Of a DNA stretch of 46,917 bases, positions 1 to 46,917 are shown one piece after another. The position numbers and the translations under genes are program-made. Below the pieces are notes generated by a model, which saw only the letters and a program-made list of their open reading frames with translations, had not been told where the DNA came from and did not search any database. Within the stretch, counting starts at the first letter, position 1; each line of letters begins with the position of its first letter. Source of the DNA: Alistipes sp. (GTDB lineage Bacteria; Bacteroidota; Bacteroidia; Bacteroidales; Rikenellaceae); assembly GCA_017504485.1 (NCBI GenBank), contig JAFVRC010000030.1, positions 1-46,917 of the forward strand, written 5' to 3'.

Positions 1-1716
1 AAGGCTCAAAAGTGGCTCGATGGTGATTATGATGCTCAAACCAAGGAGCAGGTAAAGTCATTGATGGAGAACAACAAAAAGGAGCTTATCGAGAGCTTCT
101 ACAAGGATCTGGAGTTCGGTACGGGTGGTCTGCGCGGCATTATGGGCGTGGGCTCGAATCGTATGAATGTCTATACGGTAGGCTTCGCAACGCAGGGTTT
201 GGCCAACTACTTGGTGAAGAACTTCCCGGGTGAAGAGATTCGTGTTGCCGTGGCGCACGATTCGCGTAACAATTCGCGCCTCTTTGCCGAGCGTGTGGCC
301 GATATCTTCGCTTCGAATGGCTTCAAGGTCTTCCTTTTCGACGAGTTGCGCCCTACGCCGGAGCTCTCGTTTGCCATCCGTGAGCTGCACTGTCAGTCGG
401 GCGTGATGGTTACCGCATCGCACAATCCGAAGGAGTACAACGGCTATAAGGCCTATTGGAGCGACGGCTCGCAGGTTACCTCGCCGCACGATGTGAACAT
501 CATCAAGGAGGTCGAGAAGATTACCGAGGTGTCGCAGGTGCTCACGGGTAAGAATGGTGAGAACATAACTATTCTCGACGAGAAGTTCGACGAGAAGTAT
601 CTTGCCAAAATCAAGGAGTTGCAACTCTCGGCCGAGAGTGTGGCACGCTTCCACGATATGAAGATTATCTATACGCCGCTTCATGGTGCGGGTGTACGCC
701 TTACGCCTGCCTCGCTTCGCAACTTCGGCTTTACGAATGTTATCTCGGTGCCGGAGCAGACGGTGCTGGACGGCAACTTCCCGACCGTCGAGTCGCCAAA
801 TCCGGAGAATCGCCCTACGATGAAGATGGCTATTGATTTGGCCGAGAAAGAGCAGGCTGACCTTGCGATGGCTACCGACCCCGATTCGGATCGCGTGGGC
901 TTGGCTCTGCGTAACTCGAAGGGTGAGTATGTGCTCCTGAACGGTAACCAGACTTTGGTGCTGCTGATGTGCTACCAATTGACACGCTGGGCCGAGCTTG
1001 GCCGCATCAAGGATGGCGACTATGTCGTTAAGACCATCGTTACGTCGATGATGCCTGACGCTGTGGCAGCGGCCTATGGTGTGAAGTGCTACAACTGTCT
1101 TACGGGCTTCAAGTATATCGCAAAGATTATCCGCGAGAACGAGGGCAAGACGCAGTATATCGGTGGTGGTGAGGAGTCGTTTGGCTACCTTGCGGGCGAC
1201 TATGTGCGTGATAAGGATGGTGTGTCGGCCTGCTCATTGGCTGCCGAGGCAGCCGCGTGGTGCCGCGATACGAAGGGCGTAACGCTATACGAGTGGTTGC
1301 AGGACTTGTATGTCAAGTTCGGCTTCTACCGCGAGGGGCTTGTCAATGTTGTTCGTGAGGGCAAGGATGGAGCCGAGCTTATTCAGAATATGATGGTCGA
1401 GTATCGCGCTAATCCTCCGCAGGAGATTCTCGGCTCGAAGGTTGTCGAGATTTACGACTACAAGACCTTGGAGTTAAAGAACACCGTGACGGGCGAGGTA
1501 TCGCCTATTCCTGGTATCGAGGATAAGAGCAACGTCTTGCAGTGGATTACCGAGGATGGAACGAAGGTTTCGGTGCGCCCTTCGGGTACGGAGCCGAAGA
1601 TTAAGTTCTACTTTGGTGTTAAGGCTACCCTGCCGTCTGTCGAGCAGTTCGACGAGGTGCAGGCAGCGCTCGATGCCAAGATTGAGGCTATCAAGGAGGA
1701 ACTGAAGTTGAAATAA
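1..1716 (+). CDS. Phospho-sugar mutase (phosphoglucomutase/phosphomannomutase), 5' end outside window
   Basis: Alpha-D-phosphohexomutase that moves the phosphate between C1 and C6 of glucose or mannose, linking glycogen and sugar-nucleotide synthesis to glycolysis; cytoplasmic. The reading frame is open from base 1, so the start lies upstream; 571 residues are visible of a family usually near 580. Seen: the FGTGGLRG segment just downstream of the left edge, the phosphoserine loop TASHNP (serine codon 418-420), the metal-binding loop DPDSDR (codons 877-894), the sugar-binding loop GGEESFGY and the C-terminal phosphate-binding RPSGTEPK. All catalytic loops are intact. An ATG at 64 is internal, because conserved N-terminal sequence continues upstream of it. 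Whether glucose or mannose is preferred cannot be told. The secreted phosphodiesterase gene follows after 43 bp with no obvious promoter or terminator. Confidence 0.93.
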   Translation, partial: KAQKWLDGDYDAQTKEQVKSLMENNKKELIESFYKDLEFGTGGLRGIMGVGSNRMNVYTVGFATQGLANYLVKNFPGEEIRVAVAHDSRNNSRLFAERVADIFASNGFKVFLFDELRPTPELSFAIRELHCQSGVMVTASHNPKEYNGYKAYWSDGSQVTSPHDVNIIKEVEKITEVSQVLTGKNGENITILDEKFDEKYLAKIKELQLSAESVARFHDMKIIYTPLHGAGVRLTPASLRNFGFTNVISVPEQTVLDGNFPTVESPNPENRPTMKMAIDLAEKEQADLAMATDPDSDRVGLALRNSKGEYVLLNGNQTLVLLMCYQLTRWAELGRIKDGDYVVKTIVTSMMPDAVAAAYGVKCYNCLTGFKYIAKIIRENEGKTQYIGGGEESFGYLAGDYVRDKDGVSACSLAAEAAAWCRDTKGVTLYEWLQDLYVKFGFYREGLVNVVREGKDGAELIQNMMVEYRANPPQEILGSKVVEIYDYKTLELKNTVTGEVSPIPGIEDKSNVLQWITEDGTKVSVRPSGTEPKIKFYFGVKATLPSVEQFDEVQAALDAKIEAIKEELKLK

Positions 1717-1759
1717 TGAACTCAAAGCGGTCGAGTAGCTAACCTATAAACGAAGTATA

Positions 1760-2590
1760 ATGAGTAAAATTAGAAGATTTATAGTTGCCACCGTTGTCCT
1801 GCTGTCGGCTGTGGCCGTAGAGGCGCAGCAGCAGGAGATTCGTGTATTCTCGCACCGCGGAGGCCGTATGGAGTTCGATGAGAATACGATGGCGGCCTTT
1901 CAGGCGAGCTATGATGCCGGTTATCGTGGCTTCGAGGTGGATATACGCCTTACGAAGGATGGCGAGTTGGTTGTTACGCACGACTCGACCTTGGAGCGCA
2001 CGACAAATGGTTCGGGCAAGGTCGAGCATAAGACGGCCGACGAGCTGCGTGCTTTGCGCACAAAGAAGGGCGGTAAACTCGCCTTTCTACCCGAGTTGCT
2101 CGATTGGCTGAAGGACAAGAAGGGACTCTACGTCGAGTTTGAGATGAAGACCAAGCCCGAGGAGCTATACCCCGAGCCTGTTTTGCAGGCCTACTGCGAC
2201 AGACTCTATGCAATGGTTATGGCCGACAAGCCTGCCGATGCGGAGTATATCTTCACATCGAGCGACTATCGCGGCTTGCGCTATCTGCAACAGAAGTATC
2301 CGGGTGCTGATTTGCTGATGATTACGGGCAAGCCGCTAAACGATGCGACAATCGCCATGGCGAAGGCCCTTGGTGTGAAGCGTATTGGTGCAAAGATGCC
2401 GGGCACTACGCGCGAGGCAGTCGAGAAGGCGCATAAGGCGGGGCTTGGTGTAAGCCTCTGGCCGGGCTATACGACGGCCGACTTTGTGCTGGGTGCCTAT
2501 CTGGGTGCCGATTTTATGTGCACGGATATACCTGTCGCCGTCAAGAAATTTGCGGCAGAGTCCACCCCATGGCTTAACGTTAAATACTAA
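1760..2590 (+). CDS. Secreted glycerophosphodiester phosphodiesterase (copy 1)
   Basis: Hydrolyses glycerophosphodiesters (deacylated phospholipid headgroups) to glycerol-3-phosphate and an alcohol. Residues 1-23 form a signal peptide (basic start, hydrophobic core, cleavage near VEAQ), so the enzyme should act in the periplasm or outside the cell. GDPD TIM-barrel hallmarks are present: H32-R33 in SHRGG, E41 in DENT, E59 and D61 in FEVDIRLTKDG, and H74 in THDSTLERTT. The length of 276 is normal for a single-domain GDPD. It is followed after 14 bp by a paralogue of identical length, so the two are probably co-transcribed. Substrate preference is not predictable from sequence. Confidence 0.9.
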   Translation: MSKIRRFIVATVVLLSAVAVEAQQQEIRVFSHRGGRMEFDENTMAAFQASYDAGYRGFEVDIRLTKDGELVVTHDSTLERTTNGSGKVEHKTADELRALRTKKGGKLAFLPELLDWLKDKKGLYVEFEMKTKPEELYPEPVLQAYCDRLYAMVMADKPADAEYIFTSSDYRGLRYLQQKYPGADLLMITGKPLNDATIAMAKALGVKRIGAKMPGTTREAVEKAHKAGLGVSLWPGYTTADFVLGAYLGADFMCTDIPVAVKKFAAESTPWLNVKY

Positions 2591-2604
2591 TTAATACTAA
2601 ACAC

Positions 2605-3435
2605 ATGAAGATTATGAAGACAATGAAAATGATTTTGTTGGCTGCGCTTGCATTTGTCGCAGTAGATGCCTATGCGCAAAGTAAGGAGATGACAATTTTG
2701 GCCCACCGTGGTGGTTGTGGCGAGGGCATGGAGAATGTGATTTCTACATTCCAGAAGAGTCTCGATGCAGGCATCGTGGCCTTCGAGCTCGACGTGCGCC
2801 TTACCAAGGATGGCAAGATAGTCTTGCAGCACGACGATACTCTCAAGCGTACCGCAGGCCTCGACAAGTGCGTTGAGGATATGACCGAGAAGGAGTTGCG
2901 TGCCGTGACGCTCAAGGATGGCTCGAAGCTCGCCTTCCTCGATGAGGTGTTGGCCCTCTTCGCCAAGTATGACGGCGTATTCGTGGAGTTTGAGTTGAAG
3001 ACCAGGAAGTATAGCGATGAGTTGCTCTATGGCTCCGGCTATATAGATAAGGTGGTGAAGCCTGTGTTGAAGGCAAAGGCGAAGAACTCGACCTACTGCT
3101 TCACGTCGTTCGATACGCGTCCACTGCGCTACATCCGTGAGCACTATCCAGCTGCCGAGACGACTTATATCACAGGCCAAGGCTGTACGCCTGAAACTAT
3201 CGCTATTGCCAAGGCTATCGGTGCTACCCGTATGGCTGCCCATATCGCTCGCACTTCGCGTAAGTCTATGGAACTTGCTCACAAGAACGGCCTCCCTGTT
3301 AACCTTTGGCCCGGAAAGAGTGATGATTCGATACTCTTGGCGTGGTCGCTGGGTGCTGATATTCACTGCACGGACTATCCGGTGCATTTGAAGAAGTATG
3401 CCGCCGAGAACTGCAAGTGGATGAAGATTAAATAA
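2605..3435 (+). CDS. Secreted glycerophosphodiester phosphodiesterase (copy 2)
   Basis: Second GDPD-family phosphodiesterase, tandem paralogue of the preceding gene. The signal peptide covers about residues 1-24 (MK-rich start, cleavage near AYAQ). Catalytic residues are conserved: H34-R35 in AHRGG, E43, E61 and D63 in FELDVRLTKDG, H76 in QHDDTLKRT. The start has three closely spaced Met codons (MKIMKTMKM); the first is used here because it gives a normal spacing to the upstream stop. The copies share the core and the C-terminal CTD.PV..KK.A motif but differ in the middle, which suggests an old duplication with possible substrate divergence. A strong hairpin lies 20 bp after the stop. Confidence 0.9.
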   Translation: MKIMKTMKMILLAALAFVAVDAYAQSKEMTILAHRGGCGEGMENVISTFQKSLDAGIVAFELDVRLTKDGKIVLQHDDTLKRTAGLDKCVEDMTEKELRAVTLKDGSKLAFLDEVLALFAKYDGVFVEFELKTRKYSDELLYGSGYIDKVVKPVLKAKAKNSTYCFTSFDTRPLRYIREHYPAAETTYITGQGCTPETIAIAKAIGATRMAAHIARTSRKSMELAHKNGLPVNLWPGKSDDSILLAWSLGADIHCTDYPVHLKKYAAENCKWMKIK

Positions 3436-3455
3436 TCGCTACACAAACTTTAGAC

Positions 3456-3493
3456 AGATTAGGGGAGCCTCGTTACGAAGGCTCCCCTAATCT
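3456..3493. terminator. Bidirectional hairpin terminator between convergent genes
   Basis: Perfect 15-bp inverted repeat (3456-3470 with 3479-3493, 8-nt loop) lying between the stop of the second GDPD gene on + and the stop of gdhA on -. The stem is GC-rich at its centre (GGGGAGCCT). No long T tract follows on either side, but position between convergent genes and stem length support a shared terminator. Confidence 0.8.
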
Positions 3494-3514
3494 TATAATG
3501 TAGGTATAGGTGTG

Positions 3515-4870
3515 CTATACGCAGCCCTGCGCCATCATCGCATTGGCCACCTTCATAAAGCCGCCGATGTTGGCACCCTTCACATAGTTGACATAACCAT
3601 CCTCCTCTGTGCCGTACTTTACGCACACCTCGTGAATATTCTGCATAATGGAGTGTAATTTCTCATCAACCTCCTCCTTGCTCCACTTTATGCGCATCGA
3701 GTTCTGCGACATCTCCAAGCCCGACGTTGCCACGCCGCCAGCATTCGAGGCCTTGCCCGGAGCATAGAGTATGCGGTTCGTGAGGAATATGTTGATAGCC
3801 TCGGGGGTAGATGGCATGTTTGCACCCTCGGCAACGCAGATGCAGCCGTTGTCGATGAGTCGCTGTGCTTCCTCGCCGCAGAGCTCATTCTGCGTAGCGC
3901 AAGGCAGCGCGATGTCGCACTTGATGCCCCACGGACGCTCGCCGGCGAAGTATTGAGCCGACGGATATTTGTCACAATACTCCTTGATGCGGCCGCGAAA
4001 TACGTTTTTGAGCATCTTGACATAGGCGAGCTTATCCTCGTCGATGCCCTCGGCGTCGTAGATGTAGCCCGACGAATCCGACAGCGTTACGACCTTTGCA
4101 CCGAGTGCCGTAGCCTTCTCGCAGGCGTGCTGTGCCACGTTGCCCGAGCCCGATACCAACACAGTCTTGCCCTTGAACGACTCGCCGCGCGTGGCGAGCA
4201 TCTGCTCCGTAAAGTAGCAGAGTCCGTAGCCCGTAGCCTCTGGGCGCAGGAGCGAGCCTCCCCAATCGAGCCCCTTGCCCGTGAAGGTGCCCGTAAATTC
4301 GTCGCGCAAACGTTTGTATTGTCCGAACATAAAGCCTATTTCGCGAGCGCCAACGCCTATGTCGCCAGCCGGAACATCGGTGTTGTGACCGATGTGGCGT
4401 TGCAACTCGGTGATGAACGACTGGCAGAAACGCATAACCTCGTTATCGGAACGCCCCTTTGGGTTAAAGTCCGAGCCGCCCTTACCACCACCCATCGGGA
4501 GCGTTGTGAGCGAGTTCTTGAACGTCTGCTCGAAGGCGAGGAACTTCATAATCGATAGGTTCACCGAGGCGTGAAAACGTATGCCGCCCTTGTACGGGCC
4601 GAGTGCCGAGTTCATCTGCACGCGGAAGCCGCGGTTAATCTCTATCTCGCCGCGGTCGTTGAGCCACGGCACGCGGAATATAATTACTCGCTCGGGCTCG
4701 GCTATGCGCTCCAATACCTTCAACTTTTGCAGCACGGGGTCGGCCACAATATATGGCGCGAGCGACTCTGCAACCTCGCGCACCGCCTGATGAAACTCCG
4801 GCTCATTTGGGTTCTTGGCCTCGATGTGTGCCATGAACTCCTTTACCCACTGTTTTTCCATATTTTCCAT
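3515..4870 (-). CDS. gdhA: NADP-type glutamate dehydrogenase
   Basis: Reductive amination of 2-oxoglutarate to glutamate, the main ammonium-assimilation route in Bacteroidales; cytoplasmic hexamer. The length of 451 is typical of the bacterial hexameric class. Seen: the substrate loop PMGGGKGGSDFNPKGRSD with catalytic K130, the PAGDIGVG loop with D170, and a Rossmann nucleotide site VLVSGSGNVAQHA (about 237-248). The serine-rich segment LSDSSGYI after the Rossmann strand is usual for NADP-preferring enzymes, so the cofactor call is an inference. Met1 or Met4 could start; Met1 is used. Transcribed alone, with a candidate promoter 34 bp upstream and a shared terminator downstream. Confidence 0.96.
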   Translation of the reverse strand: MENMEKQWVKEFMAHIEAKNPNEPEFHQAVREVAESLAPYIVADPVLQKLKVLERIAEPERVIIFRVPWLNDRGEIEINRGFRVQMNSALGPYKGGIRFHASVNLSIMKFLAFEQTFKNSLTTLPMGGGKGGSDFNPKGRSDNEVMRFCQSFITELQRHIGHNTDVPAGDIGVGAREIGFMFGQYKRLRDEFTGTFTGKGLDWGGSLLRPEATGYGLCYFTEQMLATRGESFKGKTVLVSGSGNVAQHACEKATALGAKVVTLSDSSGYIYDAEGIDEDKLAYVKMLKNVFRGRIKEYCDKYPSAQYFAGERPWGIKCDIALPCATQNELCGEEAQRLIDNGCICVAEGANMPSTPEAINIFLTNRILYAPGKASNAGGVATSGLEMSQNSMRIKWSKEEVDEKLHSIMQNIHEVCVKYGTEEDGYVNYVKGANIGGFMKVANAMMAQGCV

Positions 4871-4904
4871 AACCTAACTGAAGATTTTCTCTTTCAAATC
4901 GACA

Positions 4905-4912
4905 CAAATTTA
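4905..4912 (-). promoter_or_regulatory. Candidate -7 box of the gdhA promoter
   Basis: On the minus strand the sequence TAAATTTG matches the Bacteroidetes consensus TAnnTTTG, with a TTTG about 22 nt upstream as a possible -33 element. It lies 34 bp before the gdhA start in a T/A-rich gap of 112 bp. No terminator is evident in this gap for the upstream O-methyltransferase gene. Confidence 0.5.
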
Positions 4913-4982
4913 TATATTTTTGAGTGTCGTTGTACAAATTATAGGCCTCTTTTTTTCGACAAATTGTTAAAAAAGTCTCTGT

Positions 4983-5618
4983 CTACAATACTCGAATGAG
5001 ATTTATACCGTCGCGTAATGGCAGTATGATGCTCTCCACGCGGCTGTCGTGCAGCACATATTCGTTGAAGGCGACAATTTCGGCTGTCTGTTTGTCGCGT
5101 CGTTCCACCTCTTCGACAACTTTGCCGTACCAAAGTATATTGTCGGCCAGGATAAACGAGTTGCTATGTACGAGATTGTGCTCGAAGAGCATCTCGTAGT
5201 AGGCTCTGTATTCACGCTTGTCGCCGTCGATAAAGACAAGGTCGTACTGCTCGTCGAGCCGTGGCGCAATATCGAGAGCCGAGCCTATGTGTTGGCGTAT
5301 CTTCGAGCCGTAGCCGCTACGCTCAAAGAAATCAGCAGCAATGGACTCCAACTCGTCATCCACCTCGCAGGTATCGATTATGCCACCTTCCTCCAATCCG
5401 GCAGCCATTGAGAGGGCCGAATAGCCCGTGAAGGTGCCTATCTCGAGTATGCGACGTGGTTGCAGCATACGCACGAGCATCTCCAAGAACTTACCTTGAA
5501 TATGGCCCGATATCATTCGCGGGTTGATTACGCGCAGGTAGGTTTCGCGCTCCAATTCGTGCAAGAGAGGCGATTGTGGCGACGACATCGCCTCGATGTA
5601 TGCATCAAGTTTATCCAT
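4983..5618 (-). CDS. SAM-dependent O-methyltransferase (COMT-like class I)
   Basis: Small-molecule O-methyltransferase of the catechol/caffeoyl-CoA type: Rossmann fold, metal-assisted methyl transfer from S-adenosylmethionine. The SAM-binding motif EIGTFTGYS is at 59-67, the acidic strand after it (CEVDDEL) would bind the SAM ribose, and FIDGDK (129-134) carries the metal/substrate aspartates. The length of 211 fits the family. It is the last gene of the dapB operon, 6 bp after the M16 protease stop. The physiological substrate is unknown; relatives act on phenolics or modified nucleosides. Confidence 0.85.
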   Translation of the reverse strand: MDKLDAYIEAMSSPQSPLLHELERETYLRVINPRMISGHIQGKFLEMLVRMLQPRRILEIGTFTGYSALSMAAGLEEGGIIDTCEVDDELESIAADFFERSGYGSKIRQHIGSALDIAPRLDEQYDLVFIDGDKREYRAYYEMLFEHNLVHSNSFILADNILWYGKVVEEVERRDKQTAEIVAFNEYVLHDSRVESIILPLRDGINLIRVL

Positions 5619-5624
5619 AACAAT

Positions 5625-6842
5625 CTATCTATATAGTAGAGCTGAGGGTGCAGCCCACACCTCATTTGCTGTTTCGAGTATCTCGGAGGCCGATACCGCA
5701 TCGATCTTGCGATATACCTCTTCGAGCGTATCTACCTCGCCGTGTGCCAAAAGACTTTTGCCCACGCCGAGCATATAGTTTTCGCTGCCCTCGGTCGATA
5801 TGGCCATCTGTGCGATAAACTGCCGTTTGGCCTGTGCGAGCTGTCGCGTAGTGAGGCGTGTCGCCTGCAACTGCTTGATTTCGGAGGCTATAATCTCGCG
5901 GCAGCGTGCCGAGTTTTCGTGGTCGGAGCTGAAGTATATGACCGCAATGCCGCAGTCACAGTAGGCCGTATAGCTCGCCTCGATGTTGTAGGTAAGGCCC
6001 TGCTTCTCGCGCACATTCACGTTGAGGCGCGAGTTGGCCGAGGGGCCACCGAGGATGTTGGTCAGGAGCGAGAATGGCAGTCGCTTCTTCTCGTTGAGAC
6101 CGTAGGCACGGCTGCCGATGATGCAGTGTGCCTGATGTGTGTGGCGGTTGAGGCTTTTGTCGAATGGTTGGTATGGCGATGGTGCCACGCGCTGATATTG
6201 GCGCGAGGTGGTCTTGTAGCCGCCGAAATATTGCTCGGCCAACTCCACAATGCGACGTTCCGAAATATTGCCTATCGAGGCAAAGACCATTTGATCGGTA
6301 GTGTGTGTGCGCTCCGTGAAGCGGTGTATAGCTCGGCTGTCGATACGCCGTAGGTCGCGCGGCGTGCCGAGGATGTTGTGCCCCAACTCCGATCCCTCGA
6401 AGAGCATATCCTCGAAGGTGTCGTAGATATTGTCCATTGGTGAATCGCGGTAGGTGTTTATCTCGTCGAGTATCACCTCGCGCTCCTTGTTCAGCTCGTT
6501 GTCGGGAAAGGTCGAATGAAAAACCACGTCGGAGATAAGCTCCGCGGCTTTGCGAAAATCCTCGCGCAGCACCGTGGCGTGTATGGTTGTATCCTCCTTG
6601 GTTGTGTAGGCATTGAGTTCGCCACCGCGATTTTCGAGGCGGCAATTTACCTGATGAGCCTTGCGGTGTTCCGTGCCTTTGAAGAAGCCGTGCTCGGCAA
6701 AGTGCGCAATGCCGTGCTCCGAGGCGAGCTCGTCGCGGCTGCCGGCATTGATAGCCAGGGCACAACGTGCTACACCGCTCTTCGTGCGGCGATGTATGCC
6801 GCGTATGCCGTTGGAGAGTCGATATGTGTAAAATTCCTCCAT
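5625..6842 (-). CDS. M16 family zinc metallopeptidase
   Basis: Pitrilysin/processing-peptidase-type protease. The inverted zinc motif is present as H47-F-A-E50-H51 and the distal ligand is E127 in VILDEINTYRDSP, 77 residues after E50, the canonical spacing; the protein is therefore the catalytically competent type rather than an inactive partner subunit. The length of 405 corresponds to a single two-lobed half (active N-terminal domain about 1-200, M16C-like domain after that), so it should work as a dimer. No signal peptide is seen, implying a cytoplasmic site of action. It sits 10 bp downstream of uvrA and 6 bp upstream of the methyltransferase. The substrate is unknown. Confidence 0.9.
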   Translation of the reverse strand: MEEFYTYRLSNGIRGIHRRTKSGVARCALAINAGSRDELASEHGIAHFAEHGFFKGTEHRKAHQVNCRLENRGGELNAYTTKEDTTIHATVLREDFRKAAELISDVVFHSTFPDNELNKEREVILDEINTYRDSPMDNIYDTFEDMLFEGSELGHNILGTPRDLRRIDSRAIHRFTERTHTTDQMVFASIGNISERRIVELAEQYFGGYKTTSRQYQRVAPSPYQPFDKSLNRHTHQAHCIIGSRAYGLNEKKRLPFSLLTNILGGPSANSRLNVNVREKQGLTYNIEASYTAYCDCGIAVIYFSSDHENSARCREIIASEIKQLQATRLTTRQLAQAKRQFIAQMAISTEGSENYMLGVGKSLLAHGEVDTLEEVYRKIDAVSASEILETANEVWAAPSALLYR

Positions 6843-6852
6843 CGCAGTTCTG

Positions 6853-9636
6853 TTATAGGTGTGCCTTCAAAAATCTACCCGTATAGCTCTCCTCGCAGGT
6901 CGCAAGGTCGCGCGGGTTGCCTTCGAATACTACTCTGCCGCCATTGTCGCCTGCTTCGGGGCCGAGGTCTATGATATGGTCGGCACATTTGATGACCTCC
7001 ATGTTGTGTTCGACGATGACTATCGTGTGGCCGTGCTCGATAAGCGCATTGAAGGCGTGTAGTAGTTTGTGTATGTCGTGTATGTGCAGTCCGGTGGTTG
7101 GCTCATCAAAGATGAAGAGCATATTGCGGTGCGCACCGCCCTCTTTCGATAGGTAGTAGGCGAGCTTCACACGTTGGCTCTCGCCGCCCGAGAGAGTCGA
7201 GGAGCTTTGGCCGAGCTTCACATATCCCAAACCTACCTCTTGCAGAGGTCGTAGTCGCTCGACAATGCGGCAGCAGGTGCTGTTTGCTGCATCCCCACCG
7301 AAGAACTCTATTGCCTCGTCGATGCTCATATCGAGCACGTCGCATATTGTACGCTCGCGATACTTGACCTCCAAAATCTCATCCTTGAAGCGGTGGCCTC
7401 CGCACGCCTCGCACGTCAGCTCTACGTCGGCCATAAACTGCATCGAGACTTTGATTTTTCCCTCACCCTGGCACTCCTCGCAGCGACCTCCGGGGGTGTT
7501 GAACGAGAAGTTGGCCGCGCCGATGCCGTTGTGCTTGGCGTATGGCTGCTCGGCATAGAGGCGGCGAATCTCGTCGTAGGCCTTGATGTAGGTCACGGGG
7601 TTTGAGCGCGACGATTTGCCTATCGGGTTCTGGTCTATCATCTCTACGGCCGAGATGAGCGACGTGTCGCCTGTCAGCGAGTCGAAATCGCCCGGGCGGT
7701 CGCCATTCTCCATCAGGGCACGTCGCAGGGCCGGATATAAGATGCCCTTTGCCAACGATGATTTACCCGAACCGCTGACACCCGTGATGCAGCTCATCAC
7801 ACCGAGTGGTATGCGTATATCTATGTTTTGCAAATTGTGCTCGCGACAGCCGCGTAGCACTATGTAGTTGCGCCAAGGGCGTGGCGTTTCGGGTGCTTCG
7901 ATACGACGACGCCCCGTAAGGTAGTCGGCCGTGAAGCTTCCCTCGGCAGATAGAAGTTTTTCGAAATCGCCGGCAAATACAACCCTGCCGCCATTCTCTC
8001 CCGCTTCCGGGCCCATATCCACGATGTAGTCGGCTGCGCGTATAACCTCCTCTTCGTGCTCGACAACGATAACCGTATTGCCCATGTCGCGCAACTGCTT
8101 GAGTACGCGAATGAGTCGTGCCGTATCGCGCGGATGCAGGCCAATGCTCGGCTCGTCGAGGATGTATAGCGAGCCGGTGAGGTTGCTGCCCAATGAGGTG
8201 GCGAGGTTTATGCGCTGGCTCTCGCCTCCCGAGAGGGTGTTGGATGCGCGATCGAGCGTGATGTATCCCAAGCCGACGTCGCTCAAGTAGCGCAGGCGGC
8301 TGACAATCTCGGCAATAACGCGCTCAGCGGTTGTCGTATCGTAGCTGTCGAGGTGCAATGTGTCGAAGAAACCGAGCAACTCATCCACCGTCATACGGCA
8401 CAGCTCGGCGATATTGCGGCCGCCAACCTTGACGTATAGAGCCTCCTTGCGTAGGCGTGTGCCGTTGCACTCCGGACAGATGGTTTTGCCCGTAAATCGA
8501 GCTTTGAGCACGCGATACTGTATCTTGTGACGTTGTGAGTCGAGATGTTCGAAGAAGGAGTTAAGCCCCTCAAAATGCTCGTTGCCGAGCCATAGCAGTC
8601 GCCGCTGCTCCTCGGTCAGACGATGATAGGGCTCGTGTATCGGAAAGTCGAAAAGGTATGCGCTATTGACCAACTGGTCGCGGAACCAGCGCATTGTATC
8701 GCCACGCCAGCAAGCTATCGCGTTGTCGAAAATCGAGCGCGACTTGTCGGGCACGACCAGATCCTCGTCTATGCCCGTCACCTTGCCCCATCCCTCGCAT
8801 CGAGGGCAGGCTCCAAGCGGGTTGTTGAACGAGAAGAGGTGCTCGGTTGGTCGCTCGAACTCTATGCCGTCCATCATAAAGGAGGCATTGTAGGTAGTGA
8901 CACTCTCGCCTTCGATAATCGTACAGCCGCCTGCGCCGTAGCCAAAGGCACGCGATACGGACTCTCGCAGACGTGTCAGCGTATCGTCGTCGTGGCTCAC
9001 GCGAATACGGTCAATGACGATATATACGCCTTCGCCTCTGTCAGCCGTATCGACACGTTGCAGATACTCCTCGATTAGCTCCATCTCGCCGTTGAGGTAT
9101 ATGCGGTTGATGCCCTCCTGCACGAGCTTCATCAGTCGCTCGATGATGCCCTCGTCGTTGCGGAGCTCCATAGCTACAGCCACGGCGATGCGGGCTCCGT
9201 CGTCCAATGCAAGGATGCGCTCTACGACATCGTCAGTGTCGTAGCATCGCACCTCGCAACCCGACACGGGCGAGAAGGTGTGACCGGCTCGCGCAAAGAG
9301 GAGTTTGAGGTAGTCGTATATCTCGGTCGTCGTGCCGACGGTTGAGCGCGGATTGCGCGACGATACCTTCTGCTCGATAGCTATTGCGGGGGCTATGCCC
9401 GTGATAATATCGACATCGGGTTTCGATATGCGGCCAAGGAATTGGCGTGCATAGGATGAAAGGCTCTCGACGTAGCGACGCTGTCCCTCGGCAAAGATGG
9501 TGTCGAAGGCGAGGGTTGATTTGCCCGAACCGGAGAGGCCCGTAACGACGACAAGCCGCTCGTGCGGAATATCTACCTCTACGTTCTGCAAGTTGTGCAC
9601 TCGCGCTCCCTTTATGTATATCGAGTTGTAGGCCAT
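6853..9636 (-). CDS. uvrA: Excinuclease ABC subunit A
   Basis: Damage-recognition ATPase of nucleotide excision repair, loading UvrB at bulky DNA lesions. Two ABC modules are visible: Walker [10 protein letters not shown] (33-41) and GVSGSGKSS in the second half, with LSGGESQR signatures for both. Zinc-binding cysteines occur in the UvrB-binding region ([16 protein letters not shown]) and in the second module ([18 protein letters not shown]). The length of 927 is normal. Bacteroidetes often carry two UvrA paralogues; the N-terminal wording here ([20 protein letters not shown]) resembles the classic form. It starts 2 bp after the IMPACT-family gene stop, so translational coupling is likely. 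Confidence 0.96.
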
Positions 9637-9638
9637 GG

Positions 9639-10244
9639 CTATAGAGTCTCGATTGTTACCCCCTCCACTTTGCCGAGTTTGGCGATTAGCTGCTCGGCCT
9701 CGCTTTCGCGTATGCTGAGATGCAGGGTGCAGAGGTTGTCGAAAAGTTGGTGGTCGATGTGTGGATTCATCTCCTTGACTACGCGCATCACGCCATTCAT
9801 CGCCACATACGAGAAATCGACCTTTATGCGCCTATCGACCGTACGCTCGACGATGCGGCTTGCGGCGATAACCTCGGCTGTGGACTCCTTGTAGGCTTGG
9901 ATAAGCCCCGATACTCCCAATTTCGTGCCACCGAAGTAGCGCACAACTACCACAAGGCAGTTGGTCAGCTCAGCCGAGAGAAGCTGTCCCAATATAGGTT
10001 TGCCGGCCGTGCCGCTCGGTTCCCCGTCATCGTTGGCGCGGAAGAGCTCGCCGGCGGCACCAAGGCGGTAGGCATAGCAGTGGTGCGTGGCATCATAATA
10101 CTGCTTGCGCAGAGCGTCAAGCAAACCCTTTATCTGCTCCTCGCTCTCTACCGGATAGGCATAGGCAAGGAACTTGCTGCTGCGCTCCTTATATATCGCT
10201 TCGGCGGGCTCGGCGATGGTTCTATATTGGTCGTTGGGCTGCAT
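9639..10244 (-). CDS. IMPACT/YigZ family protein
   Basis: UPF0029/IMPACT family. Eukaryotic IMPACT regulates translation control through GCN1, and bacterial YigZ is thought to bind nucleic acid; the exact bacterial function is unsettled. The hallmark segments are seen: YDATHHCYAYRLG, the DDGEPSGTAGKPIL block, and VVVVRYFGGTKLG.SGL. The start at 10244 (MQPNDQYRT) is chosen over an in-frame ATG at 10286, because the longer form would overlap the lepB C-terminus and adds 14 residues not expected in the family. The result is 201 residues, normal for YigZ. It lies between lepB (11 bp gap) and uvrA (2 bp gap). Confidence 0.85.
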   Translation of the reverse strand: MQPNDQYRTIAEPAEAIYKERSSKFLAYAYPVESEEQIKGLLDALRKQYYDATHHCYAYRLGAAGELFRANDDGEPSGTAGKPILGQLLSAELTNCLVVVVRYFGGTKLGVSGLIQAYKESTAEVIAASRIVERTVDRRIKVDFSYVAMNGVMRVVKEMNPHIDHQLFDNLCTLHLSIRESEAEQLIAKLGKVEGVTIETL

Positions 10245-10255
10245 CGTACTATCGG

Positions 10256-11587
10256 TTATCGTATTTTGCGGAACAGACGATTCCAACGTATCCCCTCGCC
10301 CTCCTGCTTCGAGAAGGCTATGAAGAGAGCCTTGCCTACGATATGATCCTCCGGCACAAATCCCCAGAAGCGCGAGTCGGCCGAGTTGTGGCGATTGTCA
10401 CCCATCATAAAGTAGTAGTCCATCGCAAAGGTGTAGTCCTGACGAGGTTTGCCGTCGATGTATATCACGCCGTCGCGCACCGTGAGCGAGTGCTGCTCGT
10501 ATTGTTCGATGATGCGCTCATAGAGAGGCAGATTCTGCATCGTAAGCTCCACGGTGGCTCCGCGTGCCGGAATTACGATAGGGCCATAGTTGTCCTGTGT
10601 CCAGCCCCACGCCGCAACGTGTGGATAGCTATCCTCCGAAGGTTGCTGATTGTCATAACGTACAATCTCCACGACGCTCTTCATAGCGGCCAACTCGGCG
10701 GCCTGCTCTTCGGTGAGCGACATATAGTAGTAAGGTGCTGAGCCGTTGTACTCGCGCACGTCGAGCCGCTCGATGGCATAGCCGGTGAGTGGCGATGAGG
10801 TCTTTACGATGTAGAGGTGCTGACGTGTTGGCATAGGCTCCTGCGGTGCACCGTTGATATAGACCTGCGTATTGCGTATCTCGAGCGTATCACCGGGTAC
10901 GGCTACGCATCGCTTGATGTAGTTTTCGCGCTTGTCCACGGGGCGAGCAATGACGGTGTAGTCGTTATAGAGGCGACGTCGTCCCTCCTCCTTGCCGTAG
11001 TGGTTGGTGTATTCGCGCAAAACGTCGTAGTAGGTTACGGCCTGATTCTCGACCAACACCGTATCGCCGGCCGGAAAGTTGAATACCACAACATCGTTGC
11101 GCTCCACCTTGCCGAAGCCGCGCAGACGGTGGTAAGGCCACTTTATGCACTCGGAGTATGACTTGCTCTGCGAGAAAGGCATCGTGTTATAGACAAACGG
11201 CATGGCGACAGGCGTGTTTGGCACTTGTGGACCATACGACAGTTTGCTGACGTAGAGGTAGTCGCCTATGAGAATCGTGCGCTCCATCGACGAGGTAGGC
11301 ACAACATAGAGTTGGAATACGAAGATGTGAATCAACGTAGCCACTACCGTTGCCCAAACGATAGCATCAATCCAACCGTAAATCGAGTTGTAGAGTGGCG
11401 ATTTGGCACGCAAGGCATCGTTGTGTCGCCATACATAGCGATAGAAGAGCCGCGAGATGTAGTGGTCGTAGATGAGCGGCAGGCCGAGCAACATCCACAA
11501 GTTGCCGCTCCATACCGTCGTGAGCAGTACATAGGCTACGGCTGCTATGCCGAAACGAAACCATCTGTTTTTGAGTATCTTTTTCAT
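10256..11587 (-). CDS. lepB: Signal peptidase I
   Basis: Membrane serine protease that removes signal peptides from exported proteins. N-terminal transmembrane segments lie at about 12-40 and 72-95, followed by the periplasmic catalytic domain. Catalytic Ser100 sits in PTSSMERT and the general-base Lys225 in YIKRCVAVPGD; the C-terminal box GDNRHNSADSRFWGFVP is intact. At 443 residues it is longer than E. coli LepB (about 324), with insertions between the catalytic boxes, as usual in Bacteroidetes. It starts 3 bp after the dapB stop; dapB-lepB adjacency is a common Bacteroidales arrangement. Confidence 0.95.
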   Translation of the reverse strand: MKKILKNRWFRFGIAAVAYVLLTTVWSGNLWMLLGLPLIYDHYISRLFYRYVWRHNDALRAKSPLYNSIYGWIDAIVWATVVATLIHIFVFQLYVVPTSSMERTILIGDYLYVSKLSYGPQVPNTPVAMPFVYNTMPFSQSKSYSECIKWPYHRLRGFGKVERNDVVVFNFPAGDTVLVENQAVTYYDVLREYTNHYGKEEGRRRLYNDYTVIARPVDKRENYIKRCVAVPGDTLEIRNTQVYINGAPQEPMPTRQHLYIVKTSSPLTGYAIERLDVREYNGSAPYYYMSLTEEQAAELAAMKSVVEIVRYDNQQPSEDSYPHVAAWGWTQDNYGPIVIPARGATVELTMQNLPLYERIIEQYEQHSLTVRDGVIYIDGKPRQDYTFAMDYYFMMGDNRHNSADSRFWGFVPEDHIVGKALFIAFSKQEGEGIRWNRLFRKIR

Positions 11588-11590
11588 ATG

Positions 11591-12331
11591 TTATTCGGTT
11601 TTGAAGAGGTCATCCATCGTGAAGTTGCCGCGTTTGCCGCATACGAACTCCGCAGCCGCCACAACGCCCTTGGCCAAGGCCGTGCGGCTTGTAAGCGAGT
11701 GGTGCAGCGAGAGCATATCCTCGGCCGACGTGTAGGTTACGGTGTGTATGCCGGGAACGACTCCCTCGCGCAGTGAGGTAATCTCGATATCTTGCGGTAT
11801 ATTGCGCTCCGCTTCGCCCTTCTGTGGCTCGATGCAGTGCCACGACTGCTTCGATGGCAGTTGTTCGATAATCTGTTCGGCGAGAGTTATGGCTGTGCCG
11901 CTCGGCGCATCTTTCTTCTGCGTGTGATGCACCTCCTCAATAGCTACGTCGTAGCCCTCTACGCGGCTCATTAGCGCAGCGAGGTAACGATTTACGCGAA
12001 AGGCGATATTGACGCCGAGCGAGTAGTTCGAGGCGTACATAAAACAGCCGTCGCGATTCTCGCATAGCGAGCGCATCTCGCCGAGGTGCTCGGTCCAGCC
12101 TGTTGTTCCGCTAACCACCGCAACACCCGCTTCGAGACAGGTGCGGATATTCTCCAATGCCGTATGCGGCGTGGTGAACTCGATGGCAACATCTATGCCT
12201 TGCAGATGCTCTGCATCGAGGTCTGCGCGATTGTCAAGGTCGATTTTGAGCAATACCTCGTGGCCGCGACCGAGCAATACCTGCTCGATTTCGCGCCCCA
12301 TCTTTCCGTATCCTATAATTGCAACTTTCAT
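11591..12331 (-). CDS. dapB: 4-hydroxy-tetrahydrodipicolinate reductase
   Basis: Reduces the DapA product in the lysine/diaminopimelate pathway, supplying meso-DAP for peptidoglycan. The N-terminal dinucleotide site is IIGYGKMGREI (5-15), and the active-site signature EVHHTQKKDAPSGTA carries the catalytic histidine and lysine. The length of 246 is normal. The ATG at 12331 is chosen: an in-frame ATG at 12469 would add 46 residues overlapping truA and crossing this gene's own promoter box. First gene of the dapB-lepB-IMPACT-uvrA-M16-methyltransferase unit. Confidence 0.95.
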   Translation of the reverse strand: MKVAIIGYGKMGREIEQVLLGRGHEVLLKIDLDNRADLDAEHLQGIDVAIEFTTPHTALENIRTCLEAGVAVVSGTTGWTEHLGEMRSLCENRDGCFMYASNYSLGVNIAFRVNRYLAALMSRVEGYDVAIEEVHHTQKKDAPSGTAITLAEQIIEQLPSKQSWHCIEPQKGEAERNIPQDIEITSLREGVVPGIHTVTYTSAEDMLSLHHSLTSRTALAKGVVAAAEFVCGKRGNFTMDDLFKTE

Positions 12332-12360
12332 AATCTTTGCGTGTTGAAATCTTTGAGGTG

Positions 12361-12368
12361 CAAAGATA
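12361..12368 (-). promoter_or_regulatory. -7 box of the dapB operon promoter
   Basis: TATCTTTG on the minus strand is a perfect TAnnTTTG Bacteroidetes -7 element, 29 bp before the dapB ATG. No clear TTG lies at the -33 position; upstream is the T-rich tail of the truA terminator. Confidence 0.75.
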
Positions 12369-12381
12369 ACGATTTTGTGCG

Positions 12382-12411
12382 AAATAAAAAAGACAAATGC
12401 TATTGCATTTG
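12382..12411 (-). terminator. Intrinsic terminator of lpdA-truA
   Basis: Minus-strand hairpin CAAATGC / 4-nt loop / GCATTTG (12411-12394) followed directly by the tract TCTTTTTTATTT. The truA stop codon (12402-12400) lies inside the hairpin, so terminator and coding sequence overlap. Confidence 0.8.
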
Positions 12412-13143
12412 CCCTTTGTACTTCACATTGCTGAGGAATAACCCCTGCGCCGGAGCCCCCGTGGAGCATCGCGAGAGGTCGCGCGACTTGACAATTTCGC
12501 GGAACTCCTCGACCGTGTAGCGACCACGCCCTACATCGACAAGCGTGCCGACAATAGCGCGTACCATATTGCGTAAGAAGCGGTTGGCGCGGATTCGGAA
12601 GCGTAGTGTTGTCCCCTCACGCCACCAACGAGCCTCATAGATGTGGCAGATATTTGTCGTATTGTTCGAGTTCAGTTTGGCGAATGACGTGAAATCTTCG
12701 TACTCGAGCAGTGCGGCAGCGGCCTCGTTCATGCGGTCGAGGTCGAGCGGCACGTTGTAGTACCACGACGTATGGCGCAGAAATGGCGACTTCGAGGTGG
12801 CGATGATGTAGGTGTATTCGCGCTCAACGGCATCGAAACGGGCGTGTGCGTTGTCGGCAACGCGCTTTATGCCGAGTATTGCAATATCGGCCGGAAGAAT
12901 TTTATTGAGTTTATAGACAAGCTGTTCGATGTCGGCAATCTCTGCCTCGGAGTCGAAGTGTGCGACGTAGTACGAGGCATTTACGCCCGTATCGGTACGC
13001 CCCGCACCGACAATCTCGGTCGGGCAGTGTAATAAGGTCGATAATGCCTGCTCGATACACTGCTGTACGGATGGCTGATCGGGCTGTCGTTGCCATCCGC
13101 AGTATGCGGAGCCATCGTATTGCAGCTCAATAAAATATCTCAT
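12400..13143 (-). CDS. truA: tRNA pseudouridine(38-40) synthase
   Basis: Isomerises uridines 38-40 in the anticodon arm of many tRNAs. The catalytic aspartate D51 is in the motif GRTDTGV (49-55), with the N-terminal YDGSAYCGWQRQ and the later FRIRANRFLRNMVR segment typical of TruA. The length of 247 is standard. It starts 13 bp after lpdA and shares its promoter; the stop is embedded in the terminator stem. Confidence 0.95.
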   Translation of the reverse strand: MRYFIELQYDGSAYCGWQRQPDQPSVQQCIEQALSTLLHCPTEIVGAGRTDTGVNASYYVAHFDSEAEIADIEQLVYKLNKILPADIAILGIKRVADNAHARFDAVEREYTYIIATSKSPFLRHTSWYYNVPLDLDRMNEAAAALLEYEDFTSFAKLNSNNTTNICHIYEARWWREGTTLRFRIRANRFLRNMVRAIVGTLVDVGRGRYTVEEFREIVKSRDLSRCSTGAPAQGLFLSNVKYKGQMQ

Positions 13144-13156
13144 AGCATCGAAATCT

Positions 13157-14524
13157 TTACTTTACCTGCGCGGCGGCCTCCGCTATACCCTCGTACATCG
13201 TTGGGTGTGCGTGTATCGTTTCGGCGATCTCCTTTGCGGTAGCTCCCAAAGCCATAGCGAGTGATGGCTCGCCGAGCATTTCGACGATGTTGCCGCCTAT
13301 GATATGTGCGCCAATCAGGTGCTTGTCAGCATCGAAGATGAGCTTTACGAAGCCGTCGCGGTCGCCTGCAGCCATAGCCTTGCCCGAGGCGGCAAACTGA
13401 AAACGCCCCACGCTGTACTCTATGCCGCGTTCTTTGGCTTGTTGCTCGGTGATACCTACGGCTGCAACCTCCGGCGTTGTGAAGATACACGACGGGGTGA
13501 GCGCATAGTCGATACGCTTCGGGTTGAGGCCGCAGATGCGCTCAACGCAGTTTACGGCCTCGGCCGAAGCTGTATGAGCAAGGGCCGGCGTGGCGATAAT
13601 GTCGCCCACGGCGTATATATTGGCAACCGAGGTGCGGAACTCGCCATCGATAACTATTTTGTCGCGCTCGATGGCTATGCCGAGACTCTCTAAACCGAGA
13701 TTTTCGATATTCGACTTTATACCCACAGCTGAGAGGACAATATCGGCCTTTAGACTCTCTGTGCCGCGTTTGCCTTCGACCTCGATGGTCACTCCGTCAG
13801 CCTCAATAGTAGCACCTTTGACTGCTGTGCCGGTCATCACCGTAACCTTCTGGCGACGGAATGCTCGCTCGGCGACGGCGGCAACCTCGGCATCGCACAG
13901 AGGCATAAGCTGTGGCATGTACTCAACTATCGTAACCTTTGTGCCGAGGGTGGCATATAGGCAGGCAAACTCGCTGCCGATAGCACCCGAACCAACGACA
14001 ACCATACTCTCGGGTAGCTTGTCGAGCAAGAGAGCATCACGCGAGGTGATTATGCGCTGGTGGTCGATAGGCAGTGCCGCTACCTCGCGAGGCCGTGCGC
14101 CCGTGGCGAGGAGGATATTCTCGCCTTCGAGCAGTGTTGTGCCCTCGGCTGTTGCGACCTCCACCTCATGGGCCGAGCGTAGTGTCGCTGTTCCTGTGAT
14201 AACCTCTACATTGTTGCGCTTGAGGAGCATTTGCACGCCCTTGCCCATCATCTCGGCCACCGTGCGCGAGCGCTTGACCATAGTTGCAAGGTCAGGCTTT
14301 ACGTCGCCCTCAATGGTTACGCCATAGGTGGCTGCCGTATGGCAGTAGTGATATACTTGTGCGCTTTTGAGCAGGGCTTTGGTAGGTATGCAACCCCAAT
14401 TGAGGCAGGTGCCACCCACCTCGGCACGCTCAATGAGCACTACCCTCTTGCCGAGCTCGGCTGCGCGAATTGCACCGACATATCCTGCCGGACCTGCGCC
14501 TATGACAATCAAATCGTAGTTCAT
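13157..14524 (-). CDS. lpdA: Dihydrolipoyl dehydrogenase (E3)
   Basis: FAD/NAD flavoprotein that reoxidises dihydrolipoamide in 2-oxoacid dehydrogenase complexes or the glycine cleavage system. FAD site IGAGPAGYVGA (8-18), redox-active disulfide C40-C45 in GGTCLNWGCIPTK, NAD site VVVGSGAIGSEFA, and the C-terminal catalytic pair in HAHPTMYE. All are intact; length 455. The start at 14524 (MNYDLIVIG) is chosen, because the in-frame ATG at 14611 would run across the promoter and an adjacent terminator. No E1 or E2 genes are nearby, so the partner complex cannot be named. Confidence 0.95.
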   Translation of the reverse strand: MNYDLIVIGAGPAGYVGAIRAAELGKRVVLIERAEVGGTCLNWGCIPTKALLKSAQVYHYCHTAATYGVTIEGDVKPDLATMVKRSRTVAEMMGKGVQMLLKRNNVEVITGTATLRSAHEVEVATAEGTTLLEGENILLATGARPREVAALPIDHQRIITSRDALLLDKLPESMVVVGSGAIGSEFACLYATLGTKVTIVEYMPQLMPLCDAEVAAVAERAFRRQKVTVMTGTAVKGATIEADGVTIEVEGKRGTESLKADIVLSAVGIKSNIENLGLESLGIAIERDKIVIDGEFRTSVANIYAVGDIIATPALAHTASAEAVNCVERICGLNPKRIDYALTPSCIFTTPEVAAVGITEQQAKERGIEYSVGRFQFAASGKAMAAGDRDGFVKLIFDADKHLIGAHIIGGNIVEMLGEPSLAMALGATAKEIAETIHAHPTMYEGIAEAAAQVK

Positions 14525-14553
14525 GCTATTCAAAATATGTGTCGTTGCTAATA

Positions 14554-14585
14554 CAAAGATAGTGACATTATTCGATTTTACGCAA
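14554..14585 (-). promoter_or_regulatory. lpdA-truA promoter
   Basis: Minus-strand -7 box TATCTTTG (14561-14554) with a TTG -33 element (14585-14583) 21 nt upstream, both matching the Bacteroidetes consensus; the predicted leader is about 23 nt. The -33 element directly abuts the T tract of the GH10 terminator. Confidence 0.8.
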
Positions 14586-14631
14586 GGAAATATAGAAAAA
14601 GTACCGAACATTTGCGGTGTCCGGTACTTTT
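14585..14631 (-). terminator. Intrinsic terminator after the GH10 genes
   Basis: Minus-strand stem AAAAGTACCG / CGGTACTTTT (14631-14622 with 14606-14597, 10 bp perfect, 15-nt loop that can pair further), then a TTTTTCTATATTT tail. It lies 21 bp after the stop of the last GH10 gene and ends the long run of genes that begins at yicC. Confidence 0.8.
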
Positions 14632-14651
14632 CTGATATCTACGTTGTTTGA

Positions 14652-16202
14652 CTATTTGAGTTCGTACTCCATAACTTGTGTCTTACCCTTCTTGTCCTTG
14701 TAGGTGATACGGTACTTGCCCTTGAAGCCGCGGAACTCGACGTTGCCGCTTTTGTCGGCCTTGACGGTGGTATTGGTCTTCCACTCGTGGTTGATAAGCT
14801 GGTCGAGAGCCCAATATACAGGTTTCTCCTTCATGTCGCGCGTGAAGATACCCGATACGGCAGGTTCGCCCTTCAAGCCGCAGCCATCCACGGTATTCCA
14901 CCAAGTGATACCCATCATATTCTTCTGTGAGAACCACAGACGGTAGAGGTTCTGTGCCAAAATTGCCTGAATCATCAAGCCGCGCTCGTCCTGCGATGGC
15001 GATGCGATGGTGATCTCGCTCATGTGTAGTGGCAGCCCTGTTTCCGAGGCCCAACCGATATACTTACGCACCTGCGCAGGAGTCTGATTCTTTGCACCTT
15101 CGGCCATAGCCAGACACTTCTTCGTGCTGAAGATGTGCATCTGGATACCCATGATGTCAATCTTGCAGCCGCGCTCTTGCAATCGCTGAACTTGAGCTGT
15201 GTAGGATGGGTGCCTGCGGAAGTCGTTTATATTGAGTTTTACATCTTGTGGGAAGTACTTCTCGGCCCACTTCAATGCCTTGTACGGATAGTCGCCGGTC
15301 ATAAGGCTGTAACGGCGGCTACGCGAAACAGGGAAGTTCTCGGGAATCCACCCTTTTGCATTGTCGCTGGCGCTCTCATTCACGACATCCCAGCTCTGAA
15401 TACGGCCCTTATAACGCTCGGCAATCTGCTTGATGCGATTTTCCCAAGCCTCATCCATAGCCTTTGGGTAGTCGGGGAAGAGCTTGGCTATCTCCTCCAA
15501 TGAGAGCTTCTTCCACGTCTCGTTGCCCTTCTCGGACTTGTTAGCGTACAAGTTCTTCTTGGTGAATAGAGTCTTCCAAGTGGCAAACTCGGCCGGTGTC
15601 ATCAGGTCGGTCCACCAACGGGCTATACCATTACCGCGCGAGCCCCATACGAGGACGTGGCCGTGAGCGCGAATACCCTTCTGCTCGCAGAAATCGACTA
15701 TTTGATCGGTCGAAGGACGACGCCAATGGAATTGACTCTGCGGGTTAGTGCAGTTGTTCCACCACTCCTCGGTGTCGTTTTCGGCAGTCTCGAAACGCAC
15801 TGTTCCGCGCTCCCACTCGAGGTGTGGCCAATAGAACGGAATGGTCGCCGAGTTGAAGAGCTCGCCGTAAGAACGCTTGTAGCGGTCGTTGTACTCCTTC
15901 TTGCCGAGCTGGTTAAAGTTGAAGATGTGCGCACCGAAGATAAACTCGTGCGATACCTGCTCAACCTTTATCTTGCGATTGCGGCCAAGATCCTTGATTG
16001 CGAATTTCGCATCGGCCTTGCGATACTTCTCGATGTCGGCATCAATGCGGGCCTGCTCCTCTTCGTTCCAATGCTTCCAATATGCTTCGCTCATATAGCC
16101 CTTTTTATCCTCGGCAAACGAGCGCGGGAACTTGAGTTGTTGTGCGTGTACGATATTGGCTGCCAATATGACAGCCAATACCATTATACTACATCTTTTC
16201 AT
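14652..16202 (-). CDS. Secreted GH10 endo-xylanase-like hydrolase (copy A)
   Basis: Retaining endo-beta-1,4-xylanase family. The signal peptide is residues 1-20 (cleavage VHA|QQ). After a charged N-terminal extension of about 80 residues, the GH10 barrel shows the substrate-binding GHVLVWG (181-187), the acid/base E276 in WDVVNES and the nucleophile E396 in LPLHMSEITI. A C-terminal beta-rich module of about 45 residues (FRGFKGKYRITYKDKKG) is shared with copy B. The length of 516 is long for GH10 because of the two extra regions. It is the last gene of the unit, 13 bp after copy B. Action on xylan is inferred from family; no SusC/SusD pair is in the window. Confidence 0.9.
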   Translation of the reverse strand: MKRCSIMVLAVILAANIVHAQQLKFPRSFAEDKKGYMSEAYWKHWNEEEQARIDADIEKYRKADAKFAIKDLGRNRKIKVEQVSHEFIFGAHIFNFNQLGKKEYNDRYKRSYGELFNSATIPFYWPHLEWERGTVRFETAENDTEEWWNNCTNPQSQFHWRRPSTDQIVDFCEQKGIRAHGHVLVWGSRGNGIARWWTDLMTPAEFATWKTLFTKKNLYANKSEKGNETWKKLSLEEIAKLFPDYPKAMDEAWENRIKQIAERYKGRIQSWDVVNESASDNAKGWIPENFPVSRSRRYSLMTGDYPYKALKWAEKYFPQDVKLNINDFRRHPSYTAQVQRLQERGCKIDIMGIQMHIFSTKKCLAMAEGAKNQTPAQVRKYIGWASETGLPLHMSEITIASPSQDERGLMIQAILAQNLYRLWFSQKNMMGITWWNTVDGCGLKGEPAVSGIFTRDMKEKPVYWALDQLINHEWKTNTTVKADKSGNVEFRGFKGKYRITYKDKKGKTQVMEYELK

Positions 16203-16215
16203 GTGTGATGTGAGT

Positions 16216-17763
16216 CTATTTGAGTTCGTACTCTACAACCTGTGTCTTACCCCTCTTGTCCTTGTAGGTGATACGATACTTGCCCTTGAAGCCGCGGAAC
16301 TGTACCTTGCCACTCTCATCGGCCGTGACTGTGAGGTTGGTCTTCCACTCGTGGTTGATAAGCTGGTCGAGAGCGTAGTACGAAGGCTTCGGCTGCATCT
16401 CGCGGGTGAAGAGGCCCGAAACAGTAGGCTCTTTCTTCGCACCACAGCCATCGACAACATTCCACCAAGTGATACCAATCATCTTCTCCTGCGAGAACCA
16501 GAGACGGTATAGCTGCTGCGTGATGATAGCTTGGCGCATCAAGCCCTGCTCGTCAGGCGATGGAGCGGTGATGGTAATCTCGCTCAAGTGGAGTGGCAGA
16601 CCGGTCTTGTTTGCATAGCCGATATACTCACGTACCTGCGATGGAGTCTGAATCTTCTTGCCCTCGGCGATGCCCTGGCAGAGCTTCAGGTCGAAGAGGT
16701 GCATCTGAAGGCCCATGACGTCAATCTTACAGCCACGCTCCAAGAGTCGGTTGGTCTGTACCGTGTAGCTTGGCTTCTTGAAGTAGTCGTTGATGTTGAG
16801 CTGAACATCTTTCGGGAAGTATTTCTCGGCCCACTTCAACGCCTTGTACGGGTAGTCGCCGTTCATAACGCCGTAGCGGCTCTTTGCAACAGGGAAGTTC
16901 TCGGGGATAAAGTCGGCATAATCATCCTCGGCACTCTCGTTTACGACGTCGTAGCTGTGCAGACGGCCCTTGTAATGCTCGGCAATCTGCTTGATACGGC
17001 TTTCGAGAGCATTGTCCAGGTTCTTGGTGAAGGTCGAGAATGCGGCGGCAGCCTCGTCGAATGACATGAACTTCCACTCGCTCGAAATCTTATCCTTGCT
17101 AGCCCAACGATTTGGCTCGTTAGGGAAGTAACGCTGGAACGATGCCTGCTCCTCGGGCGACATCAGGTTCTTGTACCAATAAGGCATCTGCCACTTGCGG
17201 TTGCCCCATACGAGAACGTGACCATGCATACGGATACCCTTGCTCTCGCAGAACTCGACAATCTGGTCGGTCGAAGGACGACGCCAATGCAGCTCTGCAT
17301 TCGGGTCCTTGCAGTTGTTCCAGAACTCCTCGGTGTCGCGATGCTCGGTGGCAAAGCGAGGCTTGCCCTGCTCCAACTCGAACTCTTTCCAATAGAAAGG
17401 CACGGTGGCGCGGTTGAAGAGCGTGCCGTAGAGCTCCTTGTAGCGGTCGTTGTACTCCTTCTTGCCGAGCTGGTTAAAGTTGAAGATGTGCGCACCGAAG
17501 ATAAACTCATGCTCCACCTGCTCAATCTTCACGTCGCGCTTGCGACCGATGTTCTCGAGCACCAACTCGCCGTCGGCCTTACGGTACTTCTCGATGTCGG
17601 CCTCGATGCGGGCCATCTCCTCGGGATTCCAAATCTTCCAATACTCCTCGCTCATGTAGCCGGCCTTATCTTCGGCCTGCGAGCGTGGAAAAGTTGGTTG
17701 CTGTGCCACGACGGCTGTGGGGAGAAGCAGCGCACCGATTAAGCTCAAAAAAGTCTTCTTCAT
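16216..17763 (-). CDS. Secreted GH10 endo-xylanase-like hydrolase (copy B)
   Basis: Tandem paralogue of copy A with the same layout: signal peptide 1-20 (VVA|QQ), charged N-terminal extension, GH10 barrel, and the same C-terminal FRGFKGKYRITYKDKRG module. Acid/base E276 and nucleophile E395 (LPLHLSEITI) are present. The residue before DVVNES is Tyr (Y271) where copy A and most GH10 enzymes have Trp, a change close to the acid/base that could alter subsite binding. The segment 186-245 between the copies is the least similar. It is preceded by a 77-bp gap with two inverted repeats, the only sizeable gap inside the long unit. Confidence 0.9.
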   Translation of the reverse strand: MKKTFLSLIGALLLPTAVVAQQPTFPRSQAEDKAGYMSEEYWKIWNPEEMARIEADIEKYRKADGELVLENIGRKRDVKIEQVEHEFIFGAHIFNFNQLGKKEYNDRYKELYGTLFNRATVPFYWKEFELEQGKPRFATEHRDTEEFWNNCKDPNAELHWRRPSTDQIVEFCESKGIRMHGHVLVWGNRKWQMPYWYKNLMSPEEQASFQRYFPNEPNRWASKDKISSEWKFMSFDEAAAAFSTFTKNLDNALESRIKQIAEHYKGRLHSYDVVNESAEDDYADFIPENFPVAKSRYGVMNGDYPYKALKWAEKYFPKDVQLNINDYFKKPSYTVQTNRLLERGCKIDVMGLQMHLFDLKLCQGIAEGKKIQTPSQVREYIGYANKTGLPLHLSEITITAPSPDEQGLMRQAIITQQLYRLWFSQEKMIGITWWNVVDGCGAKKEPTVSGLFTREMQPKPSYYALDQLINHEWKTNLTVTADESGKVQFRGFKGKYRITYKDKRGKTQVVEYELK

Positions 17764-17777
17764 AATGTTTGTTTTTT

Positions 17778-17839
17778 AGGTTTGACAATTGGCTTTTTGC
17801 AAAATTGTCGAAAACCTTTGAGAAAACAAAATATTTTGT
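17778..17839 (-). promoter_or_regulatory. Inverted repeats in the leader of the GH10 pair
   Basis: Two palindromic elements fill the gap between the C69 gene and the GH10 pair. One is a 14-bp perfect palindrome ACAAAATATTTTGT (17826-17839) next to the C69 stop. The other is an interrupted stem: AGGTTT+GACAATT pairing with AATTGTC+(2-nt bulge)+AAACCT (17778-17790 with 17803-17817), ending 15 bp before the GH10 start. Neither has a T tract. They could be operator sites, an mRNA-stabilising stem after processing, or a weak terminator. Confidence 0.45.
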
Positions 17840-17840
17840 G

Positions 17841-19487
17841 CTAAAAGTTCACTACTTTTACGATGTTACCGTTATCTTCGACGACAGCGCGTTTCCACTT
17901 CTCGGAATAGCCCGGTTGCTCAATCTTGTCGGGGATGTTGCAGCCGTTTCCGTTGTCGATAAATCCCTTCTCGTTTTCGGCTTTCACATTGCCGTCGATA
18001 TACTTAACGAGGAGATACTTGTCGAGCGTATCCCACTTTTGGAAGAGTTGATTGGCCGTGAATGTCGAGTAACCGGTCAGAATCTTCTGTGCCTTTTTAG
18101 GTGAAGCGGTGGCAACCTTCGCATCCACCGAGGCAATCTCGGCCAAACGCTCGTTCTCCCACTTATCGACCTCCTCGCGCACGCGCTTACCTATGATGTC
18201 GTAGCGCAGGTATGCGAAGTTGGCGATGCGGTTTGCTACCCAGAACATCGAAGTAGGCGAGTAGTGCAACATCGAACCATTCTTCTCCGAGAGGCAGTGT
18301 GGTACCTCGGTTGTGTTGCAGTATATTGGTGTCAGTGGCGATGTGGCGGCATCATCTACGCCGAACCACAAGATGCCCGTTTTGCCCTCGCGAGCCTGGC
18401 CGCAGAGCCAAAAGCCGGTCTGCTGCGTGGCTGTAGCACGCTCGTTGCAATACTCTACGCCATCCACCTTGAAGTACATCGGGCGCCAGCGGTATGGGCA
18501 CTTGTGTCCACCCGCACCGATGTCGGTAGTCATATCCATAGGCGTACCCTCATAGTGGTCGCGCATAGCGTCAAAAACCTGCTTTGGCGACACCTTCTGC
18601 GTAGGCTTCACCCACAGAGGCATACGGTTTTTAGGGTTGAGGCCCATGGCGTAGTCGGTGTATTTGTCCATGCCCTCCGTAACGGCGCGGAAGAAACTCC
18701 ATACGCGAGCCTCGCAGCCGCGCAATGCGCCGAAGTCGGCCGGAGCATAGGCATCGCAGAACGAGAAGTCTTCGTCCTTGCCGCTGAAGTAGCCCATCTC
18801 GCGGGCAAACGAAATAACATCGGGAGCGTAGAGGCAGTTCTTCTGGTCGTTGAGCGGGAAGGTTGAGATACGCGATTGGTTAGCGTGCCCCGACACATAT
18901 CCATCGGGAATACGACGAGCAACCCACACGATGCCCTTTCGGAGATTGTTGCCTTTCTCGTCAAGTTTTGACCCCTTGCCGATAAGCTCCATAATCCACG
19001 CCTCCTCCGAATCGGCAATCGAGAAGGACTCGCCCGAAGATGCGTAGCCGTAGCGATTGGCCAAGAAAACTATGGTTGCGATAGCCTCACGAGCCGTTTT
19101 TGCTCGCTGTAAAGTGATGTAAATCAACGAGCCATAGTCCATAATACCATGCTTGTCCTCCAACTCGTGACGACCTCCGAAAGTTGTCTCGGTAATGATA
19201 AGCGAATGCTCGTTCATGTTGCCTACGGTAGCGTATGTTGGCACAGCCGATTGCTCGATAATGCCGAGATAGCGACCCGTATCCCACTCATATACCGGCA
19301 TTGTCTTTGCGCGTTGGCGACCACCTTCATGCTTGTATAGTGCGCCATAGAGTTGGTGCGAGTCGGCCGCGTAGGTGACCATCACCGAGCCATCGGTCGA
19401 GGCTCCGCGTGTAACGATAAAGTTAGTGCAGGCGAGGGCCGTGGCTGTGCCGGCCATGAGGGCTAATGCTAAAATAAATCTCTTCAT
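17841..19487 (-). CDS. Secreted C69-family dipeptidase
   Basis: PepD-type N-terminal-nucleophile peptidase that cleaves dipeptides. Residues 1-19 are a signal peptide, and cleavage would expose Cys20 (ALA|CTNFIVT), which is the catalytic nucleophile in this family, so signal removal and activation coincide. Conserved GASTDGSVMVTYAADSH, VGNMNEHSL..TETTFGGR and GIMDYGSLIYI.LQRAKTA follow. The length of 548 is normal for Bacteroidetes members. The residues before the Cys (TALAC) do not fit a lipobox well, so I do not call it a lipoprotein. It lies between GH30 and the GH10 pair and may supply amino acids from peptides released during polymer breakdown. Confidence 0.88.
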   Translation of the reverse strand: MKRFILALALMAGTATALACTNFIVTRGASTDGSVMVTYAADSHQLYGALYKHEGGRQRAKTMPVYEWDTGRYLGIIEQSAVPTYATVGNMNEHSLIITETTFGGRHELEDKHGIMDYGSLIYITLQRAKTAREAIATIVFLANRYGYASSGESFSIADSEEAWIMELIGKGSKLDEKGNNLRKGIVWVARRIPDGYVSGHANQSRISTFPLNDQKNCLYAPDVISFAREMGYFSGKDEDFSFCDAYAPADFGALRGCEARVWSFFRAVTEGMDKYTDYAMGLNPKNRMPLWVKPTQKVSPKQVFDAMRDHYEGTPMDMTTDIGAGGHKCPYRWRPMYFKVDGVEYCNERATATQQTGFWLCGQAREGKTGILWFGVDDAATSPLTPIYCNTTEVPHCLSEKNGSMLHYSPTSMFWVANRIANFAYLRYDIIGKRVREEVDKWENERLAEIASVDAKVATASPKKAQKILTGYSTFTANQLFQKWDTLDKYLLVKYIDGNVKAENEKGFIDNGNGCNIPDKIEQPGYSEKWKRAVVEDNGNIVKVVNF

Positions 19488-19502
19488 TGTCTATCGGTTA
19501 TT

Positions 19503-20915
19503 CTATTTCTCGATGAGGATGGTTGTCATCGACCAAGTGTCCATCGGCAGACTAACCATCATATATTGATTTTTGTACTTGATTTGCAGCGTTTGGCGCT
19601 TTTGGGGTTTGTCGGCAGCGGCGATGCAGACCACATAATCGCCGTTAGGATTTTGGAATGCAATGGCAATCATATTCTTGCTTGGCTGGTCTATGTTCAG
19701 AATCTTTGCGCCGCGCTCAACGAATGGCGAGAATTGACGGAACACGCGCACCTGCGAGCTCTCTGTGAATTTGCCATTCTCGATATCAATCGTAAAGAGG
19801 CCGGCGCATGGGTGGCGACCTACGTTAGGCTGTCCGTTCTCGTCGAGAACAAGGTTCCACGACGAGTACGACGAGCAACCATTGTTCAGTGCACCGAAGA
19901 TATAGTCGGCCCACCACTTCTCGTCTTGCACGTCTTGTGCGGCAAACGACGGGCCGCGCTCGGTGAGGTGCATGGCCATTTTAGGGTACCTCTCACGTAC
20001 ATTTGCAATCATTTCGGGCTTGCCGTTGTAGGGGTGCCAAGCGATAGCATCGGTATTGCGCAGTGCGTTCTTATCCTCCAAAACCTCATTTACGCGCTCG
20101 TAGGCATCGTAGTTGTGGTCGTGAATCCATATCTTGGTGTCGAGACCTGCCTTCTTGAAGGCCTGTGGCATATACTTACCGACTAATTGCGCCTCCTGTT
20201 TGGCCGAGATGAGCGTTGCAGGGCAGCCTCCCATCTGGTCGGTGAGTGGCTCGTTCTGCACGGTTACGGCGTCGATATTGATGCCGTGCTCTTTGTAGGC
20301 CTTCAAGTATGCGGCCCAATAGTTTGCAAATGATGGCAGGTGCTCGTCGAGGAGCGAACCGCCGCACATCTGTCCGCTGCTCTTCATCCAGCCCGGTACG
20401 CTCCACACTGACGAGAAGATATATGCGTCGGGGCGGTACTCGGCGAACTTCTTTATGAGAGGAATCATATAGAGTTCGTCGCGTGCCACCGAGAAATTCT
20501 TCATATTGACATCGCCCTTGGTGTCGTTGTAGTTATAGAGTTCGGTGGCGTAATCGCTCGCGCCGCAATTCAAACGAATAATCGACATATTCAGGTCGCG
20601 CTTCGAGAATACCTTTTTGAGAAAGCTGCGACACACCTCCGGGTCAATCTGCGAGAGAAGCCAACACGAAGCGTCGGTCATCGATACGCCGATGCCGAGG
20701 TAGTCGTGTGATGGTGTGGCGGCATCGAGATCGATCGGTTTGTGCAGTGCATAGTAGTGGTGCGTGAAAGGGGTGTTGCGCACCTCGTGGATAGGCTTAT
20801 GCTTGGTCGCCTGCAAAACCTTAACTTTAATCTCGCCTTCGCGCGGAACATAGGACTCGGCCGATGCGGTTAGAGCAACTGCAAGAAGAGTAAGTGTAAA
20901 GAGTAACTTTTTCAT
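19503..20915 (-). CDS. Secreted GH30 glycoside hydrolase
   Basis: Retaining beta-glycosidase of family GH30 (glucosylceramidase, beta-1,6-glucanase or xylan-active subfamilies). The signal peptide is about 1-19. The catalytic acid/base is E222 in TVQNEP and the nucleophile E319 in MHLTERG; SVWSVPGWMKSSGQM and ATELYNYNDTKGD are typical of the glucosylceramidase-like branch. A C-terminal beta-sandwich (about 385-470) completes the usual GH30 fold; length 470. The local sequence looks closer to the GH30_1/GH30_3 type than to the glucuronoxylanase type, so activity on beta-glucan or beta-glucosides is as likely as on xylan. It lies 21 bp after yggS and 15 bp before the C69 gene. Confidence 0.88.
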   Translation of the reverse strand: MKKLLFTLTLLAVALTASAESYVPREGEIKVKVLQATKHKPIHEVRNTPFTHHYYALHKPIDLDAATPSHDYLGIGVSMTDASCWLLSQIDPEVCRSFLKKVFSKRDLNMSIIRLNCGASDYATELYNYNDTKGDVNMKNFSVARDELYMIPLIKKFAEYRPDAYIFSSVWSVPGWMKSSGQMCGGSLLDEHLPSFANYWAAYLKAYKEHGINIDAVTVQNEPLTDQMGGCPATLISAKQEAQLVGKYMPQAFKKAGLDTKIWIHDHNYDAYERVNEVLEDKNALRNTDAIAWHPYNGKPEMIANVRERYPKMAMHLTERGPSFAAQDVQDEKWWADYIFGALNNGCSSYSSWNLVLDENGQPNVGRHPCAGLFTIDIENGKFTESSQVRVFRQFSPFVERGAKILNIDQPSKNMIAIAFQNPNGDYVVCIAAADKPQKRQTLQIKYKNQYMMVSLPMDTWSMTTILIEK

Positions 20916-20936
20916 AATGTTATTATTTATAGGTTG

Positions 20937-21593
20937 TTAGTATCTGTTTCCGAAAATCGATGAGCCGATGCGTACCATCGTCGAGCCGCACTCGATGGCT
21001 ATCATGTAGTCGTCGGACATGCCCATCGAGAGGGTGTTGAACTCGCCGCCGAAGTGCTGCTTCATCTCGGTGTAGTGAGAGGCTAACCGATCAAAATCGG
21101 CACGCACGACAGTCTCGTTGTCGGTGTTCGTGGCCATGCCCATCACTCCGCGGATGCGTATGTTGTGCAGTGTGGCGGCCTCCTCGCTTTGCAGATAAGC
21201 GACAAGCTCATCGTAATCCCATCCGCTTTTGCTCTCTTCTTGCGCGACGTGTATCTCGAGCAGAATATCTACTACCCTGCCGATGCGCTCTGCCTCGCGA
21301 TTGATGCACTCCATAAGGCGACTGCTATCGACCGATTGGATGAGCGAGATGAATGGCACTATTGCTCGCACTTTGTTGGTTTGTAAGTGGCCAATCATTT
21401 GCCACTCAATATCTTTTGGCAGTGCTTCGTGCTTTACAAGCAGCTCCTGCACGCGACTCTCGCCAAAGATACGTTGCCCCGCCTCGTAAGCCTTCGTAAT
21501 GGCCTCTACGGGGTGGAATTTCGATACCGCAACAAGCTCTACGCCTTGTGGTAGCGATGTGTGCAACTCCTTTATTTTTTCGCCTATATCCAT
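20937..21593 (-). CDS. YggS/PLPBP family pyridoxal-phosphate homeostasis protein
   Basis: Alanine-racemase-fold protein that binds PLP and keeps free B6 low; no enzymatic activity is known in the family. The PLP lysine is K25 in VAVSKFHP, followed by the typical FGESRVQEL and WQMIGHLQTNK segments and the C-terminal LSMGMSDDY and RIGSSIFG motifs. The length of 218 is normal. It lies 12 bp after the M23 gene. Confidence 0.94.
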   Translation of the reverse strand: MDIGEKIKELHTSLPQGVELVAVSKFHPVEAITKAYEAGQRIFGESRVQELLVKHEALPKDIEWQMIGHLQTNKVRAIVPFISLIQSVDSSRLMECINREAERIGRVVDILLEIHVAQEESKSGWDYDELVAYLQSEEAATLHNIRIRGVMGMATNTDNETVVRADFDRLASHYTEMKQHFGGEFNTLSMGMSDDYMIAIECGSTMVRIGSSIFGNRY

Positions 21594-21605
21594 TTATCTG
21601 CAAAA

Positions 21606-22574
21606 TTACTTTACGCGCAGAACCTTGCCTATCTGTAATACGGCAGATGGCTTGATTCCGTTCAGTCGGCATATGGCTGCCACGGTGGTGTGGTTCCTCG
21701 CAGCGATTTTACCCAGGTAGTCGCCACTGCGCACCTTGTAGTAGCGTCGCTCGGCCGATAGCGCAGCCTCCTTCTTGTCGGCATCGGCCAACAGTTTCTC
21801 GCCATTCCAATCCTGCTCGTACTTCGAGTAGATGCTGAAATAGGAGCGTTTCAGAAGTAGGTAGTCGCGACGCAGTTCGCCCGTGCGAAAGTTGATAATG
21901 CGCTCGGGGTCAAACGATTGTCCCATGTATCGGCACTCGAAGTGCAGGTGTGGGCCCGTCGAGCGGCCCGAGTTGCCACCAAGCGCAATAGGCTGACCGG
22001 CTACTACCCTGTCGCCCGCCTCGACCAATCGCTTGGAGAGGTGCCCGTGGTAGGTTTCGAGACCATTGTCGTGGCGTATGACGACGAGCGTTCCGTAGCC
22101 CGTTTCAGTCGCTTTCGAGAAGCGCACGCGACCATCGAATGCCGAGCAGATGGTGTCGCCCACCTTTATGGCTATATCTATGCCGTTGTGATTGACGCGG
22201 CGGCGTAGTCCGTAGCGCGAGGTTATACGGCCGATATGCGGATAGCGGTACGAGCGCAATGAATCGACCAGCTTGATAGGTGTAGCTGCAGGGATTGACG
22301 AGAGTGCCACTTCGCGGTAGGGCGAAATCTTCTCGGTGTCCCAATATGCGGTATAGACCGTCGAGTCGGGTTCGATTTCGGCCGTGCGGACGTAACGCCA
22401 CGAATTGTCGTTGAAGAGCACAATCGAGAGGCTCTTGTCGGCCGTTGGCAGCGTATCGACCACAATCGCCGACTGCAACTTCTCAATTGGTTTAATTGCT
22501 AATGAATCAAGCGGATTGGCAGTTGCAACCGCCACGCCAAATAGTGCAAATATGGATAATCGTATTCGTTTCAT
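21606..22574 (-). CDS. Secreted M23 peptidase with C-terminal LysM domain
   Basis: Zinc endopeptidase of the LytM/lysostaphin type, expected to cut peptidoglycan cross-links or remodel the wall. The signal peptide is about 1-19. The M23 domain (about 115-230) has zinc ligands H129 and D133 in NHNGIDI and H211 in GPHLHFE, with H178 in YHGHLS, so it appears catalytically complete. A LysM peptidoglycan-binding module covers about 277-322 (KVRSGDYLGKIAARN...NGI). The length is 322. Its ATG overlaps the DUF3109 stop by 4 bp (ATGA), implying translational coupling; D-Ala ligase is two genes upstream, so the cluster has a cell-wall theme. Confidence 0.92.
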   Translation of the reverse strand: MKRIRLSIFALFGVAVATANPLDSLAIKPIEKLQSAIVVDTLPTADKSLSIVLFNDNSWRYVRTAEIEPDSTVYTAYWDTEKISPYREVALSSIPAATPIKLVDSLRSYRYPHIGRITSRYGLRRRVNHNGIDIAIKVGDTICSAFDGRVRFSKATETGYGTLVVIRHDNGLETYHGHLSKRLVEAGDRVVAGQPIALGGNSGRSTGPHLHFECRYMGQSFDPERIINFRTGELRRDYLLLKRSYFSIYSKYEQDWNGEKLLADADKKEAALSAERRYYKVRSGDYLGKIAARNHTTVAAICRLNGIKPSAVLQIGKVLRVK

Positions 22575-23152
22575 TGATTTTCTGTTTTTAGTAGCTGCTC
22601 GGCGGCCTCTAACGCCTCGTAAAACCCCTCACCCCACTTGCGAATGATAGGCTCGCGGAGGCTCTTGTACACGGGTATGCCGAGCTTGTAGCCATTCTCG
22701 CACGCCGACTTGCAGATGCACCAACGATGGTAATTGAGTCCCTCGCCGCCGCTGCTGAATTTAATGACGCGAATTGGATAGAGGTGGCACGATATAGGCT
22801 TTTGGAACGAGCATTTGCCCTCGTGAAAAGCCTTGTCGATGGCACACAATGCCACTCCTTTATCGTCGTAGCAGGTAAAGGCGCACTCGCCACCATTGAT
22901 AAGCGGTGTGGTGTAGTCACCCTCCACATCAACTACCATAAAGCCCTGACGCTCAATGGCAGCAATGCCTTCCGCAGTCATATAGGGCTTGTAATTTTCG
23001 TACTCCTCTTCGAGTATATCGACCTCTTCGATTTCGAGCGGAGCCCCCGCATCGCCCTCGATGCAGCACGCCCCCTTGCACTGCGCGAGATCGCACGCAA
23101 ACTTCTCGGTCAAGAGGTCAGTACTAACTATTTTGCCTTCGATTTCAATCAT
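22571..23152 (-). CDS. DUF3109 family cysteine-rich protein
   Basis: Conserved Bacteroidetes protein of unknown function. It is cysteine-rich: CDLAQCKGACC near residues 20-31, and CAFTC, CAID, CSF, CHLYPIR, WCICKSAC and later cysteines, a pattern suggesting a bound metal or Fe-S cluster similar to the YkgJ-type zinc/iron-binding proteins. No signal peptide. The length of 193 is normal. It ends with TGA within the ATGA overlap with the M23 gene, the only other TGA stop I find among the genes here. The role cannot be named. Confidence 0.85.
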   Translation of the reverse strand: MIEIEGKIVSTDLLTEKFACDLAQCKGACCIEGDAGAPLEIEEVDILEEEYENYKPYMTAEGIAAIERQGFMVVDVEGDYTTPLINGGECAFTCYDDKGVALCAIDKAFHEGKCSFQKPISCHLYPIRVIKFSSGGEGLNYHRWCICKSACENGYKLGIPVYKSLREPIIRKWGEGFYEALEAAEQLLKTENQ

Positions 23153-23164
23153 AAATTCTTTTGT

Positions 23165-24148
23165 CTATGCCATCGTGTCGGCTATCACCAAATCATACAA
23201 CTCTCCGAGCGAAATGCCTGCCGTGCGGGCCTGCTTTGGAACGATGCTGCCGCTTGACATTCCCGGAATAGAATTAACCTCGATAAGGTAGGCCTTGCCC
23301 TCCTCGGTTACGATAAAGTCGATGCGGACAATGCCGCGACAACGACACGCCTTGTAGGCCTCGACTGCCGCATCGCCAATCATCTCGCTCCACTCCTCCG
23401 AGATTGGTGCAGGTGTAATCTCGTCGCTCATGCCCTCGGTGTATTTTGCCTCGTAGTCGAAAAATGCCTTCTTTGACACAATCTCCGTAATCGGCAGAAC
23501 GAGCGTCTTATTCTCTGTTATAAGCACGCCGCAGCCGAACTCACGACCCGTGATGCACTCCTCAATCAGCACCTCCTCGCTCTCGGTAAATGCCAGAGCC
23601 ACAGCCTCCTCAATCTGCTCCACTTCGGTAACGCGCGTAACGCCGAAGCTCGAGCCGCTGGCGTTAGGCTTGACGAAGAGCGGTAGCCCCAACTCTGCAA
23701 CAATTGCCTCGGCCGAGTATGTCTCGCCTCGATGCAGAAAGACCTCGCGGGCGACGTTTATTCCTCGCTCGGCAACGGCACGCTTGGTCGAAACCTTATC
23801 GAAGGTGATTGTCGAGCTGACCTGCGAGCACGATGAATACGGAATACCCATCATATCGAGGTAGCCCTGCAACTTGCCGTCCTCGCCCGGAGTGCCGTGG
23901 ATGATTATCAGCGCATAGTCGAACTCGGTGCGCTCGCCCTCGACGGTGAGCGAAAAATCGTTCTTATCGACCTCGTAGCGGCGACCGTCGGCAGCCGTGT
24001 AGGCCCAACTGCGATGGTGCAGGTCGATGACCTTCACGTCATATTTTGTGGCATCGAGAGCCTCGCTTATCTGGTGTGCACTATTGAGTGCAATCTCGCG
24101 CTCCGAGGAGTCGCCACCCGCCAAAAGTGCTATTTTAAGTCTTTCCAT
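23165..24148 (-). CDS. ddl: D-alanine--D-alanine ligase
   Basis: ATP-grasp ligase making D-Ala-D-Ala for peptidoglycan precursors; cytoplasmic. Seen: N-terminal LLAGGDSSEREIAL, HGTPGEDGKLQGYLD, the ATP-grasp segment PLFVKPNASGSSFGV, and the metal/substrate block IDFIVTEEGKAYLIEVNSIPGMSSGSIVPKQ (read in two parts) with the conserved Glu-x-Asn. The length of 327 is typical. It lies 2 bp after nadD and 12 bp before DUF3109. Confidence 0.95.
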   Translation of the reverse strand: MERLKIALLAGGDSSEREIALNSAHQISEALDATKYDVKVIDLHHRSWAYTAADGRRYEVDKNDFSLTVEGERTEFDYALIIIHGTPGEDGKLQGYLDMMGIPYSSCSQVSSTITFDKVSTKRAVAERGINVAREVFLHRGETYSAEAIVAELGLPLFVKPNASGSSFGVTRVTEVEQIEEAVALAFTESEEVLIEECITGREFGCGVLITENKTLVLPITEIVSKKAFFDYEAKYTEGMSDEITPAPISEEWSEMIGDAAVEAYKACRCRGIVRIDFIVTEEGKAYLIEVNSIPGMSSGSIVPKQARTAGISLGELYDLVIADTMA

Positions 24149-24150
24149 AT

Positions 24151-24735
24151 CTATTTGTATAACCTATTCTGTATAATGTAATGAGCGACCTCTGCGCTCA
24201 ACTTGTCACTGAAATCCTCGCCCTCGGCAATCATCGAGCGGATATCCGTGGCCGCAAAGTCGAAGAGCGGCGCATTGCTCAAAAAAGTAATCTTGTCGGC
24301 AAACTTATCGACCGAGTACCCCTCGCGCGGATAGACCAGCAGTGGGTAGTCGCTGAGAATCTCCTTGTATTCGCGCCACTTGTCGAAATCCTCGATATTG
24401 TCTGCGCCAAGCAGTATCGAGAACTGCATCTCTGCACCGAAATTCTCGCGCAGGTAGCGCAGCGTATTGATGGTGTACGACGGTTTCTCCAACACAAACT
24501 CCACGGCCGAGACCTTAATCTGTTCGGGATAGCGCGAGGCTTTGCATGCTATCTCACACATCTCGTAGCGCGAGAATTCGGGGGCCAGGCCCTGCTGCTC
24601 CTTGAATGGGTTTTGCGGCGACACGATAAAAATCAACTCGTCGCACAACCCCTGCTCGACCACCCACTCCGCGAGGGCGATATGCCCGCGGTGGATGGGG
24701 TTGAATGAGCCGAAATATAACGCTACACGCTTCAT
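24151..24735 (-). CDS. nadD: Nicotinate-nucleotide adenylyltransferase
   Basis: Converts nicotinate mononucleotide and ATP to deamido-NAD in NAD synthesis. The nucleotidyltransferase signature GSFNPIHRGHIAL is at residues 9-21, and the later segment ATDIRSMIAEGED carries the usual SST/IRS-type nucleotide loop. The start at 24735 (MKRVALYFG) is preferred over an in-frame ATG at 24777, which would overlap gmk and add 14 unrelated residues. 194 residues, normal size. It lies 10 bp after gmk. Confidence 0.94.
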   Translation of the reverse strand: MKRVALYFGSFNPIHRGHIALAEWVVEQGLCDELIFIVSPQNPFKEQQGLAPEFSRYEMCEIACKASRYPEQIKVSAVEFVLEKPSYTINTLRYLRENFGAEMQFSILLGADNIEDFDKWREYKEILSDYPLLVYPREGYSVDKFADKITFLSNAPLFDFAATDIRSMIAEGEDFSDKLSAEVAHYIIQNRLYK

Positions 24736-24745
24736 AAGTGCAGAA

Positions 24746-25312
24746 TTACTTTGCGAGGAATGTGTCGATGATTGCACGAGTCTCGGCTACAGCCGTGGCG
24801 AGAACGTCGTTTACGACCGTGTGGTCAAAGTGCTCGGCCTTCGAAATCTCGAATTCGGCCTTTGCTACGCGTTTGGCGATAACCTCTGCCGAGTCGGTGC
24901 CGCGGCCAACGAGTCGCTTCTCGAGCTCTTCGACCGATGGCGGCATAATGAATATGGAGCACGCCGCTTCGCCGAAGATGCGCTTGAGGTTAATGCCGCC
25001 CATCACATCGACATCGAAAATGATAACATTGCCCATCGACCAGATGCGCTCCAGCTCGCTTTTGAGTGTCCCGTAGCAAGTGCCGGCATAGACCTCTTCC
25101 CACTCGACGAAGCTGTCTGATGCGACTTTGGCGGCGAACTCCTCGGCCGTGAGGAAGTAGTAATCTACCCCATCCTGCTCTGCGCCACGCGGCGCACGCG
25201 AGGTGGCCGAAATTGAGAACTCAAATTGCGGATAGTTTTGCAGTAGCTCTCGTACGATGGTCGTCTTGCCCGAGCCGCTCGGTGCCGAAAATATGATAAG
25301 TTTTCCCGTCAT
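24746..25312 (-). CDS. gmk: Guanylate kinase
   Basis: Phosphorylates GMP to GDP. P-loop APSGSGKTT at 10-18; the GMP-binding segment SATSRAPRGAEQDGVDYYF is complete, followed by the lid and IFIMPPSVEELEKRLVGRG. 188 residues, normal. It lies 18 bp downstream of the yicC-like gene, a conserved pairing in many bacteria. Confidence 0.97.
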   Translation of the reverse strand: MTGKLIIFSAPSGSGKTTIVRELLQNYPQFEFSISATSRAPRGAEQDGVDYYFLTAEEFAAKVASDSFVEWEEVYAGTCYGTLKSELERIWSMGNVIIFDVDVMGGINLKRIFGEAACSIFIMPPSVEELEKRLVGRGTDSAEVIAKRVAKAEFEISKAEHFDHTVVNDVLATAVAETRAIIDTFLAK

Positions 25313-25330
25313 GGTATCTCCGATTTTGTG

Positions 25331-26203
25331 TTACAGAATATTGAGCACCTGCTCCTTAATCTTTTCGAGTTCGTCCTTCATCTTCACCACGAGGCACTGT
25401 ATGTCGTGCTGGTTGGCCTTCGAGCCGGTGGTGTTGATTTCGCGCCCCATCTCCTGCGCTATGAAGCCGAGCTTGCGGCCCGCAGCCTCCTCCGAGGCGG
25501 CCACCTCGCGGAAATACTTGCAGTGGTTCAAGAGGCGCACGCGCTCCTCGGTGATATCGAGCTTCTCGATGTAGAAAATCATCTCCTGCTCGAGGCGGTT
25601 GCTATCGACCGCTACGCCCATCTTCTCAATCTCCTCGCGGATGCGTGTGCGAATCGCATCGGCACGCCCCTCCTCGAATGGGGTTATCTCGGCGCGATAT
25701 TGCTCTATGAGGCCTACGCGGCGCAGCAGGTCGGCGATAAGCGTTGCTCCCTCCTGCTCGCGGAAGGCGTTCAGACGCGCGGCAGCCTCCGTGACAGCCG
25801 TAAGTATGGCTTGCAACTCCTCGGCCGTGGGCTCGGCAGCCTCCGTTGTGACGATATTGGGCATACGCATCACTGCGGGCAGAATGGCATCATACGAAGC
25901 CTCCACACCCGAGGCCGCCAAGGCGTCGCACACCTCGCGCAGATATGTGCGGAAGAGAGCCTTGTCGATATGTGCCGCACTCTCCGCCTCGCCATTCTCG
26001 ACAGTTACGATAACATCTACCTTGCCTCGCACGAGGGCCTTCTGCACGATGTTGCGCACCTCGTACTCGGCCGCACGATAGGCCGACGGCATACGCAGGC
26101 TCATATCGAGCTGTTTGGAGTTGAGCGAGCGAATTTCGGCCGTTATGTGCTTTGTGCCGACTGTTGCTTCGGCCTTTCCGAAGCCGGTCATTGACTTTTG
26201 CAT
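25331..26203 (-). CDS. YicC/YloC family endoribonuclease
   Basis: YicC-like protein; E. coli YicC has been linked to RNA cleavage and turnover of the small RNA RyhB, so an RNase role is plausible. The N-terminal signature MTGFGKAE (5-12) and the core EIRSLNSKQLDMSLRMP are present; the C-terminal half shows the usual KLGFIAQEMGREINTTGSKAN motif. The length of 290 is typical. First gene of the long unit running down to the GH10 pair, with a well-formed promoter upstream. Confidence 0.93.
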   Translation of the reverse strand: MQKSMTGFGKAEATVGTKHITAEIRSLNSKQLDMSLRMPSAYRAAEYEVRNIVQKALVRGKVDVIVTVENGEAESAAHIDKALFRTYLREVCDALAASGVEASYDAILPAVMRMPNIVTTEAAEPTAEELQAILTAVTEAAARLNAFREQEGATLIADLLRRVGLIEQYRAEITPFEEGRADAIRTRIREEIEKMGVAVDSNRLEQEMIFYIEKLDITEERVRLLNHCKYFREVAASEEAAGRKLGFIAQEMGREINTTGSKANQHDIQCLVVKMKDELEKIKEQVLNIL

Positions 26204-26251
26204 GCTGTATATATTTTTTGTCTTTATAAACTTGTTTATAAACTCAACTCA

Positions 26252-26283
26252 CAAAGGTATGAAAAAACAGCGTTTTAGACAAA
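26252..26283 (-). promoter_or_regulatory. Promoter of the yicC-gmk-nadD-... unit
   Basis: Minus-strand -7 box TACCTTTG (26259-26252) with TTTG (26283-26280) exactly 20 nt upstream, a full match to the Bacteroidetes two-part consensus. The leader to the yicC ATG is about 42 nt. The -33 element overlaps the T tract of the nuclease terminator. Confidence 0.8.
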
Positions 26284-26310
26284 TAAAAAAGCCGAGCTTG
26301 TTGCTCGACT
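26281..26310 (-). terminator. Intrinsic terminator of the nuclease locus
   Basis: Minus-strand stem AGTCGAGC / AACAA loop / GCTCGGCT (26310-26290, 8 bp with one G-U) followed directly by TTTTTATTT. It lies 26 bp after the nuclease stop. Confidence 0.85.
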
Positions 26311-26336
26311 TTATGAAATAATCGTTTTTGAGGCCT

Positions 26337-27170
26337 CTAAAAGCTCTGGAACGACGACCAATTGGTGTTGCTCTCGGCCGCACGCTCGATGTTGTCGGGC
26401 AGATTGGCGAAGAAGTCAAAGCCTGTCCAAGTCTCCACTTGGTCCACCGATACGGCGTAGTTCGTGTAGCTGTCCGAGTAGGTCTTGTGGTCGAACCAAA
26501 AACCTATGGTCGAGGCCGATGTTACCGTGCCGTTGCTGTCGGTCGTGACCTTTAGCGCAATCTTGTAAAAGTAGTTCGGTACGGGCACCTGCTTCGTGTC
26601 GTCCTGCGCTGTGGTGTAGCTCACCGACTTCGACTCGCCCACCTTCGAGAAGGCTACGCCCGTGACGATATATACCCTCTCGCTCGCCGCTACGTTTTGC
26701 ATCGCCTGCTCCAACGAGTTCCAAATGCCACCGTTGAAGCTGTTCTGTATCTGTGGCACCGAGTTGGTGACATAGAATGTCTGCAACTGCATATTCTTGA
26801 TGCCGTCGCGCGATGCATTGGGTATGAGGTGACCTCGCGAATAGCTGTCGTTGTACGACGAGTCGCAGAGGTTTACCTGATACTGTGTTCCGAGCAGCGG
26901 GTTGTACGACCACGAGCTAGGACGCGAATACGAGCCCATATGCTTCGCCTCGAGCGGATAGGCTACCCACATCGAGGTATAGGTCGATGTGTCGTAGTAG
27001 GCCGTATAGTTGTGCTCGCCATCGGCCTCCACCTTCAGCTCTACGGCATTCGGGTAGAGTCCACCCTTGTCCTCGCCCGGTAACTCGAGCCACGTCTCGG
27101 TTGGAACACCTCCCGTTATACCTCCGCCCGTCGTCGAGCCGCCGGTATCCTCTCCCGGGGTAGGGTCCAC
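26337..27170 (-). CDS. DNA/RNA non-specific endonuclease, lacking its own signal; probably the C-terminal part of the upstream lipoprotein
   Basis: NUC1-type (beta-beta-alpha metal) endonuclease that degrades DNA and RNA. The active-site motif is SRGH (111-114, counted from the GTG), the Bacteroidetes variant of DRGH, followed by LIPNASR, the metal-site TNSVPQ (N136) and NGGIWNSLE. The domain looks complete and ends in TAG. Coordinates use a GTG at 27170, but there is no start with a spaced ribosome site, no signal peptide, and the first 25 residues are a low-complexity Gly/Thr/Pro linker. Upstream the same frame is open back to the TGA that ends the lipoprotein gene. I therefore infer that this is the C-terminal catalytic module of a surface lipoprotein, separated by one in-frame TGA. 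Independent translation from the GTG is the weaker alternative. Confidence 0.8.
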   Translation of the reverse strand: MDPTPGEDTGGSTTGGGITGGVPTETWLELPGEDKGGLYPNAVELKVEADGEHNYTAYYDTSTYTSMWVAYPLEAKHMGSYSRPSSWSYNPLLGTQYQVNLCDSSYNDSYSRGHLIPNASRDGIKNMQLQTFYVTNSVPQIQNSFNGGIWNSLEQAMQNVAASERVYIVTGVAFSKVGESKSVSYTTAQDDTKQVPVPNYFYKIALKVTTDSNGTVTSASTIGFWFDHKTYSDSYTNYAVSVDQVETWTGFDFFANLPDNIERAAESNTNWSSFQSF

Positions 27171-27172
27171 GG

Positions 27173-27215
27173 CAGGAGGGGTTGTTCCCCCTCCTGTTCC
27201 GTTACCCGTAGATCA
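27173..27215 (-). other. In-frame TGA followed by a 9-bp GC-rich hairpin, between lipoprotein and nuclease
   Basis: The TGA is at 27215-27213. After 16 nt comes a perfect stem CAGGAGGGG / GAACAA loop / CCCCTCCTG (27196-27173). No T tract follows, so it is not an intrinsic terminator. The stem is coded by Gly and Pro codons of the linker, which may explain it, but position and strength would also suit a readthrough-stimulating structure. Confidence 0.6.
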
Positions 27216-29402
27216 TTGAAGCTTGTAGATAACGATTTCGTTCTGGCCGCTCGAATAGCACGAGAACAAACTGCTCTGCGAGTTGTGACGCAGCCAATTT
27301 TTAGTATTTGTACCCTGTGCCTTAACTGTTGCTACACCAGCCGATGTAATTGTTACAGTCCAAGAGCTATTGGCCGAAAGAGAAGTCTCTGTTTTCAAAT
27401 AGTTCTTGCTTGACGAAGCTGCATAAATATAACCCGCACCTGTGTAGAACGCAAATGTGCCTGCATTTTTACCCGCCTTCAACGTAAAGATCTGCACCTT
27501 TGAACTTGGAGTTGCAAGAGTATTGCCACTCTTGGTGATTGCTTCCTGACCACGGTTATTGCTGTTCTGTGTTGTGCTCATTGCAACAGCGTCATTCTTT
27601 GCTGCAATAATAACCTGGTCGCCAGCAGCAAGCGTCGAAGCGTCTGTCACGAGAGTCCAAACCTTTGCTCCGGCTGCGGTCTGATTAACCGTTACACTCT
27701 TGGTAATATCGCCATAAGTAACGTTGATTACGGCCGTGCGAGCCTCGGATGTTTCATTCTTGGTTACAACGAACGAAATCTGACCGTCTACGCTCAAATC
27801 GAAGTCCTCGATCCACGACGCAGCAGTAGTAGCCTCTACGCTTACACCGCTAACCGGATTCTTTAATGTGTACTCAATAGTGAATGTACCACCATCTGGC
27901 TCTGCATCTATTGTATCTTTACCCAATGTTAATACTGGCGCAAGAACTGCATTTGGATCGTACAACTTGTAGAGCGACATATTACTTTCAGCCTGTGTTG
28001 CAGATGTGTATGAACGCCAATCCTGATTGTTGTACACTGCGAGGTGTGTCGAAGCGTTCTTGTCCATGAGATAGAAGCAATTTGCAGTAGCACCCTTCTT
28101 GAACGACCAAGTGTCATTTGTTGTGCCAATACGTAAACCGTCACCCGATTTAGTCGAATACAAATAGTTCTTTGTGTTATTTATAGGTGAGAGAGCCATT
28201 GCGGTGTTGTCGCCAACAAACGACCACTTACACTCCTCTGGAACGGCACAAGAGATAGAGCCGCTTGCAATAGTGATAGCCTTGCTTGCATAAGTGGTAA
28301 CAGTCTGCTTGCTTGAACCAGAGTTGTTGAGAAGAACATAGTTACCACAAATTACAACATAAGTACCAGCGGTTATATCGTCAAGCGAAGTGACGAGCTC
28401 ATACAATTCTGCCTCTACAGCCTCAATTGCGGTTGTGTAGTCAACCTTTACGTTCTTGAGGTTTCCCGATGCGAATACAACATCGCTCGACAGCGTAAGA
28501 TCCTTCTCGTGTGCACCCAAACCGGTGTTAGAGATAGCCGAAACCTTTACGGTGAGGTCGCTGCCAGCCTTTGCGGTGAATGGCTTAACGGCTGCGTAGA
28601 ACTTGGCCGATGCGTTTGGAGCAATCTCTGCGCCACCCGTAACCGAAAGGATAGCGGTATTCGACGTGTAACCTGCGCCCGACGAGGTAAACTTCATAGC
28701 CTCAGGCTTTGCGAAGTTGATGTAGAACGAGCCAACGATGTCCTCCTCGGCGGTGAACTGAATCTCCGTAACGGTGATAGCCTCGGTGAGCTTGTTTACA
28801 ACCTCAAACTCAATAAGGCTCGAGATGTGCTTAAACTCAAGCGTAGGCTGCTGACCGCCAGGAACAGCTACTGCGTAGCCGGCCATTGGGTAGTTAGTAC
28901 CTGCGATGTGAGCCATCGAGTTGTTGCCATTCTGAACCTGAGCCGAGCCGGCCTTGCTTCCGATGTTGGTGTAACCCGAGTTGTCGTTCGCAGGAGTCTT
29001 GATGTACGACGAGTATGGGTAGAATGCATACCAATCGTACTCCTCCTCAAGATCCAGAGTGCCATAGAGCGAGCCCAAGAAATAGCCCTCGGCAGCATTC
29101 TCGCATACGAATGGGCTGCCAGCGTTGTTCAGGTAAGGTGTGTCGTTTACGTAGTCGGCAGTCTCGCCAACGGCGTGGAATAGGTTAATCTCATCCTTTG
29201 CCACCCACGAAGTGTTCATGTCGTTGTTAACGGTACGGGTGATTGGAGCGTAGATTGCGAAGTCGCCCTTCGCCTCGATTGCAGGAGTTACCTCCTCGTA
29301 CTTTGCACAATTTGTGAGGTTGAAAGCCATTGCTATCAAACCCAACGAGAGTAAAAATCTTTTCATCTTTTTCATCTTTTTCATCTTTTTAGGGTTTGAC
29401 AT
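27213..29402 (-). CDS. Fimbrillin-like/BACON surface lipoprotein, ends at in-frame TGA before the nuclease module
   Basis: Modular surface protein of 729 residues to the TGA. From the N-terminus: lysine-rich start and lipoprotein signal with lipidated C32 (NLTNC), then A-K-Y-E-E, acidic residues near the Cys that resemble Bacteroidetes surface-export signals; a fimbrillin/Mfa-like domain (about 33-331, with the ITRTV and W..KDEINLF motifs typical of that group); a first all-beta module (332-487); a BACON domain (488-579, with ASWI and TVNQT); and a second all-beta module (580-729) resembling the first (LVT.....AG..V, ending YKL). The start at 29402 is chosen because it overlaps the stop of the 50-residue ORF (TAATG); ATGs at 29384, 29375 and 29366 are also possible. 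BACON and the beta modules suggest carbohydrate or mucin binding. The three middle domains are AT-richer than the flanks. Confidence 0.82.
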   Translation of the reverse strand: MSNPKKMKKMKKMKRFLLSLGLIAMAFNLTNCAKYEEVTPAIEAKGDFAIYAPITRTVNNDMNTSWVAKDEINLFHAVGETADYVNDTPYLNNAGSPFVCENAAEGYFLGSLYGTLDLEEEYDWYAFYPYSSYIKTPANDNSGYTNIGSKAGSAQVQNGNNSMAHIAGTNYPMAGYAVAVPGGQQPTLEFKHISSLIEFEVVNKLTEAITVTEIQFTAEEDIVGSFYINFAKPEAMKFTSSGAGYTSNTAILSVTGGAEIAPNASAKFYAAVKPFTAKAGSDLTVKVSAISNTGLGAHEKDLTLSSDVVFASGNLKNVKVDYTTAIEAVEAELYELVTSLDDITAGTYVVICGNYVLLNNSGSSKQTVTTYASKAITIASGSISCAVPEECKWSFVGDNTAMALSPINNTKNYLYSTKSGDGLRIGTTNDTWSFKKGATANCFYLMDKNASTHLAVYNNQDWRSYTSATQAESNMSLYKLYDPNAVLAPVLTLGKDTIDAEPDGGTFTIEYTLKNPVSGVSVEATTAASWIEDFDLSVDGQISFVVTKNETSEARTAVINVTYGDITKSVTVNQTAAGAKVWTLVTDASTLAAGDQVIIAAKNDAVAMSTTQNSNNRGQEAITKSGNTLATPSSKVQIFTLKAGKNAGTFAFYTGAGYIYAASSSKNYLKTETSLSANSSWTVTITSAGVATVKAQGTNTKNWLRHNSQSSLFSCYSSGQNEIVIYKLQ
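29364..29390 (-). repeat. Three tandem 9-bp repeats at the lipoprotein start
   Basis: Three perfect copies of AAAAAGATG on the minus strand, each carrying a possible start codon and coding MKKMKKMK. Slippage by whole units would change the basic n-region by three residues without breaking the frame. Confidence 0.7.
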
Positions 29403-29554
29403 TAAAATTCGAGCGTTCCCTCCTCGCGTTCCCACGGGTCGATTGTCACGCCTGGCATACTTGCCTCGAAGCCCGCCTCGACCTTAATCGAACAGAGCTG
29501 CATCTCGGGAGCAGCATACGCGCCACCAAGATTTTTGAGATTGTTTTTTTTCAT
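29402..29554 (-). CDS. 50-residue small protein upstream of the lipoprotein
   Basis: A short frame beginning MKKNNLKNLG and ending in WEREEGTLEF, with the middle part SIKVEAGFEASMPG. The stop overlaps the lipoprotein start as TAATG, a classic coupling arrangement, and a perfect promoter box lies about 50 bp upstream. No hydrophobic signal or membrane segment is visible. Short peptides with a VE.GF..S core and an acidic, Trp-containing tail recur ahead of fimbrillin-type lipoprotein genes in Bacteroidales, from my general knowledge of such loci; their function is not established. I see three possible roles: a coupled leader that sets lipoprotein expression, a small partner protein, or a substrate for secretion. 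Confidence 0.65.
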   Translation of the reverse strand: MKKNNLKNLGGAYAAPEMQLCSIKVEAGFEASMPGVTIDPWEREEGTLEF

Positions 29555-29603
29555 TTTGCGTTAAAAATTTATGATAGAGTTATAATATGCTCATAATCCG
29601 CCG

Positions 29604-29611
29604 CAAAGTTA
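29604..29611 (-). promoter_or_regulatory. Promoter box of the lipoprotein-nuclease locus
   Basis: Minus-strand TAACTTTG, a perfect TAnnTTTG match, about 50 bp before the small ORF. A TTG at 29630-29628 is 16 nt upstream, slightly closer than usual. The rest of the gap up to the SGNH terminator (29612-29706) is A/T-rich and holds no other feature that I can support. Confidence 0.7.
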
Positions 29612-29706
29612 GCCACAAAAAGCCACACAACCTAATAATTCGCCCTAAAAAATATTTATATTTTTATCGAGCCACGCCGCAGTGTCGTGAGAGGCCGATT
29701 TATCGC

Positions 29707-29758
29707 GAAACAAAAACGAATTACAGCGTCACAAGGCCTCGCCTCGCAACGCTGTAAT
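29707..29758 (-). terminator. Intrinsic terminator of the serC-serA-DUF1015-SGNH unit
   Basis: Minus-strand 10-bp perfect stem ATTACAGCGT / ACGCTGTAAT (29758-29749 with 29729-29720), with a smaller AGGC/GCCT hairpin in the loop, followed by TCGTTTTTGTTTC. It lies 29 bp after the SGNH hydrolase stop. Confidence 0.85.
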
Positions 29759-29787
29759 ATCTTTTTTCGAGTGGTCGTCGAGTCGCT

Positions 29788-31110
29788 TTACAACTTCTCG
29801 CCCTTGAGCACTACCCTCTCGGCGACATTGCGCAGATAGCGGGCGGTTTCGGGGTTGAGGCGCGCCGGCATATCGGCCTTGAACGGCTCGCCGAAGAGTG
29901 TCAGGTAGGCCACGGCAGCCGAGAGGTACGAGCCGGCATACGAAGGGTGTGAGCCATCCCTCGAGTAGAGGTCGATGTCGGGACGCTCGCGGCGTATAAT
30001 CTCCCACGCGTGGCCAACGGGCGAGAGGCCCATACCGAGCTTCTGTGCCATAGCCGTAGTGTTGGCTGTGAGCACATCCTGCATGGCCTTATAGCTCGTG
30101 AAGAACTGCGGATAACCCTCGACGAGAGAGGCCAATTTCTTACCCTTGGTAGCGTTGTTGCCATCTCTGCGGCCCCAAGTCAGCTCGATGAAGCACTTGG
30201 CCTTCGGGCTATGCTTCTCGACCTGCTCCTTCATCTTGCCCATATAGCCCACGACATCCATATCTGCGCTTGTGCCGATGCGCAGTGCGTGGAGGCTCTG
30301 GTCCTGCAAGAAGGCGTAGTCGTAGCCGCCGCGCTCGACGGTCTCGCGCGAAACGTGGTTAGCCAAATGCTGCTTCATCGTATAGCCTCCGTGGATATAG
30401 ATGTTGCAGTCGAGGTAGTGACCCTCGTACCACGCCATCTCTTTGAGAATGAGCGGATAGAGGTTGTGGTATGTGTAACTGTTGCCGATGAACAGCACGC
30501 GCGTCGTATCGCTCGGAATACGCTCGTCGAGCGCGAGCATCTTCGGAGCATCGTGCGTGGTGCCATAGAGCGATACCTTCAGTGGGCCCTTGCTGCACTG
30601 GCGCAGGCGCACCTGCACCTTGCCGTCGGCCGGCTGATTGTCAAGGCGCACGCTCTGCCAAGCGAAGCGAGGCCACTTGTCCGAGGTTGTCGAGTGGCAA
30701 TTCACCCCCTTCTTGTTGGCTGCAAATACGGGTTTCCACTGCTTGCCGTCGAGATACTCGAGAGCGAAGTCCTGCGGAGCGTCGCTCGGCTCAACGAGGA
30801 ACGGAAACCATATATCCACTACCGAGCCGGCCTTCAAACCTTCAGTAGGCATTGTGGCGAGCCAATAGTCGCCCTTCTGTGCATTGTCGGCGGCCGGATT
30901 TGCCGCTTTGCGGCCCGCAGCTACGGCGGTGGCCTTCTTGCCCACAAACTCTATCTCGCCTTGACCTACGGCGGCGTGATAGTGGCCCTTTTCGATATAG
31001 TGGGCCGTGTTCTTGGCATTGAATCGCCACTCGGCACGCGGCGCCTTAACTTGCGCCGAGGCGATTATTACCGCAGCGAGGGCGGATAGTGATAGGATAA
31101 GTCTCTTCAT
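29788..31110 (-). CDS. Secreted SGNH/GDSL-type hydrolase (DUF4886-like)
   Basis: Esterase-fold protein with signal peptide 1-19 (IASA|Q). An N-terminal beta-rich domain (about 20-190) precedes the SGNH domain, whose catalytic Ser211 is in FIGNSYTYHN and whose Asp385/His388 pair is in RDGSHPS. These features point to hydrolysis of acyl or acetyl esters, possibly deacetylation of polysaccharides, but the substrate is not predictable. The length of 440 is usual for two-domain members. It lies 9 bp after DUF1015 in a unit otherwise devoted to serine biosynthesis, so its place there may be positional rather than functional. Confidence 0.85.
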   Translation of the reverse strand: MKRLILSLSALAAVIIASAQVKAPRAEWRFNAKNTAHYIEKGHYHAAVGQGEIEFVGKKATAVAAGRKAANPAADNAQKGDYWLATMPTEGLKAGSVVDIWFPFLVEPSDAPQDFALEYLDGKQWKPVFAANKKGVNCHSTTSDKWPRFAWQSVRLDNQPADGKVQVRLRQCSKGPLKVSLYGTTHDAPKMLALDERIPSDTTRVLFIGNSYTYHNLYPLILKEMAWYEGHYLDCNIYIHGGYTMKQHLANHVSRETVERGGYDYAFLQDQSLHALRIGTSADMDVVGYMGKMKEQVEKHSPKAKCFIELTWGRRDGNNATKGKKLASLVEGYPQFFTSYKAMQDVLTANTTAMAQKLGMGLSPVGHAWEIIRRERPDIDLYSRDGSHPSYAGSYLSAAVAYLTLFGEPFKADMPARLNPETARYLRNVAERVVLKGEKL

Positions 31111-31119
31111 CGTGTTGGC

Positions 31120-32355
31120 CTATTTGAACGAGTGAATAACTACGCCCGAGCGCAACTTCGGCTCAAACCATGTTGTCTTTGGAGGCATAATGTTGCCCGT
31201 GTCGGCGATGTCTATCAGCTGTCGCATCGAGACAGGATAGAGTGCAAAGGCAACCTTCATCTCGCCGCTATCGACACGTCGTTGCAGCTCGCCAAGACCG
31301 CGGATGCCACCCACGAAGTCGATACGCTTCGAGGTGCGCAAGTCGCTAATGCCCAATATTTTATCGAGTACGAGGTTCGACAAAACGGTAACGTCGAGAA
31401 CGCCTATCGGGTCGTTGTCATCGTAGGTGCCCTCGCGTGCTGTGAGGCTGTACCATGCGCCGCCTAGATACATCGCAAAGTTGTGAAGCGACTGTGGCGT
31501 GTATATCTCCGCGCCGAGCTTCTCGACAGCAAAGTCGGCCTCGAGGGCCGAGAGAAACTCCTCCTCCGAGAGGCCGTTCAGATCTTTTACCACGCGGTTG
31601 TAGTCGATGATGCGCAACTGCGACTCGGGGAACGTAACGGCCAAGAAGTAGCAATACTCCTCCTCGCCCGTATGTTGCGGATTTGCGGCCTTGCACTCCG
31701 CACCCACGCGGGCGGCAGCGGCTGTACGGTGATGTCCATCAGCAACATAAAGAGCCGGTATCGTGTCGAAAATCGTCGTTATGCGCTCATTGTAGATGGC
31801 GGGAACAACCCACAGCGTATGGCCAAAGCCATCCTCGGCAACAAAATCATACTCTGGCGTTGCGGTAGTAACCTCGGCAACAATAGCATCGATGTCTGCA
31901 TGGTCGGGATAGGCGAAGAATACGGGCTCGATATTGGCCTTCTGGTTGCGGACATGAATCATACGGTCCTCCTCCTTGTCGGGGCGCGTGAGCTCGTGCT
32001 TCTTGATTGCTCCCGAGAGATAATCCTCAAAGTGGCAGCACATTACAAGTCCGTACTGCGTGCGGCCGTCCATCGTCTGCGCATAGACATAGTAGTGCTC
32101 CTCCTCGTCTTGGCAGAGCCAGCCGCGCTCCTGCCATGCGGCGAAATTCTCGACTGCCTTCTGATAGACCTGCTCCGAATGTTCGTCGGCGATAGGTTCG
32201 AAGTCGATTTCAGGCTTGATGATGTGTAGCAGCGAACGCTCCGTAGCCTCGGCTTTGGCCTCGGCCGAGTTCAGAACGTCATAGGGGCGCGATGCCACCT
32301 CGGCGGCATGCTCCTTCGGAGGGCGGATGCCTTGAAATGGTTTTATCCTTACCAT
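31120..32355 (-). CDS. DUF1015 family protein
   Basis: Conserved protein of unknown biochemical function, widely found beside serA/serC in Bacteroidetes and other phyla. The start MVRIKPFQGIRPP, the ASRPYDVLN segment and the VADGHHRTAAAARVG motif are diagnostic of the family; the His-His-Arg motif suggests nucleotide or phosphate handling, but this is inference. 411 residues, normal. No signal peptide. The 61-bp gap to serA holds no promoter that I can recognise. Confidence 0.9.
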   Translation of the reverse strand: MVRIKPFQGIRPPKEHAAEVASRPYDVLNSAEAKAEATERSLLHIIKPEIDFEPIADEHSEQVYQKAVENFAAWQERGWLCQDEEEHYYVYAQTMDGRTQYGLVMCCHFEDYLSGAIKKHELTRPDKEEDRMIHVRNQKANIEPVFFAYPDHADIDAIVAEVTTATPEYDFVAEDGFGHTLWVVPAIYNERITTIFDTIPALYVADGHHRTAAAARVGAECKAANPQHTGEEEYCYFLAVTFPESQLRIIDYNRVVKDLNGLSEEEFLSALEADFAVEKLGAEIYTPQSLHNFAMYLGGAWYSLTAREGTYDDNDPIGVLDVTVLSNLVLDKILGISDLRTSKRIDFVGGIRGLGELQRRVDSGEMKVAFALYPVSMRQLIDIADTGNIMPPKTTWFEPKLRSGVVIHSFK

Positions 32356-32416
32356 ATATTAATATAGGTATTAGATGAGGAAGGCCGGTTCTCGTTGTGC
32401 CTCCCTCGCGGTTATT

Positions 32417-33340
32417 CTACTTGTTTACCTGGAAGCGCGTGTCGCCGGTCTTGAAATAATCGACAATCTGGCGTGCGGCGGCAAGACCCGCGTTGATGTT
32501 CGCCTCGGCAGTCTCGGCACCCATCTTCTTCGGCGTGGCGAAGAATCGTTTGCCAAACGCTGCGGCCATCTCGGCTGCACTCTCCGGTGCAACGTCGGTG
32601 ATGTAACGCAAATCCTCGCGCTCGGTCATAGCCTGCATAAGGCCCGCCTCGTCGATAACCTCCTTGCGGGCAGTGTTTACGAGTGTTGCGCCCTTCGGCA
32701 TCGACATCGCAAGGTCGTAGCCTATCGAACCCTTGGTTTGCGGTGTGGCAGGGATGTGGAGCGAAAGGTAGTCAGCACGGCGATAGAGCTCCTCGACGGA
32801 CGACACCTTCTCTACTCCGTCAGCCTCGAATACAGCATCATCGGTGATGAATGGGTCGTAGGCTATAACGTTCATGCCCAAAGCCTTACCCTTGCGACCA
32901 ACGAGCTTACCTACGTTGCCATAGGCGTGTATGGCGAGAGTCTTGCCCTGAAGTTCGCCGCCAGTGCCCGGTGTGAGGCAGTTGCGCGAGATGTAAATCA
33001 TCATGCAGAGTGCCAACTCGGCCACGGCATTGGAGTTCTGGCCCGGGGTGTTCATAACCACCACGCCGCGACGCTTGGCCTCCTCGCAATCTACGTTGTC
33101 GAAGCCGGCACCGGCGCGTACCACAATCTTCAAATTCTTGGAAGCCTCCAATACCTCGGCCGTGACCTTGTCGCTGCGGATGATGAGCGTATCGACATCT
33201 TTTACGGCCTCGAGCAGTGCAGCTTTGTCTGTATATTTCTCGAGTCGCACGACCTCATATTCGGCCTCGTGCAGAATCTCGGTGATGCCATCTACGGCCT
33301 TCTGCGCAAATGGCTTCTCGGTAGCTATAAGAACCTTCAT
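32417..33340 (-). CDS. serA: D-3-phosphoglycerate dehydrogenase
   Basis: First step of serine synthesis: oxidises 3-phosphoglycerate with NAD. Short form without an ACT regulatory domain (307 residues), so feedback inhibition by serine of the E. coli type is not expected. Seen: RAGAGFDNVD, VMNTPGQNSNAVAELAL, the Rossmann loop HAYGNVGKLVG and NTARKEVIDE. The position of the usual catalytic His (TPH.G..T.EA) reads TPKKMGAETAEA, with Lys. I recall the same replacement in other Bacteroidetes SerA proteins. The start MKVLIATEKPF is chosen; an ATG at 33415 would add 25 residues filling most of the gap to serC. Confidence 0.93.
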   Translation of the reverse strand: MKVLIATEKPFAQKAVDGITEILHEAEYEVVRLEKYTDKAALLEAVKDVDTLIIRSDKVTAEVLEASKNLKIVVRAGAGFDNVDCEEAKRRGVVVMNTPGQNSNAVAELALCMMIYISRNCLTPGTGGELQGKTLAIHAYGNVGKLVGRKGKALGMNVIAYDPFITDDAVFEADGVEKVSSVEELYRRADYLSLHIPATPQTKGSIGYDLAMSMPKGATLVNTARKEVIDEAGLMQAMTEREDLRYITDVAPESAAEMAAAFGKRFFATPKKMGAETAEANINAGLAAARQIVDYFKTGDTRFQVNK

Positions 33341-33424
33341 ACCTTTCAATAGTGATGTGAAATATACCACCTTTTCCTCTCTCTTTTCGTAGGTGTACGG
33401 AACAATGGTAGGCATATTGCGATT

Positions 33425-34498
33425 TTATTTTGTTTTAAGTTGCTCGAACTCCTGCATGCAGGCTACCAAGGCCTCGACCGACTCCTTCGGGCAGGCGTTG
33501 TAGCACGAAGCGCGGAAGCCGCCTACGAGACGATGACCCTTGATGCCGACCATGCCGCGCTCCTTGGCAAACTCCATAAACTCGGGAGCCAAATCCTCGT
33601 TGCCCTCGGTCATCACGAAGCAGATGTTCATCAGCGAGCGGTCCTCCTTTTCTACCGTCGGACGGAAGAGCGAGTTGCGCTCAATCTCGTTGTAGAGCAA
33701 TTCGGCCTTCTCGACATTGCGGCGATAGATCTCCTCGATGCCGCCGATGCTCTTGAGCCACTTGAGTGTCTCATTCATCACATAGATAGGGAATACGGGC
33801 GGCGTGTTGAACATCGAGTTGTTCTCTACGTGCGTATTTACGTTCATCATCGTAGGCAGTGGGCGCACAACTTTCGAGAGCATATCGTCGCGGATGATGA
33901 CGAAAGATACGCCTGCCGGAGCGAGGTTCTTCTGCGCGCCGCCATAGATAATGGCATACTTCGAAACGTCGATAGGACGGCTCATAATATCCGACGACAT
34001 ATCGGCCACGAGGGGTACCGGCGAGTCGATATCGCTCTTATACTCGGTGCCGTAGATAGTGTTGTTGGTGCAGATATAGAGGTAGTCCAAGTCGGTCGGA
34101 ATATCGAAGCCCTTCGGGATATACGAGAAATTCTTGTCGTCGGACGAGGCTACAACCTCGACCTCGCCGTAGAGTTTCGCCTCCTTGATGGCTTTCTTCG
34201 TCCATACGCCCGTATTGACATAGCCCGCCTTTGTGCCGAGGAAGTTGGCCGGCAAGTGGAAGAACTGCGTGCTGGCACCGCCACCTACAAAGTAGATGTG
34301 GTAGTTCTCCGGAATGTTGAGCAACTCGCGGAAGAGCGACTTCGCCGAGTCGAGCACCTCCTCGAACTCTTTGGTGCGGTGTGAGATAGAGAGAATCGAG
34401 AGGCCCGTACCGTTGAAATCAACGAGGGCCTTTGCCGCATTTTCGATAGCAACGTCGGGCAGAATCGACGGTCCGGCGTTAAAGTTGTGCTTTTTCAT
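33425..34498 (-). CDS. serC: Phosphoserine aminotransferase
   Basis: Transfers an amino group from glutamate to 3-phosphohydroxypyruvate, the second step of serine synthesis, and can serve PLP synthesis. PLP lysine K190 in [13 protein letters not shown]-terminal FNAGPSILP and the phosphate-binding [12 protein letters not shown] are intact. Length 357, normal. It precedes serA by 84 bp. The 52-bp gap before it holds no clear promoter box. Confidence 0.96.
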
Positions 34499-34550
34499 AA
34501 TTGCTTATCAATTAAGTGTTTATATTATTCGTTTTCGTTGTACTCCTTTG

Positions 34551-35510
34551 TTAAAAGCGGTATTGCTCGTCGAGCCTCAGGCCGAGTAGCAAATCGCGCA
34601 CCGGCATACGCTTCTTGCCGGCAAGTTGCAACTCGTCGAGACTCACTACTCCATTGTTGCACGCCACTTCGATGCGGTTTTTGTTGTCCGTGAAGATAGT
34701 TCCGGCCTCCGCGGAGTGGCTGCGTGCCTCGAAGTGTGCCTTGAAAATCTTGACCGGCAGCTCTTTGTCGCCTCGGTGCAGAGTGCTCCACGCCGCAGGA
34801 TAGGGCGAGAGTCCGCGCACGAAATTGACGATACGCTCGCCGTCGAGACTCCAATCTATGCGGCAGTTCTCCTTGAAAATCTTGGGTGCAGGGCGCAGAT
34901 TGCCATCCTCCTGCGGCTGCTCCTCGGGGGTGATGTCGCCCGTAGCGATACGCTCGATACTCTCGATAACAAGCCCCGTGCCCATATTCATCAGGCGGTC
35001 GTAGAGTGTGCCTACATTATCCTCTGCCTCGATAGGTGTTACTCGGCGGCCGATAATTGCCCCCTTGTCTATCTCGTGGTTGAGCAGGAAGGTTGTGACA
35101 CCTGTCTGCTTGTCGCCGTTTATTATTGCCCAATTTATAGGTGCTGCACCGCGATATTCGGGCAGCAGCGAGGCGTGCAGGTTAAATGTTCCGAAACGAG
35201 GCATTGCCCATACAATCTCCGGCAACATCCTGAATGCGATTACGATACCTAAATCTGGCCGCAGTTCGCGCAGGGCTTCGACAAAAGCCTCGTCGCGTAG
35301 CTTCTCTGGTTGGAGTATGCACTCGATGCCCAACTCCAGGGCGGCACGCTTCACGTCGCTCTCCTGTATTTTGAGACCGCGACCTGCTGGTTTGTCGGGC
35401 GTGGTAACCACGGCCACCACGTTGTAGCCACCCTCGACAAGGGCGCGGAGTGAAGGCACGGCAAACTCTGGCGTGCCCATAAATACTATGCGTAGTTGCT
35501 TTGCGTTCAT
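34551..35510 (-). CDS. fmt: Methionyl-tRNA formyltransferase
   Basis: Formylates initiator Met-tRNA with 10-formyl-tetrahydrofolate. Seen: IVFMGTPEFAVPSL at the start, TTPDKPAGRG, the catalytic block FNLHASLLPEYRGAAPINWAI, and the family's C-terminal RNA-binding domain (about 210-319). 319 residues, normal. It lies 15 bp after the LptF/G-type gene. Confidence 0.95.
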   Translation of the reverse strand: MNAKQLRIVFMGTPEFAVPSLRALVEGGYNVVAVVTTPDKPAGRGLKIQESDVKRAALELGIECILQPEKLRDEAFVEALRELRPDLGIVIAFRMLPEIVWAMPRFGTFNLHASLLPEYRGAAPINWAIINGDKQTGVTTFLLNHEIDKGAIIGRRVTPIEAEDNVGTLYDRLMNMGTGLVIESIERIATGDITPEEQPQEDGNLRPAPKIFKENCRIDWSLDGERIVNFVRGLSPYPAAWSTLHRGDKELPVKIFKAHFEARSHSAEAGTIFTDNKNRIEVACNNGVVSLDELQLAGKKRMPVRDLLLGLRLDEQYRF

Positions 35511-35525
35511 ACTCCCAAATTCGGT

Positions 35526-37094
35526 TTAGTTGCCTTGCGCGGCTCGTTTCTGCTCCATCTTGGCTCTGTGCTTTGCCCTCTTGGCCTCTTGCTTGGCGGC
35601 AGCACGCTCGCGGCGTGCGGCAATCTTGCGTTGCCACTTTTTGGGCAACTTCGCCTCGAAGCGTTCCTGATAGTGCTTGATACGGCCTATATACCAATCG
35701 ACATCGAGCAGTGCCGAGTCGTTTGTTGCTTTGTGTGTGAGGAAGGCGGCCAGGGGAGCTAGCACGATGGAGGATATCCACATGCCGAGTAGTGAGCTCC
35801 AGGTTCCCTCCTTGGCGAGTTTCTCGCCCGAGATACTGATGACGTAGTAGATGACGAAGAATATCACCGATATAACCATCGGCATACCGAGGCCCCCCCT
35901 GCGGATAATGGCACCAAGCGGAGCGCCAAGCAGGAAGAAGATGAGTATCGAGACGGGGAGTGCCAACTTGCGGTGCCACTCATTCTTGCTACGGTATAGC
36001 TGATTGAGCGCCTCCTTCGAAGTGCTCTCGTCGAAGGAGAACATGTTGCGCGAATTGCGGGCACTTTGCAGTGCGCTGCTCCAAATCTTATCCTTCTGCC
36101 GAGCATTGAGGGCCGGTATCGAGTCGATAATAAACGCTGTATGCACCTTTCGTGAGCGGTCTATCTCGAGAGTGTCGGTCGGAGCTACGGCATCGGGGTC
36201 TTTCGAGAATATCTGCTCGCGCAGCAGAGGCGTGTAGGCTGTGGTTGTAAGGTTGCCGACGAGCATGTCGAGCGAGTCGATGTCGGTCTGTAGCTCGTTG
36301 ATATCCTTCGTCTGGCTGTTGCCGCTGAACATATTCTCGTCGCTACGCTCGAAGCTGAAGCCGTCCATCGGAATCTTGCCATCCTGACGCTCGAACTTGT
36401 GGTGGCGCAGTGTGCTCTGATTGTACCATTGATTGTTACGTGTCTGCTCGTAAGTCTCGCCGTTATAGAGTGTTACGAGTAGATACTTCTTGTCGTCCGA
36501 TAGGCGTATGTAGCCCGAGTCGGCAATTGTAGTCGTCATATTGCCATTCGAGGCGCGGTTGTCGTAGATGAGCACGTTAGTTAGCAGATGTGTTTCGGGA
36601 TCCTGCTTCTCGACACGGATACTCATATTGTCGATGCCGTTGAAGAATAGACCATCCTGAAACTCGAGAGCCTGGTTCTGCTGCTTGATGTCGTAGATGA
36701 TGCTGAACATCTTCCTGTTGGCATAGGGCACCAAATCGTTGACTATGAAGAAGCTGCCCACCGATATCAATCCGATGACTATGAAGAGGGGTCGCATGAT
36801 CTTCGGCAGCGACATGCCGGCCGACTTCATCGCCAGCAGCTCGTAGTTCTCGCCGAGGTTGCCCATAGTCATAATCGTAGCGAGGAGAATGGCCAAAGGC
36901 AGGCCCATCGGAATCATATTGATTGTGGCGTAGAAGATAAGCTCGACGATAACTGCTGCATCGAGGCCCTTGCCCACCAACTCGTCGATATATCGCCATA
37001 CGAAGTTCATCATCAATATGAAAATGATGATAAAGAAGGTCATGAACATAGGACCCAGGTAGGAGGTGAGTACGAGTCTGTATATCTTCTTCAT
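35526..37094 (-). CDS. LptF/LptG family permease (YjgP/YjgQ)
   Basis: Inner-membrane component of the lipopolysaccharide export ABC transporter. Transmembrane segments are visible near residues 12-32, 50-75 and 100-122, then a periplasmic beta-jellyroll stretch (about 125-350), then three C-terminal segments (about 375-470). A tail of about 50 residues is very rich in Arg, Lys, Ala and Gln and looks like a cytoplasmic charged helix, which standard LptF/G proteins lack. 522 residues. The LptB ATPase is not nearby. LptF versus LptG cannot be assigned. Confidence 0.88.
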   Translation of the reverse strand: MKKIYRLVLTSYLGPMFMTFFIIIFILMMNFVWRYIDELVGKGLDAAVIVELIFYATINMIPMGLPLAILLATIMTMGNLGENYELLAMKSAGMSLPKIMRPLFIVIGLISVGSFFIVNDLVPYANRKMFSIIYDIKQQNQALEFQDGLFFNGIDNMSIRVEKQDPETHLLTNVLIYDNRASNGNMTTTIADSGYIRLSDDKKYLLVTLYNGETYEQTRNNQWYNQSTLRHHKFERQDGKIPMDGFSFERSDENMFSGNSQTKDINELQTDIDSLDMLVGNLTTTAYTPLLREQIFSKDPDAVAPTDTLEIDRSRKVHTAFIIDSIPALNARQKDKIWSSALQSARNSRNMFSFDESTSKEALNQLYRSKNEWHRKLALPVSILIFFLLGAPLGAIIRRGGLGMPMVISVIFFVIYYVISISGEKLAKEGTWSSLLGMWISSIVLAPLAAFLTHKATNDSALLDVDWYIGRIKHYQERFEAKLPKKWQRKIAARRERAAAKQEAKRAKHRAKMEQKRAAQGN

Positions 37095-37113
37095 AAAAAT
37101 CGACCTCGGGCAG

Positions 37114-37953
37114 CTACGCTCTTTTGCGCAGTTCTACCCTTTTAACGCACAAATATACAATTTTTATTATTAAAAGGAACAGTGTTAAGCTAAATATTAT
37201 GGCCGGACCCGACGGAACTTCGAGATAATAGCTCGCAGTGATGCCCAAGAGCGCAGCCGTGGTGGCTGTAAGTGCCGCCCAAAGGGCGATACGCGGATAG
37301 TGCTTGGTCAGCATGTTGGCTATCACAACCGGCATTGTCAGCAGCGAGATGAGCAGCACGATGCCCATTATGCGTATCGAGAGCACGATGGCAACGGCCG
37401 AGATGGTTGCCATGATATACCCTACTGCTTTGGTGTTTATGCCTGCCGCTTCGGCAAAGTCGCGATCGAAGGCCACGAACATTATCTGCCTGTGCCATAA
37501 GGTTGCACCTACGAGAATTATGGTGGTCAAGACGGCAAGGGCTATAATGTCGTTGTCGGTGACAGTTATGATGTTGCCAAACAGATAGTTGGACATCTCG
37601 CCAGACGTGTAGCCCGGGCGCAGACTCATAAAGAGTGCGCCAATTGCCATGCCTACGCCCCACACCATGCCTATAGCCGAATCTTCGCGTATGCGGCTGT
37701 TGTAGGATAGCCGCTCGATACCTAGGGCCGAGAGTATGGCAAAGAGCATCGCGCCGCCAATCGGATTTAGGCCCGCATAGAAGGCTATGCCGAGGCCGCC
37801 AAACGAGGCGTGTGTGATGCCGCCGCAGAGAAATACCATACGTCGTGCAACGATGTAAGTACCTACAATACCGCATATTATGCCTGATAGTGCGCAGGCG
37901 ATTACGGCATTCGATAAGTAGTGATATTGCAGTATGTCGTTGATGAAATCCAT
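37114..37953 (-). CDS. Metal ABC transporter permease (ZnuB/MntB-like)
   Basis: ABC-3 family membrane subunit for uptake of zinc, manganese or iron. Eight or so hydrophobic helices; family motifs are GTYIVARRMVFLCGGITHASF near the N-terminus (read in two parts), the central DRDFAEAAGI coupling loop, and ISLLTMPVVIANMLT near the C-terminus. 279 residues, normal. No ATPase or solute-binding gene adjoins, so its partners must be encoded elsewhere. First gene of the unit running to the SGNH hydrolase, with its own promoter box. Confidence 0.92.
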   Translation of the reverse strand: MDFINDILQYHYLSNAVIACALSGIICGIVGTYIVARRMVFLCGGITHASFGGLGIAFYAGLNPIGGAMLFAILSALGIERLSYNSRIREDSAIGMVWGVGMAIGALFMSLRPGYTSGEMSNYLFGNIITVTDNDIIALAVLTTIILVGATLWHRQIMFVAFDRDFAEAAGINTKAVGYIMATISAVAIVLSIRIMGIVLLISLLTMPVVIANMLTKHYPRIALWAALTATTAALLGITASYYLEVPSGPAIIFSLTLFLLIIKIVYLCVKRVELRKRA

Positions 37954-37973
37954 CTCTTCTCTATACTAACGCG

Positions 37974-37981
37974 CAAAGATA
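37974..37981 (-). promoter_or_regulatory. -7 box of the metal permease unit
   Basis: Minus-strand TATCTTTG, a perfect match, 21 bp before the permease ATG; no clear -33 TTG. It is paired with a divergent promoter for mtaB in the same 112-bp gap. Confidence 0.75.
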
Positions 37982-38050
37982 GTAAAAATTTTGATTGTAT
38001 GTGTCGGCGTTGTTGAGGGTGTTGGTGTTTTTTCGTTTTCAGTTTTTTAC

Positions 38051-38058
38051 TATCTTTG
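38051..38058 (+). promoter_or_regulatory. -7 box of the mtaB promoter, predicted leaderless
   Basis: Plus-strand TATCTTTG only 7 nt before the mtaB ATG. With a normal -7 spacing the transcript would begin at or within 1-2 nt of the start codon. Confidence 0.75.
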
Positions 38059-38065
38059 TGCCCTG

Positions 38066-39367
38066 ATGAGGAAGGTAAATTTTCATACGCTCGGTTGCAA
38101 ACTCAACTTCTCGGAGAGTTCGACCATCGCCCGACAATTCGAGCAGGGCGGATTTGTCCGCGTGGGTGCTAACGAGCAGGCCGATATTTCGATTATCAAC
38201 AGCTGTTCGGTCACCGAGCACGCCGACAAAAAATGCCGCAATATAATCCGTAAAATACACCGCCGCAACCCTAATGCCATAATTGCCGTTACGGGGTGTT
38301 ATGCGCAGCTCAAACCATACGAAATTGCCGCCATAGATGGTGTGGATATCGTGTTGAGCAACAATCATAAGGGGGAAACATATCAACGAGTGGTTGAGAT
38401 TGCCCAAAAGGGACGTGCGCAGGTCTATAGCTGTGATACGGATGAGATAACTTCCTTTTTTGCGGGCTTCTCGAGTGGCGACCGTACACGCGCCTTTTTG
38501 AAGGTGCAGGATGGGTGTGACTACTGCTGCTCGTACTGCACGATTCACAACGCTCGAGGTGCAAGTCGTAATATCCCGATTGCGGAGGCTGTACGACAGG
38601 CCGAGGAGATTGCCCGCGGTGGTCAGCGAGAGATAGTGATAACGGGTGTAAATACGGGCGATTTCGGCCGCACGACGGGCGAGTCGTTCCTCGACTTGTT
38701 GAGAGCTTTGGATGGTGTTAAGGGTATTGAGCGATATCGAATTTCCTCCATCGAGCCCAATCTGCTAACTGACGATATCGTAGAGTTTTGTGCCGCATCA
38801 CCTAAATTTCAGCACCACTTCCATATCCCGATACAGTGTGGCTCGAACAAGATACTCGCGCTGATGCGCCGCCGCTATACGGTCGAGAAGTTCGAGGATC
38901 GCATTGCTGCCGTGCGTCGCGCGATGCCCGATGCCTTTATCGGCATAGACGTAATTACCGGCTTTCCGGGCGAGAGTGATGCCGATTTTCGCGATAGTTA
39001 TAACTTTCTGGAGCGTATTGCACCATCATTTCTGCATATATTCCCATTTTCGGAGCGTGCCAATACTCCGGCCATTGCACTTCCGAACAAGGTTCAATCG
39101 TCGGTTTCGACGGCTCGCGTCAAGGAGTTGGAGGCATTGAGTGACCGTCTGCACTACGATTTCTGCAGTCGTGCCATCGGGCAGCGTGCCGAGGTGCTTT
39201 TCGAGAGTACGGAGCGCGGGGGTATGATGACCGGCTTCACAAGCAACTACGTGAAGGTTAAGGTGCCCTACAACAAGCGTTATATCAACCGAATAGTGAC
39301 TGTTGATATGCTTTCGGCCGAGCCTTCGTGCGAGGTTGTGGGGCGTATTGTCGAGGATGAAGAGTAG
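38066..39367 (+). CDS. mtaB: tRNA (t6A37) methylthiotransferase MtaB
   Basis: Radical-SAM enzyme that adds a methylthio group to t6A at position 37 of tRNAs. The N-terminal UPF0004 domain has cluster cysteines C11 (TLGCKLNFSES), C47 (NSCSVT) and C78 (TGCYAQLKP); the radical SAM cluster cysteines are C151, C155 and C158 in GCDYCCSYCTI. A C-terminal TRAM domain covers about 370-433. MtaB rather than MiaB is chosen from the CKLN motif and the size (433). The start at 38066 (MRKVNFHTLG) is used; an upstream in-frame ATG (37991) would place the promoter box inside the gene. Confidence 0.92.
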   Translation: MRKVNFHTLGCKLNFSESSTIARQFEQGGFVRVGANEQADISIINSCSVTEHADKKCRNIIRKIHRRNPNAIIAVTGCYAQLKPYEIAAIDGVDIVLSNNHKGETYQRVVEIAQKGRAQVYSCDTDEITSFFAGFSSGDRTRAFLKVQDGCDYCCSYCTIHNARGASRNIPIAEAVRQAEEIARGGQREIVITGVNTGDFGRTTGESFLDLLRALDGVKGIERYRISSIEPNLLTDDIVEFCAASPKFQHHFHIPIQCGSNKILALMRRRYTVEKFEDRIAAVRRAMPDAFIGIDVITGFPGESDADFRDSYNFLERIAPSFLHIFPFSERANTPAIALPNKVQSSVSTARVKELEALSDRLHYDFCSRAIGQRAEVLFESTERGGMMTGFTSNYVKVKVPYNKRYINRIVTVDMLSAEPSCEVVGRIVEDEE

Positions 39368-39398
39368 GCCGCTCGCTTGAAAAATGGTCTAAAAATCG

Positions 39399-39426
39399 TT
39401 GTAAATAGAAAAAATTACTATCTTTG
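39399..39426 (+). promoter_or_regulatory. Promoter of the sensor-trkH-SPOR-GH31 unit
   Basis: TTG (39399-39401) and a perfect -7 box TATCTTTG (39419-39426), 17-nt spacer, in the 132-bp gap after mtaB. The predicted leader is about 65-70 nt. Confidence 0.75.
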
Positions 39427-39440
39427 CCTATTATATAGGT

Positions 39441-39482
39441 AGGGCGAGGCGTGCTGTCTTGTGCGAAAATGGGCCTTGCCTT
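39441..39482 (+). promoter_or_regulatory. Leader hairpin upstream of the sensor gene
   Basis: The transcript between promoter and gene can fold a 10-bp stem AGGGCGAGGC with GCCTTGCCTT (two G-U pairs, 22-nt loop), 17 bp before the start codon. A clear AGGAG ribosome site (39491-39495) follows, rare in this window. No known riboswitch is recognised. Confidence 0.4.
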
Positions 39483-39499
39483 GTGTAAAAAGGAGTGCT

Positions 39500-40351
39500 A
39501 TGAAAGGTATAAGCAAAAGAGTTACAGTGGGTTTTATGAGCATCGTGGCGTTGCTCTTTGTGTCGGGAATGATATCGCTCTTCGAACTGCGTACGTTGAG
39601 TAACGATACCGAGTCGATATTAGCTGCCAGCCGCAGCGATATGTCGTATGCGAAGGATATGTTGCGATACGCTCACGACCATAACCATGCGATGATGCGC
39701 CGCACGTTGTTTGGCGAGGAGGCTGCCGCTAAGGAGTGTCGTCAAGCCGTTGATGCAATGGAGGTTGCGACTGCCGCTGTGCGCAGGGATATACCTCGCG
39801 GCGTTGAGGAGTGTCTCGATACGCTGTCGCTCTACATTGCAGAGCTGCGTGCTCTGTCGGAGGAGCGACTGAACAGCAAGCCTGCGTTTGTAAAGAGGGC
39901 TCACCCTAATCTGTTGCCAACGCTCGAATCGGACTCGGTGCAGGTGGATGCTGCGCCGCAGCCGAGCGCCGAGCAACTATCAGCAAGTATTTGGTACGAG
40001 CAGGATTATGAGGTGGCCTACCGTCGTCTGACCGATCAGGTGGAGCGATATATGACACTTTCGCACGGCTCGCTTGCGCCGCGTGCCGAGCAACTCAATA
40101 AGAATGCTTATCGCTCTATCACACCGGTGTTTATATCGCTGTTGGTGATGATTGCCATAGTGCTGATGCTCTATTTCTTCGTATTGGTCTATGGCGTACG
40201 CCCGATAGTGCGCATAAATCGCTCGCTGTCCGACTACCTCGCCTTCAAACTGCCGTTCAAGGTTAAGGCCGAACTTATCGACGAGTTGCGCGAACTGAGC
40301 GACAATATCGAGAATCTTGTCAATATATCGAAAACCAACAAAAACGAGTAG
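39500..40351 (+). CDS. Membrane sensor-like protein: periplasmic four-helix domain plus HAMP, no output domain
   Basis: Not assignable to a named gene. Seen: a transmembrane helix at about 9-30, a mostly helical periplasmic region of about 180 residues like the 4HB-MCP sensor domain, a second transmembrane helix at about 213-240, and a HAMP-like tail starting RPIVRINRSL and ending DELRELSDNIENLV. The protein stops there (283 residues), with no kinase, methyl-accepting or cyclase domain. The start at 39500 follows AGGAG by 4 nt and is preferred over the ATG at 39461. It is 6 bp ahead of trkH. A periplasmic or membrane signal relay to the transporter is possible, but is inference. Confidence 0.75.
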   Translation: MKGISKRVTVGFMSIVALLFVSGMISLFELRTLSNDTESILAASRSDMSYAKDMLRYAHDHNHAMMRRTLFGEEAAAKECRQAVDAMEVATAAVRRDIPRGVEECLDTLSLYIAELRALSEERLNSKPAFVKRAHPNLLPTLESDSVQVDAAPQPSAEQLSASIWYEQDYEVAYRRLTDQVERYMTLSHGSLAPRAEQLNKNAYRSITPVFISLLVMIAIVLMLYFFVLVYGVRPIVRINRSLSDYLAFKLPFKVKAELIDELRELSDNIENLVNISKTNKNE

Positions 40352-40357
40352 GTCGTC

Positions 40358-41800
40358 ATGCGTGTCAGCGTAATTTTGAGGTATATCGGAACAGTGATGC
40401 TCTGCGTTGCGGCCTTTATGGCCGTGTCGGCCGTCATATCGTTTATCGGGCGTGACTCGGGTTTCTACCCCCTATTGCTATCGTCGTTGCTCACGATGTT
40501 GCTGGGGTTATTCCCGATGATTTTTGTGCCCAAAACCACGGGAATATCGACTAAGGAGGGATTTGCGATTGTCGTAGGCTCGTGGCTTCTTTCGTGCGTG
40601 GTGGGTATGTTCCCCTATCTGATGTGGGGTGGCGAGTTCTCGCTTGTCAATGCGTGGTTCGAGAGTGTATCGGGCTTCACGACAACGGGAGCCTCCATAC
40701 TTACGAACATCGAGGAGTTGCCGCAGGGCCTGCTCTTTTGGCGCTCGGCAACCTGCTGGATGGGAGGTGTCGGTGTGGTAATGTTTGCGCTGCTCGTTCT
40801 GCCGTCGCTCGGTACCAATAAGATGGCCCTTTCGAGCATCGAACTATCTACCCTTGCCAAGGATAACTTTCGCTATCGCACACAAATGACGGTGCGTATC
40901 TTGTTGGTTGTGTATGTGGGGCTTACGCTCATCACTACCCTGCTGCTGAAGGTGGCGGGCATGCGCTGGTTTGATGCCGTAAATCACGCTATGTCGGCCT
41001 GCTCGACGGGTGGATTTTCGACCAAGAATGCAAGTATAGGCTTCTACGACTCGCCTCTTATCGAGGCTATTCTCATCGTGGCGATGTTCTTGTCGAGTGT
41101 CCATTTCGGCATAATATACGCCACATTTACCCGCAAGGCCAACAACCTCTTCCGTTCGGAGGTAGTGCGTATATATGTGGCTATAACCGTGGTCGTGTCA
41201 TTGATGATTGCGGCGAGTCTTTACGCCGCAAATATCTATCCCGATGCACTCTCGTCGTTGCGCCACTCTCTATTCCAAACCGTGTCGCTCATATCGACTA
41301 CGGGCTTTGCCACGGCCAATACCAATCTATGGACTCCGTTGGCCGTCGTTCTGCTCATCAATGTCTCTATAATCTGCGCCTGCGCAGGCTCTACGTCGGG
41401 AGGATTGAAGGTTGATCGCGTGTTGCTCTTCGGCAAGGTGTTTATTGCCCGCATCAAGCAGCAACAGCACCCTAATGCCGTGTTGCGTATCCGCGTGGAT
41501 GGCGTACTGCAGGAGAGTACGCAACTGCACGCGGCAATGCTCTTCGTGGCCCTCTATTTCATACTGATTATGCTCGCAACGGTAAGCAATACGATGTTTG
41601 GGCAAGATTTGCTTACGGCCTTTTCTCAAGCTGTGGCGTGTCTCGGCAATGTAGGTCCAGGCTTCGGAGCTGTAGGCTCGGAGAGTAACTTTGCCACGCA
41701 GTCTGTTGTCGTAAAGTTGCAGGATACGGTGTTGATGTTGATGGGCCGTCTTGAGATTTTCGGATTTATTCAATTTCTATTTATCAAATGGTGGAGATAG
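40358..41800 (+). CDS. trkH: TrkH family potassium uptake protein
   Basis: Membrane K+ (or Na+-coupled K+) channel subunit of the Trk/Ktr system. About ten or more hydrophobic helices with four pore loops: SGFTTTGAS, CSTGGFST, LISTTGFATA and LGNVGPGFG, each carrying the selectivity-filter glycine. 480 residues, normal. The cytoplasmic gating subunit TrkA/KtrA is not in the window. It follows the sensor gene by 6 bp and overlaps the SPOR gene by 13 bp. Confidence 0.93.
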   Translation: MRVSVILRYIGTVMLCVAAFMAVSAVISFIGRDSGFYPLLLSSLLTMLLGLFPMIFVPKTTGISTKEGFAIVVGSWLLSCVVGMFPYLMWGGEFSLVNAWFESVSGFTTTGASILTNIEELPQGLLFWRSATCWMGGVGVVMFALLVLPSLGTNKMALSSIELSTLAKDNFRYRTQMTVRILLVVYVGLTLITTLLLKVAGMRWFDAVNHAMSACSTGGFSTKNASIGFYDSPLIEAILIVAMFLSSVHFGIIYATFTRKANNLFRSEVVRIYVAITVVVSLMIAASLYAANIYPDALSSLRHSLFQTVSLISTTGFATANTNLWTPLAVVLLINVSIICACAGSTSGGLKVDRVLLFGKVFIARIKQQQHPNAVLRIRVDGVLQESTQLHAAMLFVALYFILIMLATVSNTMFGQDLLTAFSQAVACLGNVGPGFGAVGSESNFATQSVVVKLQDTVLMLMGRLEIFGFIQFLFIKWWR

Positions 41801-43296
41801 TGAAACATATCTTTCGTGTTGCGGTGCTTGCCGCAAGTATGCTCGCGCCGTGTGCTTTACGTGCCGAGGAGCAGAGAGCCAAGTATCAGGAGTTGCTGCG
41901 TGCGGCCGAGACGGCAATGCAGGTGCGTGACTCGCTCGATGCCGTAGTGGCTTCGATGCGTAATCGCTACGCGGCCAATGAGGCCGAGCGCGGGCAGCTC
42001 ACTCCGCAGATTAAGGCCTTGGAGGGCGAGTTGTACAGAGCGCATAAGCGTTGCAACGAGGTGGTGCATAGCGTTGCTCTCTTCGAACACGGTTGGTACG
42101 CCTCGCATCCGGGGCAGCCGCTGCCAAAGGCCGATACGGAGACTATGCGCTCGGAACGTAGCGACAAGGTTCGTGCCGACTTGGTGCGTAATGCCTACTT
42201 CGCGAAAAACCTCTCGAAGGCCGACTATAAGACACTCTGCGATGCGCAATCGCGCGAGGTGGATGTGCAGCGCACGCTGGGTGATTTGTCGAAGGCCTAT
42301 GCCGATGTGGTGCGACTGCAACGCCGATATATGGAGGTTGCTACGGAGCGCGAGGCCGATAGTGTGGCTGTGCTCTTCAATGCAGCACGCGAACATTTGG
42401 CCGATGTCGATGCTCTGCTTGCCGAGCGTTGGGCGGGGGTTTACGACAATAAGATATACACCTATGACCTGCTGATGGAGGGGGCCGGCAATCGCGCTAT
42501 GCTCGATAGGTCGGCTCGCCTCGCAGGTGCTTCGCAGATGGAGATTGAGGGGGTGCGTGGAGCCTATGCTTCGGATGCGTTGGTCGAGTACTGCTGTCGC
42601 AAGCGTGCCCTCACGGAGTATGAGACGGAGCTTGCCGCGGCTCTCGGGCTTACGGCCTCGCGTGACTCGCTGAAGGTTGTGGCCGCTGCGCTCAAAAACC
42701 GCGACTATCGCCTTTCGAAACTCAATCTCGAGCGTCGTAGCTTCATAGAGTATGAACCGCTGAAGGTGGTGAAACCTACGCTATACTCCCCTAAAAACCC
42801 TATTCCGCACACCAAGGTCTATGATTACGGCACGATATACCGCATCCGTATAGGGCTCTTTGCCAACCGCCCTAACCTCTCGGCTCTGCGTGGTATCACC
42901 CCTCTTTCGTACACGGATGCCTACAATAAGGGACTCTACGCCTACTTTGTTGGCGGTTTTCGTACGGAGCGTGAGGCGAATGATGGCGTTGCTTATCTGA
43001 AACGTTTGGGCTTCAAAAACCCCATTGTCGTGGCGTGGGTAGATGGTGAATACTACCCCGATATCAAGACTCTTAAGGCTCGCCAAAACAGCTTCAATCT
43101 GGAGATTACGGGGCTCGCTTCGCTTGATGATGATGTGAAGGCCGCACTGCGCTCCGTAAATCCGGACGTCGAGGTGTCGCGCGTTGGCGGCAAGTTTGTC
43201 GTTGGTAAGTTCGATGGCCGAGAGTCTGCCGATAAGGCTCGTGCGGCGGTCGTGGCCGCTGACAAAAATGCTGTCATAGAGATTGTAAAACCTTAA
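41788..43296 (+). CDS. Secreted coiled-coil protein with SPOR-like C-terminal repeats
   Basis: Signal peptide at about 1-26 (cleavage near LRAEE). Residues 28-325 are almost wholly helical and charged, probably coiled coil. Two C-terminal segments look like SPOR peptidoglycan-binding modules: about 349-425 (YRIRIGLFANRP... YAYFVGGFRTEREA) and about 436-502 (VSRVGGKFVVGKF). SPOR domains bind septal, denuded glycan strands, so a periplasmic wall-associated role is likely; the exact function is unknown. The start overlaps the trkH stop by 13 bp (ATGGTGGAGATAGTG), suggesting coupled translation. Confidence 0.82.
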   Translation: MVEIVKHIFRVAVLAASMLAPCALRAEEQRAKYQELLRAAETAMQVRDSLDAVVASMRNRYAANEAERGQLTPQIKALEGELYRAHKRCNEVVHSVALFEHGWYASHPGQPLPKADTETMRSERSDKVRADLVRNAYFAKNLSKADYKTLCDAQSREVDVQRTLGDLSKAYADVVRLQRRYMEVATEREADSVAVLFNAAREHLADVDALLAERWAGVYDNKIYTYDLLMEGAGNRAMLDRSARLAGASQMEIEGVRGAYASDALVEYCCRKRALTEYETELAAALGLTASRDSLKVVAAALKNRDYRLSKLNLERRSFIEYEPLKVVKPTLYSPKNPIPHTKVYDYGTIYRIRIGLFANRPNLSALRGITPLSYTDAYNKGLYAYFVGGFRTEREANDGVAYLKRLGFKNPIVVAWVDGEYYPDIKTLKARQNSFNLEITGLASLDDDVKAALRSVNPDVEVSRVGGKFVVGKFDGRESADKARAAVVAADKNAVIEIVKP

Positions 43297-43307
43297 ATAT
43301 TAGCTTT

Positions 43308-45929
43308 ATGAAGAGATTTTTATGCATAGTGATCGCTGCGCTTGCGGCTTTGCCTATTGTCGCTGCCGAACACAATCCCGTGGCCGATGCAAAGGCCGTG
43401 GTTGTGGCCGACAATGTTCGTTTCACGGTGCTCACGCCGCAACTTATCCGTATGGAGTGGAGCGCTGACGGCCGTTTCGAGGATAGTGCTACGCTGACAT
43501 TTGTCAATCGTCGCCTTCCGGTACCCGAGTTCAAGGTGCGCAAGAGTCGTAAGAGTATCACTATCAAGACCGATTATGTGACGCTGACCTACAATCGCAC
43601 GGGCAAGTTCTCGCCCGAGAACCTCTCGGCCGTGATTGCGATGGGCGGCAAGCAGGTGGTGTGGCACTATGGTGATGTCGATACGCAAAATTTGATGGGT
43701 ACCACGCGCACGCTTGATGGCGCGGATGGAGCAAAACTGCGTGAGTCGGACCCTATGGAGCCCGGTATTCTCTCGCGTGGCGGATGGAGTGTGGTGGATG
43801 ATTCGCAGCGACATCTGCTCGTGCCCGTAAAATCGCATTGGAAGCATTGGGTGGAGTGTCGTCCGGAGGGTGAGCGTCAGGATTTGTACCTCTTTGCTTA
43901 CGGACACGAATATACCAAGGCGTTGAGCGACTATACGAAGGTTGCCGGACGTATTCCGTTGCCTCCGAAGTTCTCGTTTGGCTATTGGTGGAGTCGCTAT
44001 TGGCAATACTCCGACAATGAGTTGCGCGACTTGGTCGCTACGATGAAGAGCCTCGATATCCCTATTGATGTGCTTATCGTCGATATGGATTGGCACGAGA
44101 CATGGGGCTTGAGCCGCAAAAATCCGAAGAAGGATGAGTATGGCCAGCGTGTCGGCTGGACAGGATACACATGGAAGAAGCAACTCTTCCCTTCGCCAAA
44201 GAACTTTATGCAGTGGTGTCATAATGAGAAGCTCAAAGTGTCACTCAATCTGCACCCCGCATCGGGCATACAGCCTTACGAGGAGCCTTATGAGCGATTT
44301 GTTAAGGCTTACGGATGGAAGGAGCAAGGTAAGAGTGTTCCATTCCGTATCGATGAGCAGAAGTGGGCTGACGCCTATTTCAACACCGTATTAGGACCTA
44401 TGGAGAAAGATGGCGTGGATTTCTGGTGGCTCGATTGGCAGCAGTGGAAAGAGAGTAAATTTACCAAGGGATTGAGCAACACCTTCTGGCTCAATCACAC
44501 ATTTGCGCACCACATGGGCGAGCAGGGCAATAATCGCCCATTCATCTATCACCGTTGGGGAGGCCTCGGCTCACACCGCTATCAGGTTGGTTTCTCGGGC
44601 GATACGCGCATCTCGTGGGAGTCGCTGGCATTTTTGCCATGGTTTACGGCCACGGCCTCGAATGTGGGCTACGGATATTGGGGCCACGACATCGGCGGTC
44701 ACATGTTCCGCAAGAACGAGAAGAATCCGTCTATCGACCCGGAGCTCTACCTGCGATGGTTGCAGTATGGCGTATTTACCCCGATATTCAAGACTCACTG
44801 TACGAAGAATCACCTTATCGAGCGCAGAATATGGATGTTCCCGGAGCATATGTTCGATATGCGTGCGGCTATACGCTTGCGCTATACGCTGGCACCTTAT
44901 ATATATAATGCCGCGCGTGCGACATACGACACGGGTGTTTCGATGTGTCGCCCGATGTACTACACTTATGCAGAGCGCAATGAGGCCTACGATTTCAAGG
45001 AGCAGTTCATGTTCGGCGACGATATGCTCGTAGCACCGGTTGTCTCGCCTGTCGATAAGCAGACGGGGCTTGCCGAGCGCAAGGTGTGGTTCCCGGAGGG
45101 CAAGTGGTTTGATATGGCTACCGGAAGGATGTATGAGGGTGGCACAGAACTTCTGCACTATACGTTGGGCGAGAATCCGTACTTCGTGAAGGCGGGTGCC
45201 GTTATCCCGATGAATCCACCGGCGGTGAAGAGTCTGCAGGAGGAGTGCTCGACGCTCGTCTTGACCGTAATCCCGGGTGGCGAGGGCGACCTTTGCCACT
45301 ACGAGGACGATGGCGAGTCTCGTAACTATGACACACAGTATGCCTTGACACGTGTGACCAACCGCACGAAGGGTAAGAATGTTTGCGTGACGATTGCTGC
45401 ACGCGAGGGCTCGTACAAGGGTGCTCCGGAACGTCGCGCTTACGAGTTGCGCTTCCCTGCACAGATGCCGCCAAAGCGCGTACAAGTGGATGGTAAGGTG
45501 TTGGACTATAGCCGCTTTGGTGGTGCTAATACTTGGACGTACGACGGATATACCCTCTCGCCGGTGGTTTATGTTGCCGAGCGTGAGTGCGGCAAAGAGT
45601 GTGTAGTGGAGCTTATCTACGATGCGGAGCAGGTAGCAGCCCAGCCGCGCCTCTATGGCAAGCAGGGTGTGTTCAGCCGTTGCGTGGCACTGATGCCGGA
45701 GTTGAAGATCGTGTATGCCAAGTACTACGATCCGTATCCGCTTATGCCTGATGCGTTTATGAATGTGTCGCAGGCTCCGAACTTCATTATCGAGGATCCG
45801 ATGAATATCATCGACTATATCGACCGCTACGAGCGCTCGCTGGGCGAGTGCGTTCCGGCTCTCGAGGCTCTTGGTGTGTTGCCAAAAGAGTTTATTGAGC
45901 GACTGCGTGCGCAACTCTACGGCAAGTAG
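43308..45929 (+). CDS. Secreted GH31 alpha-glycosidase
   Basis: Retaining alpha-glucosidase/alpha-xylosidase family. The signal peptide is about 1-20 (IVAA|E). N-terminal beta domain (about 25-215), then the barrel with nucleophile D376 in FWWLDWQQW and acid/base D432 in GFSGDTRISWESL. A C-terminal region of about 230 residues carries beta domains and ends in a segment rich in Pro and Tyr (YAKYYDPYPLMPDAF) followed by a helical tail. 873 residues is somewhat long. Substrate may be alpha-glucan or alpha-xylosides; sequence alone does not decide. It follows the SPOR gene by 11 bp and ends at a hairpin. Confidence 0.93.
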   Translation: MKRFLCIVIAALAALPIVAAEHNPVADAKAVVVADNVRFTVLTPQLIRMEWSADGRFEDSATLTFVNRRLPVPEFKVRKSRKSITIKTDYVTLTYNRTGKFSPENLSAVIAMGGKQVVWHYGDVDTQNLMGTTRTLDGADGAKLRESDPMEPGILSRGGWSVVDDSQRHLLVPVKSHWKHWVECRPEGERQDLYLFAYGHEYTKALSDYTKVAGRIPLPPKFSFGYWWSRYWQYSDNELRDLVATMKSLDIPIDVLIVDMDWHETWGLSRKNPKKDEYGQRVGWTGYTWKKQLFPSPKNFMQWCHNEKLKVSLNLHPASGIQPYEEPYERFVKAYGWKEQGKSVPFRIDEQKWADAYFNTVLGPMEKDGVDFWWLDWQQWKESKFTKGLSNTFWLNHTFAHHMGEQGNNRPFIYHRWGGLGSHRYQVGFSGDTRISWESLAFLPWFTATASNVGYGYWGHDIGGHMFRKNEKNPSIDPELYLRWLQYGVFTPIFKTHCTKNHLIERRIWMFPEHMFDMRAAIRLRYTLAPYIYNAARATYDTGVSMCRPMYYTYAERNEAYDFKEQFMFGDDMLVAPVVSPVDKQTGLAERKVWFPEGKWFDMATGRMYEGGTELLHYTLGENPYFVKAGAVIPMNPPAVKSLQEECSTLVLTVIPGGEGDLCHYEDDGESRNYDTQYALTRVTNRTKGKNVCVTIAAREGSYKGAPERRAYELRFPAQMPPKRVQVDGKVLDYSRFGGANTWTYDGYTLSPVVYVAERECGKECVVELIYDAEQVAAQPRLYGKQGVFSRCVALMPELKIVYAKYYDPYPLMPDAFMNVSQAPNFIIEDPMNIIDYIDRYERSLGECVPALEALGVLPKEFIERLRAQLYGK

Positions 45930-45949
45930 AGAGTTCGCTAACTCTTGTG

Positions 45950-45995
45950 ACAAAGCGAGGGGTGGCCTGCAAATTGGTCGCCCCTCACTCTTTGT
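45950..45995. terminator. Hairpin between convergent GH31 and CDGSH genes
   Basis: 11-bp stem (45957-45967 with 45976-45986, two G-U pairs, 8-nt loop) within an outer ACAAAG/CTTTGT pair (45950-45955 with 45990-45995). Positioned between convergent stops; weak T tract on either strand. Confidence 0.65.
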
Positions 45996-46762
45996 TAGTA
46001 TATCTTCTCGGGTACCGTTTCGCCCTCGGGGGTGCCCTCCAATTCGTCGCGCCAGCGCATTGCAGCGTGCGAGCCGTCGCAGTACGGCTTGTTGGATGAT
46101 TGGCCGCAGCGACAGAGTACCGTGCGGTTGCGAATCTCGTAGCCACGACCATTCTCGCGCTCTATGCGTATCCCTCCACGTACCCATAGGCCGCCACTCG
46201 CCCCTATGACGGGGTCCTCGATAAGTCCGAGGCTCGGTTCGTAGTGCAGCTCGTATGGCTCGTCGGCATCATTTTTCCACGCCATCAAGCGGCTGCTCGG
46301 GCATACTGATGCGGCACGCACGGCGAGTTTCGCCGCTTGGCGGTCGAATGAGGCTTCGGCGTTGTTCCATACGCCTCCTGCGGCATCGCAGAAGCGTGCA
46401 AAGACACAATACTTCTGATTGTCGGTAATTGTTATCTCGTCGCCCGAAGTTATATCCACGTTGTCGATAATCGCTTCGGGTGGTGCTGTCAGACGTGGAT
46501 TCCAGCGGTGCTTTGCGTGTGAGCCGTCGCAGTAGGGCTTGCGTTTTGAGGCTCCGCAGCGGCATAGTGCCGTAGGTTCATCCTCGGTTGAGAAGTGTCG
46601 CCCCTCTTGGAAAAACCAACTCTCGTTCATCTCGTTGGGCATAATGTACTGCATCGCGAGTGGTGGTCGCCCGTAGATTAGGTAGGGTCCCTTTTCGGTG
46701 ACCGTAATGCCGTAAAAGCTATCGGCTGGTGTTGTTCCGATATTGATTTTTTGTTTGGCCAT
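45995..46762 (-). CDS. Double CDGSH iron-sulfur domain protein
   Basis: Two CDGSH-type [2Fe-2S] sites: C67-x-C69-x8-C78 with H82 (CRCGASKRKPYCDGSH) and C217-x-C219-x8-C228 with H232 (CRCGQSSNKPYCDGSH), the three-Cys/one-His ligand set of mitoNEET-like proteins. Between them a separate region with C125 (FARFCDAAGG) and C154 (SVCPSS) may be another redox segment. 255 residues, no signal peptide; role unknown, probably electron transfer or iron handling. The start MAKQKINIG at 46762 is chosen over an in-frame ATG at 46804, which would add 14 residues of A/T-rich leader. No TAnnTTTG box is clear on the minus strand upstream. Confidence 0.9.
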   Translation of the reverse strand: MAKQKINIGTTPADSFYGITVTEKGPYLIYGRPPLAMQYIMPNEMNESWFFQEGRHFSTEDEPTALCRCGASKRKPYCDGSHAKHRWNPRLTAPPEAIIDNVDITSGDEITITDNQKYCVFARFCDAAGGVWNNAEASFDRQAAKLAVRAASVCPSSRLMAWKNDADEPYELHYEPSLGLIEDPVIGASGGLWVRGGIRIERENGRGYEIRNRTVLCRCGQSSNKPYCDGSHAAMRWRDELEGTPEGETVPEKIY

Positions 46763-46870
46763 AATACTTGTTGTGGGGTTAAAATTTATATTTGCTCGGG
46801 GCAATAATTGTTCCGAAAATTGCGATAGTAGTAAAAAATGGCGCGGAAGAGCATCTTCGATGCTGCATTT

Positions 46871-46901
46871 TTGATTTTTACCGACTTTTTTGATATATTT
46901 G
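46871..46901 (+). promoter_or_regulatory. Promoter for a gene beyond the right edge
   Basis: TTG (46871-46873) and -7 box TATATTTG (46894-46901) with a 20-nt spacer, a full Bacteroidetes match, on the + strand. Only 16 bp follow before the window ends, so the gene itself is not seen. The rest of the gap (46763-46870) holds only a small 6-bp hairpin at 46850-46864. Confidence 0.6.
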
Positions 46902-46917
46902 CAGATTATAAGTGATA

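Follow-up and report, generated by a model that had tools for sequence, protein, structure and literature searches.

A gene on the minus strand of the window, i.e. the entire 46,917-nt stretch of Alistipes sp. DNA analysed here (contig JAFVRC010000030.1), is, with a probability that we put at roughly 85%, a programmed UGA-readthrough gene in which a hairpin stimulates the passage of the stop and a nuclease is placed on a minority of the lipoprotein molecules. The conservation of both the TGA and the hairpin over dozens of species among the gut-dwelling relatives of Alistipes suggests that ribosomes are meant to pass this stop sometimes. In the proposed mechanism, the majority of ribosomes would terminate at the TGA, yielding a lipoprotein with a fimbrillin-like region and a BACON domain, and a minority would be paused, or hindered in termination, by an mRNA hairpin 5 nt downstream. 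The UGA would then be decoded by a near-cognate tRNA, with tRNA-Trp (anticodon CCA) the most likely candidate, and translation would run via the linker into the nuclease. The outcome would be two exported lipoproteins with a common N-terminus made from one mRNA, one bare and one nuclease-tipped, in a set ratio. Readthrough itself, its rate, the inserted residue and the surface location of the products are predictions from sequence comparison, and the nuclease probably serves to cut extracellular DNA or RNA.

The lipoprotein frame (27216..29402; all features of this gene are on the minus strand) starts with an ATG at 29402, comprises 729 codons and is closed by the in-frame TGA (27213..27215), the proposed readthrough codon. 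Another 291 codons are open in the same frame up to the final stop, a TAG (26337..26339). The first-pass annotation of this DNA had described a single frame of 1,022 codons for a lipoprotein and a nuclease, interrupted by the TGA; this was borne out by the window sequence, with the total counting both stops. According to sequence and profile matches, the lipoprotein consists of a signal peptide, a fimbrillin-like region, a BACON domain (PF13004, 27681..27836) and a C-terminal part. The signal peptide with its lipobox Cys (NLTNC, 29307..29402) was identified by eye, the Cys being assigned at LTNC by the lipobox rule. The fimbrillin-like region (28413..29240) matched Mfa_like_1 with an E-value of 1.3e-5, just below the Pfam cut-off (25.8 bits vs 27), and matches at E ≤ 0.1 were obtained for 2 of 12 members (best 7e-7). 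Downstream of the TGA, a Gly/Thr/Pro linker formed by the first 40 codons (27093..27212) is followed by a DNA/RNA non-specific endonuclease domain (PF01223, 26394..27017) that clearly passed the Endonuclease_NS cut-off (E 1.4e-39, 136.5 bits vs 23) and contains an SRGH motif (His codon 26831-26829). The earlier statement that the endonuclease retains this motif and its metal-site residues agreed with an alignment of eight sequences, in which RGH, Asn and Glu were invariant, in line with the His, Asn and Glu residues expected of this family. TGA had also been described as a rare stop whose only other use is in an ATGA overlap. Indeed, among 34 chosen window genes it closes only the lipoprotein frame and one of the 33 others (22571-23152, where an ATGA overlap is present), with the remaining 32 ending in TAG or TAA.

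The same layout, comprising a lipoprotein frame, an in-frame TGA, a linker and an Endonuclease_NS-type nuclease, was found at 39 distinct loci (window counted), mostly from metagenome-assembled or incomplete genomes. At these loci, the nuclease part carries neither a recognisable signal nor a conserved start of its own. Beside the window's nuclease, 60 of the best 63 matches were fetched at first (skipping G068:C44, G120:C124 and G107:C18). Among 85 distinct nuclease loci traced, the nuclease frame opens straight behind an in-frame stop in 35, and the open stretch ahead of that stop spans 449-1041 codons of this frame. These 35 split loci include 29 recovered by the nuclease alone and 6 recovered by a hairpin model that itself contains the TGA. 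It had been proposed to compare the locus in relatives, a conserved TGA being taken to mean recoding: the stop was TGA at 29/29 of the loci that the nuclease search had recovered by itself, and at 35/35 when those found with the hairpin model were included. Judged by these loci, the recurrence of TGA at the same place in other species is far beyond chance. A lipoprotein signal was present at the start of all 31 upstream frames that were uncut among the 35 loci (regular expression and inspection by eye). On the nuclease tree, the TGA label requires at least nine changes, which we count against the proposal.

A single in-frame TGA within an otherwise open 1,022-codon frame is also what would be expected of a gene newly killed by a nonsense mutation in one strain, or of an assembly error. 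These explanations are virtually excluded, because the TGA is conserved across species; moreover, dN/dS values behind the TGA ranged from 0.07 to 0.26 in all 11 pairs tested (chosen by the analyst), indicating purifying selection on the nuclease in the same frame. The suggested origin of the TGA from a Gly codon (GGA) is not needed. Of the four options left open by the first-pass annotation, nonsense mutation and assembly error are excluded by this conservation and phase-variable loss is unlikely (see below). Programmed readthrough is favoured, because the conserved TGA is followed by a covarying hairpin at nearly all split loci.

The hairpin, which constitutes the strongest evidence, had gone unmentioned before. 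In the window (27163..27207), it comprises 17 bp (GGGT/ACCC, ACGG/CCGT and CAGGAGGGG/CCCCTCCTG) and a 6-nt loop, starts 5 nt past the TGA and is conserved with compensatory changes. The main class (class A, 29 loci) has a hairpin starting about 5 nt past the TGA, its stem being shorter and shifted in L074, L075 and L077. Nine loci (class B) have a second type of hairpin, and at one locus (L112) neither a hairpin nor a Gly-rich linker was recognised. In 19 aligned sequences, pairing was observed in 94.4% of 323 cells, compared with 48-58% in slid controls. The number of doubly changed cells was 28 vs a mean of 8.3 after shuffling, a value reached in 0/500 shuffles; two other covariation measures did not rise above the shuffles (pairs changed on both sides, 5 vs 4.4; further pair types, 10 vs 11.8). 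Gly-rich codons followed by Pro-rich codons favour a hairpin on their own. When folding energies were compared with those of synonymously recoded sequences, 25 of the 29 class A loci ranked 25th or better among 500 (mean z -3.02), and 60 control windows within the nuclease gave a mean z of -0.65, with 7/60 below -2. The view that the hairpin merely follows from Gly/Pro codons was thereby rejected for 25/29 class A and 5/9 class B loci, not for the remaining ones (L073, L077, L086 and L147 in class A, four of the nine class B loci, and L112), which failed to beat synonymous recoding at the level of 25 in 500.

A search of 180 genomes of the genus with a covariance model yielded 27 matches at E ≤ 0.001, each in a different genome and each (27/27) at a lipoprotein/nuclease junction; 8 of them are outside the training set. 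The main element was thus present at this threshold in only 27/180 genomes of the genus, and a search of 393 genomes across the order recovered nothing beyond the copy in the window; this limited spread counts against the proposal. Ten weaker matches had E-values from 0.0035 to 0.07; of the six examined, two (L150, L152) were split loci and four (L149, L151, L153, L154) were not. For class B, 268 genomes of the family were searched with a pattern containing the TGA and nothing of the nuclease; with one mismatch allowed, this gave 7 matches vs 2 with a reversed control. Six of the seven are at the same kind of junction, four of them new, and the seventh (G045) lies in an unrelated gene and was dismissed as fortuitous. 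The exact class B pattern had no match in the 393 genomes of the order, and Rfam returned five matches up to E 10, each below its gathering score. Nucleases with a signal of their own, previously named as evidence against the proposal if they occurred in relatives, were found only in other family members, all of which have no TGA layout. Of the 50 nuclease loci without this layout, 34 were searched with the covariance model and gave nothing credible (best 11.3 bits, E 3.6). A phage origin was not supported: a nuclease scan of viral contigs gave 101 pattern stretches, none of which encodes a relative. Of 103 stretches retrieved there with a loosely defined hairpin pattern, the 80 listed were searched with the model, and the best reached an E-value of 0.097.

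Translation could instead re-initiate behind the TGA to give a separate nuclease, in which case the hairpin would have a role in initiation, RNA processing or attenuation. We consider this improbable, although the layout looks like two adjacent genes and a GTG lies 14 codons past the TGA in the window, L038, L049 and L050. No start is conserved behind the TGA, with 9/39 loci having none within 45 codons, and there is no recognisable signal in this region, so that a re-initiated nuclease would remain intracellular. A regular expression flagged possible signals in 6/35 extensions (L045, L074, L085, L086, L087, L148), all of which proved by eye to be stretches within folded domains. In addition, at the 10 loci first recovered via the hairpin, a search blind to the frame, the TGA was in the nuclease frame and ended a long open frame in 10/10 cases.

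Hopping over the stop without decoding it (bypassing) could, according to one source that cites no known occurrence, underlie some supposed natural readthrough (PMC5009743). It is very unlikely here, since 10 different codons precede the TGA in the 35 loci and there is therefore no shared take-off/landing pair. The sequence and domains immediately upstream of the TGA differ between species and seem to have been exchanged often. This would suit phase variation, in which recombination in part of a population joins the nuclease to a TGA-less lipoprotein end. However, none of the traced loci was seen to have the same linker and hairpin but no TGA, and the hairpin covaries as an RNA, which leaves this explanation little more than a slight chance.

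Bacterial selenoprotein genes are arranged in this way, with a stem-loop behind a UGA; such an element, the SECIS, is named in PMC7764779. A selenocysteine codon with the hairpin as SECIS is nevertheless extremely improbable: tRNA-Sec was above the cut-off in 0/151 genomes vs 5/14 control genomes, and SelB in 0/180 genomes vs 2/14 controls (E. coli, M. jannaschii). Weak tRNA-Sec matches did occur in 151/151 genomes (best 46.4 bits vs a cut-off of 47), but the two best were tRNA-Ser, as was that of G137. All 39 tRNA matches of G137 were read and included one tRNA-Trp (CCA) and no UCA anticodon. A reassigned code with TGA as a sense codon was rejected, with RF2 above the cut-off in 40/41 genomes; 9/34 complete nuclease frames at these loci end in TGA themselves, which also counts against it, as does the lack of a UCA anticodon in G137.

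Returning to programmed readthrough, the features expected of such a gene were found: a single conserved stop identity, a selected same-frame extension and a conserved 3' RNA structure, the stimulatory effect of which is putative. The base after the TGA is A at 15, U at 13, G at 5 and C at 2 of the 35 loci; a U at this position (+4) reportedly lowers readthrough (PMC5289835), and the 13 loci that have it are a counterpoint to readthrough. It appears an even bet that TGA, hairpin and flexible linker form a dedicated chromosomal UGA-recoding cassette without a link to selenocysteine, which is combined with varied lipoprotein ends and nuclease subfamilies and determines, and may also regulate, what fraction of the lipoprotein bears a nuclease. 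If the proposal is true, gene finders annotate what is functionally a single gene as two, a lipoprotein and an orphan nuclease. A case kept in dozens of species would also provide a natural, alignable set for studying how bacterial ribosomes ignore a stop. Among the records listed by searches of mainly open-access literature, we saw no bacterial chromosomal gene, selenocysteine aside, in which a stop is read through with a structured signal on its 3' side.

Several known systems resemble the window gene in part. The CS3 pilus genes of E. coli, which encode a bacterial surface structure, contain an amber codon said to be read through. The stop is UAG there and UGA in the window gene, and we know of no conserved hairpin at the CS3 codon. 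In phage Qbeta, as proposed for the window gene, a minority of the protein molecules gain a C-terminal domain when the UGA is read through (coat and A1 minor coat protein), but the setting is an RNA phage instead of a bacterial chromosome, and to our knowledge no covarying 3' hairpin is involved. Trp is misincorporated at the Qbeta UGA about once in 15 times (PMC8067240). Viruses already provide examples of stop codons read through with RNA structure behind them: Moloney murine leukaemia virus gag-pol and some plant viruses have a stop with a stimulatory 3' RNA structure (PMC5009743). The window locus likewise combines a stop codon with RNA structure on its 3' side, stimulation being putative in this case, whereas the viral signals act on eukaryotic ribosomes, comprise pseudoknots or other structures, use UAG in the retrovirus and yield polymerase products. 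Bacterial selenoprotein genes share the hairpin behind a UGA and differ in their dependence on tRNA-Sec and SelB, neither of which was above the cut-off in the genomes searched here. Finally, the DNA/RNA non-specific endonucleases (PF01223; solved relatives 2o3b and 1zm8, best solved match E 2.1e-16) have the same catalytic domain, which in the window gene is joined behind a lipoprotein via a stop codon.

On the minus strand of the window, a lipoprotein frame of 729 codons runs from an ATG at 29402 to a TGA at 27215-27213 and is continued in the same frame by a 291-codon extension, comprising a Gly/Thr/Pro linker and a nuclease, that reaches a TAG at 26339-26337. The upstream protein carries a lipobox, a weak fimbrillin-like match and a BACON domain, and the downstream part was identified by profile match as a DNA/RNA non-specific endonuclease, whose closest solved relative (2o3b, E 2.1e-16) is itself a nuclease. 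The genome containing the window comprises 1.92 Mb in 48 contigs and is rated 82% complete. A 50-codon ORF at 29402-29554 (minus strand), ending in KVEAGFEASMPGVTIDPWEREEGTLEF, overlaps the lipoprotein ATG with its TAA (TAATG). Peptides of this E-x-GF type were detected by regular expression ahead of 25 of 39 split loci, i.e. loci with lipoprotein frame, TGA, linker and nuclease in one frame (a 26th match, in L038, looks spurious), and also precede some fused nuclease loci.

The nuclease alone was used as a query against 151 genomes of the genus. Of the 63 top hits other than the window's own, 60 were fetched, supplemented with 11 named loci, loci from the family and loci from a search with a hairpin model. 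Each locus was walked upstream from the middle of the nuclease match to the first stop. After removal of duplicates (L104, L106, L172) and of L149, L153 and L154, in which no nuclease was matched, 85 distinct loci remained, mostly from metagenome-assembled or incomplete genomes; the named relatives are metagenome-assembled genomes that carry the labels Alistipes, Rikenellaceae, Bacteroidales or Bacteroidia, and several come from ruminants. In 35 loci, including the window, the nuclease frame opens right behind a stop and starts with the linker, which is Gly-rich in all but one (L112), and 449 to 1041 codons are open in the same frame upstream of the stop. This stop was TGA in 35/35 cases, or in 29/29 without L145, L146, L147, L148, L150 and L152, which were found by the hairpin model and hence by a model that itself contains the TGA. 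In the other 50 loci, the frame extends beyond this point, or else is preceded by a short or unrelated frame; most of these nucleases appear, by regular expression and by eye, to carry their own hydrophobic segment at the N-terminus (L089 and L165 being ambiguous). Among split loci with a complete nuclease frame, 9 of 34 end that frame in TGA, and in the window TGA terminates one other gene among the 34 listed; it is therefore a functional stop, but not the window's usual one. Within the nuclease-bearing frame of L089 (genome G118), an in-frame TAG lies inside an apparent BACON repeat (by eye), with no match to the hairpin model; this locus may be a broken gene, an error or another case. A nuclease relative in genome G113 (contig C32, 31669-32502) contains one TGA and one TAA within the matched stretch.

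A lipoprotein signal was found by regular expression and by eye at the start of all 31 uncut upstream frames, the remaining four (L038, L050, L072, L105) being truncated at the edge of the stretch. The regular expression also flagged signals behind the TGA in six extensions (L045, L074, L085, L086, L087, L148), which on inspection lie inside folded domains. Among ten upstream proteins scanned, six contained BACON, one Big and one Fn3-like domains, and two gave no match. The sequence immediately ahead of the TGA differs between species. Values of dN/dS ranged from 0.07 to 0.26 behind the TGA (11 chosen pairs) and from 0.24 to 0.45 ahead of it (ten computable pairs; synonymous sites saturated in L051/L062), and were greater ahead of the TGA in 9/10 pairs (exception: L074/L075).

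In the window, a 17-bp hairpin starts five bases behind the TGA. In 19 aligned sequences of this main class (class A), 94.4% of 323 cells are paired, as compared with 48 to 58% after the partners were shifted by 1 to 3 columns. Both sides have changed in five pairs, and doubly changed cells numbered 28 against a shuffled mean of 8.3, with none of 500 shuffles as high; neither doubly changed pairs (5 vs 4.4) nor additional pair types (10 vs 11.8) were in excess over shuffles. With four more divergent members added, 90.1% of cells were paired and 28 were doubly changed vs 7.9. RNAalifold, unaided, predicted 14 of the 17 pairs. In each of the 20 loci tested, the 45 nt immediately following the TGA had an energy within the lowest 1.5% of values for 200 random windows from that gene. 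Because some covarying pairs require an amino-acid change in both arms (e.g. Asn with Val vs Ser with Thr), the hairpin appears to be conserved as RNA and not as peptide alone.

A linker that is first Gly-rich and then Pro-rich tends to have complementary codons, and each peptide was therefore compared with 500 synonymous versions generated from the codon use of the gene itself. Of the 29 class A loci, 25 had an energy as low as the 25th of 500 or lower (class mean z -3.02; not L073, L077, L086 and L147), and an initial run on 28 loci of both classes with 18 codons each had given a mean z of -2.75. Sixty windows inside the nuclease yielded a mean z of -0.65, with 7 under -2. A covariance model built from the 19 aligned sequences and run on 180 genomes of the genus returned 27 matches at E<=0.001, one per genome, all at a TGA-nuclease junction; 19 were training sequences (the match in genome G549 being L105) and four of the other eight were previously unseen junctions. 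The model also matches each of the ten class A loci that were not used for training. When 34 of the 50 loci lacking this layout were searched, the sole match up to E 10 scored 11.3 bits (E 3.6), and a 393-genome sample of the order gave nothing at E<=0.001 beyond the window's own match.

Another hairpin (class B), TCCGGCGGNGGCGCCGG, lies six bases behind the TGA in 5 of the 35 loci (L076, L108, L109, L111 and L164, the last from a sister genus). A pattern consisting of TGA, six bases and this motif, with one mismatch allowed, had 7 matches in 268 genomes of the family, against 2 for a reversed control pattern. L076 and L164 were already known, L322-L325 are new one-frame TGA-nuclease junctions, and the match in genome G045 was a chance match. 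L322-L324 start with a lipoprotein signal (by eye), and L325 is cut; the nuclease frame of L324 (genome G638) stops after 197 codons, so that damage to this copy or a misassembly is probable. Five of the nine class B loci beat synonymous recoding at 25 of 500. The total thus comes to 39 loci, of which 29 belong to class A and 9 to class B, the last being L112. By genome handle they span at least two genera of the family, and there are no near copies among them (no two share more than 57 30-mers in 750 bases).

When the 85 nucleases are placed on a tree, the TGA layout requires at least 9 changes, 6 of them forced by well-supported branches. The TGA loci L147, L148, L150 and L152 fall outside the main clade of 57 nucleases, yet their linkers are of the same kind and they score between 25 and 42 bits with the covariance model. 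We read this pattern as suggesting that the junction has recombined with different nucleases; repeated loss of the layout is a possible alternative, and end branches in this part of the tree are long.

Selenocysteine machinery was not detected above cut-off, for tRNA-Sec in 151 genomes or for SelB in 180. Weaker tRNA-Sec matches occurred in all genomes (best 46.4 bits vs a cut-off of 47), and the two best were identified as tRNA-Ser. RF2 was above cut-off in 40 of 41 genomes, including that of the window. In G137, a 98% complete genome with the hairpin element, all 39 tRNA matches were read; they include one tRNA-Trp, with anticodon CCA, and no UCA anticodon. Taken together, these results make tRNA-Trp the likely decoder. 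In E. coli, tRNA-Trp is reported to misread UGA, most readily before A (PMC5289835). Across the 35 loci the TGA is followed by A (15 loci), U (13), G (5) or C (2); as U does not fit this leaky context, the effect in those loci would have to come from the hairpin. With its start 5 nt past the codon, the hairpin would presumably lie near the mRNA entry of the ribosome when the stop is in the A site. The only tRNA-Trp of G137 (L188, 1498-1571, minus strand) has, by eye, a G-U pair topping the anticodon stem; an unpaired top pair is reported to favour UGA misreading (PMC13092985).

The minority product of the proposed readthrough would be a nuclease-tipped lipoprotein, and its role would most likely be to provide a low nuclease dosage on the cell envelope, so that extracellular DNA or RNA could be used as food or removed. 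In outcome, Qbeta offers the nearest parallel: its minor coat protein is reported to arise through readthrough of UGA at a frequency of about 1 in 15 (PMC8067240), and there, too, an extra domain is placed on a minority of a protein with a shared N-terminus.
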